Of a stretch of DNA of 64,000 bases, positions 1 through 64,000 are shown one piece after another (within the stretch, counting starts at the first letter, position 1; every line of letters begins with the position of its first letter). The translations under genes were made by a program, and so were the position numbers. This DNA is from Bryobacterales bacterium (GTDB lineage: Bacteria; Acidobacteriota; Terriglobia; Bryobacterales; UBA6623), in the NCBI GenBank assembly GCA_028819235.1, contig JAPPMC010000191.1, positions 1-64,000 on the forward strand, written 5' to 3'. Below the pieces are notes generated by a model, which had not been told where the DNA came from, did no database searches, and saw nothing but the letters and a program-made list of their open reading frames with translations.

Positions 1-86
1 CACATTCTCAGTCACGATGCCAGAGCCCAATGAGTTAAGTGCGCAACCGCGCTAGGCGCTTGGCCATGGGGTGGGAGACCCCTCGC

Positions 87-92
87 TACAAT
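87..92 (+). promoter_or_regulatory. -10 box of a probable leaderless mtnP promoter
   Basis: TACAAT lies 8 nt before the ATG at 101, the distance expected between a -10 box and a transcription start, so the mRNA probably begins at or next to the start codon. No Shine-Dalgarno sequence is seen before 101. A convincing -35 box at 17 bp spacing is not visible. Confidence 0.5.
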
Positions 93-100
93 GTGTACCC

Positions 101-955
101 ATGCGACCCAGACTGGGGATCATCGGTGGCAGCGGCCTGTATTCCATGGACGCCCTCGAATCGCGGCGCGAGTTGAGCGTGGAGACGCCTTGGGGCGAAC
201 CGTCAGACTCATTCGTCTTGGGCAGGATCGGCGGCCGGGAAGTCGCATTCTTGGCGCGGCATGGCCGAGGCCATCGCATCATGCCATCCAACCTCAACTT
301 CCGGGCCAACATTCACGGGCTGAAGCAGCTGGGAGTCGAGTACGTCTTGTCCTTCAGCGCCGTTGGTTCGCTGCGCGAGGATCTGGAACCCTTGCACTTC
401 GTGATCCCGGACCAGTTCTTCGACCGTACGCGCGGTCGCGCCTCGACGTTCTTCGACGAAGAGATCGTCGCGCACATCACATTCGCGCACCCGATCTGCT
501 CCCTGCTAGCGGGAGTCGCGGAGCGGGCCTGTCGCAAGGCCGGGGTCACCGTGCACGTAGGCGGCACGTATTGCTGCATGGAGGGTCCGGCCTTCTCTAC
601 CCTTGCTGAGTCCAACTCCTACCGCAGTTCGGGATTCGACATCATTGGAATGACCAACCTGCAGGAGGCCAAGCTCGCGAGGGAGGCTGGGATGTCCTAT
701 TGCACGGTCGCAATGGTCACCGACTACGACTGTTGGCATCCCGGACACGATGCCGTGACCGTCGACACCGTGATCGAATACCTGACCCAGAATGCGGATC
801 ACGCCCAGCAGGTGGCGATTGAGGCTGTAAAGAACATTCCAGACGGGCCCAGCCCCTATGCATCGGCTTTGAAGAACGCGATCCTGACCGATCGGTCCGT
901 GATCTCCGAGCGTGCCCGCCAGAAATACTCCGTTTTGGCCGGGAGATACCTCTAG
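101..955 (+). CDS. mtnP: S-methyl-5'-thioadenosine phosphorylase
   Basis: A cytoplasmic phosphorylase of the PNP/MTAP family that splits 5'-methylthioadenosine with phosphate into adenine and methylthioribose-1-phosphate, in methionine/polyamine salvage. At 284 residues it has the usual length. Visible motifs are the N-terminal GIIGGSGLY, the phosphate-site RHGRGH, NFRANI, the substrate segment CMEGPAFSTLAES, and GMTNLQEAKLAREAGM followed by TDYDCW. The two Asp of TDYD are the residues that mark 6-aminopurine (MTA) specificity; guanosine-type phosphorylases carry Asn there. The start at 101 (MRPRLG) is chosen over an in-frame GTG at 71 because it places the glycine loop at the family position and lies 8 nt behind a TACAAT box. 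The kinase gene follows after 30 nt, probably in the same operon. Confidence 0.93.
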   Translation: MRPRLGIIGGSGLYSMDALESRRELSVETPWGEPSDSFVLGRIGGREVAFLARHGRGHRIMPSNLNFRANIHGLKQLGVEYVLSFSAVGSLREDLEPLHFVIPDQFFDRTRGRASTFFDEEIVAHITFAHPICSLLAGVAERACRKAGVTVHVGGTYCCMEGPAFSTLAESNSYRSSGFDIIGMTNLQEAKLAREAGMSYCTVAMVTDYDCWHPGHDAVTVDTVIEYLTQNADHAQQVAIEAVKNIPDGPSPYASALKNAILTDRSVISERARQKYSVLAGRYL

Positions 956-985
956 GCCCGGCGTCAGAATTTCCGGTCTTTCTAC

Positions 986-1900
986 ATGGCGCTCTTGGTA
1001 GTAGGCTCCGTCGCATACGACGGCATCGAGACACCTTCCGGACGCGTGGACCGCGTGCTCGGCGGTGCCGGCTCGTACATTGCGCTGGCGGCCAGCCACT
1101 TTGCCGATGTCCAGCTTGTGGCCGTCGTTGGCGATGACTTCGCCCCTGAGGACGAGGCGGTGCTCCGCCGCCGGAACGTGGACTTGCGGGGCCTCGCCCG
1201 AGCCTCGGGAAAGACGTTCTATTGGAAGGGTGCCTATTCGTCCGACATGAACGAGCGGCGCACACTGGTCACCGAGCTGAACGTGTTTGCCGACTTCGAT
1301 CCGCAACTTCCTAGGGCCTACCGGCCTGCCGAGCAGATCCTGCTAGGGAACATACACCCAAGCCTCCAGGACTCCGTGCTTCGCCAGTCGGACTCGCCCG
1401 CATTCGTGGCAGGAGACACGATGAACTATTGGATCGACCGGACGCCGCGCGAGCTCGCGGCAGCGGTAGCTTCGTGGGACCTGATTATGGTCAACGACGA
1501 AGAGGCCCACATGATGACAGGATCACGCAACTTGCGTGTCGCGGCACGGCGCCTCCAAGCGATGGGCCCCGAGGCAGTCGTAATCAAGCGAGGGGAGTAC
1601 GGTGCGGCCCTGTTTCAGGGAGACGACTGCTTTCTCTCGCCGGGCTACCCGCTGCGGTCCTTGGTGGATCCGACCGGTGCAGGCGACGCATTTGCGGGAG
1701 GCTTCATGGGTTATCTGGCCGGGCGCAGGTTCGGTCGCGGGAAGCCCGACGGGTTCGCAGACCTCCGGCGGGCGATGGTATACGGTTCGATTGCCGGAAG
1801 TGTTTGCTGCGAGGACTTTGGGGTGGCCGCGCTTCGCACCCTTTCCCGCAAGGCGATCGAGCGCCGATTCGAGGAATTCCGAACGATGACCTCCTATTGA
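986..1900 (+). CDS. PfkB-family carbohydrate/nucleoside kinase
   Basis: A 304-residue ribokinase-like enzyme that should transfer phosphate from ATP to a sugar or nucleoside hydroxyl. The N-terminal part has the substrate-site glycine segment (LGGAGSYIALAAS, about residues 29-41). The C-terminal part has DPTGAGDAFAGGF, the anion-hole and catalytic-Asp signature of PfkB kinases. The gene follows mtnP by 30 nt on the same strand, so its substrate may be a product of nucleoside or methylthioribose salvage; that is inferred from context only, and no substrate-specific motif is recognised. There is no strong Shine-Dalgarno sequence before the ATG. Confidence 0.85.
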   Translation: MALLVVGSVAYDGIETPSGRVDRVLGGAGSYIALAASHFADVQLVAVVGDDFAPEDEAVLRRRNVDLRGLARASGKTFYWKGAYSSDMNERRTLVTELNVFADFDPQLPRAYRPAEQILLGNIHPSLQDSVLRQSDSPAFVAGDTMNYWIDRTPRELAAAVASWDLIMVNDEEAHMMTGSRNLRVAARRLQAMGPEAVVIKRGEYGAALFQGDDCFLSPGYPLRSLVDPTGAGDAFAGGFMGYLAGRRFGRGKPDGFADLRRAMVYGSIAGSVCCEDFGVAALRTLSRKAIERRFEEFRTMTSY

Positions 1901-1915
1901 CGGCCTTGGCGCCGT

Positions 1916-4780
1916 TCAGGGCTCATAGCGAATCCACATCGGGCTGGCCCAGGCCATGGCCTTGTTGCGCTGGCTCATGCGGACGTAATACATGTTCCAT
2001 TCTCCGGGCTTAGCCGCCGGATCGGACCATTCCAGGTTGACCTGCACCGCGCGCGGCTCCATCGCCGCGACGATGGCGGGCTTCTCGAGCCCTACCTGCC
2101 GTACAATCTCGACCGAGTCGATCTCGGTTGTGCCTGTGGCCGTGATCTGCAGCCGTGGGATGCCGCTCGACTTGAATTCGTCCCCCATTAGGTGCTCACC
2201 CGACTGGACGAGCAGCGCGATGTTGTCCTGAGCAGCGTAGGAATGCCGACGCTTGAATGCGTCAATGATCGCTTCGCGGGAGTTCTCTTCCGCCAGAACG
2301 ATCGCGTAGCTGATGTGCGTAGAGACGTGGTCGCTACTCGCCTGGAAGCCCAGGCGCCGACCCTTCTGGAATGCCTCCCAAACATAGCCTGCCGGGCGGT
2401 AGCCCTGGATCGTGTCCTCCGGCCCGGTGGCCGCGAATGGACCTCCTGAGAGCTCGTAGCTCTGGCGGTGCCCCTGAAAGATCTCGACCACGGGTTCCAC
2501 CTCTGTATCTCCATCACGCCAATCTGTTCCCATGTTTGAGGCCGAAGTGTGTGACGAGCAGATGCCGCCAAAGTGCCGCAAGTAGGCAAAGAGGTTCTTG
2601 ATGTCCGGCGCGCCCTCCTCAGCGGTCCCATTCATGTTTTCCCTGCCCCGCATGCGCGGCACGGGGCGAATGCCTCGGCGCGGCAGCATCACGTTCCGGT
2701 GGCCGCTGGGGTAGCTCACATTGCGCTCATACGTGTAGGTCGCACTGAAGTGGCCCGCATGGTGAAACATGTCAGAGGCTTTCTGTTGCAGCCACCATTG
2801 GTAATCCTGCCCCACGGCATAGTCATGGTCTCCAGGACCGATCCAGTCCAGTGCGGCGACGTCGAGTCCGTAGCGCCACACATCCTCGAACGGACCGTCC
2901 CAGTCTCGATGCGATGAGAACGCGGAGTGCCGGTGGAACTCGCCCCGCAGGAATTGCAGGGAGAGGCTTCCAGCCCGGATGCGCCTAGCACGGAGGGCTG
3001 CGATCTGCGCCGCCTCGTCCGGGTGCACAGGATCGGCGCCGAGGTCCGGTTGGTTCGCCGAGGTCGGAACGAGCTTGGGCTCAATGGCCGGGGCTCCGAC
3101 CCTCAGGACAGCGCTATGCAGGTCGCTGTCTTGCCGCTCTCTGGCATTCGTCCGCGCGTCACCGGCAATCACCGCCAACAGGCTTCCGTCGGGCAACCCT
3201 GCGAGACCAGGAGACCTGTCCAGCACGTGGTCTGAGGACTGCAGCGGAATCGGCCGTGACCAGCTTCCCCCGGCGTAGTAGGCACCGTAACTGCGCCACA
3301 CCTCCCCGCGGCCCGTCTTGAGCGGATGCCGGCGGTAAAAAATCCAAGGCAGGCCGTTCCCATCGAACGTCAGAACAGGAATGCTGATCTTGTTCCGCTG
3401 GCTGGTCGCGATTCTCGGGTCGTCGTGATAGTAGTCCACGGTCGGCGCAAGTGGCGGAAGCGCGGTCTGGCGCAGCGCCCCATCCCACACCCGCACGAGG
3501 AGGTTCTTGTTGACGTACATCGGCGTAGCTTGCGTGCCAGGCCAGCGGTCGCCGTAGTCCTTACCCCAGCCTTCGTCCGAGTCTTCGAAAGCGACCCAGG
3601 CCCGACCCATCTCGTCCACTGCCACGGAGGCTCGCGCCTCGAACCGGCCAGAGGTCGCAATCGGGATCACTTCCCCAACCGATTCTCCGTCGAACCTTCG
3701 GATCAAGACGTCGTAGTTCCCGCTCTGGTAGGTGTCCCAGGCGATCCAAGCCGATCCGGCGCGGTCGGCCGCGATTGACGGTCGCCAGTCGTTGGCGTCG
3801 CTCTGCGAGACCCGAACCGGTGCTCCGTCCAATGTGCTGGCGTAGATGTCGAATCCGTGCTCACGGTGTGCCTGCCAGGCGATGAAGCCCCCGCTGGCTG
3901 CGACGTTGATGTCGCTGCCAGGGTGCTGTGTGATGCGACGTTCGGGACCGAAGTCTCCGCTGTGCCTCGAATACTCGCGGGCGTAGATGTCCCAGTTCCC
4001 AGACCGCTGCTCCGACCAGACAACCGCGGCGCCGCCAGTCGGGAGGGCCATCACGGCTGGTCTCCAAACGTCACGGCCGCCTGGTGTAACTTCAATTGCT
4101 TCACTCCAGCCACCGGCAATCCGGTGCACCCACTTGATGCGATCTCCGTTTCCGGAGAACTCGAGAGATTCGAACCGACCCGCCAGCGCCGCCTCTTCAT
4201 CGATCAGAGCCCCGGGCTCATACTCCACGTACGCGCAGACCACTGATCCATCCACCAGCGCCGCGCAGCTGGGAAAGTCATCGTCCAGACCGGAGGTGGT
4301 CAGCGGCGTGTCGGATGGGTTCAGCGACGCTTCAACCCGCCCGCCCAAGAACGATGCGAACGAGCCGATCTCCAACTCGTCAAGATGGATCTCAAACCTC
4401 CCCTGCCCGGTCTCGACGGATATCGTGCGCGCATGGCCGACAACTCCTGTGCACTCCCCATCGGGCAGTTTCAGCACGACTTCTGCCGGAAGCACTCTGG
4501 GCGACAGGGCACCCCCGGCCAGCTTGGTCGGGCTGGACTGCGAGTTTGCTTCCCATGAGGCAGTACCGGAAGCCACCCAGCCGTCCGCCTTGCCGTGCCA
4601 GTCGGATTCGGCATCGTCGCCGATTCCTAGGCGTAGGGCGAGGACGGGTGCCGATTGGCAAGCAGACTCGCTGCGGGTAGGAGATTGGGCTTCCGCGCTA
4701 CTTGTCAGCAGCGCTGGAATGCCTACCCAAGAACCTGCCGAAGCCAATGCGACCCCCAGAATCCAGAAACTCGGCCTCAT
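1916..4780 (-). CDS. Exported beta-propeller + PHP-like metallohydrolase (paralogue A)
   Basis: A 954-residue protein with a signal peptide of about 31 residues ending in SSAEA-Q. Residues of roughly 200-480 contain repeats of the type W-V-A-W/F followed by G-x-Y/W-D-V/I, as in TolB/BNR-like propellers. From about residue 612 a PHP-like domain begins: H616-R-H618, D651-H652, E685, H694, H744 and D817-H818 with H822 form the expected His/Asp metal ladder. It is therefore probably a periplasmic or surface metal-dependent phosphoesterase or related hydrolase. Substrate is unknown. The gene at 59090-62116 is a clear paralogue with the same spacing between the HRH and DH motifs. It is convergent with the PfkB gene (15 nt apart). 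A relationship to DUF3604 proteins is possible. ATG at 4780 follows a TAAGAT box by 8 nt. Confidence 0.8.
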   Translation of the reverse strand: MRPSFWILGVALASAGSWVGIPALLTSSAEAQSPTRSESACQSAPVLALRLGIGDDAESDWHGKADGWVASGTASWEANSQSSPTKLAGGALSPRVLPAEVVLKLPDGECTGVVGHARTISVETGQGRFEIHLDELEIGSFASFLGGRVEASLNPSDTPLTTSGLDDDFPSCAALVDGSVVCAYVEYEPGALIDEEAALAGRFESLEFSGNGDRIKWVHRIAGGWSEAIEVTPGGRDVWRPAVMALPTGGAAVVWSEQRSGNWDIYAREYSRHSGDFGPERRITQHPGSDINVAASGGFIAWQAHREHGFDIYASTLDGAPVRVSQSDANDWRPSIAADRAGSAWIAWDTYQSGNYDVLIRRFDGESVGEVIPIATSGRFEARASVAVDEMGRAWVAFEDSDEGWGKDYGDRWPGTQATPMYVNKNLLVRVWDGALRQTALPPLAPTVDYYHDDPRIATSQRNKISIPVLTFDGNGLPWIFYRRHPLKTGRGEVWRSYGAYYAGGSWSRPIPLQSSDHVLDRSPGLAGLPDGSLLAVIAGDARTNARERQDSDLHSAVLRVGAPAIEPKLVPTSANQPDLGADPVHPDEAAQIAALRARRIRAGSLSLQFLRGEFHRHSAFSSHRDWDGPFEDVWRYGLDVAALDWIGPGDHDYAVGQDYQWWLQQKASDMFHHAGHFSATYTYERNVSYPSGHRNVMLPRRGIRPVPRMRGRENMNGTAEEGAPDIKNLFAYLRHFGGICSSHTSASNMGTDWRDGDTEVEPVVEIFQGHRQSYELSGGPFAATGPEDTIQGYRPAGYVWEAFQKGRRLGFQASSDHVSTHISYAIVLAEENSREAIIDAFKRRHSYAAQDNIALLVQSGEHLMGDEFKSSGIPRLQITATGTTEIDSVEIVRQVGLEKPAIVAAMEPRAVQVNLEWSDPAAKPGEWNMYYVRMSQRNKAMAWASPMWIRYEP

Positions 4781-4788
4781 AGGAGACT

Positions 4789-4794
4789 ATCTTA
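4789..4794 (-). promoter_or_regulatory. -10 box of a probable leaderless promoter (PHP paralogue A)
   Basis: On the minus strand TAAGAT stands 8 nt before the ATG at 4780. The same arrangement precedes six other genes in this window. No ribosome-binding site lies between box and start. Confidence 0.45.
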
Positions 4795-5287
4795 CTTTCC
4801 ACGCGCATTTCTTGCTTGACGTAGGAGGACGCCCGGACTGACGAGGTGTGTGTGCACTAGACCTACAGCGTCCAATTGCGGTCGTATACGATCGGTGTGT
4901 TCGCAAGAGTTCGGCTTGTAGTACGCTCTTTTCACCGTGTGGGCCGCTGTAGTCCGGCAGATACCATTGCGAAGTGATGGCCATTCCATGCTTAGCTCCT
5001 GCTGGAGAGCAAGACTGGAATCCATTGGTTTTCAGGCAATCCAAAGAGGCGAGGACTAGATGCGATAGTACTGAGATCCGTTTGAACTCGCCATCACTTT
5101 CCAGTAAATCATATGTATGCTAAATGTACCGGACAAGCATTTGCCAGAGTCCCCTACAGGCAGCGACTGGAGCATCCCCTCAGCCGGAAACTCTATTGGC
5201 AGGGCGGCGCCAGATTCTACCTATATACGTCTCGGCCCCATACCGGGCGCGGCGGCTCGATGCTGGTGGCTTGTCCCAGTGAGGATT
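4795..5287. other. Intergenic region, no recognisable gene
   Basis: About 490 bases between two divergent genes. Short open frames on the minus strand (about 4792-5044) match no family I recognise. A TTGGCA (5196-5201) with a TATATA-like element (5222-5227) could be a promoter for the methyltransferase at 5288, but the 20 bp spacing is poor. Base composition is more AT-rich around 5040-5130 than in the neighbouring genes. Confidence 0.4.
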
Positions 5288-5986
5288 ATGGAACAGATGA
5301 GCAGGGAGTTCGCGAGACGTCTGGCCCAGCAGGCCATCGAGCGAGGGAGTCCGCTGGAGTGGTTCGAGGAGCTGTATGAAGCTGCCTTGAAGGAGGGAAT
5401 CGACCGGATTCCGTGGGCGGATTCGCGGCCGAATCCCAACTTGGTCGAGTGGCTTGACCGGAACGGGACGACGGGATGCGGCAGGCGGGCCCTTGTGGTC
5501 GGCTGTGGTCTCGGGGATGATGCGGAGGAACTCGCTCGAAGGGACTTCGCCGTTTCTGCCTTTGATGTTTCGAAGTCGGCCATTGCAATAGTGGCTCGCC
5601 GATTTCCCAATACGTCCGTCAAGTACCTGGTCGGTGACCTGTTCTCGCCGCCTTCGGCGTGGCAGGCCGCGTTTGCCTTCGTGCTCGAGGCTTATACCCT
5701 GCAGGTAATCCCACCAGCGATGCGGGGGAACGCGGCCCGATGCCTTGCGTCGTTCGTCGCCCCAGGGGGCCAGTTGCTGTTGATCGCGAGAGCCCGCGAC
5801 GAATGGGAGAGGCTGGGCACGATCCCTTGGCCGGTATCGCGCCCTGAGCTCTCGATCCTGCTGGAGTGCGGTCTCGACGAAGCGCTCTTCGAGGACTACG
5901 TCGACGGCGAGACGCCGCCCGTTCGCAGGTTCCGAGCCCTGTACCGATCGAGGCAATGCCGGGAATCCGCCGCATCGGGTGCGTGA
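5288..5986 (+). CDS. Class I SAM-dependent methyltransferase (TPMT-like)
   Basis: A 232-residue cytoplasmic methyltransferase. The SAM-binding glycine motif is ALVVGCGLGDDAEELA (about residues 66-81), followed by the acidic end of strand 2 in SAFDVS, the acidic position VGDLF, and a post-motif strand ending in PGGQLLLIAR. The long N-terminal helix region and the way the sequence enters motif I resemble thiopurine/small-thiol methyltransferases; the substrate is not evident. ATG at 5288 is chosen because GAGG sits just upstream at 5281-5284; the frame stays open back to 5117, but that extension is not protein-like, and ATG 5297 is an alternative. Another methyltransferase starts 100 nt downstream. 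Confidence 0.75.
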   Translation: MEQMSREFARRLAQQAIERGSPLEWFEELYEAALKEGIDRIPWADSRPNPNLVEWLDRNGTTGCGRRALVVGCGLGDDAEELARRDFAVSAFDVSKSAIAIVARRFPNTSVKYLVGDLFSPPSAWQAAFAFVLEAYTLQVIPPAMRGNAARCLASFVAPGGQLLLIARARDEWERLGTIPWPVSRPELSILLECGLDEALFEDYVDGETPPVRRFRALYRSRQCRESAASGA

Positions 5987-6086
5987 TCGTGTCGGCGGGA
6001 CCGTTCCGCGATGGTCTGTGCGCCGAATCGACCACTACCGGCACCGGGACACCTCGCTGGTACAGTGAGACGATCGGGACGGGCCG

Positions 6087-6809
6087 ATGAGGGAAGGCTG
6101 GACCGAACACGACAGCAAGACCTTCCTCCGGGATGCCGATTGCTTCGTGCCGGAGCGGGATCTCCTGTTCGAGAGCGTTTGCCAACTCGTCCCAGATTGC
6201 ATCCAATCCGACCTCGTCGTCGAACTCTGCTGCGGTGACGGGTCGCTCAGCGAGGTCATCCTTGACCAGATTGAGGGAGTCCGAGTACTCGCGATGGATG
6301 GGTCGGAGGCAATGCTCCAAGCCTGCTGCCGCCGGCCCGAGCGCTTCGGGGATCGTATCGAGATTCGCCGGTTTGACCTCGCTGGCCGGGACTGGCGGCG
6401 CTTTGCAGAGAGCCCGCGAGCCATCGTTTCGACCTTCGCGATTCACCATCTGCCGGACAGCGCCAAACAGGATCTATACCGCGACCTAGCCGCCCAACTG
6501 GCACCCGGCGGAGTCCTAGCCATTGCCGATCTGATCCGGCCCGCGAGCGCTGTTTCGACCGGACTGGCCGCCTGGCAATGGGACGAAGCGGTTAAGGAGC
6601 GGTCCATCCGGACCCGCGGAGACCTTTCGGCTTTCAGGACCTTCCAGGCGGAACGGTGGAATCACCACGCAGTCGATGACCCCGACCCGATCGACCAGCC
6701 GGCCCTTCTGACCGATCAGCTCCGGTGGCTTTCGGATGCGGGTCTTGAGGGCGTGGACGTGCATTGGTCCAAGGGAGGGATGAGCCTCTTCAGCGGAATC
6801 AGGATGTAG
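6087..6809 (+). CDS. Class I SAM-dependent methyltransferase
   Basis: A 240-residue protein with motif I VVELCCGDGSLSEVI (about residues 43-57), motif II VLAMDGSEAML, and the later APGGVLAIADLI strand-turn motif. The AIHHL segment after motif III is typical of UbiE/Methyltransf_25-type small-molecule methyltransferases. It shares little visible sequence with the methyltransferase just upstream, so the pair is not a recent duplication. The 100-nt gap leaves room for its own promoter; TACAGT at 6060-6065 is a possible -10 box. Substrate unknown. Confidence 0.75.
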   Translation: MREGWTEHDSKTFLRDADCFVPERDLLFESVCQLVPDCIQSDLVVELCCGDGSLSEVILDQIEGVRVLAMDGSEAMLQACCRRPERFGDRIEIRRFDLAGRDWRRFAESPRAIVSTFAIHHLPDSAKQDLYRDLAAQLAPGGVLAIADLIRPASAVSTGLAAWQWDEAVKERSIRTRGDLSAFRTFQAERWNHHAVDDPDPIDQPALLTDQLRWLSDAGLEGVDVHWSKGGMSLFSGIRM

Positions 6810-6943
6810 ATCTCGGAACAGGGAAATGGCGGCTTAGTCTGGCTGAAATAACGTCTGATGCCATCCGAGTGGCCGCCTAGGAGTGAGTTAAGTTTTAGCG
6901 GTTGCCATACCCAATTCAGCCTACAAGAGAGTAGCGAGACAAG

Positions 6944-7138
6944 CTAGGAGTGCCTCTTATAGGATGCTAGATTCAGAGGCTGATATTCACCGAACGTCTC
7001 GCGAAGTCTACAATGAGCGACGATCTTACTGAAGACGGTTGTTCCGTTTCCTCTTGGTCCATATAGGATTACATCTGCTTCAGGCGCACAGCCCACCGCA
7101 ATCACATCCAACAGTCGGGTAAGCAGCGACATCTCCAC
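6944..7138 (-). pseudogene. N-terminal remnant of an AAA/P-loop ATPase
   Basis: A 64-residue frame beginning behind a good ribosome-binding site (GAGGTGGAG before the ATG at 7138). It reads RLLDVIAVGCAPEADVILYG followed by PRGNGTT, which is the start of a P-loop ATPase up to Walker A. The invariant Lys of Walker A (GNGKT) is Thr here, and all homology ends about 10 residues later. It is best read as the 5' stub of a deleted ATPase gene. No Walker B or sensor region is found nearby. Confidence 0.6.
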
Positions 7139-7701
7139 CTCTCAACCCGCCAAGTATGGCGCTATCAGCCCATGGCCGGGAACAAACGGATTCCGCGCGT
7201 GGTGTGCGACACGGGGATGCCGCTTGGGGTCTCCCACTCCGTCCTCACCATGGGATGATTCCTACCTCCTCCACTGTCGGCCCACGCCAGTCTGCTACCT
7301 TCCGGTTGGTTGGGATCGGTGGCAGAAGTGCGGATCGGTCTCGGTCAAACCAAGCTGCTCGTCCGTCGCGAGCACGTCTCCGTCACTTGGCCTGACAGTG
7401 CGCTTCTCCACACCTGCATCGAGGCTCCGGCTGCGTGTCGGCAATTGCCCCCGTCGCGTGATCAGGCGCAGGCAGGCATTCCGGAAGATGCCACTGAGAT
7501 GGTCTTCGCGTGAAGGACTGCAACCAACGGGTCGACCGGTGCGCACTAGGCCGGTCGCCACAGGATGATTTCATGTGCCCAACCTGAACGGGAACGGCAG
7601 GGTGTCGACCGATGCCGGCGCGCCGTGTGAGATGGGAGCGCTTCCGGAGGCCCACCGAGGCCGATCGGAGTGCGCGGGTAAGGGCCGCGACCGGTGAGTT
7701 C
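7139..7701. other. Intergenic region, no recognisable gene
   Basis: About 560 bases between the ATPase stub and the 3' end of the large helicase gene. Several short frames are open on both strands, as expected from high GC, but none has a signature I can recognise. It may hold further debris of the deleted ATPase gene. Confidence 0.35.
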
Positions 7702-10700
7702 TTAGGGCATCCGCAACTCGTCGCGGATTTGATCCAATTGTCCGGTCGCTACGAGTTCCCGGGATTGCCGCACGAACGCTTTGCGCGTCTCCCCGCTCAT
7801 CCGCTTGATCCCAAGCATACGGGCCGCTTCTCGCGCGCAGTCGGCGGGACTGATGCCGATGTTGCGCTCGACGGCCTCCAGAATTGCCGAGCGCATTTCG
7901 GTCGGCGGCAGCATTGCCGCCCTACGGAGCCATTGGGATTTGGCCAAGCTCCGGTCCCGTGGCGGCGGGAACCCGCTGCGATCACGCCGGTCCAAGAAGA
8001 CCCGATCCATATTTCCTGAATAGTCCACAAGCCCAGCCTTCACGGCGTGGTCCACGGCTGCCACCACCGCTCGCTGGATCCGACTGCCCGTCCGCCTGTA
8101 CCCCCACAGTTGAGACAGCCGGCGGACGACTTCTTCGATGTGCACGGGACCCTCCGTCTTGACGATCCGCGTAACGCACTCCACCAGCGTGCTCTCATCA
8201 GACTCTGGCAATGGTCCATATGCAGACGCGGCGATCTCGAAGGTTGCCTCGACATAAGGAGCGCCCATGCGCTCCGGCGGGTCCTCCGCCTGTACGCGGA
8301 CCACTCGAGCGCGGCTCTCCGTTGCCTGTGGCTCGGCTCCCGTTCGGCCCATACCCCTGGCCCGCTCCACGGCCTCCAGCAGCCGGGCCAATTCCCGGTC
8401 GCGGTCATAGAACCAGTCCGTGCTCCATATCCGGTGGAACGTCCAACCCTTCTGTTCGAGGACGGTTTGGCGCAGCCGGTCCCTCTCTCTCGCCCAACTG
8501 GAAGAGTGGTAGCGGGCCCCGTCGCACTCTACCGCCAGGAGAAATCGCCCCTCATCGTCAGGGTCGTGGACGGCAAGGTCTATGCGGAAGCCCGCAGACC
8601 CGACTTGGCCGGAGACTCGATAACCATGGCTCTGCAGGGCTGCCGCCACAGCCTCTTCAAATGGGCTGTCTGCGGCCGCACCCGATAGTACCGGGACATC
8701 TAGTTCGCCGGTCTCTGCGTACTTCAAGAATCGCTTCAGGACTCGCGGGCCTGCGTGCTTTGTAGTGTCCAAGCGGATGTCGGAGTGCCGGATCGAAGCG
8801 AAGACCGTGCACCGCTTCTTTGCACGCGTGAAGAGCACGTTCAGGCGCCGCTCTCCCCCCTCGTTCGACACAGGTCCGAAGCTCTGCGACATGTAGCCGG
8901 CCTTGTCCCTGCCGTAGCAGATCGAGATGAAGATAACGTCACGCTCGTCGCCTTGGACGTTCTCAAGGTTCTTTACGAAGAAGGCGTCATCCCTGCTCTC
9001 CTTGCAGAAGGCCTCTAGTTCTGGATGCTGCGCGCGCATGATTTCCAGCTTGTCCGCGATTGTGTTGCGCTGCGCGATCGACAGGGCGACCACGCCAAGC
9101 GTGTCGTCCGGGTGGCGGCGGGCATGCTTGAGCACTTGTTCTGCGACGGCCTGAGCTTCGACCGGATTGTTGCGCTTGCGGCCGCGCTCGTAGAAACCCT
9201 CCACGTGGACGAAACCGAGGCCGGTCGACTTCGGTGCCCACTCCGGGCTAGGCGGGCAGATCAGCCCGTGGCCGTAGAACTCGTGGTTCGACACCTCGAT
9301 GAGCGACGGGTGCCTTGAGCGGTAGTGCCAGCGCAGCATCCCGCCGGCCATGCTTCGCGACTCGCACAGCGACAGGATGCTCTCCATGTCACCGACCTGC
9401 GCTGCTTGAATGTCCTGCAGGTCTTCCAGTGCGTCTGGATCGACCGAATCCCCGACTTCGCGGTCGAAGAAGGACGTGGGCGGCATTTGCTTCTGGTCGC
9501 CGACGACGACCACCTGCCTGCATCTCAGAATGGCTCCCATGGCATCGGCCGGGCGCACTTGGCTGGCCTCGTCAATCAGCAGCAGGTCAAACGTCAGGCC
9601 ACCGGGCGACAGATATTGGGCCACTGACAGCGGGCTCATCAGAAAGACCGGCTTGATCCTGATCACCGCCTCTCCTGCCGCGTTCAGCAGCTTCCGGATC
9701 GGCATATGGCGCATCTTCTTGGCCAGTTCTCCCCGGACAATGCCTACCTGACCGGCCGAGCCGAGTGGGATGGACTCAAAGTGCTTGATCGCAACCTCTT
9801 GGGCCGCCAAGGCTTGCAGGCTCAGGTCGAGGTCCTTGAAGAGCTCTACCTTGCGGCTCCGATCCGCACCGTCGATCATGGCGAGTTTGGGGGTGTCGGA
9901 ACGCATCCGGTTCCAAACGGCCTCTGCCCGGACTAACGCAAGGGCGCTTGTACCGTCTTCCGGCCCCAAGCGGCCGTCGCCGATCCTGTCGCGAATCTGC
10001 CCCAGGCCGAGCGTGGAGAGTTGGCGGCCAGCTGCGCTCAGCCTGTGCCAGTCCTCGATCGAACCTGGGTCCTTCATCCAAGCTGTGAGTCGCTCGACCA
10101 AAGCGTCGATGGGCACCGCACCAATGTCGTCTTCGGAGAAAGCCACCCGAACGTCCAGATCGACCAGATCCGAGACCGTGGCCCAGCAATCGGCCCATTG
10201 CTCTAACGCTTGGCGGAGGACTTGCCTAGTTCGGGCAAGCGACTCGGCGTCGCTCGACCGGGAAACCTGTTGCCGCACCTGATCCACTGAGTCCAGCTCT
10301 GCTGCCTGCGAGGCGATCCATTGGACCGCAGGCCAGAGTATGCTGGTGTCCGATTCCTCGCGCGTCCAAGCCCGGCCTAGAGCTTCTCGCCCCAACGCAT
10401 CGTTCGTTCGTATGGACCGTACGGCTCGTCGGTACTGGATCATCCGGTCAAGCTGGGCCAGTTGGTCAGTCAGGCCTCGGGGGACAGAGCCCCGCTGGAC
10501 CGCTCGTAGACGGCCGAGAGAGCGGCGGTAGGCGCCGCTGAACCAGCGAAACAGGGATCGGCCGCGTGACGCGATCTCGAATCGATCGTCGTCCCAATCA
10601 CGGTCAAGAGCGATCTCGACGACCTCCGCGATGAGCTCGCCTCGCAGCCGCCTTGCCTCCGCGATGCTACTGACAAGTCGGACGACGCTCGGAAGCTCCT

Positions 10701-12495
10701 CAAGCACAGCGGGGCGCTCCAGCAGCCGCACCACTCGTGCGGGCCTGGCAGAGAGGGCATCCAGATGCCCGCAAACGATCTCTGACGCCGCCGGCGTCTC
10801 GGCCACCTTGACGGCCGCCGCCGCTGCCCCCGCCCGCAGTGCCGCTCGAAGGCCCTCCAACAGCTCCAAGCCCCGGCTCAGTTCCCCGCTGAGGGCCCTC
10901 CTGTCGGGTAAGCTCAGGCGCTTCCGGGCTCCGCGCCAAATGTGCGTCCTCTCGAGACCATGCTCGGTCGCCATCCGCGACAGCGCCGCTACCGCCTCTA
11001 CGCGCTTGTCGTACTCGGCGCGGCTCCAGGCTTCGGCCCCGGGTATCTGCCAGCCGGGCCTTGCGCACCCCCGTTCGCTCAGCTCCGAAATCCGGCCGAT
11101 CACGAGATAGGGAGTCTCACCGTTCTTGGCGTCGACCCTGTGAAGCAGCTCTGAGAGTTCGTTGAGCTCATCGCGAACCTCTCGCACTCGGCGATACTCG
11201 CTCTCGCCGACGCGCGCGGGCGCGCCCAGCGCTAGCGTCCTTCGCAGCTCCGCGTACACCTCCTTTCGGTTGGCCTTGTGAGAGTGCAGCTCCAGACACA
11301 GCGGTCCGAGGCCGCACCTCTCGATTCGGGTGTGAACGACATCTAGCGCTGCGCGCTTCTCGGCTACGAACAGCACGCGCTTCCCTTCCCCTGCCGCGAC
11401 CGCGATGATGTTCGCGATGGTCTGCGACTTGCCGGTCCCGGGCGGCCCTTGGACGACGAGGTTCCGGCCCTCCCTTGCCGCGGCGATAACCTGCGTCTGC
11501 GAAGCGTCAGCGTCCAGAATGTGCCCCAAGTCCCTCGGGTCGGCGAACCGCTCGTCGAGCCGTTCGTCTGGTGCGAAGATGCTGGCGCTCCCGGAAAAGC
11601 CCTCGACCAGCAGCCGCTCGACCAGTTCGTTGTTCGCCGTTCCGAACGCCTCTTCCCCCGCCGAGAGGTCCCTCCACATCAGGAACTTCGCGAACGAGAA
11701 GAAGCTGAGTTCGATGGTGTTGGGCCGCACTCTCCAGCGGGCCTTTGGCGCAACGGCCGACTGGACGCGCACAAAGTACTCGGACGGTAGCCATCGTTCC
11801 CCGTCCGGAAAGTCCGGCAGGGTCAGGCCGAAGTCAGACTCGAGCAGCGCTCGCAAGGACAGATTGGGCTCAAGGTCCTGGTCCCTGTAGACCAGGCGGA
11901 ACTTCCCTCTGGCCCTCTCTCGTTCAAGGTCGACGGGCAACAGGATTAGCGGCGCGAACCGTTCCACTTCCGACGACCCGCTCTCGTACCAGCGCAGGAA
12001 GCCAAGGGCCAGGAAAAGCACGCTGATGCCCTGCTCCTCCTCGAGGGAGCGGGCGTCCCGATAGAGCACCAACAGCTTGCGCTGAAGCCGGGCAGCGCTG
12101 AGCCGTGTGTGCAGCAGGCGGTCGACGTGGCGATCCGCAAGGGGGCCCGCCTGCCGTCCGTCCTGCTCAAGGGGGAGGAACAGGCTGTCGTCGTCCTCTT
12201 CGTCCTCCAAGTCTGGAGAGTTGTCCCCCCTGTAAGGCTCAAGGGTCATGCTTCGGTTCTCCAGGTAGAGAATCCTGTAGACCTCGTCTGCCAGTTCGTC
12301 CTCGATCGTTAGCTGTTTCGCCCTTTGCTTGCCGATCGGGGCGTTGATCAGCTTGTTGCGTTTCCCGACATCGAGCAGCTTCTGCCGAAGCCTGTCGACC
12401 GCTGTAGCGAGCCCCCGCGCCAGATGGGAATCACGCTCGGGCTGTGGGGATTCAGAGGCCGCCACGGAACTCATCGTGCCACCGGATTGCCGCAT
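7702..12495 (-). CDS. DUF4011 / SF1 helicase / Vsr-like nuclease / DUF3320 protein (probable defence gene)
   Basis: A 1597-residue multidomain protein. The N-terminal 300 residues are DUF4011-like (KLLDVGKRNKLINAP near residue 40). Next comes a UPF1-like superfamily 1 helicase: Walker A QGPPGTGKSQ (about 349-358), Walker B LLIDEAS with GDQKQMPPTSFF, and the late motifs NVQGDERDVIFIS and LNVLFTRAKKR. Residues of about 1276-1375 form a Vsr/MTES_1575-type PD-(D/E)xK nuclease (RIDLAVHD...AVECDG...HRIWS). A DUF3320-like segment lies near 1430-1490. Proteins of this architecture are single-gene antiphage candidates (the DUF4011-helicase-Vsr type), so DNA surveillance and cleavage is the likely role. 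All key residues appear present. The gene stands alone, with about 200 nt before the next gene. Confidence 0.85.
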   Translation of the reverse strand: MRQSGGTMSSVAASESPQPERDSHLARGLATAVDRLRQKLLDVGKRNKLINAPIGKQRAKQLTIEDELADEVYRILYLENRSMTLEPYRGDNSPDLEDEEDDDSLFLPLEQDGRQAGPLADRHVDRLLHTRLSAARLQRKLLVLYRDARSLEEEQGISVLFLALGFLRWYESGSSEVERFAPLILLPVDLERERARGKFRLVYRDQDLEPNLSLRALLESDFGLTLPDFPDGERWLPSEYFVRVQSAVAPKARWRVRPNTIELSFFSFAKFLMWRDLSAGEEAFGTANNELVERLLVEGFSGSASIFAPDERLDERFADPRDLGHILDADASQTQVIAAAREGRNLVVQGPPGTGKSQTIANIIAVAAGEGKRVLFVAEKRAALDVVHTRIERCGLGPLCLELHSHKANRKEVYAELRRTLALGAPARVGESEYRRVREVRDELNELSELLHRVDAKNGETPYLVIGRISELSERGCARPGWQIPGAEAWSRAEYDKRVEAVAALSRMATEHGLERTHIWRGARKRLSLPDRRALSGELSRGLELLEGLRAALRAGAAAAAVKVAETPAASEIVCGHLDALSARPARVVRLLERPAVLEELPSVVRLVSSIAEARRLRGELIAEVVEIALDRDWDDDRFEIASRGRSLFRWFSGAYRRSLGRLRAVQRGSVPRGLTDQLAQLDRMIQYRRAVRSIRTNDALGREALGRAWTREESDTSILWPAVQWIASQAAELDSVDQVRQQVSRSSDAESLARTRQVLRQALEQWADCWATVSDLVDLDVRVAFSEDDIGAVPIDALVERLTAWMKDPGSIEDWHRLSAAGRQLSTLGLGQIRDRIGDGRLGPEDGTSALALVRAEAVWNRMRSDTPKLAMIDGADRSRKVELFKDLDLSLQALAAQEVAIKHFESIPLGSAGQVGIVRGELAKKMRHMPIRKLLNAAGEAVIRIKPVFLMSPLSVAQYLSPGGLTFDLLLIDEASQVRPADAMGAILRCRQVVVVGDQKQMPPTSFFDREVGDSVDPDALEDLQDIQAAQVGDMESILSLCESRSMAGGMLRWHYRSRHPSLIEVSNHEFYGHGLICPPSPEWAPKSTGLGFVHVEGFYERGRKRNNPVEAQAVAEQVLKHARRHPDDTLGVVALSIAQRNTIADKLEIMRAQHPELEAFCKESRDDAFFVKNLENVQGDERDVIFISICYGRDKAGYMSQSFGPVSNEGGERRLNVLFTRAKKRCTVFASIRHSDIRLDTTKHAGPRVLKRFLKYAETGELDVPVLSGAAADSPFEEAVAAALQSHGYRVSGQVGSAGFRIDLAVHDPDDEGRFLLAVECDGARYHSSSWARERDRLRQTVLEQKGWTFHRIWSTDWFYDRDRELARLLEAVERARGMGRTGAEPQATESRARVVRVQAEDPPERMGAPYVEATFEIAASAYGPLPESDESTLVECVTRIVKTEGPVHIEEVVRRLSQLWGYRRTGSRIQRAVVAAVDHAVKAGLVDYSGNMDRVFLDRRDRSGFPPPRDRSLAKSQWLRRAAMLPPTEMRSAILEAVERNIGISPADCAREAARMLGIKRMSGETRKAFVRQSRELVATGQLDQIRDELRMP

Positions 12496-12698
12496 TTCGG
12501 GGGACGCTTGTGGCCCATAGAGGAATTGCTGCTATCGGGGAGGATGCCCCTCCCCTTCAACGGTCGTGACCTGCTTCGCCAAGGGCCTCGTACGCCAAAG
12601 AAAGAACGGGTAACCAGCCAGGGCGGCATGGTACTCGGACCGCGGCGCTGCCGTTCGGCGCTGGCCGACGCGCGAGCAGCTAATCCTCCGAGTGGCGC

Positions 12699-13673
12699 CT
12701 AACCCTCCGCGCCGCACGAGCCATTGCCGTCCTCAGTGCCACCGCCCGTCGGCGTACCGACGAATCCCCAGCCGAATCGCCCCTTGATGCAAAGGTTGCC
12801 CGCGGTCACTTCTTGGTCCAGCGGGGACGTCACTCTGACGATCTGGTTGTCCTGCGATCGCACGGTGAGCGTGCAGCCGACCCCGCAGTAGGGGCAGATA
12901 GTGTCGGCCTCGCGCTGGCGGTCCTCATCCCACTGGCCCGTCTGACGCAGGTCGTGCTCACTCTTAAAGATCAGTGCCCCTGTCGGGCAGACCGCGATGC
13001 AATTGCCGCAGTAGACGCAGGCCGATTCCGGAAGGTCGACGTCAAACTCAGTGCTGATGTGGGCGTCAAAGCCACGACCTGCCACGGCGATGGCAAACGT
13101 GTTCTGTGCGTCGGTCCCGCACGCCTCCACGCACTTGTAGCAGAGCACGCACTTGGCGTAGTCGCGCACGTAGAGCTCGTTGTCAACCTTCACCGGCTGC
13201 TCGACAGTGGCAGGTTCCGAACCGCCGTCGCCGTACCGCGAAGGCTCTGCACCATAGCGCTCCATGTAGTCGGCGAGTTCCGGGGAGATGGACAGATCGC
13301 TCCCGGAAGCCAGAAATTCCAAGACCATGCGCCGGCTGAGCCGAACTCGCTCGGAGTCAGTGCGGATCGACATGCCCTGCTCGGCCTTGCGCGAGCAGGC
13401 CGGCACGAGCGCTCTCGATCCTTCCAGTTCCACCACGCATGCCCGGCACGCGTTGACGGGTGTGAGCGTCTCCAGATAGCAGACGGTTGGGGTGTCAATG
13501 CCGAGCCTGCGGCACGCGTCCAGCAGGGTAGCTCCCTCTTCGACGAATATGGTCTTGCCGTCCACCTCGATCTCGACCCGGCGGCGCTCAGTTTCAGGGG
13601 GGGCTGTCGGCACTGGCCCGCGTGGTACAGGGACCGTCAGGTCCGGCGCCGCATTTGGATCGCGGTGGTTCAT
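12699..13673 (-). CDS. Formate dehydrogenase iron-sulphur subunit (displaced N-terminal part of FdhA)
   Basis: A 324-residue electron-transfer protein made of domains that normally form the N-terminus of NAD-linked formate dehydrogenase alpha. In order: a [2Fe-2S] ferredoxin domain (about 25-110, with ACRACVVELEG), a linker, two ferredoxin-type [4Fe-4S] motifs (CVLCYKCVEACG and CVYCGNCIAVCPTG), and the cofactor-proximal cluster motif CPYCGVGC with CIKGRFG at the C-terminus. The linker around VLEFLASGSDLSISPELADY has no Cys, so the usual His-Cys3 cluster is absent. The protein ends just after CIKGRFGWGF with a Gly-rich tail. ATG 13673 overlaps the stop of the preceding gene (ATGA), implying coupled translation; an upstream in-frame start would lie deep in that gene. 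Confidence 0.85.
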   Translation of the reverse strand: MNHRDPNAAPDLTVPVPRGPVPTAPPETERRRVEIEVDGKTIFVEEGATLLDACRRLGIDTPTVCYLETLTPVNACRACVVELEGSRALVPACSRKAEQGMSIRTDSERVRLSRRMVLEFLASGSDLSISPELADYMERYGAEPSRYGDGGSEPATVEQPVKVDNELYVRDYAKCVLCYKCVEACGTDAQNTFAIAVAGRGFDAHISTEFDVDLPESACVYCGNCIAVCPTGALIFKSEHDLRQTGQWDEDRQREADTICPYCGVGCTLTVRSQDNQIVRVTSPLDQEVTAGNLCIKGRFGWGFVGTPTGGGTEDGNGSCGAEG

Positions 13674-15517
13674 CTTGGACTCCCTCCCCAGATCGGAAAC
13701 CTCAGCAGCGCAGAGTCGACGGCGCTCGCGGCCGTGTGTCCGAGCCCGCAGATTGATGCATCGCGCATCACCTGCGAGATCTCCGCGAGCAGCGTGCTGT
13801 GCTGCTCCGACCCAAGCCGGACATCCCCCGACTGCAAGCGCTGCAGCAGCTCGTGCTGGCGTACCGTTCCCACGCGGCACGGCACGCACTGTCCACAGCT
13901 CTCGTGCCGGAAGAACTCCGCGATTCGCACGAGCATTGCTCCGAGATCTACTGTCGTGTCGAATGGCATCACGACGGCCGACCCCACCGTCGCACCGATT
14001 TCCCGCATGGCCTCAAACGTGAACGGCGTGTCGAGTTCGCCCGGGTGCAACAGGGCACCGGCCGCTCCCCCGACGAGAACGGCCTGGACTTGTCCGGATC
14101 CCGCGACTCCGCCGGCCATCTCGATCAGTTCCCTTACAGTGACGCCGAATTCGGCCTCGTAGACTCCCGGGCTCGCGACGTGGCCTGAGAGACAGAACAG
14201 TTTCGGTCCGCTGGATACGTCCGTGCCCATCGCTGCATAGGCGGCGCCTCCTTCGAGCAGGATGCCCGGGATGTTGGCTAGCGTCTCCACATTGTTGACC
14301 AGCGTCGGGCGCCGGAAGAGCCCCGATTGGGTTGGGTATGGCGGTTTGTTGCGTGGCTCCCCGCGGTATCCCTCGATCGAGTTGAACAGAGCGGTTTCTT
14401 CTCCGCAGATGTAAGCTCCCGCTCCTCTCCGGACTTCGATCGGGCAGGCGGGAGCCAGCAATCCTTCCCTGTCACAGTCTTCGATCGCCCCTGCAATGCG
14501 GTCGGTGGACTCTGGGTACTCGCCGCGGATGTACACGTAGGCCCGCTCACACCCGGTGGCGAATGACGCAATAGCCAAGGCCTCGACCAGAGCGTACGGG
14601 TCGCCCTCCATCAGGACCCGGTCCTTGAAGGTGCCCGGCTCGGACTCGTCTGCGTTGCAGACCGCGTACTTGGGGCCTTTGGCGGCCAGCACCGCCCGCC
14701 ACTTGCGACCGGTCGGGAAGGCCGCCCCACCCCGGCCAACGAGGTTTGAAGCCTCGACTTGCTGCACGACCCACTCAGCGCCGTTTCGGACAGCGAGGTC
14801 TAAGGCTGTGAATCCACCATCCCGGAGATAGCCTTGGAGACCCTCTCCAGACGGCTCGCCAACACGGTGCAGGAGGCGGAGCCCTCCCGTTCCTGCCTGA
14901 GGAACTGATGCGCGGACCTCAGCCCCCGGCGCCGCTGCCCTGCCCTCCCGGCGGCAGAACTGTTGGATCGCTCTAGGGGTCGCGGGCGCCGACACTGCGT
15001 GCCACGGCTGCCGCCCCGCTCCGCTGATCAGCGCGGCAGGCGCTCGCTCGCAGAGCCCCAAGCACGGGCTGCGCGTCCAGATAACGCCGTTCGCGGATCT
15101 CTCACCACCCTCGGGGATTGGACTTGAGGCCAGGCCGTCGCTCAGGCGGTCAAACCCCTTGGCGATACAGGCTATGTCGTCGCAGACCCGCACGACCACC
15201 GGCGGGCGCGGGGACAGCGAGAACATGTCGTAGAAGGTTGCCACCCCGTAGGCCTCCGCAGGGGGCACGCCCAGCCTGCGGCAGCAATAGTTCAGGGCAC
15301 CCCGGCTGATCCAGCCGCAGCGGTCGCTGATAGCGTGCAGGACCGGCAGCAGAAGGTGGCGCTTGCCCGCCCCCCGGTGGCCCGCCTGGGACGTGCGAAG
15401 GTCGCTTGCCCGGAGGCGGACCCCGCCCGTCCAGTTCGAAGGCGGCTCGCCGAGCAGCGAGTCGACTGCCTCCTTCTCCGTATCTGTCGGGGCGTCGGGG
15501 GTGAAATGGAGGTCCAC
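13670..15517 (-). CDS. NuoE-NuoF fusion, diaphorase subunit of NAD-dependent formate dehydrogenase
   Basis: A 615-residue fusion. The N-terminal part (about 45-210) is a thioredoxin-like [2Fe-2S] NuoE/FdsG domain with ligand pairs in VCDDIACIA and PCLGLCERAP. The rest is NuoF/FdsB: GRGGAAFPTGRKW and ADESEPGTFKDR (FMN/NADH sites), GAGAYICGEETAL, and the [4Fe-4S] ligands in ESCGQCVPCR plus ICGLGH. It would pass electrons from the iron-sulphur subunit to NAD+. In most systems these are two genes (fdsG and fdsB), so the fusion is notable but precedented. It follows the catalytic gene by 47 nt and overlaps the next gene by 4 nt. Confidence 0.9.
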   Translation of the reverse strand: MDLHFTPDAPTDTEKEAVDSLLGEPPSNWTGGVRLRASDLRTSQAGHRGAGKRHLLLPVLHAISDRCGWISRGALNYCCRRLGVPPAEAYGVATFYDMFSLSPRPPVVVRVCDDIACIAKGFDRLSDGLASSPIPEGGERSANGVIWTRSPCLGLCERAPAALISGAGRQPWHAVSAPATPRAIQQFCRREGRAAAPGAEVRASVPQAGTGGLRLLHRVGEPSGEGLQGYLRDGGFTALDLAVRNGAEWVVQQVEASNLVGRGGAAFPTGRKWRAVLAAKGPKYAVCNADESEPGTFKDRVLMEGDPYALVEALAIASFATGCERAYVYIRGEYPESTDRIAGAIEDCDREGLLAPACPIEVRRGAGAYICGEETALFNSIEGYRGEPRNKPPYPTQSGLFRRPTLVNNVETLANIPGILLEGGAAYAAMGTDVSSGPKLFCLSGHVASPGVYEAEFGVTVRELIEMAGGVAGSGQVQAVLVGGAAGALLHPGELDTPFTFEAMREIGATVGSAVVMPFDTTVDLGAMLVRIAEFFRHESCGQCVPCRVGTVRQHELLQRLQSGDVRLGSEQHSTLLAEISQVMRDASICGLGHTAASAVDSALLRFPIWGGSPR

Positions 15518-15564
15518 GTTGCGCCAGCCCGCTTACGGCCGCTGTCTGGCCCGGACGGTGGCGC

Positions 15565-17484
15565 CTAGTCCCCGGCCGGAGCGGCGCCCATTGTATCAAT
15601 CCGTATTGCCGTAGCCTTGAACTCGGAGACGCCCGACTTCGGGTCGATAGCCTCGATCGTCAGCTCATTGGTGTTGATCTCGTCCGGAGCGTGCATCGTC
15701 ATGAAGGCGAGGCCCGGCCTGAGGCCGGGGTCAAAGCGAACCGGGGCCACGATCGATCCGCGCCGGGACGAGACGCGCACGCGCTCAAACTCCCTGATAC
15801 CGAGATCGAGGCCGTCTTCGGGCGAGATGTCCACAGTCTCCTGGCTGTGCATGGGCGATTTTAGGTGCTCGCTCTGAACGCCGGTGTTGTAGGCGTCCAG
15901 CCGCCGCCCTGTAGTCAGGCGGATCGGGTAGGTCTCGTCCAGCTGGTCCACCGGCGCCACGGCTTCCACGGCCGAGAAGGGTGCCCGCGGCCCGATCCTC
16001 GGCTTGGCCCACAGCCGGCTGTGCAGGTACAGCTCGCCGGGATGCGACTCGTCGTAGCAAGGCCAGCGGATGCCCCCAAGCTCCTCAAGTCGCTTGTAGC
16101 TCATGCCCGCGTGCATCGGGCTCAGCGTGCGCAGCTCGTTCCAAAGAGCCTCGGCGTCTGGTTCTCCCCAGTCGTGGCCGAGACGCTTGGCCAGATCGAA
16201 CAGGATCGACATGTCGTCCCGCGCTCCCGATGGAGGTTCCAGTACCCGGCGCACGCGCTGGACCTTCCGCTCGCTGCTGGTCACGGTCCCCTCAGACTCG
16301 GCCCAGCCGGCTCCAGCCGGCAACACAACGTCCGCCAGATCAGCGGTCTGCGTAAGGAAGAGGTCCTGAACGATCAAGAAGTCCAGCCCTCCCATCAGCT
16401 TCAGGACGTGTTCCGTGTCCGGCTCCGACGCCACGGGGTTTTCCCCGATCACGTAGAGCGTGGTGAGCTCACCAGTGCCCATTGCCTCGAACATTCCGCT
16501 GATGTGACGGCCCGGACGGGACGGGATCTTGCAATTCCAGACGGCCTCGAACTTTGCGCGGCACTCGTCGTTGGTGACGTGCTGGAACCCGGTGAGGCGA
16601 TCCGGCAACGCTCCCATGTCCCCCCCGCCTTGCACGTTGTTCTGGCCGCGCAGCGGGCAGAGGCCCGATCCAAAACGGCCCACGTGGCCGGTGAGGAGGG
16701 CTAGGTTGATCAGCGACAGGACGTTGTCGGCTCCGCGGTGATGCTCGGTGATGCCCAGGGTCCAGCACAGCTGTGCCCTCTTGGCCTTTGCGTATGTGTG
16801 GGCCAAGTCCCGGATGGCCTCCTGCGGCACGCCTGTGACGCGCTCAGCGTGGGCGAGCGTGAACGGCTCGACCGCATTCCGATACTCTTCGAACCCGCTC
16901 GTTGCATGTTCGATGAACGCTCGATTCTCGAGCCCGGCCGCAAGGATTTCGCGCCCGACGGCGTGGGCCAAAGTGATGTCCGACCCGACATCGAGCCCAA
17001 GCCAGCGGTCTGCCCACTGTGCGGAAGTAGTGCGACGCGGATCGACGACGAACAGCGAAGCGCCGTTGTGAACGCCTTTCAGCACGTGGTGGAAGTAGAT
17101 CGGGTGCGTCTCGCGGGCGTTCGACCCCCACAGGATGATCAGGTCGGCCTCTTCTGCCTCCCCGTAGGAGCTCGTGCCTCCCCCCGCTCCGAATACCGTC
17201 GCCAGACCGACGACGCTGGGAGCGTGTCAAGTACGGTTGCAGCTGTCGATGTTGTTGCTGCCGATTACGCTGCGGGCGAACTTCTGAACCGCGAAGTTGA
17301 GCTCGTTGGTGGTCTTCGAGCAGCTGAACATACCGAAGGCCTGCTCGGGCCTGCTGCGCATCGCCCGGCGGAACGCCTCCGCGGTGGTGTCGAGGGCCTC
17401 GTCCCAGCTGGCCGGCTGCAGGGCGCCATTGTGGCGGACAAGCGGCTGTGTCAGGCGTGGGAATCTTCGCTTGTGCTGCGGCAT
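15565..17484 (-). CDS. fdhA: Selenocysteine-containing formate dehydrogenase, catalytic molybdopterin subunit
   Basis: A 639-residue selenoprotein read through an in-frame TGA at 17229-17227 (residue 86). Frames on both sides of the TGA are the same, and the joined sequence NNIDSCNRT-Sec-HAPSVVGL matches the active-site segment of formate dehydrogenases, where Sec or Cys binds Mo/W. Further signatures are WGSNARETHPI, VVDPRR, QNNVQGGGDMGALP and a C-terminal molydop-binding domain (RLTTGRRLDAYNTG). It oxidises formate to CO2. Start ATG 17484 (MPQHKRR) begins where the canonical protein has already passed its Fe4S4 domain; that domain is encoded by 12699-13673. A conventional caller would split this gene, starting the second part near 17085. 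It is divergent from the sulfatase (78 nt apart) and has TATCAT 8 nt before the ATG. No selenium-insertion genes lie in the window. Confidence 0.9.
17197..17215 (-). promoter_or_regulatory. Bacterial SECIS element of fdhA
   Basis: Immediately after the in-frame UGA the mRNA can form a hairpin: stem CGUCG (17215-17211) with CGACG (17201-17197) and the 9-base loop UCGGUCUGG. The loop contains GGUCUG, the same sequence as in the Escherichia coli fdhF loop that SelB recognises. The first loop G lies 19 nt after the UGA, within the usual bacterial distance. Confidence 0.75.
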
Positions 17485-17492
17485 GCACGGCC

Positions 17493-17498
17493 ATGATA
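17493..17498 (-). promoter_or_regulatory. -10 box of a probable leaderless fdhA operon promoter
   Basis: On the minus strand TATCAT stands 8 nt before the ATG at 17484. The divergent sulfatase has its own box at 17551-17556, so two promoters would lie back to back in 78 nt. Confidence 0.45.
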
Positions 17499-17550
17499 GC
17501 CGACGTGGGCAGCCGCGTGATCCTGACTGTGCGGCCCAAGGACTGGAAAC

Positions 17551-17556
17551 TAGAAT
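17551..17556 (+). promoter_or_regulatory. -10 box of a probable leaderless sulfatase promoter
   Basis: TAGAAT is 6 nt before the GTG start at 17563, leaving no space for a ribosome-binding site. Confidence 0.5.
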
Positions 17557-17562
17557 GATCAC

Positions 17563-19041
17563 GTGACCAAGAACGTCTGGTACCTCGCCGTCGCCGTTGC
17601 GCTGGGCTCGTGCGGTCCGCAAGAGCCGACCGTGCCGATCGATCCCCCGAACGTCATCGTGATGATGGCTGACGACCTCGGCTGGGGCGACATCGGGGCA
17701 AACGGCAGTGAGGTCATCAGCACGCCCAACATCGATGCCCTCGCGGCACGCGGCGTCCGGCTCACCGACGGTTACGTTTCGGCGGCCGTGTGTAGCCCTT
17801 CGAGGGCGGGCTTCTACACCGGCCGCCACCAGCAGCGGCACGGCTTTGAGTACAACATCGCCGGTCGCGACACGGACAGAGGGATGTCCATTGCCGAGTC
17901 GACTATTGCGGACATGATGCGCGAGCAGGGCTATGCCACGGGCTTGATCGGGAAGTGGCATCTCGGCAAGGCCGAGCAGCACCACCCGCTGAGCAGGGGA
18001 TTCGACGAGTATTTCGGCATGCTGGCCGGAGGCTCGATCTACATTGACTCCCGCATCGAGGGAGTCGAGTCTTGGCCTCGCCGGAATGCCCCGACCCGCC
18101 GAACCGAGGCGAACGCCATTTTCGACGGCCGCGAGCAGGTGCAGGTGAACCGTTACCTGACTGACGTATTTCGCGAACGCGCCGTCGACTTCATCGAGCG
18201 CCACCAAGACGGGCCATTCTTCTTGATGCTGACTCCAAACGCGCCCCACACGCCGCTGCAAGCAACGCAGGAGTATCTTCGTCGGTACCGTCACATCGAG
18301 AAGGACAGCACGCGGATCTACGCGGCGATGGTCGCGGCTGTGGACGACTACGTTGGTGCGGTCACCGCCAAGCTGGCCGAACTGGGATTGGAGGAGAATA
18401 CGCTGTTCGTCTTCCTCTCCGACAATGGCTGCGCCGGGTACATTGACCAGTCCTGCTCGAACGGCCCACTGCGCGGGAATAAGCGCTACTACTGGGACGG
18501 GGGCATCCGCGTGCCGTTCATCGCCAAGTGGCCCGCTTTTCTCCCAGAGGGCACGACCTACAGCGAGCCTGTGGTCTCGCTGGACTTGTACGCAACAATC
18601 GCGGCCGCCGTGGGATCGTCCGCGACTGCCGAAGACAGCGTGAACCTCCTTCCGCACTTGCGGGGGGATCGTCGCAGACCTCCCCACGAGGTGCTGTTCT
18701 GGCGGGCGAACCCGAACATGGCGGTTCGCAAGGGCCAGTGGAAGCTGTGGAAGGTCAACAAGTCCGACATGAATTTGAGCGCCGTAGCGGACGTGGCCGC
18801 TTCGCGCTTGCCGATGCAGCCTTGGCCGCAAGACTCGCCGCAAGGCCAGCTGACGCTCTTGTACGACCTGTCGCAGGACATTGGCGAGCGCGAGAACCTC
18901 GCTGCCGACCACCCTGACGTAGTCGCCGAGCTGGAGCGCCACTTGGCCGACTGGGAGTCAGAGATGGGGGAACCGGCATGGCCAGCGCTGCGATCGACCC
19001 TAGACGAGATTGAGGGGCAGGTTGTGCAGTTGTTCTTCTAG
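17563..19041 (+). CDS. Lipoprotein sulfatase (arylsulfatase family, Cys-type)
   Basis: A 492-residue type I sulfatase that should hydrolyse sulfate esters outside the cytoplasm. The N-terminal hydrophobic stretch ends in LGSC, with Cys17 as the likely lipidated residue. Metal ligands start with the DD at 37-38 (MADDLGWGD). The formylglycine signature is C77-S-P-S-R with the following TGR. IGKWHLG, HTPL and the late SDNG motif complete the active site. It must be activated by a formylglycine-generating enzyme, which is not in this window. GTG is the start; it lies 6 nt after a TAGAAT box. Substrate unknown, probably a sulfated carbohydrate. Confidence 0.92.
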   Translation: MTKNVWYLAVAVALGSCGPQEPTVPIDPPNVIVMMADDLGWGDIGANGSEVISTPNIDALAARGVRLTDGYVSAAVCSPSRAGFYTGRHQQRHGFEYNIAGRDTDRGMSIAESTIADMMREQGYATGLIGKWHLGKAEQHHPLSRGFDEYFGMLAGGSIYIDSRIEGVESWPRRNAPTRRTEANAIFDGREQVQVNRYLTDVFRERAVDFIERHQDGPFFLMLTPNAPHTPLQATQEYLRRYRHIEKDSTRIYAAMVAAVDDYVGAVTAKLAELGLEENTLFVFLSDNGCAGYIDQSCSNGPLRGNKRYYWDGGIRVPFIAKWPAFLPEGTTYSEPVVSLDLYATIAAAVGSSATAEDSVNLLPHLRGDRRRPPHEVLFWRANPNMAVRKGQWKLWKVNKSDMNLSAVADVAASRLPMQPWPQDSPQGQLTLLYDLSQDIGERENLAADHPDVVAELERHLADWESEMGEPAWPALRSTLDEIEGQVVQLFF

Positions 19042-19369
19042 GGCCTCGTCTAGGCTGAGTCGTCGGAGAGACCGACCCTAATCGAACCGGGAGTGATCGG
19101 CCTTGGCTTACCACGCAAAGCCCAGCCCGCGCCGGGTGATGGCGCTTGAGGGTGCTGAGGGGTCGACTCGCGATCTCTAGAGTCTCCGGATGCGACGGTC
19201 AGGAATGCGTGGCCGCACCACAGCCACAGCCCTCGAATCGCGTTCCCGATATTCCTCCAGCCGACATGGGCCAGCTTAGAGCGGGATCTCAGCTGCCAAA
19301 CCGATCTCTGCGGTGCGGATCGCTTTGACAGCTAGGCACCAACGCCGCTTCGGTGGCTCTGCAGGTCAT
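19042..19369. other. Intergenic region, no recognisable gene
   Basis: About 330 bases downstream of the sulfatase. No convincing open frame, hairpin terminator or RNA gene is seen. It leads into the decayed accessory zone. Confidence 0.35.
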
Positions 19370-19880
19370 CGCTTGCCCTGATCACTCGCTGCTAGTCGCG
19401 GCTCCAAGACTGCGATTCGCCGGTCGGCTGCCCCGCGCACCTCCTTGGAGGCAATCGACTCGGCAACTCGCTCGTATGCCGCAGCTCGTCCCCTCCGGAA
19501 GCTCGGTTTCGAGTGCGCGGTCGATCCCCTTATGCAGGCAACGACACTCCAAGGCTCCCACTGGAGACATCCAAGGTTCCCTCTAAACCTGACTCCAGAA
19601 TCAGCTCCACATACCTGCCGCCCCACAGCCGGTGTGCGACCACCCGCGGTCCCCCACGCCGTGGGTCCAGCTGGAACAGGAACCACTCCTTTATGCTCAG
19701 CCGGGCGCATAGCTCCTCCTTCTGCACGTGGTTGCGTACCTCGCCCGTCGGCGAGATCAGGCCAGCACGGAGTATGGCGGTCTGCTAAGTTCCCACACTT
19801 CGTGCGTTGCCCACTCCCCACGATCGGGTTCGAGGACGACGAAGTTCGGCGAGTGCTGTTTACTCTCGCACGGAACCAGA
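19370..19880 (-). pseudogene. Frameshifted Uma2-type restriction-endonuclease-like gene
   Basis: Three minus-strand frames give consecutive pieces of one Uma2 (DUF820) protein. The first reads SPNFVVLEPDRGEWATHEVW and stops at a TGA at 19759-19757. The second (19727 downward) reads VQKEELCARLSIKEWFLFQL then DPRRGG and LWGGRY, the conserved Uma2 core. The third reads ASKEVRGAADRRIAVLEPRL, the usual C-terminal coiled coil. At least two frameshifts separate them, and the 5' end is not found. Uma2 genes are PD-(D/E)xK-fold genes of uncertain role, common in cyanobacteria, Planctomycetes and Acidobacteria. Boundaries are approximate. Confidence 0.6.
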
Positions 19881-19921
19881 GACCTAGTAGACCTATCAGT
19901 CCTCATTGATATTTGCCCCGG

Positions 19922-19945
19922 GGCCTACAGGGCCACCTGATGAAG
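19922..19945 (+). repeat. Degenerate second copy of the hicA 3' tail
   Basis: These 24 bases match 20472-20495, the tail of the hicA gene, at 20 of 24 positions. In the hicA frame this copy reads GLQGHLMK and then stops. The codon matching hicA's amber TAG is CAG here. It looks like the end of a decayed second hicA lying about 550 bp upstream of the first. Confidence 0.45.
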
Positions 19946-20118
19946 TGAAGATGCACGAGGCGACCCACCAACCAAAGACAGTATCGGAGTTTTAGCAACC
20001 TGTGGCTGGGTCCAGCCTTGATCAGGTAACCCTATCCCGGCACTTGTCGAACGGTACGTAGCGGGCTCGTCCGATTGGCCAATCCAAGGGCTACAATGTA
20101 CTCCCGGACTGAAGGGGC

Positions 20119-20322
20119 ATGAAGCTGAAAGTTGTGATTCGCGAGGCAGAAGAAGGTGGTTTTTGGGCGGAAGTGCCAGCCATTCCTGGATGTGCCACGC
20201 AAGGCGACACCTTCGAAGAACTCTTGACCAACATCTACGAAGCAGTCGAAGGTTGTCTGTCGGTCGAAATTCAGGAGATCCCCGTATCCGGCACGGACCG
20301 ATTAATCGAGATCGCAGTGTGA
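20119..20322 (+). CDS. hicB: HicB-family antitoxin (short form)
   Basis: A 67-residue protein with the HicB partial RNase-H-like fold: [20 protein letters not shown], then a helix [17 protein letters not shown]. It ends after the fold and has no C-terminal helix-turn-helix, as in the short HicB class. Its role is to bind and neutralise the HicA mRNA interferase. The start ATG follows GAAGGGG, and TACAAT at 20092-20097 is a possible -10 box. The stop overlaps the hicA GTG start (GTGA), the usual antitoxin-first arrangement of this type. Confidence 0.8.
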
Positions 20323-20525
20323 AGACTGTCTCCGGCAAAGTGTTTTGCCGGATTCTCCGGTCACGGGGCTGGCAGTTGAGGCGGATCAAGGGCAGCCATC
20401 GTATCTCCACAAAATCGGGCATCTCGGCCCGAATCTCGGTGCCTGTCCACGGGGACGGCGACCTCAAGCGCGGCCTTTAGAGGCACCTGATGAAGACTGC
20501 GGGGATTAAGGAGTCTGATCTGTAG
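20319..20525 (+). pseudogene. hicA: HicA mRNA-interferase toxin interrupted by an amber codon
   Basis: Starting at GTG 20319 the frame reads [20 protein letters not shown], then IKGSHRIS with the catalytic-type His, then ARISVPVHG and DLKRGL, all HicA hallmarks. A TAG at 20478-20480 stops it after 53 residues. The next codons in the same frame, RHLMKTAGIKESDL and then a TAG at 20523, are exactly the missing C-terminal helix. So a single nonsense change removes about 15 residues that complete the dsRBD-like fold. The toxin is probably inactive unless the amber is read through. Confidence 0.75.
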
Positions 20526-21482
20526 GACGCAAGGGGAAGCTCCACAGGCGTGCCCCGAAGTCGAAGCGCAATGCCTTGGGTTCCGTGCCTGCCTAGCGCT
20601 TATGCGCACTTGAGTCATTTGGACCTAGCCCTACTAGTGAGAGATGTGGCGTTCTGCGGGTGTTCGCAACTGTGTTGGTGGCCAGCAACTGGTTGGGCAG
20701 TCCCGCAACCTGCGGGAACAGGTGCTCATCAGGAGCTATGTGGATGCGCCCATTCCGGCAAGCCATTGCTGGCCGACCGCTCAGTCGCGCATCAAGTGCC
20801 AGCCCTACAACTGCAGCTGCATCTGCGACGAACGTCCGCCAGATGATCTGGGGCCCTGCAGCGGCCGACGCTTCGACGGCAGAGACCCATCCGCCCTAGC
20901 CACACCACCCAGGTGCGGATGTCCTTGGACGGAGGGTGGAAGTGCTCCACCGTCGGCGGGAGGCGCTTCGTGGCCCGGTTGGGGCAAGGAGGTCCGACGA
21001 TGTCCCCTCCGTGGTCATCCCCAGCGCGGAGTATTGACAGCATTCCCGACTTCAAGGTCGGCACGGCTTCCACCGAACCCGCTGGCCGGGGAACCGGTTC
21101 GCGCCTGCGTTGCTACGCAGAGCCCCCGACGATCAGAGCGTCCCAATCGTCTAGAGGTCCCCCCAGTAGACGCCTCAGAATCGCGTCGCGGCGCAACTCC
21201 TGTTCCGCCTCCGATCGCCTTCTCCCGTATTTCTGATCGCTCTGGTGTGAACAGCAGTTCAGGCGTTGTCAAGTGCATGACGGAGGGCCTCGCGGACGGA
21301 ATCGCAGTTCCCCTCTGCACTCCTCGCCCGGCCCTTTCGGATACAGGGTATCGATGGATCTCTCGATCAGCGTGGTCCCGTCATGGACCGGGATCATCTC
21401 GCCCCCTCGCGCAGGCGGACTGCATCTTTCGGTACCTGACAGCCGAGTTACACTGGCGCCTGCGCATTGCTGGGGCCCAACG
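20526..21482. other. Long non-coding or decayed region
   Basis: About 950 bases without a gene I can support. Frames are open on both strands for 80-290 codons, but their composition (Arg/Pro/Ser-rich) is that of GC-rich noise. No transposase, toxin or RNA signature was recognised. It lies between a decayed toxin-antitoxin pair and a metal-resistance gene, so it is probably accessory DNA. Confidence 0.35.
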
Positions 21483-23834
21483 ATGGCCGTCCATCACGCG
21501 CCGTTGCTCTCAGAGACCATGACCTATACCTGTCCCATGCACTCCCAGGTGCGTTCGAACCGGCCAGGGAATTGCCCGCAGTGCGGCATGCATCTGGTCG
21601 CCGAAGACGGCGTGACGGCACATGCCGACCATGGCCACCATTCCCACTCTTGTCGAGGGCACGAAGATAGCGGTGAGAGCGGGCACAATGACACGGTTCC
21701 GGCTGGGCATACAGGTGTGGTCTATACCTGCCCGATGCATCCGTCCGTGCGCCAGACGCAACCTGGCTCTTGCCCGCTCTGCGGCATGGGTCTGGAGCCT
21801 GAGTCCGCTGCGATGGCCGAAGAGGGCCCGAATCCTGAATTGGTGGATTTCACCCGGCGGTTCCGCGTCGGCGCGGTGCTGACTCTGCCGCTGCTGGTCC
21901 TCACCATGGGGCCCTTCCTAGGCGTTGGGGGAGCGCGTGAGGCGTTCGGCGAACGCGGAGCGCTCTGGGTCGAGGTGATCCTGGGCACACCCGTGGTGCT
22001 GTGGTGCGGCTGGCCGTTCCTCGTGCGGGGCTGGACGTCGTTCCGCACGAGGAACCTCAACATGTTCTCCCTCATCGCGATGGGGGTGATGGCCGCCTGG
22101 CTCTACAGCATGGTGGCCGTGCTGGCACCCGACATCTTCCCCGACGGCTTCCGGGACGCGGAGGGCCATGTCGGCGTCTATTTCGAAGCGGCGGCAGTGA
22201 TCGTGACGCTGGTGCTGCTGGGTCAGCTCATGGAACTCCGCGCCCGGCAGGGCACTGGCAGAGCAATCAGCGCGCTATTCGACATGGCGGCCAAGGCCGC
22301 AATAGTAGTCCGCGAGAACGGACGGGAAGAAGAGATCCCGCTAGACGACGTGCAGCCCGGTGACCGTCTGCGGGTACGGCCCGGAGCCAAGGTGCCGGTC
22401 GACGGACTGGTGGTCGACGGCCGTTCCTCCGTCGACGAGAGCATGATCACGGGTGAGCCCATACCCGTGGAGAAAACGCCGGGCGACCCACTCACCGGCG
22501 CAACCATCAACGGCACGGGCAGCCTGATCATGGAGGCCACGCGAGTCGGTGCCGGTACGGTGCTGAGCCAGATCGTCGAGATGGTGGAGAAAGCGCAGCG
22601 GAGCCGAGCGCCCATCCAGCGATATGCCGACAAGGTGGCGCGCCTATTCGTGCCCGCGGTGATCGCGGTCGCGGCTTGCGCGTTCGTGGTCTGGGCAATA
22701 TGGGGCCCGGCACCCTCGCTGTCCTACGCGCTGCTGGCGGCGGTTGCGGTTCTGATCATCGCCTGTCCTTGCGCGCTGGGTCTAGCGACCCCCATGTCGA
22801 TCATGACGGCAACGGGTCGCGGCGCCCAGATGGGAGTGCTCATCAAGAACGCCGAGTCTCTGGAGCGATTCGAGGCGGTCGACACTCTCATAGTCGACAA
22901 GACGGGTACGTTGACGAAGGGAGAGCCCCAACTCGTCGCCGTCCTGCCCGCAGCCGGCCACGACGAGGTCACGGTGCTGCAGCTGGCGGCGACTTTGGAG
23001 AAGGGTTCCGAACACCCGCTGGCCGAGGCAGTCGTTCGGGGAGCCGAGGACCGCGGCGTCACGCTGGCCGAGGCGGCAGACTTCGAAGCGGTGACCGGCA
23101 AGGGAGTCAGGGGTACCGTCGACGGAAAGGCGGTCGCGATCGGCAATCTTAAGCTGGTCCAGGACCTCGGGCTCGCGGCCGAATCGCTGACTGAAACGGC
23201 CAACGACCAACGGGACAAGGGCGAGACGGTGATGTTCGTCACGCTCGCTGGAAGGCTCGCCGGCCTCGTCAGCGTCGCCGATCCGGTGAAGGAGTCCACC
23301 CCTAGGGCCCTCGAGGCGCTTCAGAGGCTGGGCTTTCGCATCATCATGGCCACCGGGGACAACGAGCGCACTGCAAGGGCGGTGGCAGCCCGCCTGAGCA
23401 TTGACGATATTCGGGCCGACGTGCTGCCGGGCGACAAGGCCCGCATCGTCAAGGCGTTCCAGGCGGAGGGTCGGCGCGTCGCAATGGCCGGCGACGGGGT
23501 CAACGACGCGCCCGCGCTCGCCCAGGCTGATGTCGGGATCGCCATGGGCACAGGCGCGGACGTGGCCATCGAAAGCGCCGGCGTCACGCTCGTGAAGGGC
23601 AACCTCGATGGCATTGTCCGTGCCCGAAGGCTCGCGCGGGCCACCATGCGCAACATTCGCCAGAACCTGTTCTTCGCCTTGGCCTACAACGCCTCGGGAG
23701 TGCCGGTGGCGGCTGGTTTGCTCTTTCCTTTCTCCGGCATCCTCATCAGCCCGATGTTCGCGGCCTTCGCGATGACCGCATCGTCGATTTCGGTAGTCCT
23801 GAACTCCCTGCGCCTGCGCAACCTGCGGCTCTGA
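21483..23834 (+). CDS. Copper-translocating P-type ATPase (P1B), with two HMBD metal-binding domains
   Basis: A 783-residue inner-membrane pump that exports Cu+/Ag+-type ions. The N-terminus has two copies of the heavy-metal-binding domain YTCPMHxxVRxxxPGxCPxCGM (about residues 14-37 and 80-103) around a His-rich linker ([15 protein letters not shown]). The membrane motif is C428-P-C, the phosphorylation site is D472-K-T-G-T, the nucleotide-domain motif is SEHPLAEA, and the hinge is [14 protein letters not shown]. The start at 21483 (MAVHHAP) is chosen because upstream frame is not protein-like; ATG 21519 is an alternative. The last residues run into an integrase remnant on the opposite strand. 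No metal-sensing regulator is adjacent. Confidence 0.9.
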
Positions 23835-23850
23835 CTCCGACCGCAGGCGC
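23810..23850. terminator. Overlapping inverted repeats at the end of the copper ATPase gene
   Basis: Two perfect alternative stems share the same right arm: CCTGCGG (23822-23828) with CCGCAGG (23841-23847), and GCGCCTGCG (23810-23818) with CGCAGGCGC (23842-23850). They span the stop codon. There is no T-tract, so intrinsic termination is unproven. They also mark the junction with the integrase remnant. Confidence 0.35.
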
Positions 23851-24073
23851 GACGGAATCGTAGCTCGGCAACGGCGATCGTGCTGGGGCTGAGCTTGCGG
23901 ACAGTAGCGAGGTGCAGTTGGCAGGTTTGGATCTTCTCGGGGCCCAGAAGGTCCGGCGGGCGGTCGAAGCGCAGCGGGAAGCGGGCGACTCTCTGCACGT
24001 ACGCTTGCTGAGTGCTTGGCGCGAAGTTGCGGACTTGCATGTCCCGAGTCATCCGGCGGCGCAGTGGTGTCAT
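23840..24073 (-). pseudogene. N-terminal remnant of a tyrosine recombinase/integrase
   Basis: From ATG 24073 the frame reads MTPLRRRMTRDMQVRNFAPS, TQQAYVQRVARF, DLLGPEKIQ and VRKLSPSTIAVA, which is the SAM-like core-binding domain of phage-type integrases. After about 80 residues the homology stops and the frame continues antisense into the end of the copper ATPase gene. The catalytic Arg-His-Arg-Tyr domain is missing. It is probably a truncated transposon or integron-like integrase left at the edge of an inserted copper-resistance segment. Confidence 0.65.
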
Positions 24074-24850
24074 GGGAAGCCTCCCTTCCTGTTGCGGAAC
24101 CAGGAAAGCGGCACTTCACACTTGCAGCTCGCACGCCAGTCATTCCGCAGCAGGAGCCTTTCAATGCCAAGCGGGCACAGGTGGTGAGCGTCGCTTACGG
24201 CGAAACAGATTCTGCCGAAACAAGGCAGAGGTCGTCCTTCGCATAGAGGCCACTTCCGCAGAGCGGGTTAGCTCAAATGCCCTTGGTCAGGATCGAGCGG
24301 ATCGAATGTAGACGAACGTATTGCCCTCCACACCCACGTTGTCGACCCTCTTGAAGCACATCTTGAGATCGACGCGAAGACTGAAGACGGTCTTGGCCTT
24401 GAGCGGGTCTTCGGGCGAGAAGTGACCGTCCTCATCGTTGAGGCTCGGGACCTTAGGGGCAGTGGCGGCCGCTTGCCTTCGGATGACTTCCTCGTCGGCC
24501 CTGACCGCCCGTTCGGAGCCCTGCCCCGCCTCGCGTGCAGGATAGGATCGCACTGGGGTGCCGCGTACCATTCCGGGTGCTGTCCTGGCATTGCCTGCTC
24601 GCTCACCCGGGCCGTCCCGGGCGTGGGTGGACGCTGGGACGCCTTGCTGCGGACATCGGTCCAGATGTGCTGCAGCTCCGCTTTCCGATTGGGGACGTAC
24701 GCGGATTGCCTACAATGGTCACCTGAATGGTCACCTGACTCTGTCTCGGCCTTTGGCCGTCCTGGGCCTTCGGGCTGGAGTGGCGGTAGGCTCGCGATCC
24801 TGCGTCCACCTCTCGCGTTGGCCGACGCGCCACTTCAAGGATTTCCTCCT
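24074..24850. other. Intergenic region with one unrecognised open frame
   Basis: About 780 bases. On the minus strand 24571-24287 gives a 94-codon frame ending in KVPSLNDEDGHFSPEDP, then VFSLRVDLKMCFKRVD and NTFVYIRSARS. This C-terminal part looks more protein-like than its surroundings, but I recognise no family and the start is unclear. TACAAT at 24711-24716 may be a -10 box for the dehydrogenase gene, followed by a 12-bp tandem repeat. Confidence 0.3.
24714..24737 (+). repeat. Perfect 12-bp tandem repeat upstream of gnd
   Basis: AATGGTCACCTG occurs twice head to tail (24714-24725 and 24726-24737), overlapping the end of a TACAAT box and lying about 115 bp before the gnd start. It could be a regulator site at the transcription start or simple slippage. 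Confidence 0.6.
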
Positions 24851-26263
24851 ATGCCAACAGACAATTTCGGCGTCGCCGGGCTTGGCGTGATGGGCCGCAA
24901 TGTTGCCCTCAACATCGAACGCAACGGCTTTCCCGTCGTGGCCTACAACCGCGGGGACGAGAACGCCGCCAAGATGCGTGCCGAGTCCCACGGCAAGAAC
25001 GTAACGGTAACGCAGTCGATCCCTGACTTCGTTTCCCTTCTCACACCGCCGCGCCGCGTCTTGCTCATGGTCACGGCCGGCCGGGGCACCGATCTGGTCA
25101 TCGATGCGCTGCTAGCACACCTCGAGGCGGGCGATGTCTTGATCGACGGGGGAAACTCGCACTTCTCCGACACGGAGCGCAGGGCCGAGCGACTGCAGGC
25201 TCGGGGTCTGCACTTCGTCGGCTGCGGCATCTCCGGAGGTGAAGAAGGCGCCCTATGGGGTCCGTCCATCATGCCCGGCGGGAACCGAGACGCCTACCTG
25301 CGCATCGCACCAGTCCTGGAGAAGATCGCTGCCAAGACCGATGACGGCAGCCCATGCGTTACCTACTGTGGCCGTGGCGCTGCCGGGCACTACGTGAAGA
25401 TGGTGCACAACGGCATCGAGTACGGAATCATGCAGCTCATTTGCGAGGTGTATGACATCCTGCGCAGAGGCCAAGGCTGGTCGTCCGAAGAAATCCAGGA
25501 ACTCTTCCGGGCCTGGACTGGGTCGGGACAGGTTGGCGGATACCTCGTCGACATCACCGCTCAGTGTCTGGCGAAGCGGGATGATGTCTCCGGGACAGCG
25601 CTTGTGGAGAAGATCCTTGACACTGCAGGCCAAAAGGGGACCGGGAAGTGGACCGCGCAGACAGCGCTGGATCTTGGCATACCGATCCCCACCCTTTCCC
25701 AAGCGGTGAACGCCCGAATTCTCTCTGGCTTGAAGGACGCACGAGTGGAGGCTTCCGCCAAGCTGACGGGACCGTCTGGCGGTGCGGCGGCCGACCGTGC
25801 GCACCTGCGTCGGACCCTGCACGACGCCCTGCATCTCGGCATGGTCGCATGCTATGCGCAGGGCCTGCACCTGATCCAGGCCGCGTCGGCGGAATTTGGG
25901 TTTGGCACGGACCTCGCCGAAGTCGCGAGGATCTGGAAAGAGGGCTGCATCATCCGCTCCAAGCTGCTAGACCCAATCCGTCAGGTCTACAGCGAGCATT
26001 CAGGATTGGAGAACATGCTGCTGAATCCGGTATTCACCACGGCCGCGAATCGGAACCTTCCGGCCTTGCGCGAAGTCGTGGGCCTGGCCAACGACAGCGG
26101 CGTTCCTACCACCTGCTTTGGAGCTACCTTGGCATACGTTGACAGCTACCGCTCGGAGTTCCTGCCGGCCAACCTGCTACAAGCGTTGCGCGACAATTTC
26201 GGCGCGCATACCTACCGTCGCCTGGACATGGAGGGCGTCTTCCACACCCAGTGGAACCGCTAG
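24851..26263 (+). CDS. gnd: 6-phosphogluconate dehydrogenase (decarboxylating)
   Basis: A 470-residue cytoplasmic enzyme that converts 6-phosphogluconate to ribulose-5-phosphate and CO2 with NAD(P)+ in the pentose phosphate pathway. The Rossmann motif is GLGVMGRNVALNIERNGF with AYNR after it. The substrate/catalytic segment is CGISGGEEGALWGPSIMPGG, followed by KMVHNGIEYGIMQLI with the catalytic Lys. The length is that of the long (dimeric) class. ATG 24851 is preceded by AAGG at about 10 nt; the frame is open further upstream but is not protein-like. The HAD gene follows 20 nt downstream. Confidence 0.95.
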   Translation: MPTDNFGVAGLGVMGRNVALNIERNGFPVVAYNRGDENAAKMRAESHGKNVTVTQSIPDFVSLLTPPRRVLLMVTAGRGTDLVIDALLAHLEAGDVLIDGGNSHFSDTERRAERLQARGLHFVGCGISGGEEGALWGPSIMPGGNRDAYLRIAPVLEKIAAKTDDGSPCVTYCGRGAAGHYVKMVHNGIEYGIMQLICEVYDILRRGQGWSSEEIQELFRAWTGSGQVGGYLVDITAQCLAKRDDVSGTALVEKILDTAGQKGTGKWTAQTALDLGIPIPTLSQAVNARILSGLKDARVEASAKLTGPSGGAAADRAHLRRTLHDALHLGMVACYAQGLHLIQAASAEFGFGTDLAEVARIWKEGCIIRSKLLDPIRQVYSEHSGLENMLLNPVFTTAANRNLPALREVVGLANDSGVPTTCFGATLAYVDSYRSEFLPANLLQALRDNFGAHTYRRLDMEGVFHTQWNR

Positions 26264-26283
26264 GCTCCACCGACCGACAAGAG

Positions 26284-27162
26284 ATGCAGACACTCAGAGA
26301 TTTCCGGCCTGCAAAGGGCTTCTTCGTCGGGCTTGACTCCGACGGCTGCGTGTTCGACTCCATGGAGATCAAGCACAAGGAGTGCTTCACACCAATGTTC
26401 ATCAAGCATTGGCGCCTCCAGGCGGCTTCAAAGTATGCGCGGCGCGTGTGGGAGTTCGCGAACCTCTACTCGAAGACGCGAGGGATGAACCGCTTTCCGG
26501 TCTGCGTGCGGTCCCTGCGCTTGCTCAAGGGTTGGCCAGAGGCCGCCAAGCGAAGGACCCAGATCCCCGACTTGGCCCCCTTGCAGGCCTTTCTTGACTC
26601 GGGGCTGCCCCTCAGCAACGACGGCTTGGAGCAGTTCCAAGCCCAATCGCCCCACCCGCTGCTCGACCGGACCATGCGGTGGAGCGTGGCGGTGAACGAT
26701 GCGATCAAGGACATCGTTTTCGGAGTTCCGCCGTTTCCTAAGGTTCTCGAGACTTTGGACAAGATCGTCGCAAGCGCCGATCTCGCCATCGTATCCGGCA
26801 CGCCGGGGGAGGCCCTTGGGCGTGAGTGGGAAGAGAACCGCATTGCCCATTACCCGCAGCTCATCGCCGGTCAGGAGCTCGGCAAGAAGGTCGAGCACCT
26901 CAGGGTCATGGCCGGCGGCGACCGATACGCTCCCGGCAAGAAGCTGATGGTCGGGGACGCTCCCGGAGATCGCCGCGCCGCACAAGCTACCGGTTGCCTG
27001 TTCTACCCAATCAATCCCGGCCGGGAGGAAGAGTCTTGGGATCGGCTGTCCGCCGAAGCGTTGGGTCGCTTCTTTGACGGGACCTATGCCGGGGCCTACC
27101 AGAGCGAGCGCATCGCCGAGTTCGAGGCCCTGCTTCCGGAACGGCCTCCTTGGGAGTTGTAG
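26284..27162 (+). CDS. HAD-superfamily hydrolase
   Basis: A 292-residue phosphatase-like protein. Motif I is GLDSDGCVFDSM (nucleophile Asp and acid/base Asp near residue 20), motif II is IVSGTP, and motif IV is KLMVGDAPGDRRAA. A large cap region lies between motifs I and II (about residues 40-150), as in the C1-cap HAD type. Because it follows gnd by 20 nt, it may act on a sugar phosphate, but nothing in the sequence fixes the substrate. ATG 26284 is preferred over an in-frame ATG at 26251, which would overlap the gnd stop. Confidence 0.8.
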   Translation: MQTLRDFRPAKGFFVGLDSDGCVFDSMEIKHKECFTPMFIKHWRLQAASKYARRVWEFANLYSKTRGMNRFPVCVRSLRLLKGWPEAAKRRTQIPDLAPLQAFLDSGLPLSNDGLEQFQAQSPHPLLDRTMRWSVAVNDAIKDIVFGVPPFPKVLETLDKIVASADLAIVSGTPGEALGREWEENRIAHYPQLIAGQELGKKVEHLRVMAGGDRYAPGKKLMVGDAPGDRRAAQATGCLFYPINPGREEESWDRLSAEALGRFFDGTYAGAYQSERIAEFEALLPERPPWEL

Positions 27163-27202
27163 GCGCGGGCAGATCCCCGCGACTGGCCCCGCGGATACCT
27201 GT

Positions 27203-27208
27203 TAGATT
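27203..27208 (+). promoter_or_regulatory. -10 box of a probable leaderless sulfatase promoter
   Basis: TAGATT lies 6 nt before the ATG at 27215, with no Shine-Dalgarno sequence between them. Confidence 0.4.
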
Positions 27209-27214
27209 GGCCGC

Positions 27215-28642
27215 ATGCTCCGTTTGCCTTGGCTGCTCCTCCTCGCAGCGGTCGGCCTTTTCTCCGGCCCTGCGCCGTGCCAGCCCACCAATGTAGTATT
27301 CCTGCTGGTCGACGACATGGGCTATGCCGATGTCGGAGCCTACGGCAACCGCTATCACCGAACGCCCAACATCGACCGGCTCGCAGCCGAGGGCATGCGC
27401 TTCACCGATGCATATGCGGCCGCCCCGAACTGTTCGCCGACTCGTGCCAGCATCCTGACTGGCCGATGGCCCGCGCGGATCGGCCTCACACAGTACCTTC
27501 CGGGCAACGTACTTCCGCACGCCCGAAAGCTCCAGGCCCAACTACCCATCGGTCTCCCGCTGGACGAGACGGTCCTGGCCGAGCCCCTCTCGGCAGCCGG
27601 GTACGCCACCGCGTGCATTGGCAAGTGGCATCTCGGGAATGGCGAGTATGCCCCGGAACGGCGCGGTTTCGACCAGAGTTTCGCCTCGAGCCACTGGGGT
27701 TCGCACCAGACTATGTTCGCCCCGCACAAGCGCTTGGTGGTCCCAGATGCGAAAGATGGTGAGTACCTCACCGACCAGCTGACCGCTGCCGCCGAGCGGT
27801 TCATGCAGCAGAACGTCGACCGGCCCTTTTTCCTCTATCTGCCGTACTACGCCGTTCACTCCCCGATCCAGGCCAAGCCAGAACTGATCGATGGCTATGC
27901 GGGCCGCAGCGACCCGACGGGTCGGCAGAATGCGGTCTACGCGGCGATGGTCGAGGGTGTGGACAGGAGTGTCGGCCGACTTCTGGAACAGATCGAGAAG
28001 CTGGGCCTTGACGAGCGGACCGCGGTCTTCTTCTTTTCAGACAATGGCGGCGTGCCAAGCCGAGCATTCAACGGGGGGTTCCGTTCGGGCAAAGGGTACC
28101 TATGGGAGGGGGGCATCCGCGAGCCGCTCATTGTGCGCTGGCCTGGAACGGTCCGGGCTGGAACGATGGAGCGCAGCCCCGTGAGCAGCGTCGACTTCTA
28201 TCCCACCATTCTGGAGATTGCCGACGCGCCCGACTTGCCGGGGCACGCGACGGATGGTCTCAGCCTCATTCCACTGCTTCGAGGGACAGGGTCGCTCCCG
28301 CGTGACGAGCTTTTTTGGCACTATCCGCACTACTCGAACTCTGGGTCAAAGCCAGCGGGCGCGATCCGCAGGGCCGGATGGAAACTGATCGAGTTCTACG
28401 AGGACTCCCACGTCGAGCTGTACGACTTGGCCAAGGACCCCAAGGAGTCGCAGGACATCGCCGCGGCAATGCCGGAGCGCGCCCGCTCGATGCGATCTAG
28501 GCTGCAGGCGTGGCGCGAGTCCGTGGGCGCTGTCATGCCAGCCGAGAACCCAGCATTCGAGCCTGCCAATGCCACGGAGCGCTACGGGCTGTCCTACAAG
28601 GACCGATGGGATCCCATCGATCCCATCCGGGCGCGCAACTGA
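27215..28642 (+). CDS. Exported sulfatase (arylsulfatase family, Cys-type)
   Basis: A 475-residue type I sulfatase with a cleavable signal peptide (MLRLPWLLLLAAVGLFSG, cleavage near residues 20-23). Metal ligands begin at LLVDDMGYADVG; the formylglycine signature is C73-S-P-T-R with TGR after it; CIGKWHLG and FFSDNGG complete the site. The shape is close to GalNAc-6-sulfatase/arylsulfatase A-type enzymes, but substrate cannot be assigned. It ends 18 nt from the convergent dienelactone hydrolase gene. Confidence 0.93.
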   Translation: MLRLPWLLLLAAVGLFSGPAPCQPTNVVFLLVDDMGYADVGAYGNRYHRTPNIDRLAAEGMRFTDAYAAAPNCSPTRASILTGRWPARIGLTQYLPGNVLPHARKLQAQLPIGLPLDETVLAEPLSAAGYATACIGKWHLGNGEYAPERRGFDQSFASSHWGSHQTMFAPHKRLVVPDAKDGEYLTDQLTAAAERFMQQNVDRPFFLYLPYYAVHSPIQAKPELIDGYAGRSDPTGRQNAVYAAMVEGVDRSVGRLLEQIEKLGLDERTAVFFFSDNGGVPSRAFNGGFRSGKGYLWEGGIREPLIVRWPGTVRAGTMERSPVSSVDFYPTILEIADAPDLPGHATDGLSLIPLLRGTGSLPRDELFWHYPHYSNSGSKPAGAIRRAGWKLIEFYEDSHVELYDLAKDPKESQDIAAAMPERARSMRSRLQAWRESVGAVMPAENPAFEPANATERYGLSYKDRWDPIDPIRARN

Positions 28643-28660
28643 TCTGTCCGGGCGCTGCCG

Positions 28661-29383
28661 TCAGGGTCCCAGCACGTCTCCGAGGAAGTCGCGCATCGAC
28701 CGCCAGGAGCGTGCGTCAGCCGCAGGGTCATATACCGTTCCCATCTCTGCGTTGTTGGCCGCCGGATTGGTGAACGCGTGCATTGTTCCCCCGTACGCGT
28801 GGACCTGCCAGTCGGTGCCGCCCTTGGTCAGTTCCGCTGCAAGCGCATTCACCGAAGCGGGACGCGCCATGGGATCGTCCCAGCCGTGCAGGACCAGCAC
28901 CTTTGCGAGAATCTTCGACGGCTGCTGGCCGGGAGGCGGGTCTAGCAGTCCGTGGAAGCTCACGGCCGCTTGGAAGTCGGCCCCGGAACGGGCTAGGTCC
29001 AGCACGCAGAGGCCGCCGAAGCAGAATCCGATCGCACCGGTGCGGGAAGCATCGACCCCGTCAACTCCCTTTAGGGCTGTCAGCGCAGCCTGCATTCGCA
29101 CCTGCAGCAATGCGCGGTCCTCAATCAGGGGCGACATGAGCGTGGCGTTCTCCTCCGGCCCGGAGCCCAACACTCCTTGGCCGTACATGTCCACAGCGAG
29201 GGCAACGTATCCCATTTCGGCAAGCCGCGCCGCCTTGCCACGCTCAAAGGGCCCGCATCCAGCCCATGTGTGGGCGACTAAGACGCCCGGCTGCGGGCGT
29301 CCTGACGAGGGCCCGCGTGAGAGTTGCCCCCGCATCGTGGCCCCACCAGCCCGGTATTCGAATGCTCGAGTCTCGATTGCCAT
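28661..29383 (-). CDS. Dienelactone hydrolase family protein
   Basis: A 240-residue alpha/beta hydrolase. The catalytic triad is visible as Cys in GFCFGG, Asp in HGWDDP and His in TMHAFTNP, the arrangement of dienelactone hydrolases, which use Cys instead of Ser. There is no signal peptide, so it is cytoplasmic. GGAGG stands before the ATG at 29383. Many family members are general esterases rather than chlorocatechol-pathway enzymes, and no pathway partner lies nearby. Confidence 0.88.
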   Translation of the reverse strand: MAIETRAFEYRAGGATMRGQLSRGPSSGRPQPGVLVAHTWAGCGPFERGKAARLAEMGYVALAVDMYGQGVLGSGPEENATLMSPLIEDRALLQVRMQAALTALKGVDGVDASRTGAIGFCFGGLCVLDLARSGADFQAAVSFHGLLDPPPGQQPSKILAKVLVLHGWDDPMARPASVNALAAELTKGGTDWQVHAYGGTMHAFTNPAANNAEMGTVYDPAADARSWRSMRDFLGDVLGP

Positions 29384-30180
29384 CTGTCGTTGCCTCCAGG
29401 GAGAGCCAGCTGGCGTCCCGTTTGCCGTCAGCGGTTACGGGACGCCGCGTCGGTCCCAGTTCCTGCGTCCCTCCAAACAACTACCCTGATGAAGCCGTGA
29501 TCCACGACCTCGTCTGACTGGTTCAGGTCCTTGTAGCGCACCGTCACTCCCCTTGGGTTCATCTTGGAGCGACCAAGCACCTGCTCCGCCACCCTGATCC
29601 GCCACCGACCCGCGTCGCCGACGGAGTTCCGTGCTGCAAGCGTCAATGACCAGTGTATCGGCGTGATTGACTTGATCGGCAGGGTCGAGGTGTACTTCAG
29701 ACTGTCAGTCAGGACGCGGCCCAAGGGCCCCTCGAATCAAGCAACCTCCCGAATAGCGGGCGCGGCCTCCAGTTCCGTCACCGTCCACGCCGCGCCGACA
29801 CCGGGTGGCACGCCGTCTCAACGAGCACGCTTCAAACCACCCCGGAATCCGCACCACCAGCCGACCCTCCCCGTTCTAGGCACGTCTCGGCCACCCCCAG
29901 CCCAGAGCTCGAACCTGCTGGTCTCCTATGTCTGGCGGAGGGGCGGGGGATGGCCGAGTGGCTGCGAGCGAAATGGGCAATCGTCGAAGCGATGCCTGTA
30001 GACTTAGGCATCGCTAGCGGCTGCCCCGGCCGGATCTTGACCCGCGGGCAGTGTGCGGCATCCTGTCGATCGCGGTCCTACGAGGCGTGCCCTACCCTGC
30101 CGAGCCTCAGGCAACCCAATGACTCGCCGTTGACCGTGCCGAGTCAGACGCCAATCCGGCGGCTCGTGCGTGGGCGGAGT
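29384..30180. other. Intergenic region with a strong RNA fold, no assigned gene
   Basis: About 800 bases. A minus-strand frame at 29724-29428 is open but matches nothing I know. A perfect 8-bp hairpin GCGATGCC/GGCATCGC (29989-30014) sits inside an outer stem GGGCA/TGCCC (29975-29979 with 30022-30026). The region just upstream (GGGGGATGGCCGAGTGG, about 29945-29961) resembles the 5' part of a class II tRNA, but a T-arm cannot be found. Confidence 0.35.
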
Positions 30181-30680
30181 GTGCCTCGCACTTGCCGCGG
30201 CCCGATCATTCTAGTCCTCGCGGCGCTTGCGGCTCCGGCGATACCCTGCCAGCCCCGTCCCGACGAAGTGCGGTTTGCGGTTGGAATGGCGAACCCGTTC
30301 TTTGAGGCCGAGCAGGCGACCGTCGGCGGAGGATACCGAATGTACTTTGGCAATCGAGGCTGGGCACTTGAGCCGGAGTACTCAGCGGCAATCGTTCCCT
30401 ACGAGGTCAAAACGTGATGGTCCTCAGTTTGGTCAAGGACATTACCAGACCTACGGCAAAGCGCGTCTGGTACACGTCGACGGGAGGAGGCGTCATCTAT
30501 CGGGTCCGCAGGCAGTCCGGGCGGAACCTGACCGCTGTCGGGGGCCTAGCATGGGGCCTCGGCATGAAGGCGCGTGTCGGGAAGCGTTGGAAACTTGCTC
30601 CGCAGGTTCGTGTGGGCTTCGCGCCGAACATCAGGTTTGAGTTGTGCGTGAGCTGGGACACAAGAAGGCCTGGCCCATGA
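30181..30680 (+). pseudogene. Frameshifted outer-membrane beta-barrel protein
   Basis: From GTG 30181 the frame has a signal-like stretch (GPIILVLAALAAPAIPCQ) and a barrel start (VRFAVGMANPFFEAEQATVG), and stops at a TGA ending at 30417. A second frame from about 30450 reads VWYTSTGGGVIYRVRR, NLTAVGGLAWGLGMKARV and APQVRVGFAPNIRFELCVSW, alternating beta strands of the same kind of barrel. A short third-frame piece (DGPQFGQGHYQTYGKA) bridges them, so two compensating frameshifts are likely. The stop overlaps the ATG of the next barrel gene (ATGA), which points to an original two-gene operon. Confidence 0.6.
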
Positions 30681-31240
30681 CAGGACTCCGCGTTGCTCCA
30701 CAGCCGTCGCTCGGAGGCTTGGCTGTTGGCGCTCTGTTGGCTTTGACCGCCGTGCCGGCGTGGAGCCAGTTCGGCAGGCTGAATGTGGCTGCCCAAGGGG
30801 GATACACGCTTGGCATTGACGACACTCCTCCACATGCGATCGTCCTCGGCTCGGCAGTCTCTTGGCGTGTGTCCAAACACTGGCGAGTTGGAATCGAGTA
30901 TCTTGACGCGGACATGTTCGGGCCGTACGAGGACTACGAATCGCACGCGCAGCTCGTAACGCCCGTCGTTGAGTACCAGTTCGCCGCTTACCGGCGCCTC
31001 AGGCCATTCGCGTCGTTCGGCTTGGGCTACACAAAGTGGCGTGACCTGATTCCTAGCTTTCGGGGCGGTGAACCGGAGCGGTTGGTCTACGAGTGGGACG
31101 AGCAGCGGGGCTTCAACCTGGCCGGCGGCTTTGGCTTGAGGCTCTTCCTCACGAAGCGCCTCGTCGTCGCCCCGGAGGTTCAAATCGGAATACTCCCTAG
31201 TGTTCGGTCAACCGTTGGTGTGGGCTTTGCGCTCTTCTAG
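30677..31240 (+). CDS. Small outer-membrane beta-barrel protein
   Basis: A 187-residue exported protein. The signal peptide runs to VPAWSQ (about residue 31). The mature part is alternating beta strands (RLNVAAQGGYTLGI, VSWRVSKHWRVGIEYLDAD, VVEYQFAAYRRLRPFASFGL, VVAPEVQIGIL) and it ends in Phe, the BAM recognition residue. It resembles OmpW/OmpA-like 8-stranded barrels. ATG 30677 is used because it overlaps the stop of the broken barrel gene upstream and gives a normal signal peptide. Function is unknown. Confidence 0.75.
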   Translation: MTGLRVAPQPSLGGLAVGALLALTAVPAWSQFGRLNVAAQGGYTLGIDDTPPHAIVLGSAVSWRVSKHWRVGIEYLDADMFGPYEDYESHAQLVTPVVEYQFAAYRRLRPFASFGLGYTKWRDLIPSFRGGEPERLVYEWDEQRGFNLAGGFGLRLFLTKRLVVAPEVQIGILPSVRSTVGVGFALF

Positions 31241-31320
31241 CTCGCATGCTCGGTCCACACGTTCCTAAATCCGCTTCCCGCGCCCCGCCCTCCTGTGGTT
31301 TGCGGCCAGGCGCCACCCGA

Positions 31321-31350
31321 TTGACCGTACTCTAGAGGGCCGACTATACT
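31321..31350 (+). promoter_or_regulatory. rplU-rpmA promoter
   Basis: TTGACC (31321-31326) and TATACT (31345-31350) are separated by 18 bp, a near-consensus housekeeping promoter. Transcription should start near 31357, giving a leader of about 50 nt before rplU. Confidence 0.7.
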
Positions 31351-31409
31351 GGTGTTTGGAGGAGGCACGCCTCCGCTCCAGGCAACCTGCAATAGTCGGG
31401 GTCCAACTC

Positions 31410-31727
31410 ATGTACGCAGTTATCCAGACTGGTGGGAAGCAGTACAGCGTCTCGGCGGGTGATTTGATCCGAGTCGAGAAGCTTGACGGCGAAGTGGGAG
31501 CCACGGTCGAATTCGACAAGGTCTTGGCCGTCACGGACGACGAGGGCAATCTGAATGTTGGGTCGGAGGTCACCGGAAGCGTGACCGCGACCATCGACTC
31601 CCACGGCAGGGGGAAGAAGATCAACGTCTTCAAGTTCAAGAGGCGGAAAATGTACCGCCGTCGGATGGGGCACCGGCAGTCCTACACGCAGGTCAAGATC
31701 GAGTCGATCCCGACGCAACAGGCCTGA
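31410..31727 (+). CDS. rplU: 50S ribosomal protein L21
   Basis: A 105-residue protein starting MYAVIQTGGKQYSV, the highly conserved L21 N-terminus. It binds 23S rRNA in the large subunit. The C-terminal KRRKMYRRRMGHRQSYTQVK is the rRNA-contact segment. ATG 31410 is chosen because it begins the conserved sequence; an in-frame upstream start at 31356 lies at the predicted transcription start. rpmA follows after 18 nt. Confidence 0.97.
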   Translation: MYAVIQTGGKQYSVSAGDLIRVEKLDGEVGATVEFDKVLAVTDDEGNLNVGSEVTGSVTATIDSHGRGKKINVFKFKRRKMYRRRMGHRQSYTQVKIESIPTQQA

Positions 31728-31745
31728 CGGCGGCTAGGAGGCTTT

Positions 31746-32012
31746 ATGGCGCACAAGAAGGGTCAGGGGACTTCGCGGAACGGTCGCGATTCCCACTCGA
31801 AGCGACTTGGAGTGAAGAAGTTTGCAGGTCAGGTCGTAACGGCTGGGAGCATATTGGTGCGCCAGCGAGGGACGAAATTCCGTCCCGGGCTGAATGTAGG
31901 CCGCGGTCGGGACGACACCTTGTTCGCCAAGATCGACGGTGTGGTCGAGTTCCGCAACCGCGGACGACTGGGACGCATGATCAGCGTCCACCCCACGCTG
32001 CCATTCGCCTGA
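31746..32012 (+). CDS. rpmA: 50S ribosomal protein L27
   Basis: An 88-residue protein starting [20 protein letters not shown]. Its N-terminal tail reaches the peptidyl-transferase centre. There is no N-terminal extension of the kind cleaved in Firmicutes. A clear AGGAGG precedes the start by 5 nt. The obgE gene that often follows rpmA is absent; the next gene is convergent. Confidence 0.97.
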
Positions 32013-32088
32013 TCGCAAGCGCGCTCGAGGCGCTACTCAGAAGTCGGGCCAGCCGAGCCGCAGTTCACCGCAGCCGCCATCCCGCGGT

Positions 32089-33471
32089 TTACGGGGTGCG
32101 CCTTGGGACTAGGCGGTGTGCCGCGTCGCCACCTGAAAACGCGAGCCACAGAAGGACCGGGAAGTACTCCAGAAACAGGAGGCCTTCGTCATACTCCCAC
32201 AGGCCAACCGCCTCGTATGCCGGGACGACATGGTACGCCAACGGCACCAGCGCGGTCCAGAGCAGCAGCGGGGCCGAGGGATAGAGCGCCGCCAAAGGCA
32301 GCATCCAGCTGAGATACCAAGGAAAGCAGTTGGCCGACAGGAATAGCAGAACGCAAATGGCCGCGAGCTCGCCCTTGCAGCCACGTGGCCGGACGGCCAC
32401 GAGCCCTGCAACAAGGCAGATGACGATGACCCTTCCAACTGCGGCGGCCAGGCGAGCATCTCCGCCAGCCAGCGAGAGCAAGACGCCAAAGAGGCTGTCA
32501 TTGTTTCGCCAGCCCGCCGCGAACCCGTCCAGCACGCCCAGCACTGCCGGCAGGCTTCGCCAGTAGGGCAGGCACAGCGTCGCGCCGACCGCCGTTGCGG
32601 CAACAAGTCCGCGCCAATGCACGTTCCAGCCAGAACTGCCGCGTCGCATCGCGAGGAATGGGAGCAGGATGATCGGCCAGAATTTGCACATCGTCGCCAC
32701 GGCAAGCAAGGCCAGAGCTGGCGTCGGCCTGCGGCGCAGGTGGAATGTCAGCGCCCAGACAACCAAGGCTACGGCTACGGCGTCGTTGTGGCCCTCCGCC
32801 CAGAACTCGACCACGGGCAGCGGGCACCACAGGTAGATCAGGATCCAGCGGCGCGGCTTGGAGGCTGCTCTCAAGAGGCCCATCAGGGCGATTCCCACCA
32901 AGAGATCGGCTAGCGCGAACGGCAGCTTGAACAGCCACACCTGGGCTTGGGGGGAGGCGCCACTGAAGGCAATCAGCCGGTAGTGCCAGAGATTGAGCTG
33001 CTCAACTAAGGGTCCGTACGCCGAGGGCTTGTCCTTGGAGGAGACGCGGTCCCACGTGCTGTCCCGGAGACGCTCCCATCGCGGATCCTCGGGCACGCTG
33101 ACATACGGGTCTCCCCCTGCGTCCTGTACCATGCCCTGCCAGCGATAGCGAGCGGCGTCCTCCGACAGGCTCGGCATCAGCGGCAGGGCCGTAAGCCGGA
33201 ACGCAATCGCCGCGACCCAGATCCATGCCAAGGCTCGGGCATGGACGAATGTCCTGGGTTCTTTGGACACTGCCCAGCAGGCCACCAAGTACCCGACTGC
33301 CGCGCACCAATAGTAGACTAGGAACGTCGGTACATGGCTCGCGGGCCGTCCGAGTCCGAGCAGCGAACCAAGGGCGATCTCAATGAGCCCAGCGGAGGCT
33401 ACGAGCGCCACCGTGTAGCGGTTGCCCAGAGCCGCAGCCGCGCGCTGAAGCCTGGACTCCAAGGGGATCAT
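32089..33471 (-). CDS. Polytopic GT-C-type glycosyltransferase (GT87/mannosyltransferase-like)
   Basis: A 460-residue membrane protein with about ten hydrophobic segments. The first extracytoplasmic loop holds SLSEDAARYRWQGMV (about residues 100-115), which matches the acidic E/D-D motif used by polyprenyl-phosphate-dependent GT-C enzymes. PSAYGPL follows, as in GT87-like proteins. It would add a sugar from a lipid carrier to a glycan or lipid. ATG 33471 is preferred; a TTG lies at 33474. The divergent GT2 gene starts 14 bp away. Confidence 0.75.
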   Translation of the reverse strand: MIPLESRLQRAAAALGNRYTVALVASAGLIEIALGSLLGLGRPASHVPTFLVYYWCAAVGYLVACWAVSKEPRTFVHARALAWIWVAAIAFRLTALPLMPSLSEDAARYRWQGMVQDAGGDPYVSVPEDPRWERLRDSTWDRVSSKDKPSAYGPLVEQLNLWHYRLIAFSGASPQAQVWLFKLPFALADLLVGIALMGLLRAASKPRRWILIYLWCPLPVVEFWAEGHNDAVAVALVVWALTFHLRRRPTPALALLAVATMCKFWPIILLPFLAMRRGSSGWNVHWRGLVAATAVGATLCLPYWRSLPAVLGVLDGFAAGWRNNDSLFGVLLSLAGGDARLAAAVGRVIVICLVAGLVAVRPRGCKGELAAICVLLFLSANCFPWYLSWMLPLAALYPSAPLLLWTALVPLAYHVVPAYEAVGLWEYDEGLLFLEYFPVLLWLAFSGGDAAHRLVPRRTP

Positions 33472-33485
33472 CAAGCGTAGCGCAG

Positions 33486-34991
33486 ATGGACAGTGCAGAA
33501 ACCCTGGTGCTCGGGTCCTATTTCGGGCTGATGGCGGTCCTCAGCCTGTTCGGGGCACACCGCTACGCTTTGGTCTGCCTCTACTACCGCAACCGGCGTA
33601 ATGTCCAAGGCCGCCCCGAGCGGCGCTTCGAGCGCCTGCCGACGGTTACCGTACAGCTCCCCGTTTACAACGAGAGGTTCGTGGTCGGCCAATTGCTCGA
33701 CGCGATCTGCGCGCTGCGGTACCCGAGGGAACTGCTCCAGATCCAGATCCTGGACGATTCGACGGACGAGACGGCCGCGGTGCTGGAGCGGCTCGTAGGC
33801 CAGAAGCGCGCCGCCGGGGAGCCGGTCCAGTACGTGCGCAGGAGGATCCGGAAAGGGTTCAAGGCGGGAGCTCTTCAAGCCGGCCTCGGGAAGGCAACCG
33901 GGGATCTGATCGCAATCTTCGATGCAGATTTCACGCCTGATCCGGATTTCTTGGAACGGCTCGTGCACTACTTCACCGATCCTGCCGTGGGGATGGTCCA
34001 GGCCCGTTGGGCCTTCCGCAACCGGGGCGACTCTCTGCTGACGAGAGTCCAAGCAATGCTGCTGGACGGACACTTCGTGTTCGAGCACGGCGCGCGCGCA
34101 CGGTCCGGACTGTTCTTCAACTTCAACGGAACTGCCGGGATTCTCCGCCGTTCGATGATCGAAGATTCCGGGGGCTGGCAGCACGACACGCTGACCGAGG
34201 ACACGGACCTGAGCTACCGGGCTCAGCTCCGCGGGTGGAAGTTCGTGTATGCGCCTCATGTGGAGGCCCCCTCGGAACTGCCAACGGACATGGCCTCCTT
34301 CCAGATTCAGCAGTACCGATGGGCAAAAGGGCTGGTCCAGACCGGTCTGAAGCTCCTGCCGGGAATGTTCCGATCGCATCTGCCCGCGAGGGTCAAGCGC
34401 GAGGCCGCCTTTCATCTGTCGGCGAACATTGCATATCCGTTGATGCTCGTGATGGCCCTGCTGATCCTGCCCTCCATGCTGACGCGGCACGGCAGCCTTG
34501 AGGGCCGGCTGCTGTGGCTTGACCTTCCGGCCTTTCTCATGACGTTTTGCTCGCTCTCGAGCTTCTACACGCTCGCGCAATCCGAGTCGGGACGGGGCGG
34601 TGCTCTCCGGCACGTTTGGCTGATCCCGGCGGTCGTGGCCAACGGAATCGGCCTCGCCATCAGCAACAGCCAGGCAGTGCTTGGAGCACTCCTCGGGATT
34701 CGCTCGGAGTTCCAGCGGACCGCCAAGTACACTGCCGACGGCACGGTGGCAGCGCGCGCGCGGCGGACCTATCGGCCGAGGGGGGGATGGAGGGTCTGGG
34801 CCAACCTTTTGGCCACTGGGTACTTTGCGGCTTGCCTGGGTACGGCAGTGCACATAGGCCACTGGCTCGGGCTGCCGGTGATCCTGCTGTTCTTGGCGGG
34901 CTTCTCCTATGCGGGCACAAAGATGCTCGTGGAATCGCGGTTGAGAGGCGGGCCCGTTCTGCAACCCGCGGACAGGCCCACGTCGACCTGA
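33486..34991 (+). CDS. Family 2 glycosyltransferase, cellulose-synthase/CslA-like, membrane-bound
   Basis: A 501-residue processive-type glycosyltransferase. One N-terminal membrane helix is followed by a GT-A domain with VTVQLPVYNE, QILDDSTDET, AIFDADFTPDPD, TEDTDLSYRAQ and QQYRWAKG; that is the D, DxD, TED and QxxRW set of processive beta-glycan synthases. Several C-terminal helices (about 310-470) form the membrane channel. Close relatives make glucomannan-like or other beta-linked glycans. There is no PilZ domain. The start is only 14 bp from the start of the divergent GT-C gene. Confidence 0.88.
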   Translation: MDSAETLVLGSYFGLMAVLSLFGAHRYALVCLYYRNRRNVQGRPERRFERLPTVTVQLPVYNERFVVGQLLDAICALRYPRELLQIQILDDSTDETAAVLERLVGQKRAAGEPVQYVRRRIRKGFKAGALQAGLGKATGDLIAIFDADFTPDPDFLERLVHYFTDPAVGMVQARWAFRNRGDSLLTRVQAMLLDGHFVFEHGARARSGLFFNFNGTAGILRRSMIEDSGGWQHDTLTEDTDLSYRAQLRGWKFVYAPHVEAPSELPTDMASFQIQQYRWAKGLVQTGLKLLPGMFRSHLPARVKREAAFHLSANIAYPLMLVMALLILPSMLTRHGSLEGRLLWLDLPAFLMTFCSLSSFYTLAQSESGRGGALRHVWLIPAVVANGIGLAISNSQAVLGALLGIRSEFQRTAKYTADGTVAARARRTYRPRGGWRVWANLLATGYFAACLGTAVHIGHWLGLPVILLFLAGFSYAGTKMLVESRLRGGPVLQPADRPTST

Positions 34992-35049
34992 CCTTCGGCG
35001 GGCCCTTCGCCGAGGAGAGAGCCTTCGGTGACAATGGCTCCGGGAAGAG

Positions 35050-35397
35050 ATGGCAACCTTCCAGATCCTGTACCTGGTGCCTGACCGCGCCAAGAAGTAC
35101 CGGGCCGCGGCCCCGGCGAAGCCACCATTCCGCCTCCGGAGGGCCCACTACACGCCTGGGCCGACCCGGGCAGCGTCGTCGCCTTACGAGGTCTGGAAAA
35201 CCTTGCGGGAGGGGGGTGAGGACCCGACCGATCCCGGCGTTCGGCCCCTCGGCGTCGGGGACGTCCTTGAGACACAGGGCCAAGTGCTGGTTTGCCACTA
35301 CTGGGGCTTTGAACCGGCCGAGTGGGTTGAGAGCGTCCGATCCGGCCAGCGGACCCGGACCGAGGGTCAGAAAGCGCACAAGGACCGGGCCGGGTAG
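35050..35397 (+). CDS. Hypothetical protein
   Basis: A 115-residue soluble protein with no signal peptide or membrane segment. The N-terminus MATFQILYLVPDRAKKYRAA and the later VLVCHYWGFEPAEWV have the look of a small conserved protein. The C-terminus is Arg/Lys/Gly-rich and may be disordered. A good ribosome-binding site (GGAAGAG) precedes the ATG. It lies 58 nt after the GT2 gene, possibly co-transcribed. I do not recognise the family. Confidence 0.55.
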   Translation: MATFQILYLVPDRAKKYRAAAPAKPPFRLRRAHYTPGPTRAASSPYEVWKTLREGGEDPTDPGVRPLGVGDVLETQGQVLVCHYWGFEPAEWVESVRSGQRTRTEGQKAHKDRAG

Positions 35398-35551
35398 CTT
35401 GCCCGATACTAAAGGGTTGGGGCCGTCTGGCCCAAAACGACGATAGCCACCGGAATGCTCCGGCCGGCTGCCTAGGCAGCGTTTGAGAGGCTCGCGGATG
35501 GTCCGGTCGGCGGGCGGTCCGCGCTCCGCCCGGGCACTCTGGCACTCGAAC

Positions 35552-37372
35552 ATGGATCCCGCAGAAGTCTACAGGCAGCGACTGGAGGAGAAGGAGGCTA
35601 CCTGCGCCCGACTGAACCGCCTGAGGGTGAGGCTGGGGAACTGCCGCTTGGTCGCCGCGGGTCTGAGCTTGGCCCTACTGTGGCTGGTGGAGACGACCGT
35701 TCCCACCCTGAGGTGGCACACAGTCGGGACGCTCCTTGTTCTGTTTCTGGCCTCGAGCGGCATCTTCCGGAGAATCGACCGGCTTTCGCTGCGTGCCACG
35801 CTCGCGCAGGTCCTGTACTTGCCGAAGCACCTGGGCTTGGGGAGATCGAGGATCGTAGGCCTTGACGCGCGGCGCTTCGCCGCCGAGGACGAGAACCACC
35901 CCTATGCGACCGACGCGGACATCACGGGTGCCCAGGGACTGGTGGACTTCGTCAACATCGCGTGCACGACGATGGGGGCGAGGCTGCTGGCCGCTGCATT
36001 CCTCAACGTGGCCGGGAAGGAGCGAATCCTGCAGCGGCAGCAGGCCGTGCGGGAACTGGCGCCACAGGTGGACTTCCGAGAGCGGTTCTTCGTGGAAGCT
36101 GCGCGGACGCGCGCAGAAGTCCTCACCGACGTGCTTCGCCAGTGGGCGATGGAGGGCGAGTGGGTTGTTCCGCGCTGGTTTCGATGGGCCTGCTGCCTTG
36201 CGAGCTTGCTGGTAGTGGCGTCCTTGGCCGGCCTGGCAATCGAGGCGACGCCGATAGGCTGGTCAGCTCTGGCAGTGCTGTTGGCAGTCGAATTGGCGCT
36301 CTGGAGCTACGGACGACGATACTTGGTGACTGGACTCGAAGGTGTGGAACGGGCGGCTGCGCAGGTCGACCGGGTGATGGCTCTGTTGCGGCTGCTGGAG
36401 GATCAGCGATTTGACGCACGCAAGCTTCGGGACCTGACGGATGCGCTGCAGTCTGACGGGTTGCCCGCCAGCCGGACTCTGCGGGGCCTGTTCCGCCGCA
36501 TCTCCTACTACGAGGCGCGTCGCAACCAGGTGGTGGCGCTGGTCGGGCCGCTCGTGATGTATGAGACCCAGACGGCGCTCGCCGTGCAGGCCTGGATGCA
36601 GCGCCACTCGGAGCGCTTGCCCGGCTGGATCGCGGCCATCGCAAGGTTCGAGGTGTACCTCTCGCTCAGCTCGTTCGCGTTCGAGAACCCCGGCTACTGC
36701 TATCCGGAGATCAGCGATCAACGGGCGCTGTACCGGGCCGAGGGGCTCGCCCACCCGCTGCTGGGCCCGGACGCGGTAGACAATGACGTCGAAATCGGGC
36801 GGGAACGGCCCGTCCTGCTGGTCAGCGGCGCGAACATGGCTGGCAAGAGCACGCTGCTGCGGTCCATTGGTATCAATATGGCCCTGATGTATGCCGGGGC
36901 TCCTGTGCGGGCGCGGCGGTTGACCGTGTCTCCGATGATGACCGTTGCGTCCATCCGGGTAACAGATTCGCTCCAGAAAGGGGAGTCCCGCTTTGCGGCC
37001 GAGCTTGCGAGGATCAGGATGGTGCTAGAGAGGATTCGGGCTGGCAGTCAGACCCTCGTGCTGGTCGACGAGCTCTTCGCGGGCACGAATTCCTACGACC
37101 GGTTCGCGGGCGCCGTTGCGCTGATGGAGTTCTTGGCAAACAGCGGGCACGCGCTGGCGGTCCTGTCGACCCACGATCGGAACGTGACGAAGTGGGCCGA
37201 ACTGCAGAGCCGCTCGGTCACGAACATGCACTTTCAAGACGTCCTGAAAGGCAGCGACATGCACTTCGACTACAAGTTGAAAGCAGGGCCTGCCAAGCGT
37301 GGCAACGCCGTTGAACTCATGAAGCGGGCCGGAATCCCGCTTCCGGAGGTGTTGCCGGTCCCGGACGACTGA
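35552..37372 (+). CDS. Membrane-anchored MutS-like ATPase
   Basis: A 606-residue protein whose C-terminal half is a MutS domain V ATPase: Walker A G426-A-N-M-A-G-K-S-T434, the MutS signature region SIRVTDSLQKGESRFAAEL, Walker B TLVLVDELFAGTNSYDR, and the H-loop STHD. The middle has MutS lever/clamp-like helices. The N-terminus has two hydrophobic segments (about 31-70), and another pair lies near residues 208-250, so it is probably a membrane protein. The mismatch-reading domain I is absent. It is therefore not a standard MutS or MutS2; its role is unknown. Start ATG 35552 (MDPAEVY) avoids a basic non-conserved extension. Confidence 0.8.
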   Translation: MDPAEVYRQRLEEKEATCARLNRLRVRLGNCRLVAAGLSLALLWLVETTVPTLRWHTVGTLLVLFLASSGIFRRIDRLSLRATLAQVLYLPKHLGLGRSRIVGLDARRFAAEDENHPYATDADITGAQGLVDFVNIACTTMGARLLAAAFLNVAGKERILQRQQAVRELAPQVDFRERFFVEAARTRAEVLTDVLRQWAMEGEWVVPRWFRWACCLASLLVVASLAGLAIEATPIGWSALAVLLAVELALWSYGRRYLVTGLEGVERAAAQVDRVMALLRLLEDQRFDARKLRDLTDALQSDGLPASRTLRGLFRRISYYEARRNQVVALVGPLVMYETQTALAVQAWMQRHSERLPGWIAAIARFEVYLSLSSFAFENPGYCYPEISDQRALYRAEGLAHPLLGPDAVDNDVEIGRERPVLLVSGANMAGKSTLLRSIGINMALMYAGAPVRARRLTVSPMMTVASIRVTDSLQKGESRFAAELARIRMVLERIRAGSQTLVLVDELFAGTNSYDRFAGAVALMEFLANSGHALAVLSTHDRNVTKWAELQSRSVTNMHFQDVLKGSDMHFDYKLKAGPAKRGNAVELMKRAGIPLPEVLPVPDD

Positions 37373-37472
37373 GCCGGCGCTTGTTGGATATACCCTGCCG
37401 ATTCTGTGGGCGCGACGCTTGGCTTGGTCGGCCGACGAGCGTTCAGACTCTGGGCGTGGCACCAGAACAGGC

Positions 37473-37493
37473 GTCGGCTCGTGCAGAGCCGAC
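37473..37493. terminator. Hairpin between convergent genes
   Basis: GTCGGCTC (37473-37480) and GAGCCGAC (37486-37493) form a perfect 8-bp stem with a 5-base loop, lying between the ends of the MutS-like gene and the SRAP gene. It is well placed as a shared terminator, but no T-tract follows on either strand. Confidence 0.45.
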
Positions 37494-37508
37494 AGGAGCG
37501 ACTCGATT

Positions 37509-38174
37509 TCAGACTCGGTCCAGCAGGTCCGGGCTATCGTTCTTCGGGCTGTTCACCCGCCGGTCGACACGGCGGAATTCAAACGGCCCCTCCTCTGGCG
37601 CTCGGACCAGGGTGAGCAGCTCGCGCGGCTCCGATGAAGCCGACAGCCAGGCTTGGTATCCGGATCGAGGGACGATCACGGGCTGGCGATGGTGAAGCCA
37701 CTCCATCGAGGGAGCCGCCGGACAGGTAAGGATCGTGAACGTCGGCACGGCACCCAGGCCGCGGTCCCAGACCTCCCACAAACCAGCGAACGAAAACGGC
37801 GATTCCCGCATGGAGATCCACCAGGGCTGCTTGCCTGCACCCGTACGCTGCCACTCGAACCAGCCGTTGGTCGGGACGAGACAGCGGCGGCGGGCAAACG
37901 CCGCCCTGAATGACGGCTTGGAGTCGACTGTCTCGGCCCGCGCATTGATGAGCCGGGGGCCAATCTTGAGGTCTCGTGCCCACGATGGAACCAAACCCCA
38001 CCGGTGGATCTCCATCGCCCGTCGGTCGTGCGGACCCAAGCGGCAGATGGCGAAATCCTGAGTAGGGCAACCGTTCCAGCGCTGGCGGGGCAGAACCTCG
38101 AGGTCATCCTCGTCAAGGCCGTAGAGATCAGCCAGATCGTCCCCGGTTACGTCTTGCGTGAGCCGTCCGCACAT
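37509..38174 (-). CDS. yedK: SRAP-family abasic-site protein (YedK/HMCES)
   Basis: A 221-residue protein that forms a thiazolidine crosslink to abasic sites in single-stranded DNA. Cys2 (MCGR) becomes the catalytic N-terminal Cys after Met removal, which fixes the start at 38174. NARAETVDSKPSFR contains the conserved Asn and Glu, RCLVPTNGWFEW is the family core, and the active-site His is in LHHRQPVIV. All expected residues are present. The gene stands alone, convergent with the MutS-like gene. Confidence 0.93.
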   Translation of the reverse strand: MCGRLTQDVTGDDLADLYGLDEDDLEVLPRQRWNGCPTQDFAICRLGPHDRRAMEIHRWGLVPSWARDLKIGPRLINARAETVDSKPSFRAAFARRRCLVPTNGWFEWQRTGAGKQPWWISMRESPFSFAGLWEVWDRGLGAVPTFTILTCPAAPSMEWLHHRQPVIVPRSGYQAWLSASSEPRELLTLVRAPEEGPFEFRRVDRRVNSPKNDSPDLLDRV

Positions 38175-38346
38175 AGCCTTGGTCCCGGCACAGCGTAGCA
38201 GCAGTCCAAGAGCGCACCCCCAAGGTCGACAATGAGAGAGCCGGACTGCAACCCGCCTTCGGGTCGCGGGGTTAACCAAACAGCGGGCTCAAGCGTCCAA
38301 CAGTTCTAATCGGCTCCACGGTCCGAGGCCCGCCCCCTCTTCTTCA

Positions 38347-39552
38347 ATGTCCGCCCGAACAAAAGCCTACGTCTCGCTCTTGGGGGTGACCCTGCTCTCC
38401 GCTGGGGCATACTTTGCGAACGCACGGCTGGCCGATGGCGACGGCGCAGAGAGCACTTCCGCAGACGAGGAAGCACGAGAAGAGGCAGTCCCGGTAACTA
38501 CTGCGCTAGCGACGCGCGGGCCCATATCCCACATCTTGGGCTCGACAGCCAACCTGCGGGCCCGACGAGAGGTCGGAGTGGCGGCACAGGTTACGGGCAT
38601 CGTGACGGCCGTGCTCGCTGAAGAGGGGGACTCTGTCCGGACTGGCCAGGTTCTTTGCCGGATCGACGACAGGAGGCTGCAGATCGATCTCGAGCTAACG
38701 CGCCAGCGACTCGCGCAGACACGGATCCAGCTGGAGGCCGCCCGCATCCGGGCCGAGCAGACAAATGCCAAGCTGCGCAACAAGCGGGATGAGCTCATCC
38801 GCAGCGAGGAAGCCTTCGGCTTGGGGCTCTTGGCCGAGTCCGAGATTGCGATCCAGAGACATGAGGTCGAGGACCTTTCTCACGAGCTGCGCGCGGTCGA
38901 GTCCTCCGTGCGCGAGACGACCGCCAGGATGGACGAGCTCGAATCGGAGATCCGAAAGGTGGAGCTCGAGATTTCCCAGTCGGCAATTACCGCCCCGTTC
39001 ACCGGCCGCATCACGGAGCGGACAGTCGAGCTTGGGCAGTCCATCCGAACCACTGACGCGCTCTTCAAACTGGGGGCGTTCTCGCCGCTCTATGCCGATG
39101 TCTACCTGCCGGAGGCTGCCTCGCGAGACGCCCGCCCGGGGCAGACGGCGACTCTTCGCCTTGGAGGTCCGGGAGAGGATGAGGCGCGTGGTTCGGTTGA
39201 GCGCGTGAGCCCTGTGGTCGACGACGAGACAGGCACAGTCAAGGTGACGGTCCGCTGCTCGCCGTCCCTCCCCGCGTTCCGACCGGGGGCGTTCGTCCGA
39301 GTGGAGATCGAGACCGACTCACTCGACGACGCGATCCTCATCCCGAAGCAGGCGGTGATCGAGGAAGCTGGCGAGACTCTCGTTGTCGTGATTGACGACG
39401 AGCTGACCGCACGTCGCGCACCGGTCGAGCTGGGATACCAGCAAGCCGACGTAGTCGAGGTCCGGCGGGGTGTCGAGGCTGGGGAGACGGTCGTGATAGC
39501 GGGACAGGGCAAGCTCAGGGATGGCGACAGGACCAGGGTGGTTGCCAACTAG
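38347..39552 (+). CDS. RND efflux periplasmic adaptor (membrane fusion protein)
   Basis: A 401-residue HlyD-family adaptor. An N-terminal hydrophobic segment (YVSLLGVTLLSAGAYF) serves as signal/anchor. The lipoyl half-motifs surround a long alpha-hairpin (about residues 110-215, rich in R/E/L heptads). The beta-barrel and membrane-proximal domains follow (ALFKLGAFSPLYADVYLPEA, ILIPKQAVIEEAGETLVVV). It would link the inner-membrane pumps encoded next to an outer-membrane channel. It is the first gene of a three-gene operon; no TolC-type gene is present. Confidence 0.9.
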   Translation: MSARTKAYVSLLGVTLLSAGAYFANARLADGDGAESTSADEEAREEAVPVTTALATRGPISHILGSTANLRARREVGVAAQVTGIVTAVLAEEGDSVRTGQVLCRIDDRRLQIDLELTRQRLAQTRIQLEAARIRAEQTNAKLRNKRDELIRSEEAFGLGLLAESEIAIQRHEVEDLSHELRAVESSVRETTARMDELESEIRKVELEISQSAITAPFTGRITERTVELGQSIRTTDALFKLGAFSPLYADVYLPEAASRDARPGQTATLRLGGPGEDEARGSVERVSPVVDDETGTVKVTVRCSPSLPAFRPGAFVRVEIETDSLDDAILIPKQAVIEEAGETLVVVIDDELTARRAPVELGYQQADVVEVRRGVEAGETVVIAGQGKLRDGDRTRVVAN

Positions 39553-39600
39553 CCTCAATCGTCCGTCCGGATGGGACGGCGCGGGAATCACGGGGGCACG

Positions 39601-42600
39601 GTGCATCTGACTCGGGTAGCGATCCAGCGCCCTGTCACAGTCCTCATGGCCGTGACGGCGGTCGCGCTGTTCGGCTATGTGTCGCTCCAGCGGCTGCCCC
39701 TCAACCTTCTGCCGCGGATCTCTTACCCTTCCCTGACCATCCAGACGGACTACCAGGATGCCGCTCCAGAGGAGATCGAGGCCCTATTGACGCGCCGCGT
39801 GGAAGAGTCCGTCGGGGTTGTCGGAGGCCTGACGCGCATCACGTCCGTGTCGCGCCCGGGCCAATCCGAGGTGGTGCTGGAGTTCAACTGGAACACGAAC
39901 ATGGACCAGGCGGGCGTCGAAGTCCGGGAGAAGCTCGACCTGATCGAGTTCCCCGAAGACGCTGAACGTCCCGTCATCCTGCGCTTCGACCCGTCGAACG
40001 ACCCGATCCTGCGCATTCAGGTCCATGGAGAGCTCTCGATGGCGCGCCTGCGGGACATCGCAGAGCGGGATCTCAGCAAGCGCGTCGAATCGGTGGACGG
40101 CGTCGCTGCGGTCAAGGTTGCGGGTGGCCGCGAGGAGCAGATCCGTGTCGAGCTCGATGAGCGGCGCGTTGCTGAACTCGGACTGTCGATCACCCGCGTC
40201 ACTCAGATTTTGAGAGAGGAGAACCTCAACCAAGCCAGCGGCAGCCTCTACGACCTCGACATGAACTACATGGTGCGGATGGTCAACGAGTTTCGCTCGG
40301 TTGACGAGGTGCGCGGCATCGTGGTGTCCGACCAGGACGGGCGAAAGATCCTGCTTGAGGACATTGCGCATGTCTGGCGGGGATCGAAGGAGCGCGATGT
40401 CATCGCTCGCTTCAACGGCCGAGAGAGCGTCGAGTTGGCGGTGTACAAGGAAGGCGACGCCAACACGGTGATCGTCTCCGAGGCCGTGCAGGCTCGCCTC
40501 GAAGCTGTCCAGAAGGAGCCGACGTTCCCCCCGGGAGTGGAGACTTCGGTCGTTTACGACCAATCTCGATTCATAAGCAGCAGCGTCGACAACGTCCTGT
40601 GGGCGGCTCTGGTCGGGGGCCTTCTCGCCACCTTGGTGCTGTTCTTGTTCCTACGTGACGCGCGCAGCACTGCGATCATCGCCGCTGCCATCCCGATCTC
40701 GGTGATGGCGACATTCGCCGCGATGTATCAGGCCGGAATAACCCTGAACATCATGTCTCTCGGCGGCGTGGCCTTGGGTGTCGGAATGCTGGTGGACAGT
40801 TCCATCGTTGTGCTCGAGGCCGTGCATCGACACCGCAGGCCCGGAGTCGCCACCGCGGAGGCGGTCGCGGCGGGCACTGAGGAGGTTGCCATGCCGGTGA
40901 CGGCGTCGACCCTGACCACGGTGGCCGTGTTCCTGCCTCTGGTGTTCGTGGAGGGGATTGCCGGGCAGCTCTTTCGCGACCAGGCGCTGACCATCACGTT
41001 CGCTCTGTTTGCATCGCTGGCGGTGGCGCTCACGGTGATCCCGACCCTGCTTGCCGCTAGGCTGCGGTCCGACCGCGAGATGGGAGTTGAGCCCGGCGAG
41101 CGCGCCGTTCCGGGGGTGCAGCGGTTTCCTCGATGGCTCGTCCAGGCCGCCCGGTTCGCCAGCCGGGAGGCCCCCAGAATCATTGTTCAGGACGCACGCA
41201 AGGCGCTGTCGCTGAGCTCTGAGAAGGTCCTCTGGGGCCTGACGCCGCTGCTGGGGGCTTTCGACCGCGCCTTCACGGCCGTTGAGGGCCGCTATGACCG
41301 TGCTCTGGAAAGGGCTCTCGAGTCCAAGGGGGCCGTAATGGCGATCGTGGCGGGCGCAGTGGTGGCGGCCTTGGCACTGTTCCAGGTTCTTGGGGCGGAG
41401 CTGATCCCGACCCTGGCTCAGGGCCAGTTCTCGTTTCAGGTATCCCTGCCGGAGGGGCGTCCGCTGGAGTCCACGGATCGATTGATGCAGCAAGTCGAGG
41501 GGAGAGTGCTGTCCGTTCCAGGAGTCGAGACGGTCTATTCCAGCGTGGGGGGCAGCCTAGAGAACCAGTTTGCCTCTGGCGACCTCGAAGAGCACGTGGG
41601 CACCTTGCATGTTGTGCTGCGGGACAGGGAGGATGACCGCCTTGAGAATGAGGTCATCCAGAGCGTTCGGCGCATCATCGCCGAAGTCCCCGAAGCCCAG
41701 CCGCGCTTTCAGCGCCCGGCCCTGTTCAGCTTCAAGACCCCGGTCGAGGTCGAGGTGTTCGCCTACGAGATCGAGGACCAGCGAGATGCTGCTGCGCTCG
41801 TTGCCGAGCGCTTGGGACGGATCGACGGCTTGCGCGACATCGAGACCACCACAAGGGCCGGAAACCCGGAGGTCCAGGTGCGCTTCGACCGGCGCAGGTT
41901 GAGCCGGCTAGGGCTCCAAGAAGAGCAGGTTGCCCGGGTGCTGCGCAACAAAATCCGGGGAGATGTCGCGTCAAGATACCGCGAAGGAGATCGCCAGATC
42001 GAGATCCTGGTGCAAGTCGACGAGCCCGATCGGAATGCCATAAGCGACATCAGGAGCATGGTGGTGAACAGCCGTCCCGGGCAGGCCTCGTCTCCAGATG
42101 CCCGTGGGCGGTCGCCCCAAACTGGGGTGCCGGCTGCCCGGCCCGTTGCCGATCGCGACGAAGACGCGAGACGGGATAGGGACCGATCGGAGATCGCCCG
42201 GCCTTTCGTCCCGATACGGCTGGATCAGGTCGCTGAAATCGAGGTCCACAGCGGTCCGGCAGAGATCCGCCGAATCAGGTCGCAGCGGGCGGCGGTCGTT
42301 ACCGCCAACCTGAGCGGGCGCGACGTGGCCAGCGTGTCAAACGAGATCCGGGCCATGCTCGCAGACATTCGCGGCGAGCTCCCTCAGGCCGCGACAGCCG
42401 GCATCGGCGGGCAGAACGAGGAGCTTGAGGTGTCCTTCCGCAGTCTAATGTTCGCCCTAGGCCTTGCGGTGTTCCTGGTCTACCTAGTGATGGCCTCCCA
42501 GTTCGAGTCCCTGCTGCACCCGTTCATCATTCTCCTCACCGTGCCGCTGGGCCTGGTGGGTGTGGTGTTTCTCCTCGCGTTCACGGGGCTGACGCTGAGC

Positions 42601-43008
42601 GTGGTAGTCCTTCTCGGCGCCGTCATTCTCGCGGGCATCGCTGTCAACAACGGGATTGTGCTGGTGGACTATACGAACCGGCTGCGGCAGGCCGGCCTTG
42701 CCAAGCGGGAGGCGCTGCTGCGGGCGGGACGTGTCCGACTGCGCCCGATCCTGATGACCACCCTCACGACACTGCTCGGCCTCGTGCCCATGGCGTTCGG
42801 CTGGGGAGAGGGCGACGAGGTGCGCACACCGATGGCTGTCGCCGTGATCGGCGGGCTCCTGACGTCCACGCCGTTCACGCTGCTGGTCATCCCCGTCGTG
42901 TACGAGATCGTGGACCGCAAGAGCTTTTCCGCTGCTCCAGAACGGACGAGCATTGGCCGGGCCTCGGAGCGATCCATGCCGTCAGCAGGCGGCCTTGCCC
43001 GGAGCTGA
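39601..43008 (+). CDS. RND efflux pump, inner-membrane subunit 1
   Basis: A protein of 1135 residues (1145 if ATG 39571 is used) of the HAE1/AcrB superfamily with two six-helix bundles and two large periplasmic loops. GTG 39601 is preferred because VHLTRVAIQRPVTVLMAV is the normal RND N-terminus. TM4 reads GMLVDSSIVVLEA: only the first of the two AcrB Asp (D407/D408) is kept. TM10 has GIAVNNGIVLVDY in place of the AcrB Lys region, as in many non-AcrB clades. A low-complexity charged stretch (42091-42200, rich in R, D, P) interrupts the second periplasmic region. It is followed after 1 nt by a second RND gene. Confidence 0.9.
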   Translation: MHLTRVAIQRPVTVLMAVTAVALFGYVSLQRLPLNLLPRISYPSLTIQTDYQDAAPEEIEALLTRRVEESVGVVGGLTRITSVSRPGQSEVVLEFNWNTNMDQAGVEVREKLDLIEFPEDAERPVILRFDPSNDPILRIQVHGELSMARLRDIAERDLSKRVESVDGVAAVKVAGGREEQIRVELDERRVAELGLSITRVTQILREENLNQASGSLYDLDMNYMVRMVNEFRSVDEVRGIVVSDQDGRKILLEDIAHVWRGSKERDVIARFNGRESVELAVYKEGDANTVIVSEAVQARLEAVQKEPTFPPGVETSVVYDQSRFISSSVDNVLWAALVGGLLATLVLFLFLRDARSTAIIAAAIPISVMATFAAMYQAGITLNIMSLGGVALGVGMLVDSSIVVLEAVHRHRRPGVATAEAVAAGTEEVAMPVTASTLTTVAVFLPLVFVEGIAGQLFRDQALTITFALFASLAVALTVIPTLLAARLRSDREMGVEPGERAVPGVQRFPRWLVQAARFASREAPRIIVQDARKALSLSSEKVLWGLTPLLGAFDRAFTAVEGRYDRALERALESKGAVMAIVAGAVVAALALFQVLGAELIPTLAQGQFSFQVSLPEGRPLESTDRLMQQVEGRVLSVPGVETVYSSVGGSLENQFASGDLEEHVGTLHVVLRDREDDRLENEVIQSVRRIIAEVPEAQPRFQRPALFSFKTPVEVEVFAYEIEDQRDAAALVAERLGRIDGLRDIETTTRAGNPEVQVRFDRRRLSRLGLQEEQVARVLRNKIRGDVASRYREGDRQIEILVQVDEPDRNAISDIRSMVVNSRPGQASSPDARGRSPQTGVPAARPVADRDEDARRDRDRSEIARPFVPIRLDQVAEIEVHSGPAEIRRIRSQRAAVVTANLSGRDVASVSNEIRAMLADIRGELPQAATAGIGGQNEELEVSFRSLMFALGLAVFLVYLVMASQFESLLHPFIILLTVPLGLVGVVFLLAFTGLTLSVVVLLGAVILAGIAVNNGIVLVDYTNRLRQAGLAKREALLRAGRVRLRPILMTTLTTLLGLVPMAFGWGEGDEVRTPMAVAVIGGLLTSTPFTLLVIPVVYEIVDRKSFSAAPERTSIGRASERSMPSAGGLARS

Positions 43009-43009
43009 T

Positions 43010-46000
43010 GTGACGGCAAGCGACGACAGGCCCCCCGCGGGGAGCTCCGGCGGGCGATTGGCCGACCTGGCGATCCGCAGGCCCGTCACGATCTGCATGG
43101 TCTTTGTCCTGCTGATGGTGATGGGGGTCATCGCACTCGGACGGATCCCGCTAATGCTCGTGCCGTCGTTCGACGCGCCGGTGATGTTCGTCTACGCCGA
43201 CTACGCGAATGCCACACCGGCCCAAGTGCTGGAGTCGATCACCACGCCGATCGAAGAGGCACTAGCGACGGTTCCCGGAATTAAGCGCATGAATTCCATG
43301 TCGTCGGCCAGCGGAATGCGCCTGCAGATCTGGTGCGGCATGGGTGCAGACACGTCGATGCTGAGGATGGCGATCCGCGACAAGCTGGACCAGATCCGTG
43401 ACGAACTCCCGGAAGACCTCCGACAGGTTGACGTACGCAATTTCTCCACCGACGAGATCCCGATCCTGGAAGGCACGCTCTCGGCGGAACGGGACTTGAG
43501 CCAAGACTTCGACTTCATCGACACCCGTGTTAGGAAGCCCCTCATGCGGATTCCCGGTGTCGGGGATGTGGAGCTCTGGGGCACGGACCGCCGACAGGTG
43601 GAGATCTACCTGCGGATGGATGACATCAAGCGGCACCAAGTCGACGTCGGCGCCCTCTATCAGGCAATCAACGGTTCTGCCCTCGATCTCTCGCTTGGAC
43701 GAGTGACAGACGGAGGCAGGCGGTTCACGGCGATCAGCAAGGGGGCGCTGGATTCGGTCGACTCCATCGCGGGCTTCCCGGTCGGGCAGCGGGGGATCCT
43801 GCTCTCCGACGTTGCCGACGTGGTCCTCAGCCAACGGCCGCGCAACTCCGGCCGGCACCAGAACGGAGTTCAGGCGGTTGGGCTGTCAATCCAGAAGACT
43901 GGCGAGGCCAACACTGTTGAGGTTGTCGATCGCATTTTGGAGCAGTTCGAGGTGTGGAGCACCGATCCGACCATGGATGGGCTCGAAGCCCGCTGGTGGC
44001 ACAACGCCGGGGAAGAGATCGAGAACGGCTTGGGCGAACTCGTGCGGGCCGGATTCTTCGGTGCCGTCCTCGCGGTCGCGGTCCTGTTCGCCTTCCTGCG
44101 CCAACTGCGGGCCAGCCTCGCGATCGGTCTTGCGATCCCCTTCTCGCTGGTCACGGCGATCGGCCTTCTGTACTTCAGCGGCGGTTCGCTGAACGTCCTG
44201 TCGATGATGGGCCTGATGCTGGCGGCGGGCATGCTCGTCGACAACGCTGTGGTGGTGTTGGAGGCGATCCTGCAGAAGGCCGAGCACGGCTGCACCGCGC
44301 GGTCAGCATGCCGGCATGGGGCTAGCGAGGTGGGCCTCGCGGTAGTCGCGGCAACGTCAACGACGATGATCGTCTTCGTTCCGCTGCTGTTCGAGGAGGA
44401 ATCCCAGATCGCGATCATGCTGAGTCATGCAGGGATCTCAATCATCTTTGCCCTGCTCTGCTCCCTATTCATTTCGCTGACGCTCATCCCGCTCGCTGCG
44501 AACAGGCTTCTGTCGCTAAAGAAAGGCTTGCGTCCCGCGGTTGTAGGCGAATCCCGAATCTGGGGCTCGCTTGCCGGGATCACTCGGCGGGCCGCGCAGA
44601 ACCTGACTCCCGGGCGGGGGCTGGATTCAGGAGTGTCGAGGATGGAGCGCTACCTGCGAGTGGTGAACTGGCACTTGGACAATCGGCACTTCGTTGGCAT
44701 GATCGGCGTTCCGGCTGTGTTGGGCCTAGCGGGCTGGGCGCTCTTGGAGGTCGTGCCGGACAATTCACCTGACGAGTCCGCCAGCGCCTCTTTGCGCATA
44801 GAGTACGACTTCAGCGAGAACTATCACTACGCAAAGATCGAGAGGGACTTCGTGACGCCGGTGGAGGAGTTTCTCCATGGCAACGCCGATCGCTTCCGCC
44901 TCAAGTCGACCTCAAGTTCGTTCGGGAACAACTGGGCGTGGACCCGCGCTTACCTGCAGGCCGAGGACATCCCTGCTGACGAGATCGGTGACATCCGGCG
45001 GCAGGTCGGCGAGCTCTTGCCGGTGATCCCGGGGGCGAGGATCGAGCTCGGCCAAGAGGGCGGAGGGGCGAGAAACTTCATCAGCGCGAACATCTACGGT
45101 GAGGACCCGTCCGTCCTCATCCAATTGGTGGAGACAGCTCGGGAGAGGCTGCTCGAAGTCGACGGGTTCAACGAGGTGTATTTTGCCCGTTCGGGAATGC
45201 GCGACGAGGTCAGCGTTCGCCTCCGGCGCGATCTCGCCCGTCGATACGATATCTCTCCGCAGTCCGTCTCAAGGGTGCTCGGGCTCACCGTGCGGTCGCA
45301 GCGGATGCGAAACTTCCGCACTCCCGAGGGCGAGGTGGAGCTCTGGATCGGGCTGGACCCGGCCGACATGCAGAGCGTAGAGGACCTAGAGTCCTTGGTC
45401 GTAGGGACTTCGCCGGGCGGCAGGCAGGTTCTGCTTGAGAACGTTGCCGACCTCAGTCTGGATCGTGTAGTCGGGAGCCTGAACCGAGAGGATCGGCGAA
45501 CCTTCGCCGAGATAAACGCGGTGTACCGGGGATCCCAGGTCGAAGAGGGTCGAGAGGCATTCAACGAGGTTCTTAACGGGCTGCCCTACGAACCGGGCTA
45601 TCGCTGGAGCAAGGGATTCTTCTCGGCCCAGCAGGACCAAGACGCGCAAGACTTTGTGTTCAGCATGCTGCTGGCTCTGATGATGGTGTATTTCGTAATG
45701 GCCGCGCTGTTCGAGTCGCTCTTGCACCCGTTCGCGATCATGCTGGCAATGCCGTTCTCAGTGGTCGGAATCGTCGCATTCTTGCTCCTGACCGGCACGG
45801 CCTTCAGCGTGATGGCCCAAGTAGGCCTGCTGATCCTGAACGGCATTGTCGTGAACAACGGCATCGTCCTGATCAATCACATCAATCACTTGCGGAGGCA
45901 GGGCCTCGGCCGCCGCAGCGCCATCCTCAGGGGTTGCGAGGAGAGGCTGCGGCCCATTTGCATGACCGCTGCGACCACCATCGTCGGCCTCGTCCCGTTG

Positions 46001-46207
46001 GCATGGGGCGACGCTGGCCTGGCAGGGATGAGCTACTACCCGCTGGCTCGCACGGTCATGGGCGGGCTCATGGCCGCCACCGTACTCACCCTGATCGTGC
46101 TGCCGACCTACTATGTGCTCCTAGACGACTTCGGCTTCTGGCTGCGCCGACTCTGGCGTACCAGCAATCCGCGTCGTACTGCCCTCCAGAAGGCGGCCGG
46201 GGACTGA
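43010..46207 (+). CDS. RND efflux pump, inner-membrane subunit 2
   Basis: A 1065-residue RND transporter that starts at GTG 43010, one base after the stop of the first pump gene; an in-frame ATG at 42953 would overlap that gene by over 50 nt. The N-terminus is LADLAIRRPVTICMVFVLLM. TM4 has GMLVDNAVVVLEA and TM10 has GIVVNNGIVLINH. It is clearly diverged from its neighbour, so the pair probably forms a heteromeric trimer in the manner of MdtB/MdtC, which also share one adaptor; this is inference from gene order. Confidence 0.9.
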   Translation: MTASDDRPPAGSSGGRLADLAIRRPVTICMVFVLLMVMGVIALGRIPLMLVPSFDAPVMFVYADYANATPAQVLESITTPIEEALATVPGIKRMNSMSSASGMRLQIWCGMGADTSMLRMAIRDKLDQIRDELPEDLRQVDVRNFSTDEIPILEGTLSAERDLSQDFDFIDTRVRKPLMRIPGVGDVELWGTDRRQVEIYLRMDDIKRHQVDVGALYQAINGSALDLSLGRVTDGGRRFTAISKGALDSVDSIAGFPVGQRGILLSDVADVVLSQRPRNSGRHQNGVQAVGLSIQKTGEANTVEVVDRILEQFEVWSTDPTMDGLEARWWHNAGEEIENGLGELVRAGFFGAVLAVAVLFAFLRQLRASLAIGLAIPFSLVTAIGLLYFSGGSLNVLSMMGLMLAAGMLVDNAVVVLEAILQKAEHGCTARSACRHGASEVGLAVVAATSTTMIVFVPLLFEEESQIAIMLSHAGISIIFALLCSLFISLTLIPLAANRLLSLKKGLRPAVVGESRIWGSLAGITRRAAQNLTPGRGLDSGVSRMERYLRVVNWHLDNRHFVGMIGVPAVLGLAGWALLEVVPDNSPDESASASLRIEYDFSENYHYAKIERDFVTPVEEFLHGNADRFRLKSTSSSFGNNWAWTRAYLQAEDIPADEIGDIRRQVGELLPVIPGARIELGQEGGGARNFISANIYGEDPSVLIQLVETARERLLEVDGFNEVYFARSGMRDEVSVRLRRDLARRYDISPQSVSRVLGLTVRSQRMRNFRTPEGEVELWIGLDPADMQSVEDLESLVVGTSPGGRQVLLENVADLSLDRVVGSLNREDRRTFAEINAVYRGSQVEEGREAFNEVLNGLPYEPGYRWSKGFFSAQQDQDAQDFVFSMLLALMMVYFVMAALFESLLHPFAIMLAMPFSVVGIVAFLLLTGTAFSVMAQVGLLILNGIVVNNGIVLINHINHLRRQGLGRRSAILRGCEERLRPICMTAATTIVGLVPLAWGDAGLAGMSYYPLARTVMGGLMAATVLTLIVLPTYYVLLDDFGFWLRRLWRTSNPRRTALQKAAGD

Positions 46208-46253
46208 ACTGGCCGTGAGGCTGTCCGGCGGCGCCGACCCCTGATCGCTCCGA

Positions 46254-46259
46254 TAGGAT
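46254..46259 (+). promoter_or_regulatory. -10 box of a probable leaderless sulfatase promoter
   Basis: TAGGAT lies 7 nt before the ATG at 46267; no ribosome-binding site is present. Confidence 0.45.
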
Positions 46260-46266
46260 AGCTGCC

Positions 46267-47811
46267 ATGACAGCCTCGCCAGCCGCTAGCACGTCCGACC
46301 ATCGATCGCGTGGTTTGCCCGACAGGTGTCGGTCTGCGCTAACGAAGTGTCTGATCTTCGTTGCACTCGTCAGCGCCAGCGCACCGCGCTGCGTGGCGCA
46401 AGCCGAGTACTTTCCTCCTGAAGCCGGCATCCGAATGACCGACTCGCCCAACGTGATTCTGATCACCGGGGATCACCTTCGGTGGGATCACGTCGCCGCG
46501 AACGGAAACGAAGCCATAGTCACGCCGAACATGGACAGACTGGTGCGGGAGGGAGTCACGTTCAGGTCCCACTTCACTGTCGGTGTGGCGTGCTCGCCGA
46601 ATCGCGCCTCGCTGATGACTGGGCGCTACCCCCACGCCCACGGCGTGATCAGCAATGGCATCAAGCTCCCGCAGGACGAGGTCACTCTAACCCACGTCCT
46701 GCGCGCGGCAGGCTACTACACCGGCCAGATGGGGAAGCTGCACTTCTGGCCCCATAAGGACCGAAACCACAGGGAGCCGCACCCCCCTTACGGCTTTCAC
46801 CAGATGCGCCTGTCCGACGAGCCCGGATGCTACGACGACGCATATGGGCGGTGGCTATGGGCCCAAGGAAAGGATGTCCGGGAGAACGCTCGGGTCACGA
46901 TGCCCGGCGAGAGGCCACCCTTCGAGCACTATACCTTCGAGGGCGAGGATCGCACGACCCATGCGTCTTGGGTGGCTACCGAGACCATCACTTTCATCCG
47001 CGACACGCTCGACCGCCAGCCTGACCGCCCGTTCTTCGTGCATGCGGGGTTCTATGCGCCACATCCACCCCTAAACCCGCCGGAGTCCGCAGTTAGGCTG
47101 TACGACGGACGGGCACTGCCTGAGCGGCGCCACTCGCCTGGGGAGATCGAACTGCTGCCTGCCGGGTTGGCAGCCACCATGAAGAGGCTTCTCCAGATCT
47201 CAGAAGATACTTGGGATTCTTACCGTACGTACTTCTATGCGATGGTCTCGCACCTTGACGAGAACATCGGACGGATCATGGAGGTCGTTGAGGACGCCGG
47301 GATCGCCGATCGGACGGTTTTCGTCGTGACCAGCGACCACGGAGACTACCTAGGCGACCACAATCTCACAGGAAAGAGCGGTCGGCCATTCGACGGCGCG
47401 CTGCGGATCCCGCTCATCTTTCGCGGGCCCGGTGTGCCGGCCGGCGTGGCGTCGGACGAGTTGGTTGAGATCGTCGACATCATGCCAACGCTGCTGGACA
47501 TGCTGGGGATCGACCTGCCCAAGGGCAATCAGGGGACATCTCTGCTTCCCGTCATGGCAGGCGGGGGCGGCAGGGACGTGATCTACATGCAGGCCGTCTC
47601 GAACCGCATGATCCGCACAAAGTCCGCAAAGTACTGGATCGACGAGCGAGGGGAGGAGGTGCTGTTCGACTATTCGACCGACCCGCACGAATTGCGCAAC
47701 TTGGCTGCATCCGAATCGCACGCCGACCTGCTTGACCAAATGCGTGTCGTGCTGATCCGGAAGTCGATCGAGGCCAGAGACCCCCTGCCCGAGCGCGTAC
47801 GACCGTATTGA
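46267..47811 (+). CDS. Exported sulfatase with variant CSPNR signature
   Basis: A 514-residue type I sulfatase. The hydrophobic signal core is CLIFVALVSASAP (about residues 28-40) after a long basic N-region. The metal site begins at LITGDHLRWDHV, where the usual DD is GDH, a pattern also seen in the choline-sulfatase/phosphonate-hydrolase-like branch. The maturation motif is C109-S-P-N-R, which satisfies CxPxR although Asn at the fourth place is less usual. QMGKLHFWPH and TSDHGDYLGDH are the later active-site motifs. A second start at 46435 (MTDSPNV) would remove the signal peptide. Confidence 0.9.
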   Translation: MTASPAASTSDHRSRGLPDRCRSALTKCLIFVALVSASAPRCVAQAEYFPPEAGIRMTDSPNVILITGDHLRWDHVAANGNEAIVTPNMDRLVREGVTFRSHFTVGVACSPNRASLMTGRYPHAHGVISNGIKLPQDEVTLTHVLRAAGYYTGQMGKLHFWPHKDRNHREPHPPYGFHQMRLSDEPGCYDDAYGRWLWAQGKDVRENARVTMPGERPPFEHYTFEGEDRTTHASWVATETITFIRDTLDRQPDRPFFVHAGFYAPHPPLNPPESAVRLYDGRALPERRHSPGEIELLPAGLAATMKRLLQISEDTWDSYRTYFYAMVSHLDENIGRIMEVVEDAGIADRTVFVVTSDHGDYLGDHNLTGKSGRPFDGALRIPLIFRGPGVPAGVASDELVEIVDIMPTLLDMLGIDLPKGNQGTSLLPVMAGGGGRDVIYMQAVSNRMIRTKSAKYWIDERGEEVLFDYSTDPHELRNLAASESHADLLDQMRVVLIRKSIEARDPLPERVRPY

Positions 47812-47962
47812 GCACTGCCGACACCGCTGCATTGGCAAGAGCACTCGGTCTCGCCATGCGCAGACCATCCCTTGGACTAATGCGGAAGATCTAGGTCCGA
47901 GTCCTGCCGAACAGCGCATCCCTCGCCATGGCCCTTGGGGCGGGATGACGTAGAACCGCCGA

Positions 47963-49213
47963 ATGAACGTCTCACGATCCTCTCTCAGCGTCCTCCAGAA
48001 GGTCTCCATGGCCGCTGTTGCACAGCTCTTGATGGGGTGTTCCGGTGGAGGAGATGCCCAACATGGATCCACAGATTACACACAGTGGCGGGGTCCGAAT
48101 CGAGACGGAGCTGCCAGTGTGTTTGTCCGGCCAAGCCGCTGGCCTGCGGTGCTGAGGCGCAAGTGGAAGGTCCACATTGGCCAAGGATACGCGACACCAT
48201 TGGTGGTTGGGGAATTAGTTTACTCGTTCGTCAGGAGGGAGGGACGAGAGGTTGTTGCGGCTATCGATGCCAAGACTGGTGAGGAACTATGGCAATCGGG
48301 CTATGCCGTGCCCTACATGCCCAGTGATCCCGCAGCGGCCCACGGAGCCGGACCGAAGGCGACTCCTGCATACAGCGATGGGAGGCTCTTCACGTTGGGC
48401 ATCGTCGGGACAGTCACTGCATTTGATGTCGGTGCCGGCAAGTTGCTCTGGCAGACCGAACGTCCAGATGAGCCACCATATTTCGGGGCGGCCTCCTCGC
48501 CACTTGCTGGCGAAGGAATCGTTGTTGCTCATCCTGGAAACTATGGCCCACTGACTGCGTTCGATGTCCTCACGGGAAGGGTTGTATGGACGGTCGGAAA
48601 CGCTGGGTTCTTCGCTTCGCCAATTCTGGCCGAATTCGCCGACATGTCCCAAGTAGTAACAATCACTACGAACAGCGTAATCGGAGTTTCCTTTCCCGAG
48701 GGTGAATTGCTATGGAGCTATCCTTGGAACGGAACGACGGGAGGGCCCACGCCAGTCGTCCACGGCGATACCGTCATAGTCAGCGGCCACAACTTCGGCA
48801 CTACGGCGTTCAACGTCATTCGGGCCAACGGTGAGTGGACAACTGAGACTGCTTGGCAAACAGCGGAAGTTTCAATGTATACCAGCACGCCAGTCGTGCT
48901 CAACGGCATACTGTTTGGTCTCTCCCACCGTTCGAGAGGCCAGTACTTCGCCGTTAATGCAACTACGGGCCGCGTCCTGTGGCTCGGCCCGCCAAGGACT
49001 GCTGAGAATACAGCCGTGGTCAAAGCCGACGAGCTGCTCTTTCTCCTTAACGACGACGCGGAGCTAGTTGTTGCCGAGTTCAGCGGGTCGCAGTTCGATG
49101 AGCTGAGACGGTACTCGGTCGCGGACACCGCCACTTGGGCCCAGCCGGCCATCACCGGCAAGAGGATGTTCGTGAAGGATGTCGATTCGCTGGCACTGTG
49201 GACATTTGACTGA
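47963..49213 (+). CDS. PQQ-like beta-propeller lipoprotein
   Basis: A 416-residue protein. The signal peptide ends in LLMGC with Cys26 as likely lipid site. WRGPNRDG opens the propeller, and repeats of the type AIDAKTGEELW, AFDVGAGKLLWQ, AFDVLTGRVVW and AVNATTGRVLW mark the PQQ_2/BamB-like blades. The Trp-docking motifs are those of the fold; there is no sign of a catalytic PQQ dehydrogenase. It probably binds or scaffolds in the periplasm. It lies 150 nt after the sulfatase on the same strand. Confidence 0.85.
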   Translation: MNVSRSSLSVLQKVSMAAVAQLLMGCSGGGDAQHGSTDYTQWRGPNRDGAASVFVRPSRWPAVLRRKWKVHIGQGYATPLVVGELVYSFVRREGREVVAAIDAKTGEELWQSGYAVPYMPSDPAAAHGAGPKATPAYSDGRLFTLGIVGTVTAFDVGAGKLLWQTERPDEPPYFGAASSPLAGEGIVVAHPGNYGPLTAFDVLTGRVVWTVGNAGFFASPILAEFADMSQVVTITTNSVIGVSFPEGELLWSYPWNGTTGGPTPVVHGDTVIVSGHNFGTTAFNVIRANGEWTTETAWQTAEVSMYTSTPVVLNGILFGLSHRSRGQYFAVNATTGRVLWLGPPRTAENTAVVKADELLFLLNDDAELVVAEFSGSQFDELRRYSVADTATWAQPAITGKRMFVKDVDSLALWTFD

Positions 49214-49589
49214 GTCTCTGCTCGAACGCGAATTCTGTTAACGGTAGCCGGGAACTGCCTGCTACGAGCGGGCAGAGTATTCTCTTCTATTGAGGTACCG
49301 TCCATGGCGGATCGCCAGTCCGGTTGGTATCATCGATTGCGTTGACTCCGTGGTATCTCTCAGAGGTGGCCATACCGAGGCTTCTCGCGCGGCGATTGGG
49401 TTTAGTTTGGAAGACTCCCAAGAATGATGATCGAAGTTCAATTGTGGTTGTGTCAAGACTGCCACTCCTAAAGTAACTTCTTCGTCCGTAGCAGTCAGCA
49501 CAGCATCCCGACTTCATCAAGGAACGAGACTGCCCTAACGTTGGCAGCTGGAACACCGGTCCAAACCGTGGCAACTTTGAGGCCGAGAA
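49214..49589. other. Intergenic region, no recognisable gene
   Basis: About 375 bases, less GC-rich than the genes on either side. Nothing is recognised apart from the TAGAAT box at its end. Regulatory sites for the SBBP gene may lie here. Confidence 0.4.
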
Positions 49590-49595
49590 TAGAAT
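49590..49595 (+). promoter_or_regulatory. -10 box of a probable leaderless SBBP-gene promoter
   Basis: TAGAAT stands 8 nt before the GTG at 49604. An in-frame ATG at 49610 is the alternative start, which would leave a leader of about 6 nt. Confidence 0.45.
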
Positions 49596-49603
49596 AGGAC
49601 GAA

Positions 49604-51040
49604 GTGAGAATGCTGCGCTGGGCGATCCCGTTATGCTGTGTCGCGCTGAGCGAAGCGGATTCTCCAGTGAAGCCGATGGTGACCTGGAGCACCTATCTCG
49701 GAGTCGCCGACTGCGACGACCCCGCCCTGTGGCGGGGAAGCCTGTTTCTCGCATGCCATTCCCCGGAGAGCGACCTACCTATTCAGATAGCGGGATCACA
49801 GCGTCGCGGAGGCACGATGGCCGCGTATGTACTGCGTCTGGACTTGCAGCGAGGGAACGTCGCATATGCCACGCGCGTTCAGGCGGAAGCGCTGACAGCC
49901 GCACTTCGGATTACGACAGACGAAGATGGTCGTGCATTCGTGACTGGGCTGGCACGGGGACCCGGCCTGCCGGTGACAGACGATGCTGTGCAGCCCCATT
50001 TTGGGGGAGGCCGGAGCGATGCATTCCTAGTCGCCGTGGCTCCCGACGGCCAAGTCGCATACGGAACGTATCTCGGTGGTGCCGGGGACGATGTTGGCAA
50101 TGCGGTGAAACTTGACGGGAACGGAGGCGTGGTGGTAGGAGGAACGACGACATCGGCTGACTTTCCAGGTCAGACCAACGCCGCTGATCGCCACGCCGAT
50201 GCATTCATCTCGTCGTGGCGACTCTCAAATCCATCGTCACACCGTTCAGTTGTCTTCGGTGGCAGTTCAGAAGAGAAGCTAACCGGCATCGAGCTTGATG
50301 GCAAAGGAGGAGTCTTCGCCGTTGGCTTCACGAAGTCCAACGACTTCCCGGTCCATCACCCAGTCCAACCAAACCTGCGCGGTGCGAGCGACCTGTTCTT
50401 GGCCCGCATCGAGGTCTCGGATCTGACCATTGCATTCTCGACGTACCTTGGCGGGTCCGGCGACGATTCAGGATGGGGAGTGACCGTGGACGGCGTTGGT
50501 GCGCCGGTCGTGGCCGGCGTCACCGACTCTGGGGACTTGCCAGCCAGCGACAATGCGTTTCAGCGAATGGCTCACGGAGGGCTAGACAGCTTCGTAGCAA
50601 CACTTGACGGTTCTGGCTATGAGCATCTGCGACTGACCTACTTCGGCGGCTCACAGGATGACTCGAGCGGATTCGATGGTGAAAACGTCAGAGTGGATTC
50701 GCACGGTAGGGTCTGGCTAGTGGGCCTGACGGCATCCGCCGATCTGCCCGTCCGAAACGCCGTTCAGGACAGCTACGGTGGTCAGACCGATGGCTTCGTC
50801 GCGGTCTTCTCGCCTAGACTCACAGATCTCTCGTTTGGCACATTCTGCGGAGGATCTGGGAGGGACATATTGGAAGGGATCACCGACACGCCCAGTGGTA
50901 CCGTCGCTGTCACGGGGCTCACCTTCTCGAATGACCACCCGATGCCGGGTCGGGTGATCCGACAGACCCGGTCCTCTATTACAGTAGGCGGAGACGTCGT
51001 GAACGCCTTCGCGTGGGTCTTCCGTAATCCGTCTCCCTGA
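49604..51040 (+). CDS. SBBP-repeat beta-propeller protein
   Basis: A 478-residue exported protein made of six or so SBBP repeats. Each has the form Y-G/S-T-Y-L-G-G-x-G-D-D followed by V-D-G-x-G and then a T-x-S-x-D-F/L-P strand, for example YGTYLGGAGDDVGNAVKLDG, FSTYLGGSGDDSGWGVTVDG and RLTYFGGSQDDS. The family is named for its abundance in Solibacter, which supports an acidobacterial origin. The short N-terminal hydrophobic stretch (LRWAIPLCCVALSEA) is a plausible signal peptide. Function is probably binding or surface display; no enzymatic residues are known for the family. Confidence 0.88.
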   Translation: MRMLRWAIPLCCVALSEADSPVKPMVTWSTYLGVADCDDPALWRGSLFLACHSPESDLPIQIAGSQRRGGTMAAYVLRLDLQRGNVAYATRVQAEALTAALRITTDEDGRAFVTGLARGPGLPVTDDAVQPHFGGGRSDAFLVAVAPDGQVAYGTYLGGAGDDVGNAVKLDGNGGVVVGGTTTSADFPGQTNAADRHADAFISSWRLSNPSSHRSVVFGGSSEEKLTGIELDGKGGVFAVGFTKSNDFPVHHPVQPNLRGASDLFLARIEVSDLTIAFSTYLGGSGDDSGWGVTVDGVGAPVVAGVTDSGDLPASDNAFQRMAHGGLDSFVATLDGSGYEHLRLTYFGGSQDDSSGFDGENVRVDSHGRVWLVGLTASADLPVRNAVQDSYGGQTDGFVAVFSPRLTDLSFGTFCGGSGRDILEGITDTPSGTVAVTGLTFSNDHPMPGRVIRQTRSSITVGGDVVNAFAWVFRNPSP

Positions 51041-51111
51041 CAATCGGCATTTGAGCCTGATTGAGTCGCGAAAGACCCTACCGAGTCTGCTCATTATGGG
51101 CTTGTATCTTT

Positions 51112-51864
51112 TTACTGTTTCACGTCCCGTATAGCGTCCCGAGGAAGCTGAGCGGCTAGAAACTCCACAACTCCGGTGAGGGCGCCGTACCCCACAGTCG
51201 GTATCAGTAAGTTCAACGTACGGCATGGTCCAACGAATGTAATCGGGACTCCCGACACTATGAGGACCGCGTGAATGCAGTATAGAATCGGCCACAGGAG
51301 GAAGAACAGACTCAGATGTGAGCGCATCGAAGCGAAGATTGCGATGAGAATCGGTACGACATACAGAGCCGACACCGGCTGCAAGTAGCCGTATGGCAGG
51401 TAGCCCAAGTGAGTCAGCAGCACTGAGATCGGCACTCCCACCAAGAACGCACCGGCTAGAACGTATGGGGGCCATTTCGGGACATGTTGATTCGCGCTGA
51501 TCGAAGGAACGACATCGCCGTCGGTATCGTAGATTCTATGCGTGAGCCTCTGGAACCACTCGCCTCCCAGACGTGGCGAGATGAACCAGATGAGAAGAGC
51601 AAGCAGCGTGGCTACGGATGCCATCGCGAAGTACAATTCGACAGTGTCCCCGTTTCTGTGTGCATCGATTGCGAGCCTTGCCCCGGATCGGGCAAGTACG
51701 GTCCAAACGAGGACAAGGATTAGACAGAGCAGGAACGGGACGGTCCTCTTCCGAACGTGCTGTCGGGTCCACTTGGGAACCGCATTGATCGACTTGCTAG
51801 GCAACTGCTCGTCGGAGGACCTGGTCTTGATGCCCTTGTATCGATGGGTGCCAGCGGGCGTCAA
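51112..51864 (-). CDS. Polytopic membrane protein of unknown function
   Basis: A 250-residue protein with about six hydrophobic segments: FLLCLILVLVWTVLA, YFAMASVATLLALLIWF, PPYVLAGAFLVGVPISVLL, ALYVVPILIAIFA, FFLLWPILYCIHAVLIV and VGYGALTGVVEFLA. No family is recognised. I place the start at TTG 51864, whose codon overlaps the TGA of the hydratase gene (TTGA), implying coupled translation. The alternative GTG 51909 would overlap that gene by 49 nt. Confidence 0.6.
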   Translation of the reverse strand: MTPAGTHRYKGIKTRSSDEQLPSKSINAVPKWTRQHVRKRTVPFLLCLILVLVWTVLARSGARLAIDAHRNGDTVELYFAMASVATLLALLIWFISPRLGGEWFQRLTHRIYDTDGDVVPSISANQHVPKWPPYVLAGAFLVGVPISVLLTHLGYLPYGYLQPVSALYVVPILIAIFASMRSHLSLFFLLWPILYCIHAVLIVSGVPITFVGPCRTLNLLIPTVGYGALTGVVEFLAAQLPRDAIRDVKQ

Positions 51865-52655
51865 TCGATAAGTGCGGTCACTTCCTGGCCGTCTGTGGAT
51901 CGGACCCACACGTTCTCTCCTGAGCTGACCCGGTACAAGGGAAGAGGCGAGCCCGTCAGTAAGATGTCGCCGTTTTGCGGGGTGATGTCGAAGCTGGCAA
52001 GACGGCTCGCAAGCTCATGGAGTGTCGCGAAAGGGTTGACCAGCGCCTGCTCATCAACCCGCTGTCCGATCTGCACGCGGATTCCAACATCGAGATTCGG
52101 ACAGAGAGGGCCCCGGACGGCCGGGACAACAATCCCCGCATGCAGTGCGTTGTTCGCGACGACCTCGGCAGCCCGAGGATGACCGCCTCGGAAGACGTAG
52201 TTGTGCAGTTCGATCACTGGGAGCACTTCGGCTACAAAGCTCTCGGGGGCTCCTCGCAGGGAATCTAGGTCAGAGAGACGTTGTGAGAGACGCACTGCAA
52301 GTTCGCCCTCCACACCGAGCCCGGAGTAGTTCGACGCAGCCACCCGGGCGGGACTAGTCTTGACCTCGTCTTGGAATACGTGGCCAAACACAGCATGCTG
52401 AGTGCCCAGCTGCTTCCGGACTGTCGCGCTCACGCACCCGATCTTGTAACCGGCCACGGATTCTCCACTGGCCAAGCGCAGCCGCACAGCTTCCAGCTGG
52501 ACCAAGTAGGCATCGTCGAGACTCAATCGAAATCCCGGATCGTTGAAAACGGATCCAGGCTGCCCAGCCTGATAGTCGCGCACCTGACGGGCGGCGATGG
52601 ACCGAACCGCGCTGATCGAACGCTTGCCCTTGCGCAAGTTGGTCCCGCCCATCAC
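51861..52655 (-). CDS. 2-keto-4-pentenoate hydratase-like protein (FAH superfamily)
   Basis: A 264-residue protein of the MhpD-like hydratase/decarboxylase group in the fumarylacetoacetase superfamily. Signatures are VAGYKIGCVSATVRKQLG (about residues 68-85), GLGVEGELAVRLSQ with the metal-binding Glu pair, VIELHNYV, NNALHAGIVV, and the C-terminal GDILLTGSPLPLY. Such enzymes hydrate 2-oxopent-4-enoates in aromatic meta-cleavage pathways, but no other pathway gene is near. The following membrane protein gene overlaps its stop. Confidence 0.85.
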   Translation of the reverse strand: MMGGTNLRKGKRSISAVRSIAARQVRDYQAGQPGSVFNDPGFRLSLDDAYLVQLEAVRLRLASGESVAGYKIGCVSATVRKQLGTQHAVFGHVFQDEVKTSPARVAASNYSGLGVEGELAVRLSQRLSDLDSLRGAPESFVAEVLPVIELHNYVFRGGHPRAAEVVANNALHAGIVVPAVRGPLCPNLDVGIRVQIGQRVDEQALVNPFATLHELASRLASFDITPQNGDILLTGSPLPLYRVSSGENVWVRSTDGQEVTALID

Positions 52656-52871
52656 GCGCTCACCCCGGCTCGGCTGGGTGTCGCGAATTGGTCATCAGCA
52701 TCGCACGTCGTGCGCCACTGGCCGGGGCAGACCAACTGCACCGCCTCTAACAATTTCTCTGGTGAGCGACCTGATTCCACTCGTCGAACCCTCGACTCAG
52801 ACTCACCGCTAGGCCCACTTCGCTACGCGATCGGCCACGAGAGGCTCGTGGTCCGATCCGGCCGAGCGCAG

Positions 52872-53312
52872 TCACCCAGGGCCATGCCGGGTGTGACACG
52901 CTCGAACCGCATGCTGCCGGATCGTCCGCACCATGGCGTACAAGCCGTTTCCTCGAGTCGGGCTGAGGTGCTGGGTGAAGCCAATCCTGTCGATGAATCT
53001 GTGCCCAGCGGCCAAGACCTCTTCGGCGGGAAAACCTGAGTACGCGCGCAGAAGCACTGCGATCAAGCCAGACACGATCGCGGCATCGCTGGTTGCCTTA
53101 AGGTGCAGTCTGCCATTGAGACACTCGGAGTGCATCCAGACCTGTGCCTGGCACCCGCGCACCCGATGTTCGTCGGTTTGAAACTCCTTCGGGAACGCCG
53201 GCAACTGGCGCCCCAAGTCAATAATGTGCTGATAGCGGTCCATCCAGTCGTCGAGGAACTCGAACTCCTCGACGATTTCCTCGTGAACTTCGCGGATCGA
53301 CCTGTCCTTCAC
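52872..53312 (-). CDS. sufE: SufE-family sulphur acceptor protein
   Basis: A 146-residue cytoplasmic protein that takes persulfide sulphur from the cysteine desulfurase SufS for Fe-S cluster assembly. The acceptor Cys is C54 in VRGCQAQVW; EEFEFLDDWMDRYQHIIDLG and the C-terminal FIDRIGFTQHLSPTRGNGL are family hallmarks. GTG 53312 is the start, with GGGAAGG before it. The rest of the suf operon is not in the window. The C-terminal tail (RTIRQHAVRACHTRHGPG) is slightly longer than usual. Confidence 0.92.
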   Translation of the reverse strand: MKDRSIREVHEEIVEEFEFLDDWMDRYQHIIDLGRQLPAFPKEFQTDEHRVRGCQAQVWMHSECLNGRLHLKATSDAAIVSGLIAVLLRAYSGFPAEEVLAAGHRFIDRIGFTQHLSPTRGNGLYAMVRTIRQHAVRACHTRHGPG

Positions 53313-53689
53313 GGCCCTTCCCTGCCCTGCATTCCGGATTCTACCCTTCTGATCTTAGGTTGCCACGCGACTGCGAACTCGCTACCGCCCTGCCAGGCCG
53401 TAGCCGCGACGCCAGACAATCAGGGACTCGCGAATAGCTTCCTTGATTCGTGCAGCTACGGACTTCGCCCAAGGGAGGTGTCGCCGTGTCCTTGGCACGA
53501 TCTTGCCCAAGCTTCCCGACGCCGCAGGGTCGTTCTGGCCATGCGTAGTTTGGATGGGCCGTGTTCCGAAATGGGATCAATCCTTGGATCTGTCTCTGGC
53601 GTTCCCCTTGGCATCGAACTCCAGAGGGCCCGAGACTTCCTGCGGCACTGCCGTCGAATGAACGAGAGCGGGTCTTCCGACCTCGCAGC
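53313..53689. other. Intergenic or decayed region upstream of the CFA pseudogene
   Basis: About 380 bases between divergent genes. It should hold the missing 5' part of the cyclopropane synthase gene, but I cannot recognise it there. Confidence 0.35.
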
Positions 53690-54316
53690 TCCGTTGGTTC
53701 GACACTCGCTCAAGCGGCGATTGCGACGTCCTGACCAATACCGGTGGCATTGGCCGCCACGAATGCCGAAGGGCCGAGTGGACCTCATACGCTGGGACTG
53801 CCGAGACGATGCGACACTACCCATAACAACGTCGTATCCAGCGAGATGATCGAGGAGGTTGGTCACGAACGCTTAGTCGACTTCATTGCCCACCGCAACC
53901 AGTTGCTCGCCCGAACGGCATAATGCTGGTGCAAGCGATCCTGATGGCGCGGCCGCCCCGCGAGGAAAGAACGGGCCGCCGATCTGTATTCAGCGCTATG
54001 CGTCAACCGGCAGCCGCATTCCTCGATGGCCGCACTCGGAACGGCCGTGGTGTCTGCCACCGAACTGAGCGTGACTAGTCAGCAGCACCGGACGCCGCAC
54101 AGCGCCGAGGCCTTCATGCGCTGGCGCCCTAGCCTCTCCCGCTACTTGCGACAAGCCCGAACCCTCTCTAGTTCGGAGGCGCGGCCCCTCCGGGAATACG
54201 ACCTGTGCTTTTTCGAGGCCGTCTTGGAAGATCCTCGGGCTCAGTCTGTCCAGATCGGGTCTGTTGCGGAGGCATACCGCACGGATCCGTTACTGCCGAT
54301 CGGGCGGACAGTATGA
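53690..54316 (+). pseudogene. Decayed cyclopropane-fatty-acyl-phospholipid synthase
   Basis: Pieces of one CFA synthase occur in order in different plus-strand frames: VDLIRWDCRD (about 53777), then VVSSEMIEEVGHERLVDFIA (about 53834) ending at TAA 53921, then IMLVQAILM (about 53919), then SSMAALGTAVVSATELSVT (about 54021) and finally DPLLPIGRTV with the stop at 54314-54316. At least two frameshifts are needed. The enzyme normally methylenates unsaturated phospholipid acyl chains using SAM. The stop overlaps the ATG of the DUF2878 gene (ATGA), the remains of a CFA-DUF2878 operon known from Proteobacteria. The 5' limit is approximate. Confidence 0.65.
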
Positions 54317-54861
54317 GATCGGTCCTCAATCTCGTCTGCTGGCAGTGCACTTGGCTCACGGTGATCCACAGCGCTTCCAACGGGCTCTTCTGGCCGGGCT
54401 GTCTGGTTTTCGCCGCTTCGATCGCCATCCAGTCGACCCGCCGTTTCGGGATCCGCCTGCCACCCGCGGGCTTGGTCGCTGGGGTGGTGGTGGCTGGCTT
54501 GGTTGTTGACTCCGTGCTGATGTCTTCAGGCTTGATTCGGTTCCCGGTCGACGAGGGGTCGGGATGGCCCGCTTGGATGGCCTTGTTGTGGGCCAACTTC
54601 GCGACGACACTGGACGAGGCGCTCCGTTGGGCCGGAAGGCGACGCATCGTTGGGGCGGCCGGCGGAGCGATTGCCGGCACGATCGCTTATCAGGCTGCGG
54701 AATCGGCCGGCACAATCGTTCTAGCGCCCGGGTATCTGGCTCTTCTGGTTATCGCCTGCCTGTGGATGGTTGCGATCCCGACACTAGCGGGGATCGCAAG
54801 CGTGCTCCGAAGTCGGAGAGCGACCGCAGAGGGCCAGTCGGACGACCGCTGGGCGACATGA
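54313..54861 (+). CDS. DUF2878 membrane protein
   Basis: A 182-residue inner-membrane protein with five or so hydrophobic segments. LNLVCWQCTWLTVI, LVVDSVLMSSGLIRFP and ALLWANFATTLDEALRW match the DUF2878 pattern as I know it. Family members sit in operons with cyclopropane-fatty-acid synthase, so a role in lipid modification or transport is likely but unproven. ATG 54313 overlaps the stop of the decayed synthase gene. With its partner broken, this gene may have lost its role or its translation signal. Confidence 0.75.
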   Translation: MRSVLNLVCWQCTWLTVIHSASNGLFWPGCLVFAASIAIQSTRRFGIRLPPAGLVAGVVVAGLVVDSVLMSSGLIRFPVDEGSGWPAWMALLWANFATTLDEALRWAGRRRIVGAAGGAIAGTIAYQAAESAGTIVLAPGYLALLVIACLWMVAIPTLAGIASVLRSRRATAEGQSDDRWAT

Positions 54862-55406
54862 GCGTGCGAAGGTTGCCGTTCGGAAGGTTGAGTCTAAACC
54901 TCTTAGATTCTCGTATCGTCGGAACGACCAGCACTTAACGTGGTTGCGTTCTCGCACACTGAGCTGATGTCTCGGGACGGCTACCGCAGGGCGTGAGGTT
55001 GCAAGCGTGCAGCAGAAGACACACTGTGCCGATCCTGATGGGGCGTGATGGCCGAGAGTCGCCTTCGCTGGCCTGCACTATCGGCTAAGCGTCGCGTGAT
55101 CTCTCAGTCTGCCGCGATTCCTTACCCAACCCGTCGCAAGCTCCTTTGGCTATGATCAGCCTCGAAATGCCATCGTGAAATGCACCAGGGATGGGGAAGA
55201 ACAGCGTTGAACGCCTTGATGGCCGCTCTCTGGGACTAGCAGCAGTGGCCAAGCTGGCACTCTCGCTTTCTTGGGCACGCCCCTTGGAGGAGCCGAGTAC
55301 GTCGAATGCGGCACCTTGCTGGCGAGCCCTACCGACTCAACGCTGTCGGGCGGGGCGGTGGCTAACGGGCTTGCGGCTCCGTTCGCAAAGGTGCCACATT
55401 GACAGG
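54862..55406. other. Intergenic region, no recognisable gene
   Basis: About 545 bases. No supported gene, RNA or terminator. The downstream frame is open from 55191, but residues before 55407 are not protein-like. Confidence 0.35.
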
Positions 55407-57371
55407 GTGCGCCATTTGTTCATCCTCCTTGCTCTCGGCATCTTGGCCATTCCTATCCACGCTGCCGATCTGACCCGAGTTCTCTACAACAATCCCGGCC
55501 TGACGGTCGACTTAGGGGTCGGCCTGTGGGCGTGGCCGCTGCCGATGGATTACGACGGAGATGGTGATCTGGACCTCGTGGTCTCCAGTGGTGGAGTTCC
55601 CTACGAGGGAACGTACTTTTTCGAGAATCCGTCGCCCCCCGGCAGCGAAGGGGCCCTGCCAGTATTCCTGGCCGGAGTGCGCGTTGCCGACTACCGGACA
55701 AATGCGCAGGTCTCGCACAACCAAGGCCGGCCTCCGATCGTGACGACCCCTGGGCAGCGGCATGACACATTCGTGTCCGATGGCTTCTCGAACCCGACCG
55801 ACTTCGGTGTCCCAACCGACAAGCTCTACGCCTCAGCCGGCAGGATCCGGGCCCGCCAGTGGAAGGTCGCAGACTGGGAGGGGGATGGAGACTTGGACCT
55901 GCTGGTCGGGGTCGGCGACTGGGGCGAGTATGGCTGGGACGACGCTTTCGACGAGCGTGGTCAGTGGACGAACGGGCCCTTGCACGGCTATGTGTACTTG
56001 TTGCTTCGCCAAGCCGACGGCTCCTATTCCCAGCCGACGAAGATCCATGCGGGGGGACGACCGGTGGACGTTTACGGAATGCCGAGCCCGAGTCTTGCCG
56101 ATTTCGACTCCGATGGGGATTTGGATCTGATTTGCGGCGAATTCCTGGACGGTTTCACGTACTTCCAGAACGTTGGCAGTCGCAGCGAGCCCATCTTTGC
56201 GGCGGGTCGGCGATTAGCGCGGGACGGCCGGCGTCTGACAATGGACTTGCAGATGATCACGCCCACCGCTGTTGACTGGGACAGCGATGGAGACGTGGAC
56301 CTGATCGTAGGCGACGAGGACGGTCGTGTCGCCTTAGTGGCCAACACTGGCACGGTCTCGCAAGGAATGCCGCTGTTCGAGCACCCGGAGTACTTTCGCC
56401 AGCAAGCGGAATTCGTCAAGTTCGGAGCGCTAGTCACGCCCCAGGCGGTGGACCTAGACGGGGATGGCGACGAGGACATCGTGGCAGGCAACACGGCCGG
56501 ACAGATTGGCTTTGTCGAGCACTTGGGGGGCTATCCGCCAAGATTCGCGGCACCAAGACGCTTGAGCGCTGGAGGTGAGGAAATCCGAATCCAGGCCGGT
56601 GGCAACGGCTCGATCCAAGGGCCGTGCGAGGCGAAGTGGGGCTATACGACCATCTCAGTGGCCGACTGGGACGGCGATGGGCCGCTAGACATCTTGACGA
56701 ACTCGATCTGGGGGAAGCTCAAGTGGTATCGGAATGCCGGCACGAGCGCCGCTCCGCGGTTTCAAGCCGCCCGCCCGGTCGAGATCGACTGGGCGAGTAG
56801 GCCGCGTAAACCAGAGTGGAACTGGTGGGAGCCTGGGCCTCGTGAGATGGCCAGCCAGTGGCGCACCCGGCCCGTGGCCGTTGACTGGGACAGCGACGGA
56901 CTGATGGACCTGGTCATGCTCGACCACGAGGGATACCTGGCTTGGTTTCCCCGAGTTCTTCGGCAGGGCCGGTCCGTGCTCTCACCGGGACGGCGAATCT
57001 TCTATTGCTCGCCGAAGTCAGTGTTCGATCGCCAGCACAAAGCACAGAATGACCAGCCTGGCCTACTGAGGCTCAACGACGGTTGGGCTGGAAGGAGCGG
57101 CAGACGTAAGGTCGATGTCGTCGATTGGGACGGCGACGGGCGACTCGATCTGCTCGTGAACAGCTCCAACGCTAATCTCCTCAAGAACACTGGCTCCGAT
57201 GAAGGCCTGACCCTGTTCGAGGACAAGGGGCCGCTTTCCCAGACCCGTCTTGCCGGCCACACTTCCAGCCCCAGCACGGCGGATTGGGACGGGGACGGAC
57301 AGCGGGAACTGCTAGTCGGAGCCGAGGACGGGTTTCTGTACTGGGCGATGCCCGCGCGCGGCGGGCCGTAA
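55407..57371 (+). CDS. FG-GAP/VCBS-repeat exported protein
   Basis: A 654-residue protein with a signal peptide (VRHLFILLALGILAIPIHA). It carries nine Ca2+-binding loops of the type D-x-D-x-D-G-x-x-D-L, such as DYDGDGDLDLVV, DWEGDGDLDLLVG, DFDSDGDLDLICG, DWDSDGDVDLIVG, DLDGDGDEDIVAG, DWDGDGPLDILTN and DWDGDGRLDLLVN. This is the integrin-alpha-like propeller of FG-GAP proteins, probably surface-bound and binding ligands or carbohydrates. No enzymatic domain is seen. GTG 55407 is chosen because it starts the signal peptide. Confidence 0.87.
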   Translation: MRHLFILLALGILAIPIHAADLTRVLYNNPGLTVDLGVGLWAWPLPMDYDGDGDLDLVVSSGGVPYEGTYFFENPSPPGSEGALPVFLAGVRVADYRTNAQVSHNQGRPPIVTTPGQRHDTFVSDGFSNPTDFGVPTDKLYASAGRIRARQWKVADWEGDGDLDLLVGVGDWGEYGWDDAFDERGQWTNGPLHGYVYLLLRQADGSYSQPTKIHAGGRPVDVYGMPSPSLADFDSDGDLDLICGEFLDGFTYFQNVGSRSEPIFAAGRRLARDGRRLTMDLQMITPTAVDWDSDGDVDLIVGDEDGRVALVANTGTVSQGMPLFEHPEYFRQQAEFVKFGALVTPQAVDLDGDGDEDIVAGNTAGQIGFVEHLGGYPPRFAAPRRLSAGGEEIRIQAGGNGSIQGPCEAKWGYTTISVADWDGDGPLDILTNSIWGKLKWYRNAGTSAAPRFQAARPVEIDWASRPRKPEWNWWEPGPREMASQWRTRPVAVDWDSDGLMDLVMLDHEGYLAWFPRVLRQGRSVLSPGRRIFYCSPKSVFDRQHKAQNDQPGLLRLNDGWAGRSGRRKVDVVDWDGDGRLDLLVNSSNANLLKNTGSDEGLTLFEDKGPLSQTRLAGHTSSPSTADWDGDGQRELLVGAEDGFLYWAMPARGGP

Positions 57372-57398
57372 GCGGCCCGTCCAACCGAGGAGCACAGA

Positions 57399-58910
57399 TT
57401 GACGCTATTCGTTGACCGTCTCAGAGAAACGTGCCACGACATGGCCTTCAAGCCCGCGCTTGTGCTCAGCGATGGCCCGGATGTTGGCCAAGTGTCCTAC
57501 GGAACACTGCTGTCGAGCGCGATGGCCACTTCCGAGTGGCTATCGAGCCTTGGCGTGGTCCAACGTGACCGGGTCGCGGTTTGCCTACCCAAGTGCCTAG
57601 CGGCGATTCAGCTCCACTTGGGGGCGTGCAGCATGGGCGCCATTTCCCTGCCCCTCAATCCCGCGTACTCGAAGCCCGAACTGGACTACCTGATGCGGGA
57701 CTCGGAAGCCAAGATACTGGTGGTCGAGTCCAATCCCGGACTCACCAATGAACCGGAAAGCGCTCCGGCCGTGCCGGCTGGGCGGCTTGTCCCGATCGAC
57801 ACCCTGAGCTTCTCGGCCTCAATGCTGCGGCGGGATCCAGGCGTGGACTGCGGCGCCAAGATCGTCCCAAGCACACCGGCGCTGATGCTCTACACGAGTG
57901 GGACGACGGGTCGCCCTAAGGGAGCCTGCATGTCTCACGGCAGCCTCACGGCCAACATGGACATGCTGCGGGATGCTTGGCAGTGGAACGTTGACGACTC
58001 CCTGCTTCACGTCCTGCCTCTGTTCCACGTTCACGGGCTGTTGGTCGCCCTTCATGGAGCGCTCCACGTCGGTGCCACCACAGTGCTGCACAGCAGGTTT
58101 GATGCCGCCGCGACAGTCCGAGACCTGCAAGGCGGTTCGAACACGGTGTTCATGGGTGTCCCGACTGTCTACCGCCGCATCTTGGCCGAGATCGGCGATG
58201 CACGGATCCACCTGCCGGCCGTTCGTTTGCTTACATCCGGATCGGACCGTCTGCCGGTCGAAGTGTTCCGGGCGATTGAACGCCATCTCGGCCACACGGT
58301 CGTAGAGCGCTACGGCATGACGGAGGCCGGGATCATGCTGTCAAACCCGCTGGATGGAAGACGGGTCGAGGGGCAGGTGGGAGTCCCCCTTGAGGGTGTT
58401 CAGATGCGCGTCATCGATCCGAGCACAGGCAAGCCAACCCCGCGCGGCACGGTTGGCGAACTGCAAACTCGCGGTCCTCACCTATTCCTCGGGTATTGGC
58501 GCGATCCAAGCAAAACCCGTGCGTCGTTCACGGACGACGGCTGGTTCCGAACGGGCGATCTTGGACAGTGCGATGAGAATGGCTACTACGAGATCAAGGG
58601 ACGTCAGACGGACTTAATCATCAGTGGGGGCATGAACGTCTATCCCGCAGAGGTGGAGCATGTCCTAGCCGGCCATCCGGGAGTAGCGCAGTGCGCCGTG
58701 GCTGGCTTGCCCGACCCAGAATGGGGAGAGGCCGTGACAGCATTCGTCGTTCCCGGCCCGAAGCGGCCTGAGGAGAGCGATCTGATCCATCACTGTCGAG
58801 CTTCATTGGCTCCTTACAAGGCCCCAAAACGCTTCAGGTTTGTCCAGAACTTGCCTCGCAATGCAATGGGCAAGGTGCAGAAGAAGGCGCTGCTGGCCAC
58901 GTCAGACTAG
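57399..58910 (+). CDS. Acyl-CoA synthetase, malonyl-CoA synthetase (MatB)-like
   Basis: A 503-residue AMP-forming synthetase of the ANL superfamily. The P-loop-like A3 motif is YTSGTTGRPKGA, A5 is ERYGMTEAG, A7 is WFRTGDLG, the hinge region is GRQTDLIISGGMNVYPAEVE, and the catalytic Lys is in NAMGKVQKKAL. LPLFHVHGLLVALHGALHVG resembles MatB/ACSF3 malonyl-CoA synthetases, so malonate or a similar short dicarboxylate is a reasonable substrate. The start is TTG 57399, supported by GAGGAG about 8 nt upstream. It follows the FG-GAP gene by 27 nt. Confidence 0.87.
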   Translation: MTLFVDRLRETCHDMAFKPALVLSDGPDVGQVSYGTLLSSAMATSEWLSSLGVVQRDRVAVCLPKCLAAIQLHLGACSMGAISLPLNPAYSKPELDYLMRDSEAKILVVESNPGLTNEPESAPAVPAGRLVPIDTLSFSASMLRRDPGVDCGAKIVPSTPALMLYTSGTTGRPKGACMSHGSLTANMDMLRDAWQWNVDDSLLHVLPLFHVHGLLVALHGALHVGATTVLHSRFDAAATVRDLQGGSNTVFMGVPTVYRRILAEIGDARIHLPAVRLLTSGSDRLPVEVFRAIERHLGHTVVERYGMTEAGIMLSNPLDGRRVEGQVGVPLEGVQMRVIDPSTGKPTPRGTVGELQTRGPHLFLGYWRDPSKTRASFTDDGWFRTGDLGQCDENGYYEIKGRQTDLIISGGMNVYPAEVEHVLAGHPGVAQCAVAGLPDPEWGEAVTAFVVPGPKRPEESDLIHHCRASLAPYKAPKRFRFVQNLPRNAMGKVQKKALLATSD

Positions 58911-59089
58911 CAGTCGCAGGCCGCTGGCCACCGACCTACGCAGACGCCCTAGCCGTGTTATCTAGTTCCTTCAACACAAGGGTGGGCGCGGCCACTGAAT
59001 TCAAGGCAACCAGACACTGGTGACGACATTCGGTCGCCTCACAGGTGCTGATCGGACTAGACCGTGAGAACAGCCGTCTTTCCCACTCG

Positions 59090-62000
59090 CTACTCGAACG
59101 CCACGAAGATTGGCGATGACCACGCGATTTCGCCCTCCTCCTCCGGCTCATCCGCACTGTAGCTTTGCAGGACTCGCAGGTAGTAGAAGCTCTCGCGCGG
59201 GTTAACGCGAGCCCGAATGCCAGTCTCGGGCCGTGACCAGTCTTGGATCGACACGGTCGGACCCATCGACGTGTCTTGGTAGTCCTCGTCGCGGAAGAGG
59301 AATTCGACGTTCCGCGATCCTCGGCCATCTTGCCTGTAGACGATGCGGTTGTTCTTGACCACTTCGATCCGAAGGATTGGGGCAGTGCCCCGCACGCGCG
59401 CGGTGAACTCCGGTGGTCCGGCTGCCGTCACAGCCGCTCCTTGGTGGTTAGCCGCCGTGTGGAAATCAACCACGATGTTGTCGGATGAAGCGTAGGTCCG
59501 ACGATTCCGAAACGCGTCCATCAGGTCTTGGCGGGACGTGACGCGATCGGGAACGATCAGATTGGCATACGAAATGTGGGTCGAGTAGTGGTCGCTCGAG
59601 GCGATGAATCCCATGCGGTAGCCGACACCGAGCGCATTCTGCACCAAGCCCCGCTGGTGCGGCGCCAAGCCTGCCTGACCCCTTCCGGGGGAGCTTGGGA
59701 TCGCACTTCTGGGAGCGCCCTGGGCCTCGTACGCGTTGCGGTCCCCTTGATAGATCTCGGTCACTGGGATCAGTTCGTCGTTGCGGCGTGACCAGTCCGT
59801 TCCCATGGTGGTCGCAGTGGTGTGCGGGATTCCAATACCACGCGTACGCCGCAAGTAGGCCCACAGACGAGGAGGATCGGCATCGATCAGCCCCGGCCGC
59901 TCTCGCACGTGCAGACGGGGAACCTTAAGGCTGAACACGCCGCGCTGGGCGTGAAATATGTTGCGGTGACCCAAAGGAAAGTTGGGTGTCCGTTCGTAGC
60001 CGTACAGTGGCGTAAACCTGCCCGGCACACAGAACAGGTCCGCGTGCTTCTGCGCTCGCCAGAACTGGAACTCGTTGTCGGACTGGGGGTCTTCCGGCTC
60101 GTCCGTGTCAAGCCACTGGCCGTAGTTGTGGTCCGACACTCCGAGAAAGTCGAGCTGCGCGGCATTGAGGGCGTAGCGGTAGGCGTCCACCAGCGAGCCG
60201 TCAATAGCGCCGTCCATCGAAGTCTCCGTGTGCCGGTGCAGGTCACCGCGGACAATTTTCCAGACCCTACCGGCAAGCTCGATCCGATGCTCGCGGATCC
60301 GCGCCACATCGGCATCCTCGTCGTCATGTGTCGGTACGTAGGAGTCCGCCACGCTTGGCCGGAACGGCTCAAGATCGGGGATGCCACGCTCACCCGGAAT
60401 ATCCCGTCCGTCGATCGTCATGACGGAGACGTGGTGGCGTCGGGGCAATCCGACAGGCAGTCGGCGACCATCCCCGACTACAGCCGCGACCAGCGAGCCC
60501 CCTGTCGCAGGGGCAGTGGCGGAGACAGTGTCGATCCGCCCCGTGCTCGCCGTCAGCAGCACCGGCGGGATCCAGTCCCCCCCGGCCCACGTCGTGGCGT
60601 AGATGTCGAACAAGTGGCCTGCGTAGCGGCCTGATCCCCGCCATTGGTGGCGCAGCAAGACCCAGACGTTGCCGTCCCCGTCGTTGGCGAGCCTTGGGTT
60701 CTGGTACAGCCTTGCATTGATGTAGGGCGCCGCGTTGGCGGTCGGTGACCGGGCCGGCTGGTGCCAACGGCCACCTTCGAACACGGCGATGCGAGGTGTT
60801 CGGGCCTGTCTGGGGTCATAGATCCGCTGCCCCTGCTTGAGCCGGATGCCATGCAGCGGGTTCGCGTAGCCGAAGTCCTTGCCCCAATTCGCCGGGCCCT
60901 CTTCCCAGGCGACCCAGACCCGGCCTGACCGATCCACGGCGACGTCTGCTCTCATTTCGGCGAACGGCGTTGCCGATACGTCCATCGTGGGGCCGGCGCC
61001 GTCTTGGTTGACTCGCCTCAGCATTAGGTCGAATCCGTTAGACCGGTACGCGTCCCAACCAACCCAAGCACCGCCGGAGGCGTCGACCGCCACTGACGGT
61101 TCCCAGTCGTCCTCGGGTGAGGCGGTGAGGTTACGCTCTGGCCCCCACTCCGCCCCATCGAAGTACCGGACAAGAATGTCGCTCTGAGGCAGGCCAGCCC
61201 CGGATCCGTCACGAAATCCCGCCCAGACGACGTAGACCCCCCCATCCGGCGCGGTCGCCACGTCGTGGAAGGCATCTGGCCGCGGATCGGAACTGATTTG
61301 CACTGGCGGTGACCAGCCGTCCCCATCCGAGCGGCGGGCGAAGATGTCAAAGTTCCCCGAGCCGAGTACTCGCTGGAGTCCGTACACGCACCAGACCTGC
61401 CCGGTGGCGTCCTCAGCCAACTTGACGCGAAAATGATCCCCTGGTGCCGTGACGGGCGAGGGCTTGGACCAGCTTCGGCCGTCTGCGCTATTCGCGACCA
61501 TCACTTGGTCAGCCCCTTCCAGGTAATCTCCGTCCTTCCCAATCGTCTTGTAGGCTACCCAGGCGAGCCAGTAATCACCCGCCTTTGTTCGGAGCAGTGC
61601 TGGCGAATCGTTCTCACTCTCTGACGACGAGATCGTCAGTGCGTCCGGCACACGCTCAATCGCGACTTCACCGCGAAGCTCTGGAGGGAGAAGGAGCGTT
61701 CCGTAGGGCAGATCCTGCGGAACGAATGTTGTGTCACCCCTACGGGTAAAGAACGTGAACGGCCTCGACTCCGGTCCGGTTAGGGACAGTATGATGCCCG
61801 GACTGGCGACATTCCCCCCTACAGACTGTGTGACTACGTCCCACCGGTCCGGCCCCCTCAGCCGATCGTCATCGTGAATGTGCCATCCCAGCATGCCCCT
61901 CAGCGTGCCGGGATCGGGGACTCCGCCATTCCAAACCTGGCCGTGCGTTGCATTCTTGACGGCAAACGTGACCTTGTATGCCGCTCCTGATGCGGCGGTT

Positions 62001-62116
62001 GGCCAGACCGCAACTGCCAGAAGCGTGCCGCTGGCCAGTCCGGCAACGAGTCTTGGCCACTGTCGGTGGTCAGCCGTGCGGGGCAGCGTCGTGGTCCTAA
62101 TGCATTCTTCATCCAT
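59090..62116 (-). CDS. Exported beta-propeller + PHP-like metallohydrolase (paralogue B)
   Basis: A 1008-residue protein with a signal peptide (LVAGLASGTLLAVAVWPTAASG). The middle (about 200-480) has propeller-like repeats such as YWLAWVAYKT, GNFDIFARR, VYVVWAGF, AWVGWDAYRSNGFDLMLRRV and VWVAWEEG. The PHP-like domain starts near residue 623: H627-R-H629, D662-H663, then YERTPN, GHRN, PHTTATTMGTDW and SSDHYSTHISYA. The HRH-to-DH spacing is identical to paralogue A at 1916-4780, and the stretches around GHRN, TMGTDW and SSDHxSTHISYA are shared. It is probably a metal-dependent phosphoester hydrolase acting outside the cytoplasm. Confidence 0.8.
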   Translation of the reverse strand: MDEECIRTTTLPRTADHRQWPRLVAGLASGTLLAVAVWPTAASGAAYKVTFAVKNATHGQVWNGGVPDPGTLRGMLGWHIHDDDRLRGPDRWDVVTQSVGGNVASPGIILSLTGPESRPFTFFTRRGDTTFVPQDLPYGTLLLPPELRGEVAIERVPDALTISSSESENDSPALLRTKAGDYWLAWVAYKTIGKDGDYLEGADQVMVANSADGRSWSKPSPVTAPGDHFRVKLAEDATGQVWCVYGLQRVLGSGNFDIFARRSDGDGWSPPVQISSDPRPDAFHDVATAPDGGVYVVWAGFRDGSGAGLPQSDILVRYFDGAEWGPERNLTASPEDDWEPSVAVDASGGAWVGWDAYRSNGFDLMLRRVNQDGAGPTMDVSATPFAEMRADVAVDRSGRVWVAWEEGPANWGKDFGYANPLHGIRLKQGQRIYDPRQARTPRIAVFEGGRWHQPARSPTANAAPYINARLYQNPRLANDGDGNVWVLLRHQWRGSGRYAGHLFDIYATTWAGGDWIPPVLLTASTGRIDTVSATAPATGGSLVAAVVGDGRRLPVGLPRRHHVSVMTIDGRDIPGERGIPDLEPFRPSVADSYVPTHDDEDADVARIREHRIELAGRVWKIVRGDLHRHTETSMDGAIDGSLVDAYRYALNAAQLDFLGVSDHNYGQWLDTDEPEDPQSDNEFQFWRAQKHADLFCVPGRFTPLYGYERTPNFPLGHRNIFHAQRGVFSLKVPRLHVRERPGLIDADPPRLWAYLRRTRGIGIPHTTATTMGTDWSRRNDELIPVTEIYQGDRNAYEAQGAPRSAIPSSPGRGQAGLAPHQRGLVQNALGVGYRMGFIASSDHYSTHISYANLIVPDRVTSRQDLMDAFRNRRTYASSDNIVVDFHTAANHQGAAVTAAGPPEFTARVRGTAPILRIEVVKNNRIVYRQDGRGSRNVEFLFRDEDYQDTSMGPTVSIQDWSRPETGIRARVNPRESFYYLRVLQSYSADEPEEEGEIAWSSPIFVAFE

Positions 62117-62445
62117 GGCGGACTAGCATCGTCCCACACTCTGGGCTGTCTGCGAGGCCATTGGCGAGGATAAGGGCAACATCGCGTGCACTGGGCATTT
62201 CCACGCCACGGCTCCAGGCTCGGGGGAGTCGCCGCCCGGTGAACGATCTGCTTCCTACGGCAAGTGCTTCATTATGGGGCCGACCCCATCTGTACGTGCC
62301 ATCGTTGTGCCTGACGACAGTACCGTGCGGTCCCGACCACTCGGCGCAAAATGCCCTGCCCCTTGACCAGCATTGGAAGACTTGCGATCATATGGGAAAT
62401 AAACATGGTGGACTGTGCGGATCCATATGAAAGGCAACCGAAATT
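62117..62445. other. Intergenic region between divergent genes
   Basis: About 330 bases with the start regions of two divergent genes. Relatively AT-rich near 62390-62445, including TATGAA at 62427-62432, 13 nt before the helicase start. No gene recognised. Confidence 0.35.
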
Positions 62446-64000
62446 ATGAGTGATGCCTCGGACCCCTCACTAGCGGTTGCCAGAGGCGAGACTGCCGCCT
62501 TGACAAGGATTGCGGGACCGCTCTCGCGCGGCCCAACGTCGATTGAAGCCGTCGTGGCGGATTTCAAGTCCCGTGAGGCCAAGCCCGGCTCACCTGTGGC
62601 CGCGATGCGCACCCAGCGGGCCAGGGATGCGCGGTTCGAAGCGTTCCCGCCGGACATCGACCCGCGCCTGCAGTCCGCGCTTGCCTCTCGGGGCATCATG
62701 CGCTTGTACGTGCACCAAGCCCAGAGCCTCGCGCATATCAAGGCCGGCCGCAATGTGGTTGTCGTAACTCCCACGGCCAGCGGCAAATCGCTGTGCTACA
62801 ACCTCCCGGTCCTCAACGACCTCGCGGCGGATCCCTCCAAGTGCGCCCTGTACCTGTTTCCCACGAAGGCGCTGGCCGAGGACCAGTTGGAAGAGTTCAA
62901 CCAGATCGGTCAGTCCCTCGGCCCCGATGTCCGGGCGTACACCTATGACGGGGACACACCCTCGGACGCTAGGAGGGCAGTGCGCAGGCGCGCGAATGTC
63001 GTGCTCAGCAACCCAGACATGCTGCACGCCGGCGTGCTTCCCCATCACACCCGCTGGGCGCGCTTCTTTGAGCAGCTCAGCTTCATAGTGATTGATGAGC
63101 TGCATGCCTATCGAGGGGTCTTCGGCAGCCATCTCGCGAACGTCCTGCGACGCCTCAAACGCATCGCCGCGTTCTACGGGTCCCGACCGCGTTTCGTGTG
63201 CTGTTCGGCGACCATCGCCAACCCGAAGGAGCATGCCGAGGCCGTTACAGAGGAAGAGTTCTCGGTGGTTGACGACAACGGGGCTCCGTGCGGCGAGAAG
63301 CACTTCGTCTTCTACAACCCGCCGATTGTCAACGAGTCGCTGGGCATCCGTCGCAGCTATGTGAATGAGGCGTACTGCGTCGCCAGAATGTTCCTGGACA
63401 GCCAGCGGCAGACTCTCGTGTTCGCCAACAGCCGGCTGGTGACGGAAATCCTGACCAAGTACCTCAAGGAGCGTGTGCGCCGGCGCTCGGGCCAGCCTCC
63501 GCCTGTGCGGGGGTACCGCGGCGGTTACCTGCCCCGGCAGCGGCGCGAGATCGAGCGTCAGCTCCGGACCGGCGAGCTTCTGGGAGTCGTTTCGACCAAT
63601 GCCCTCGAACTGGGGATTGACGTTGGATCCCTAGACGCTGTTGTGCTCGCGGGCTATCCCGGGTCGGTCTCCTCTACGTGGCAGCGCTCGGGCCGGGCCG
63701 GTCGCCGCAGCGAGGTCTCGGTAGCCGTCCTCGTCGCCTCGTCCGCTCCTCTGGACCAATACGTTGTGGGTCATCCCGAATTCTTCTTCGACGCATCTCC
63801 GGAACACGCGCACATCAACCCGGACAACTTGGAGATCTTGGTGAACCATCTCAAGTGCGCGGCCTTCGAACTCCCGGTCCAGGACGAGGAGGACTTCGGA
63901 CCGCACCCTGCAGGGGAACTCTGCGAGTTTCTTGAGGAGGTCGGCGTCGTGCACCACGCAGGTGGCGCGTGGCACTGGACCTCCGAAGCCTACCCGGCCG
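62446..64000 (+). CDS. DEAD/DEAH-box helicase, MrfA/Hrq1-like (runs off the window)
   Basis: The first 518 residues of a superfamily 2 helicase; the 3' end is beyond the window. Motif I is TPTASGKS (residues 108-115), motif II is VIDELHAYRG (DELH box), motif III is CSATIANP, and the second RecA domain shows TNALELGIDVG and QRSGRAGRR. The N-terminus, with YVHQAQSLAHIKAGRNVVVV, matches the YprA/MrfA family, whose full-length members end in a DUF1998 zinc-binding domain and act in repair of crosslinked or alkylated DNA. The first ATG at 62446 is used; no strong ribosome-binding site precedes it. Confidence 0.85.
   Translation, partial: MSDASDPSLAVARGETAALTRIAGPLSRGPTSIEAVVADFKSREAKPGSPVAAMRTQRARDARFEAFPPDIDPRLQSALASRGIMRLYVHQAQSLAHIKAGRNVVVVTPTASGKSLCYNLPVLNDLAADPSKCALYLFPTKALAEDQLEEFNQIGQSLGPDVRAYTYDGDTPSDARRAVRRRANVVLSNPDMLHAGVLPHHTRWARFFEQLSFIVIDELHAYRGVFGSHLANVLRRLKRIAAFYGSRPRFVCCSATIANPKEHAEAVTEEEFSVVDDNGAPCGEKHFVFYNPPIVNESLGIRRSYVNEAYCVARMFLDSQRQTLVFANSRLVTEILTKYLKERVRRRSGQPPPVRGYRGGYLPRQRREIERQLRTGELLGVVSTNALELGIDVGSLDAVVLAGYPGSVSSTWQRSGRAGRRSEVSVAVLVASSAPLDQYVVGHPEFFFDASPEHAHINPDNLEILVNHLKCAAFELPVQDEEDFGPHPAGELCEFLEEVGVVHHAGGAWHWTSEAYPA

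Follow-up and report, generated by a model that had tools for sequence, protein, structure and literature searches.

A stand-alone PDC-S37-type helicase-nuclease gene, a candidate defence gene, at a variable insertion site of a Bryobacterales genome

The analysed window, a 64,000-nucleotide stretch from a Bryobacterales bacterium (GenBank assembly GCA_028819235.1, contig JAPPMC010000191.1), carries an intact gene for a 1597-residue DUF4011-helicase-Vsr nuclease that is a further member of the already catalogued candidate family PDC-S37 and is ordinary as a kind. The gene stands alone, with no conserved partner gene next to it. With a probability of roughly 0.7, it is an intact, self-sufficient and horizontally moving defence gene of this family that encodes a stand-alone, restriction-like helicase-nuclease; we infer the defence role from the family, the mobility of the gene and its company on plasmids, and the mechanism from domain logic.

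The reading frame is uninterrupted over all 1597 residues, as the preliminary description had it (Table 1), and the domain search recovered DUF4011, AAA_11, AAA_12, MTES_1575 and DUF3320, all five above the Pfam gathering cut-offs, the MTES_1575 nuclease with 126.5 bits against a cut-off of 38.2 and DUF3320 with 46.9 bits against 25. HEPN and transglutaminase domains gave no Pfam match in the protein at E 0.01. The solved chains closest to the helicase stretches are those of SMUBP-2 and UPF1, with DNA2 matching weakly, and the protein is predicted to be a UPF1-like SF1 helicase with its motifs intact. The helicase motifs and PD-(D/E)xK residues that had been reported are borne out by aligning the 74 proteins of more than 1300 aa, the window protein among them, that remained of 81 sequences (the loci of the best 80 of 241 relatives plus the window) once seven with no called gene or with 1300 aa or fewer had been dropped. 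Walker A, the DEAS motif, R1059 and Q1181 are kept in all 74 proteins and R1224 in 73, and the nuclease acids D1306, E1323 and D1325 are kept in 72, 70 and 73, respectively. Within the nuclease motif, alanine replaces C1324 in 20 and H1330 in 22 of the 74 homologues while the acids remain, which might reflect a change of activity within the family.

Table 1. Positions of the helicase-nuclease gene, its domains and the surrounding features in the window.
Feature	Position	Strand	Residues	Basis or remark
Right border of insertion: gene for 954-aa protein	1916..4780	-		weak DUF3604 match; matched in 11/11 genus genomes
Two class I methyltransferase genes	5117-5986 and 6087-6809	+		Pfam
Orphan AAA_16 ATPase remnant	7031..7222	-		truncated ATPase of the preliminary description (ORF 6944-7138)
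PDC-S37-type DUF4011-helicase-Vsr nuclease gene	7702..12495	-	1597 aa	ATG start
Second winged helix	7711..7905	-	1531-1595	AlphaFold model only
First winged helix	7987..8202	-	1432-1503; DUF3320 match 1432-1474	Pfam E 2.6e-12 and AlphaFold
Vsr-like PD-(D/E)xK nuclease, MTES_1575	8371..8661	-	1279-1375; D1306, E1323, D1325	Pfam E 4.2e-37
Helicase RecA-like part 2, AAA_12	8794..9366	-	1044-1234	Pfam E 6.5e-14
Walker B DEAS	9562..9573	-	975-978	after long insertion (about residues 434-890)
Helicase RecA-like part 1, AAA_11	11197..11508	-	330-433	Pfam E 2.4e-19
Walker A GPPGTGKS	11425-11448	-	350-357	motif in AAA_11 part
DUF4011 domain	11842..12381	-	39-218	Pfam E 1.4e-36; AlphaFold core largely confident
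Left border of insertion: formate dehydrogenase iron-sulfur gene	12699..13889	-		matched in 11/11 genus genomes

An AlphaFold model of residues 1245-1597, built with 36 sequences (mean pLDDT 85), contains a PD-(D/E)xK core followed by two winged helices. The modelled nuclease resembles the catalytic domain of the Vsr-like homing endonuclease I-Bth0305I (3r3p; TMt 0.71-0.78, E 0.06-0.08) and NGO0050 (3hrl; TMt 0.71, E 0.07), and the winged helices resemble AlkX/YcaQ (9zd6, E 1.3e-4) and SelB; among the PDB matches of this C-terminal model, E falls below 0.001 for two AlkX chains only. The N-terminal 345 residues were modelled with a mean pLDDT of 78 and have no convincing match among solved structures. 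The predicted DUF4011 fold has no significant PDB match (Foldseek best E 0.23, VIA-align best Z 3.9), and its matches to helicases are weak and within noise (SETX Z 3.5, Upf1 Z 2.8, Aquarius Z 2.3), so that on the model no known fold can be named for it, a missing match being no proof of a new fold.

The best PADLOC model for the protein is PDC-S37 (residues 29-1593 on profile positions 6-1543 of 1550; 1682.8 bits), the runner-up being Hhe with 705.5 bits, which agrees with its earlier designation as a single-gene DUF4011-helicase-Vsr defence candidate; membership was judged by match extent and bits. The match runs nearly end to end through the nuclease and the C-terminal region, with no difference in extent. 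PDC-S37 is likewise the best PADLOC model of all five homologues that were scanned (L017, L030, L034, L058 and L063), scoring 1474 bits for L017 and 1749 bits for L030. PDC entries are termed uncharacterized in the available part of a paper on PDC-S15 and PDC-S66 (PMC12482510), and the literature search found no paper naming PDC-S37, hence no anti-phage test of it.

Two named groups lie close to this family. Residues 22-1565 of the window protein match positions 349-1903 of the 1903-position profile of the anti-phage protein ProA (NCBIfam NF058533) with 1359.8 bits, but this is below the curated cut-off of 1500, and the protein lacks the first 348 profile positions, which are covered by L034 (2123 bits) and L063 (2328 bits). 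The latter two, of about 2000-2200 aa, are ProA by NCBIfam, whereas L017 and L030 (1500-1600 aa) stay under the ProA cut-off like the window protein; the source publication of the name ProA was not found in the literature search. The protein shares DUF4011, an SF1 helicase and a Vsr-type nuclease with Hhe (DUF4011-helicase-Vsr; NCBIfam NF042953), but its 958.4 bits are far under the NCBIfam cut-off of 2000; L058 is nearer to Hhe, yet also below that cut-off. Hhe was reportedly tested in E. coli by Gao et al. in 2020. In the available text of one paper, DefenseFinder detected Gao_Hhe in Proteobacteria only (PMC9090908).

An older description fits the architecture as well. The MTES_1575 prototype of a 2013 survey combines an SF-I helicase and a Vsr REase with two wHTH domains, the wHTH overlapping DUF3320, and such helicase-Vsr-two-wHTH proteins were proposed there to target invading DNA with no modification genes involved (PMC3710099). 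The window protein shares the helicase, the MTES_1575 nuclease and the two winged helices with these proteins but differs from the system described there in having no HEPN or transglutaminase match. DUF3320 had been noted earlier as an added domain; the domain is present, but it is not an addition, because the PDC-S37 profile match runs through it and helicase-Vsr-two-wHTH proteins were already described in 2013 (PMC3710099).

The 7.2-Mb genome contains one copy of the gene (the window lies on its contig C106), and within the genus a homologue is found in 7 of 10 mates and is absent in three. Homologues occupy two insertion sites in the genus, each with empty counterparts. At site A, that of the window, the left neighbour of the gene is a formate dehydrogenase operon, and the site is empty in 6 of the 10 mates (G001, G003, G005, G006, G009 and G010), where the aligned border ends lie 196-239 bp apart. 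The nearest relative, G002, has the gene at site A with its start and end on two contigs, each adjoining one border; 0.65 kb separates the end of the gene from the right border, a stretch with neither the ATPase remnant nor the methyltransferases. Site B lies between genes for a 1617-aa protein and a PSCyt-type protein. These flank the homologue in G003, the PSCyt orthologue adjoins the homologues of G001 and G005, and in G006 the two halves of the homologue each adjoin one border gene, the occupied site being split over two contigs. In G009 and G010, the empty counterparts of site B, its borders are only 2.0 kb apart, and G007 and G004 keep the PSCyt-side and the 1617-aa-side neighbour, respectively.

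The gap between positions 4780 and 12699 is itself a variable insertion site, with different genes in four lineages: besides the window, G004 carries a ZIP transporter gene there, G008 a 3-keto-disaccharide-hydrolase-like gene, and G007 genes for an AAA_14-DUF4143 ATPase, a flotillin-like protein and a Schlafen-AlbA_2 protein. The 954-aa protein at the right border belongs to a large group of paralogues: at E ≤ 1e-40 every one of the 11 genus genomes has 17 to 22 matches to it, counting the protein itself. The two methyltransferase genes were considered as conserved modification partners and rejected, since neither has a match at E 1e-4 in the homologue loci of the best 80 of 241 relatives and none lies between the gene and the right border in G002.

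The operon on the left has features of its own. Because its catalytic gene (about 15565-17484, minus strand) has an in-frame TGA (17227-17229) at the apparent active-site position (SCNRTUHAPSVVGL), the formate dehydrogenase catalytic protein is very likely a selenoprotein; a tRNA-Sec match above cut-off (73.3 bits) is located on contig C294 of the same genome. The catalytic gene starts near profile position 50, and profile positions 1-48, the alpha subunit's N-terminal Fe4S4 domain, are encoded at the end of the separate downstream gene that forms the left border, the sequences suggesting that the alpha subunit is apparently split over two genes. Elsewhere in the window, a 99-base tRNA-Glu called by ARAGORN (24900-24998, minus strand) is opposite a long ORF, has no Rfam match at gathering score and is probably spurious.

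The family, counted broadly at E ≤ 1e-50, occurs in 25 of 150 genomes, the window's own included. A quick tree was made from 53 of the 74 aligned proteins, filtered at 85% identity; three fragmentary sequences were set aside and one was put back. In this tree the gammaproteobacterial Arenicellales homologue L027 nests within an Acidobacteriota group (SH-aLRT 99), the window protein groups with L014 of G007, and L002 and L003, of the same genus, fall outside the gammaproteobacterial-Acidobacteriota mixture. Transfer of the gene between lineages is likely, bearing in mind that bins can hold stray contigs. The GC content of the gene (0.641, against 0.633 for the window) and its codon use are window-typical, and it therefore did not arrive recently from a genome whose composition differs. 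Comparison with G002 over 723 codons gave dN and dS of 0.065 and 0.317 (NG86) or 0.060 and 0.350 (YN00), a ratio of about 0.2, from which it follows that the gene is kept by purifying selection.

Relatives were also found at E ≤ 1e-50 in 335 of 72,556 plasmid records, of which 205 are typed conjugative and 240 are from Klebsiella, so that the sample is lopsided; nine of the 335 cover at least 80% of the query. Phage records gave one match in 50,697, and none was obtained from the viral contigs searched.

No cluster of flanking genes occurs in more than 13 of the 81 loci (best 80 of 241 relatives plus the window), and the one found in 13 occurs in Roseomonas-type alphaproteobacteria only, antisense ORFs being among its members. 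In the Bryobacterales chromosomes the gene is solitary among metabolic genes. Most chromosomal neighbours are metabolic genes; AbiEi, Fic, PIN, resolvase and transposase genes occur in small number, and at L007 an Mrr-type endonuclease gene lies directly upstream of the homologue. The genes nearest to 22 chromosomal homologues (22 of 27 chosen loci, the number that a size limit allowed, proteobacteria included) encode 145 proteins matching 27 PADLOC models, and the 121 genes of 11 control stretches match 24, a rough comparison in which no enrichment was found. Control stretches were placed arbitrarily in genomes of genus and family mates, several of them on contigs listed by an earlier search, and a twelfth (L156) was dropped for carrying another homologue; gene calling followed a simple GC3 rule, and genes longer than 1100 aa were left out.

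Plasmid neighbourhoods were viewed at the six loci, among 12 of the 335 records, whose match bore an annotated DUF3320 protein; these six were picked before their neighbours had been seen. The six proteins (1566-1994 aa) keep every catalytic residue checked, two of them aligning over part of the query. Clear defence-type genes lie within 8 kb at four of the six loci: a DUF262 pair on a Vibrio plasmid, genes for a DUF4297 anti-phage-associated protein and DUF87/HerA on a Paraburkholderia plasmid, SIR2 on a Hymenobacter plasmid and a type I-E cas operon on a Salinibacter plasmid. The other two loci have weaker candidates, namely RecD-like helicase, WYL and PD-(D/E)XK genes (Azospirillum) and a multiubiquitin/ThiF locus with helicase and exonuclease genes (Sinorhizobium). 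Sixty neighbour proteins at the six loci match 122 PADLOC models, a rough figure in which many models represent the same protein. The preliminary description had set occurrence in defence islands against occurrence mainly in housekeeping contexts; the mostly metabolic chromosomal neighbours, with PADLOC hits not above controls, speak for the latter, but the plasmid relatives are among defence genes.

That description had also remarked on a truncated ATPase gene next to the 3′ end and suggested that a partner may have been lost. The remnant is real: it is located 0.5 kb beyond the 3′ end of the gene, matches residues 5-69 of an AAA_16 ATPase of 389 aa with 57% identity, has an in-frame stop and carries a threonine where the Walker-A lysine would be. 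Its position would fit a two-gene system with a decayed ATPase partner, but the remnant has relatives in 2 of 61 genomes only (three more copies in the window's genome, two in G002), and these paralogues stand alone among neighbours that look ordinary by eye and include what we take to be a FabH-like gene. A weak match of the remnant to IetA (E 0.03) was likewise noted, and the neighbours of the paralogues, viewed by eye, gave no sign of an ietAS pair. In the homologue loci of the best 80 of 241 relatives, some of which end at contig ends, the remnant found no counterpart (best E 0.25), and an intact paralogue used as query had no match at E ≤ 1e-6; 76 of these 80 loci have a called gene, and beyond its 3′ end the sequence continues for at least 1 kb in 63 and at least 2 kb in 59 of them. 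The comparison of neighbourhoods for a conserved ATPase partner accordingly yielded none. Furthermore, the G002 gene occupies the same site with no remnant beside it, and purifying selection acts on the helicase gene. For the window locus a decayed partner is refuted, with hardly any probability left to it, and the remnant is an unrelated leftover of a dispersed orphan family.

A different account would make the protein a resident helicase-nuclease of DNA repair or genome maintenance, with a DNA2-like logic, that serves host DNA metabolism. The likeness of the helicase stretches to SMUBP-2, UPF1 and weakly DNA2, host-like codon use, the solitary position among metabolic genes in Bryobacterales and the sharing of site B by several genus mates are consistent with this, and a DUF4011 gene was core in every P. 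aeruginosa isolate in the available text of one study (PMC10250203), on account of which some family members may have a resident role. For the window gene such a role is unlikely, given its absence in three genus mates, the 125 of 150 genomes that are unmatched at E ≤ 1e-50, two insertion sites with empty counterparts, a phylum-mixed tree and plasmid carriage beside defence genes. It is also conceivable that the main targets of the protein are not phages but plasmids or other mobile DNA, with conjugation or competing plasmids being restricted, as its frequency on plasmids, in a Klebsiella-dominated sample, and its rarity in phage records might suggest. Plasmids carry many anti-phage systems too, however, and the neighbours described above include anti-phage genes; such a specialization is highly improbable.

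If the gene is the stand-alone defence gene proposed here, the winged helices, perhaps together with DUF4011, would load the protein on foreign DNA, the helicase would translocate and open the duplex or follow a replication intermediate, and the C-terminal nuclease would nick or cut the DNA. Self would be told from non-self by DNA structure or replication state and not by methylation, since no modification gene is conserved in linkage; this is the least certain step. A tentative extension, which we consider possible but doubtful, takes PDC-S37 as the minimal core, needing no partner, of the whole Hhe/ProA/MTES_1575 group: a single polypeptide that would restrict DNA independently of methylation by recognizing DNA structure or replication state. 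DUF4011 would in that case be the stalk/1B part of the UPF1-like helicase and not a sensor in its own right, at which its weak, noise-level matches to SETX, Upf1 and Aquarius may hint.

With the false lead of a lost ATPase partner removed, the locus is a clean example of a very large defence candidate encoded by a single gene, present at two sites in the genus and missing from these sites in relatives. The findings also set PDC-S37 next to ProA and Hhe, of which it is the shorter relative, and make its protein convenient for learning how modification-independent helicase-nuclease systems spare host DNA.
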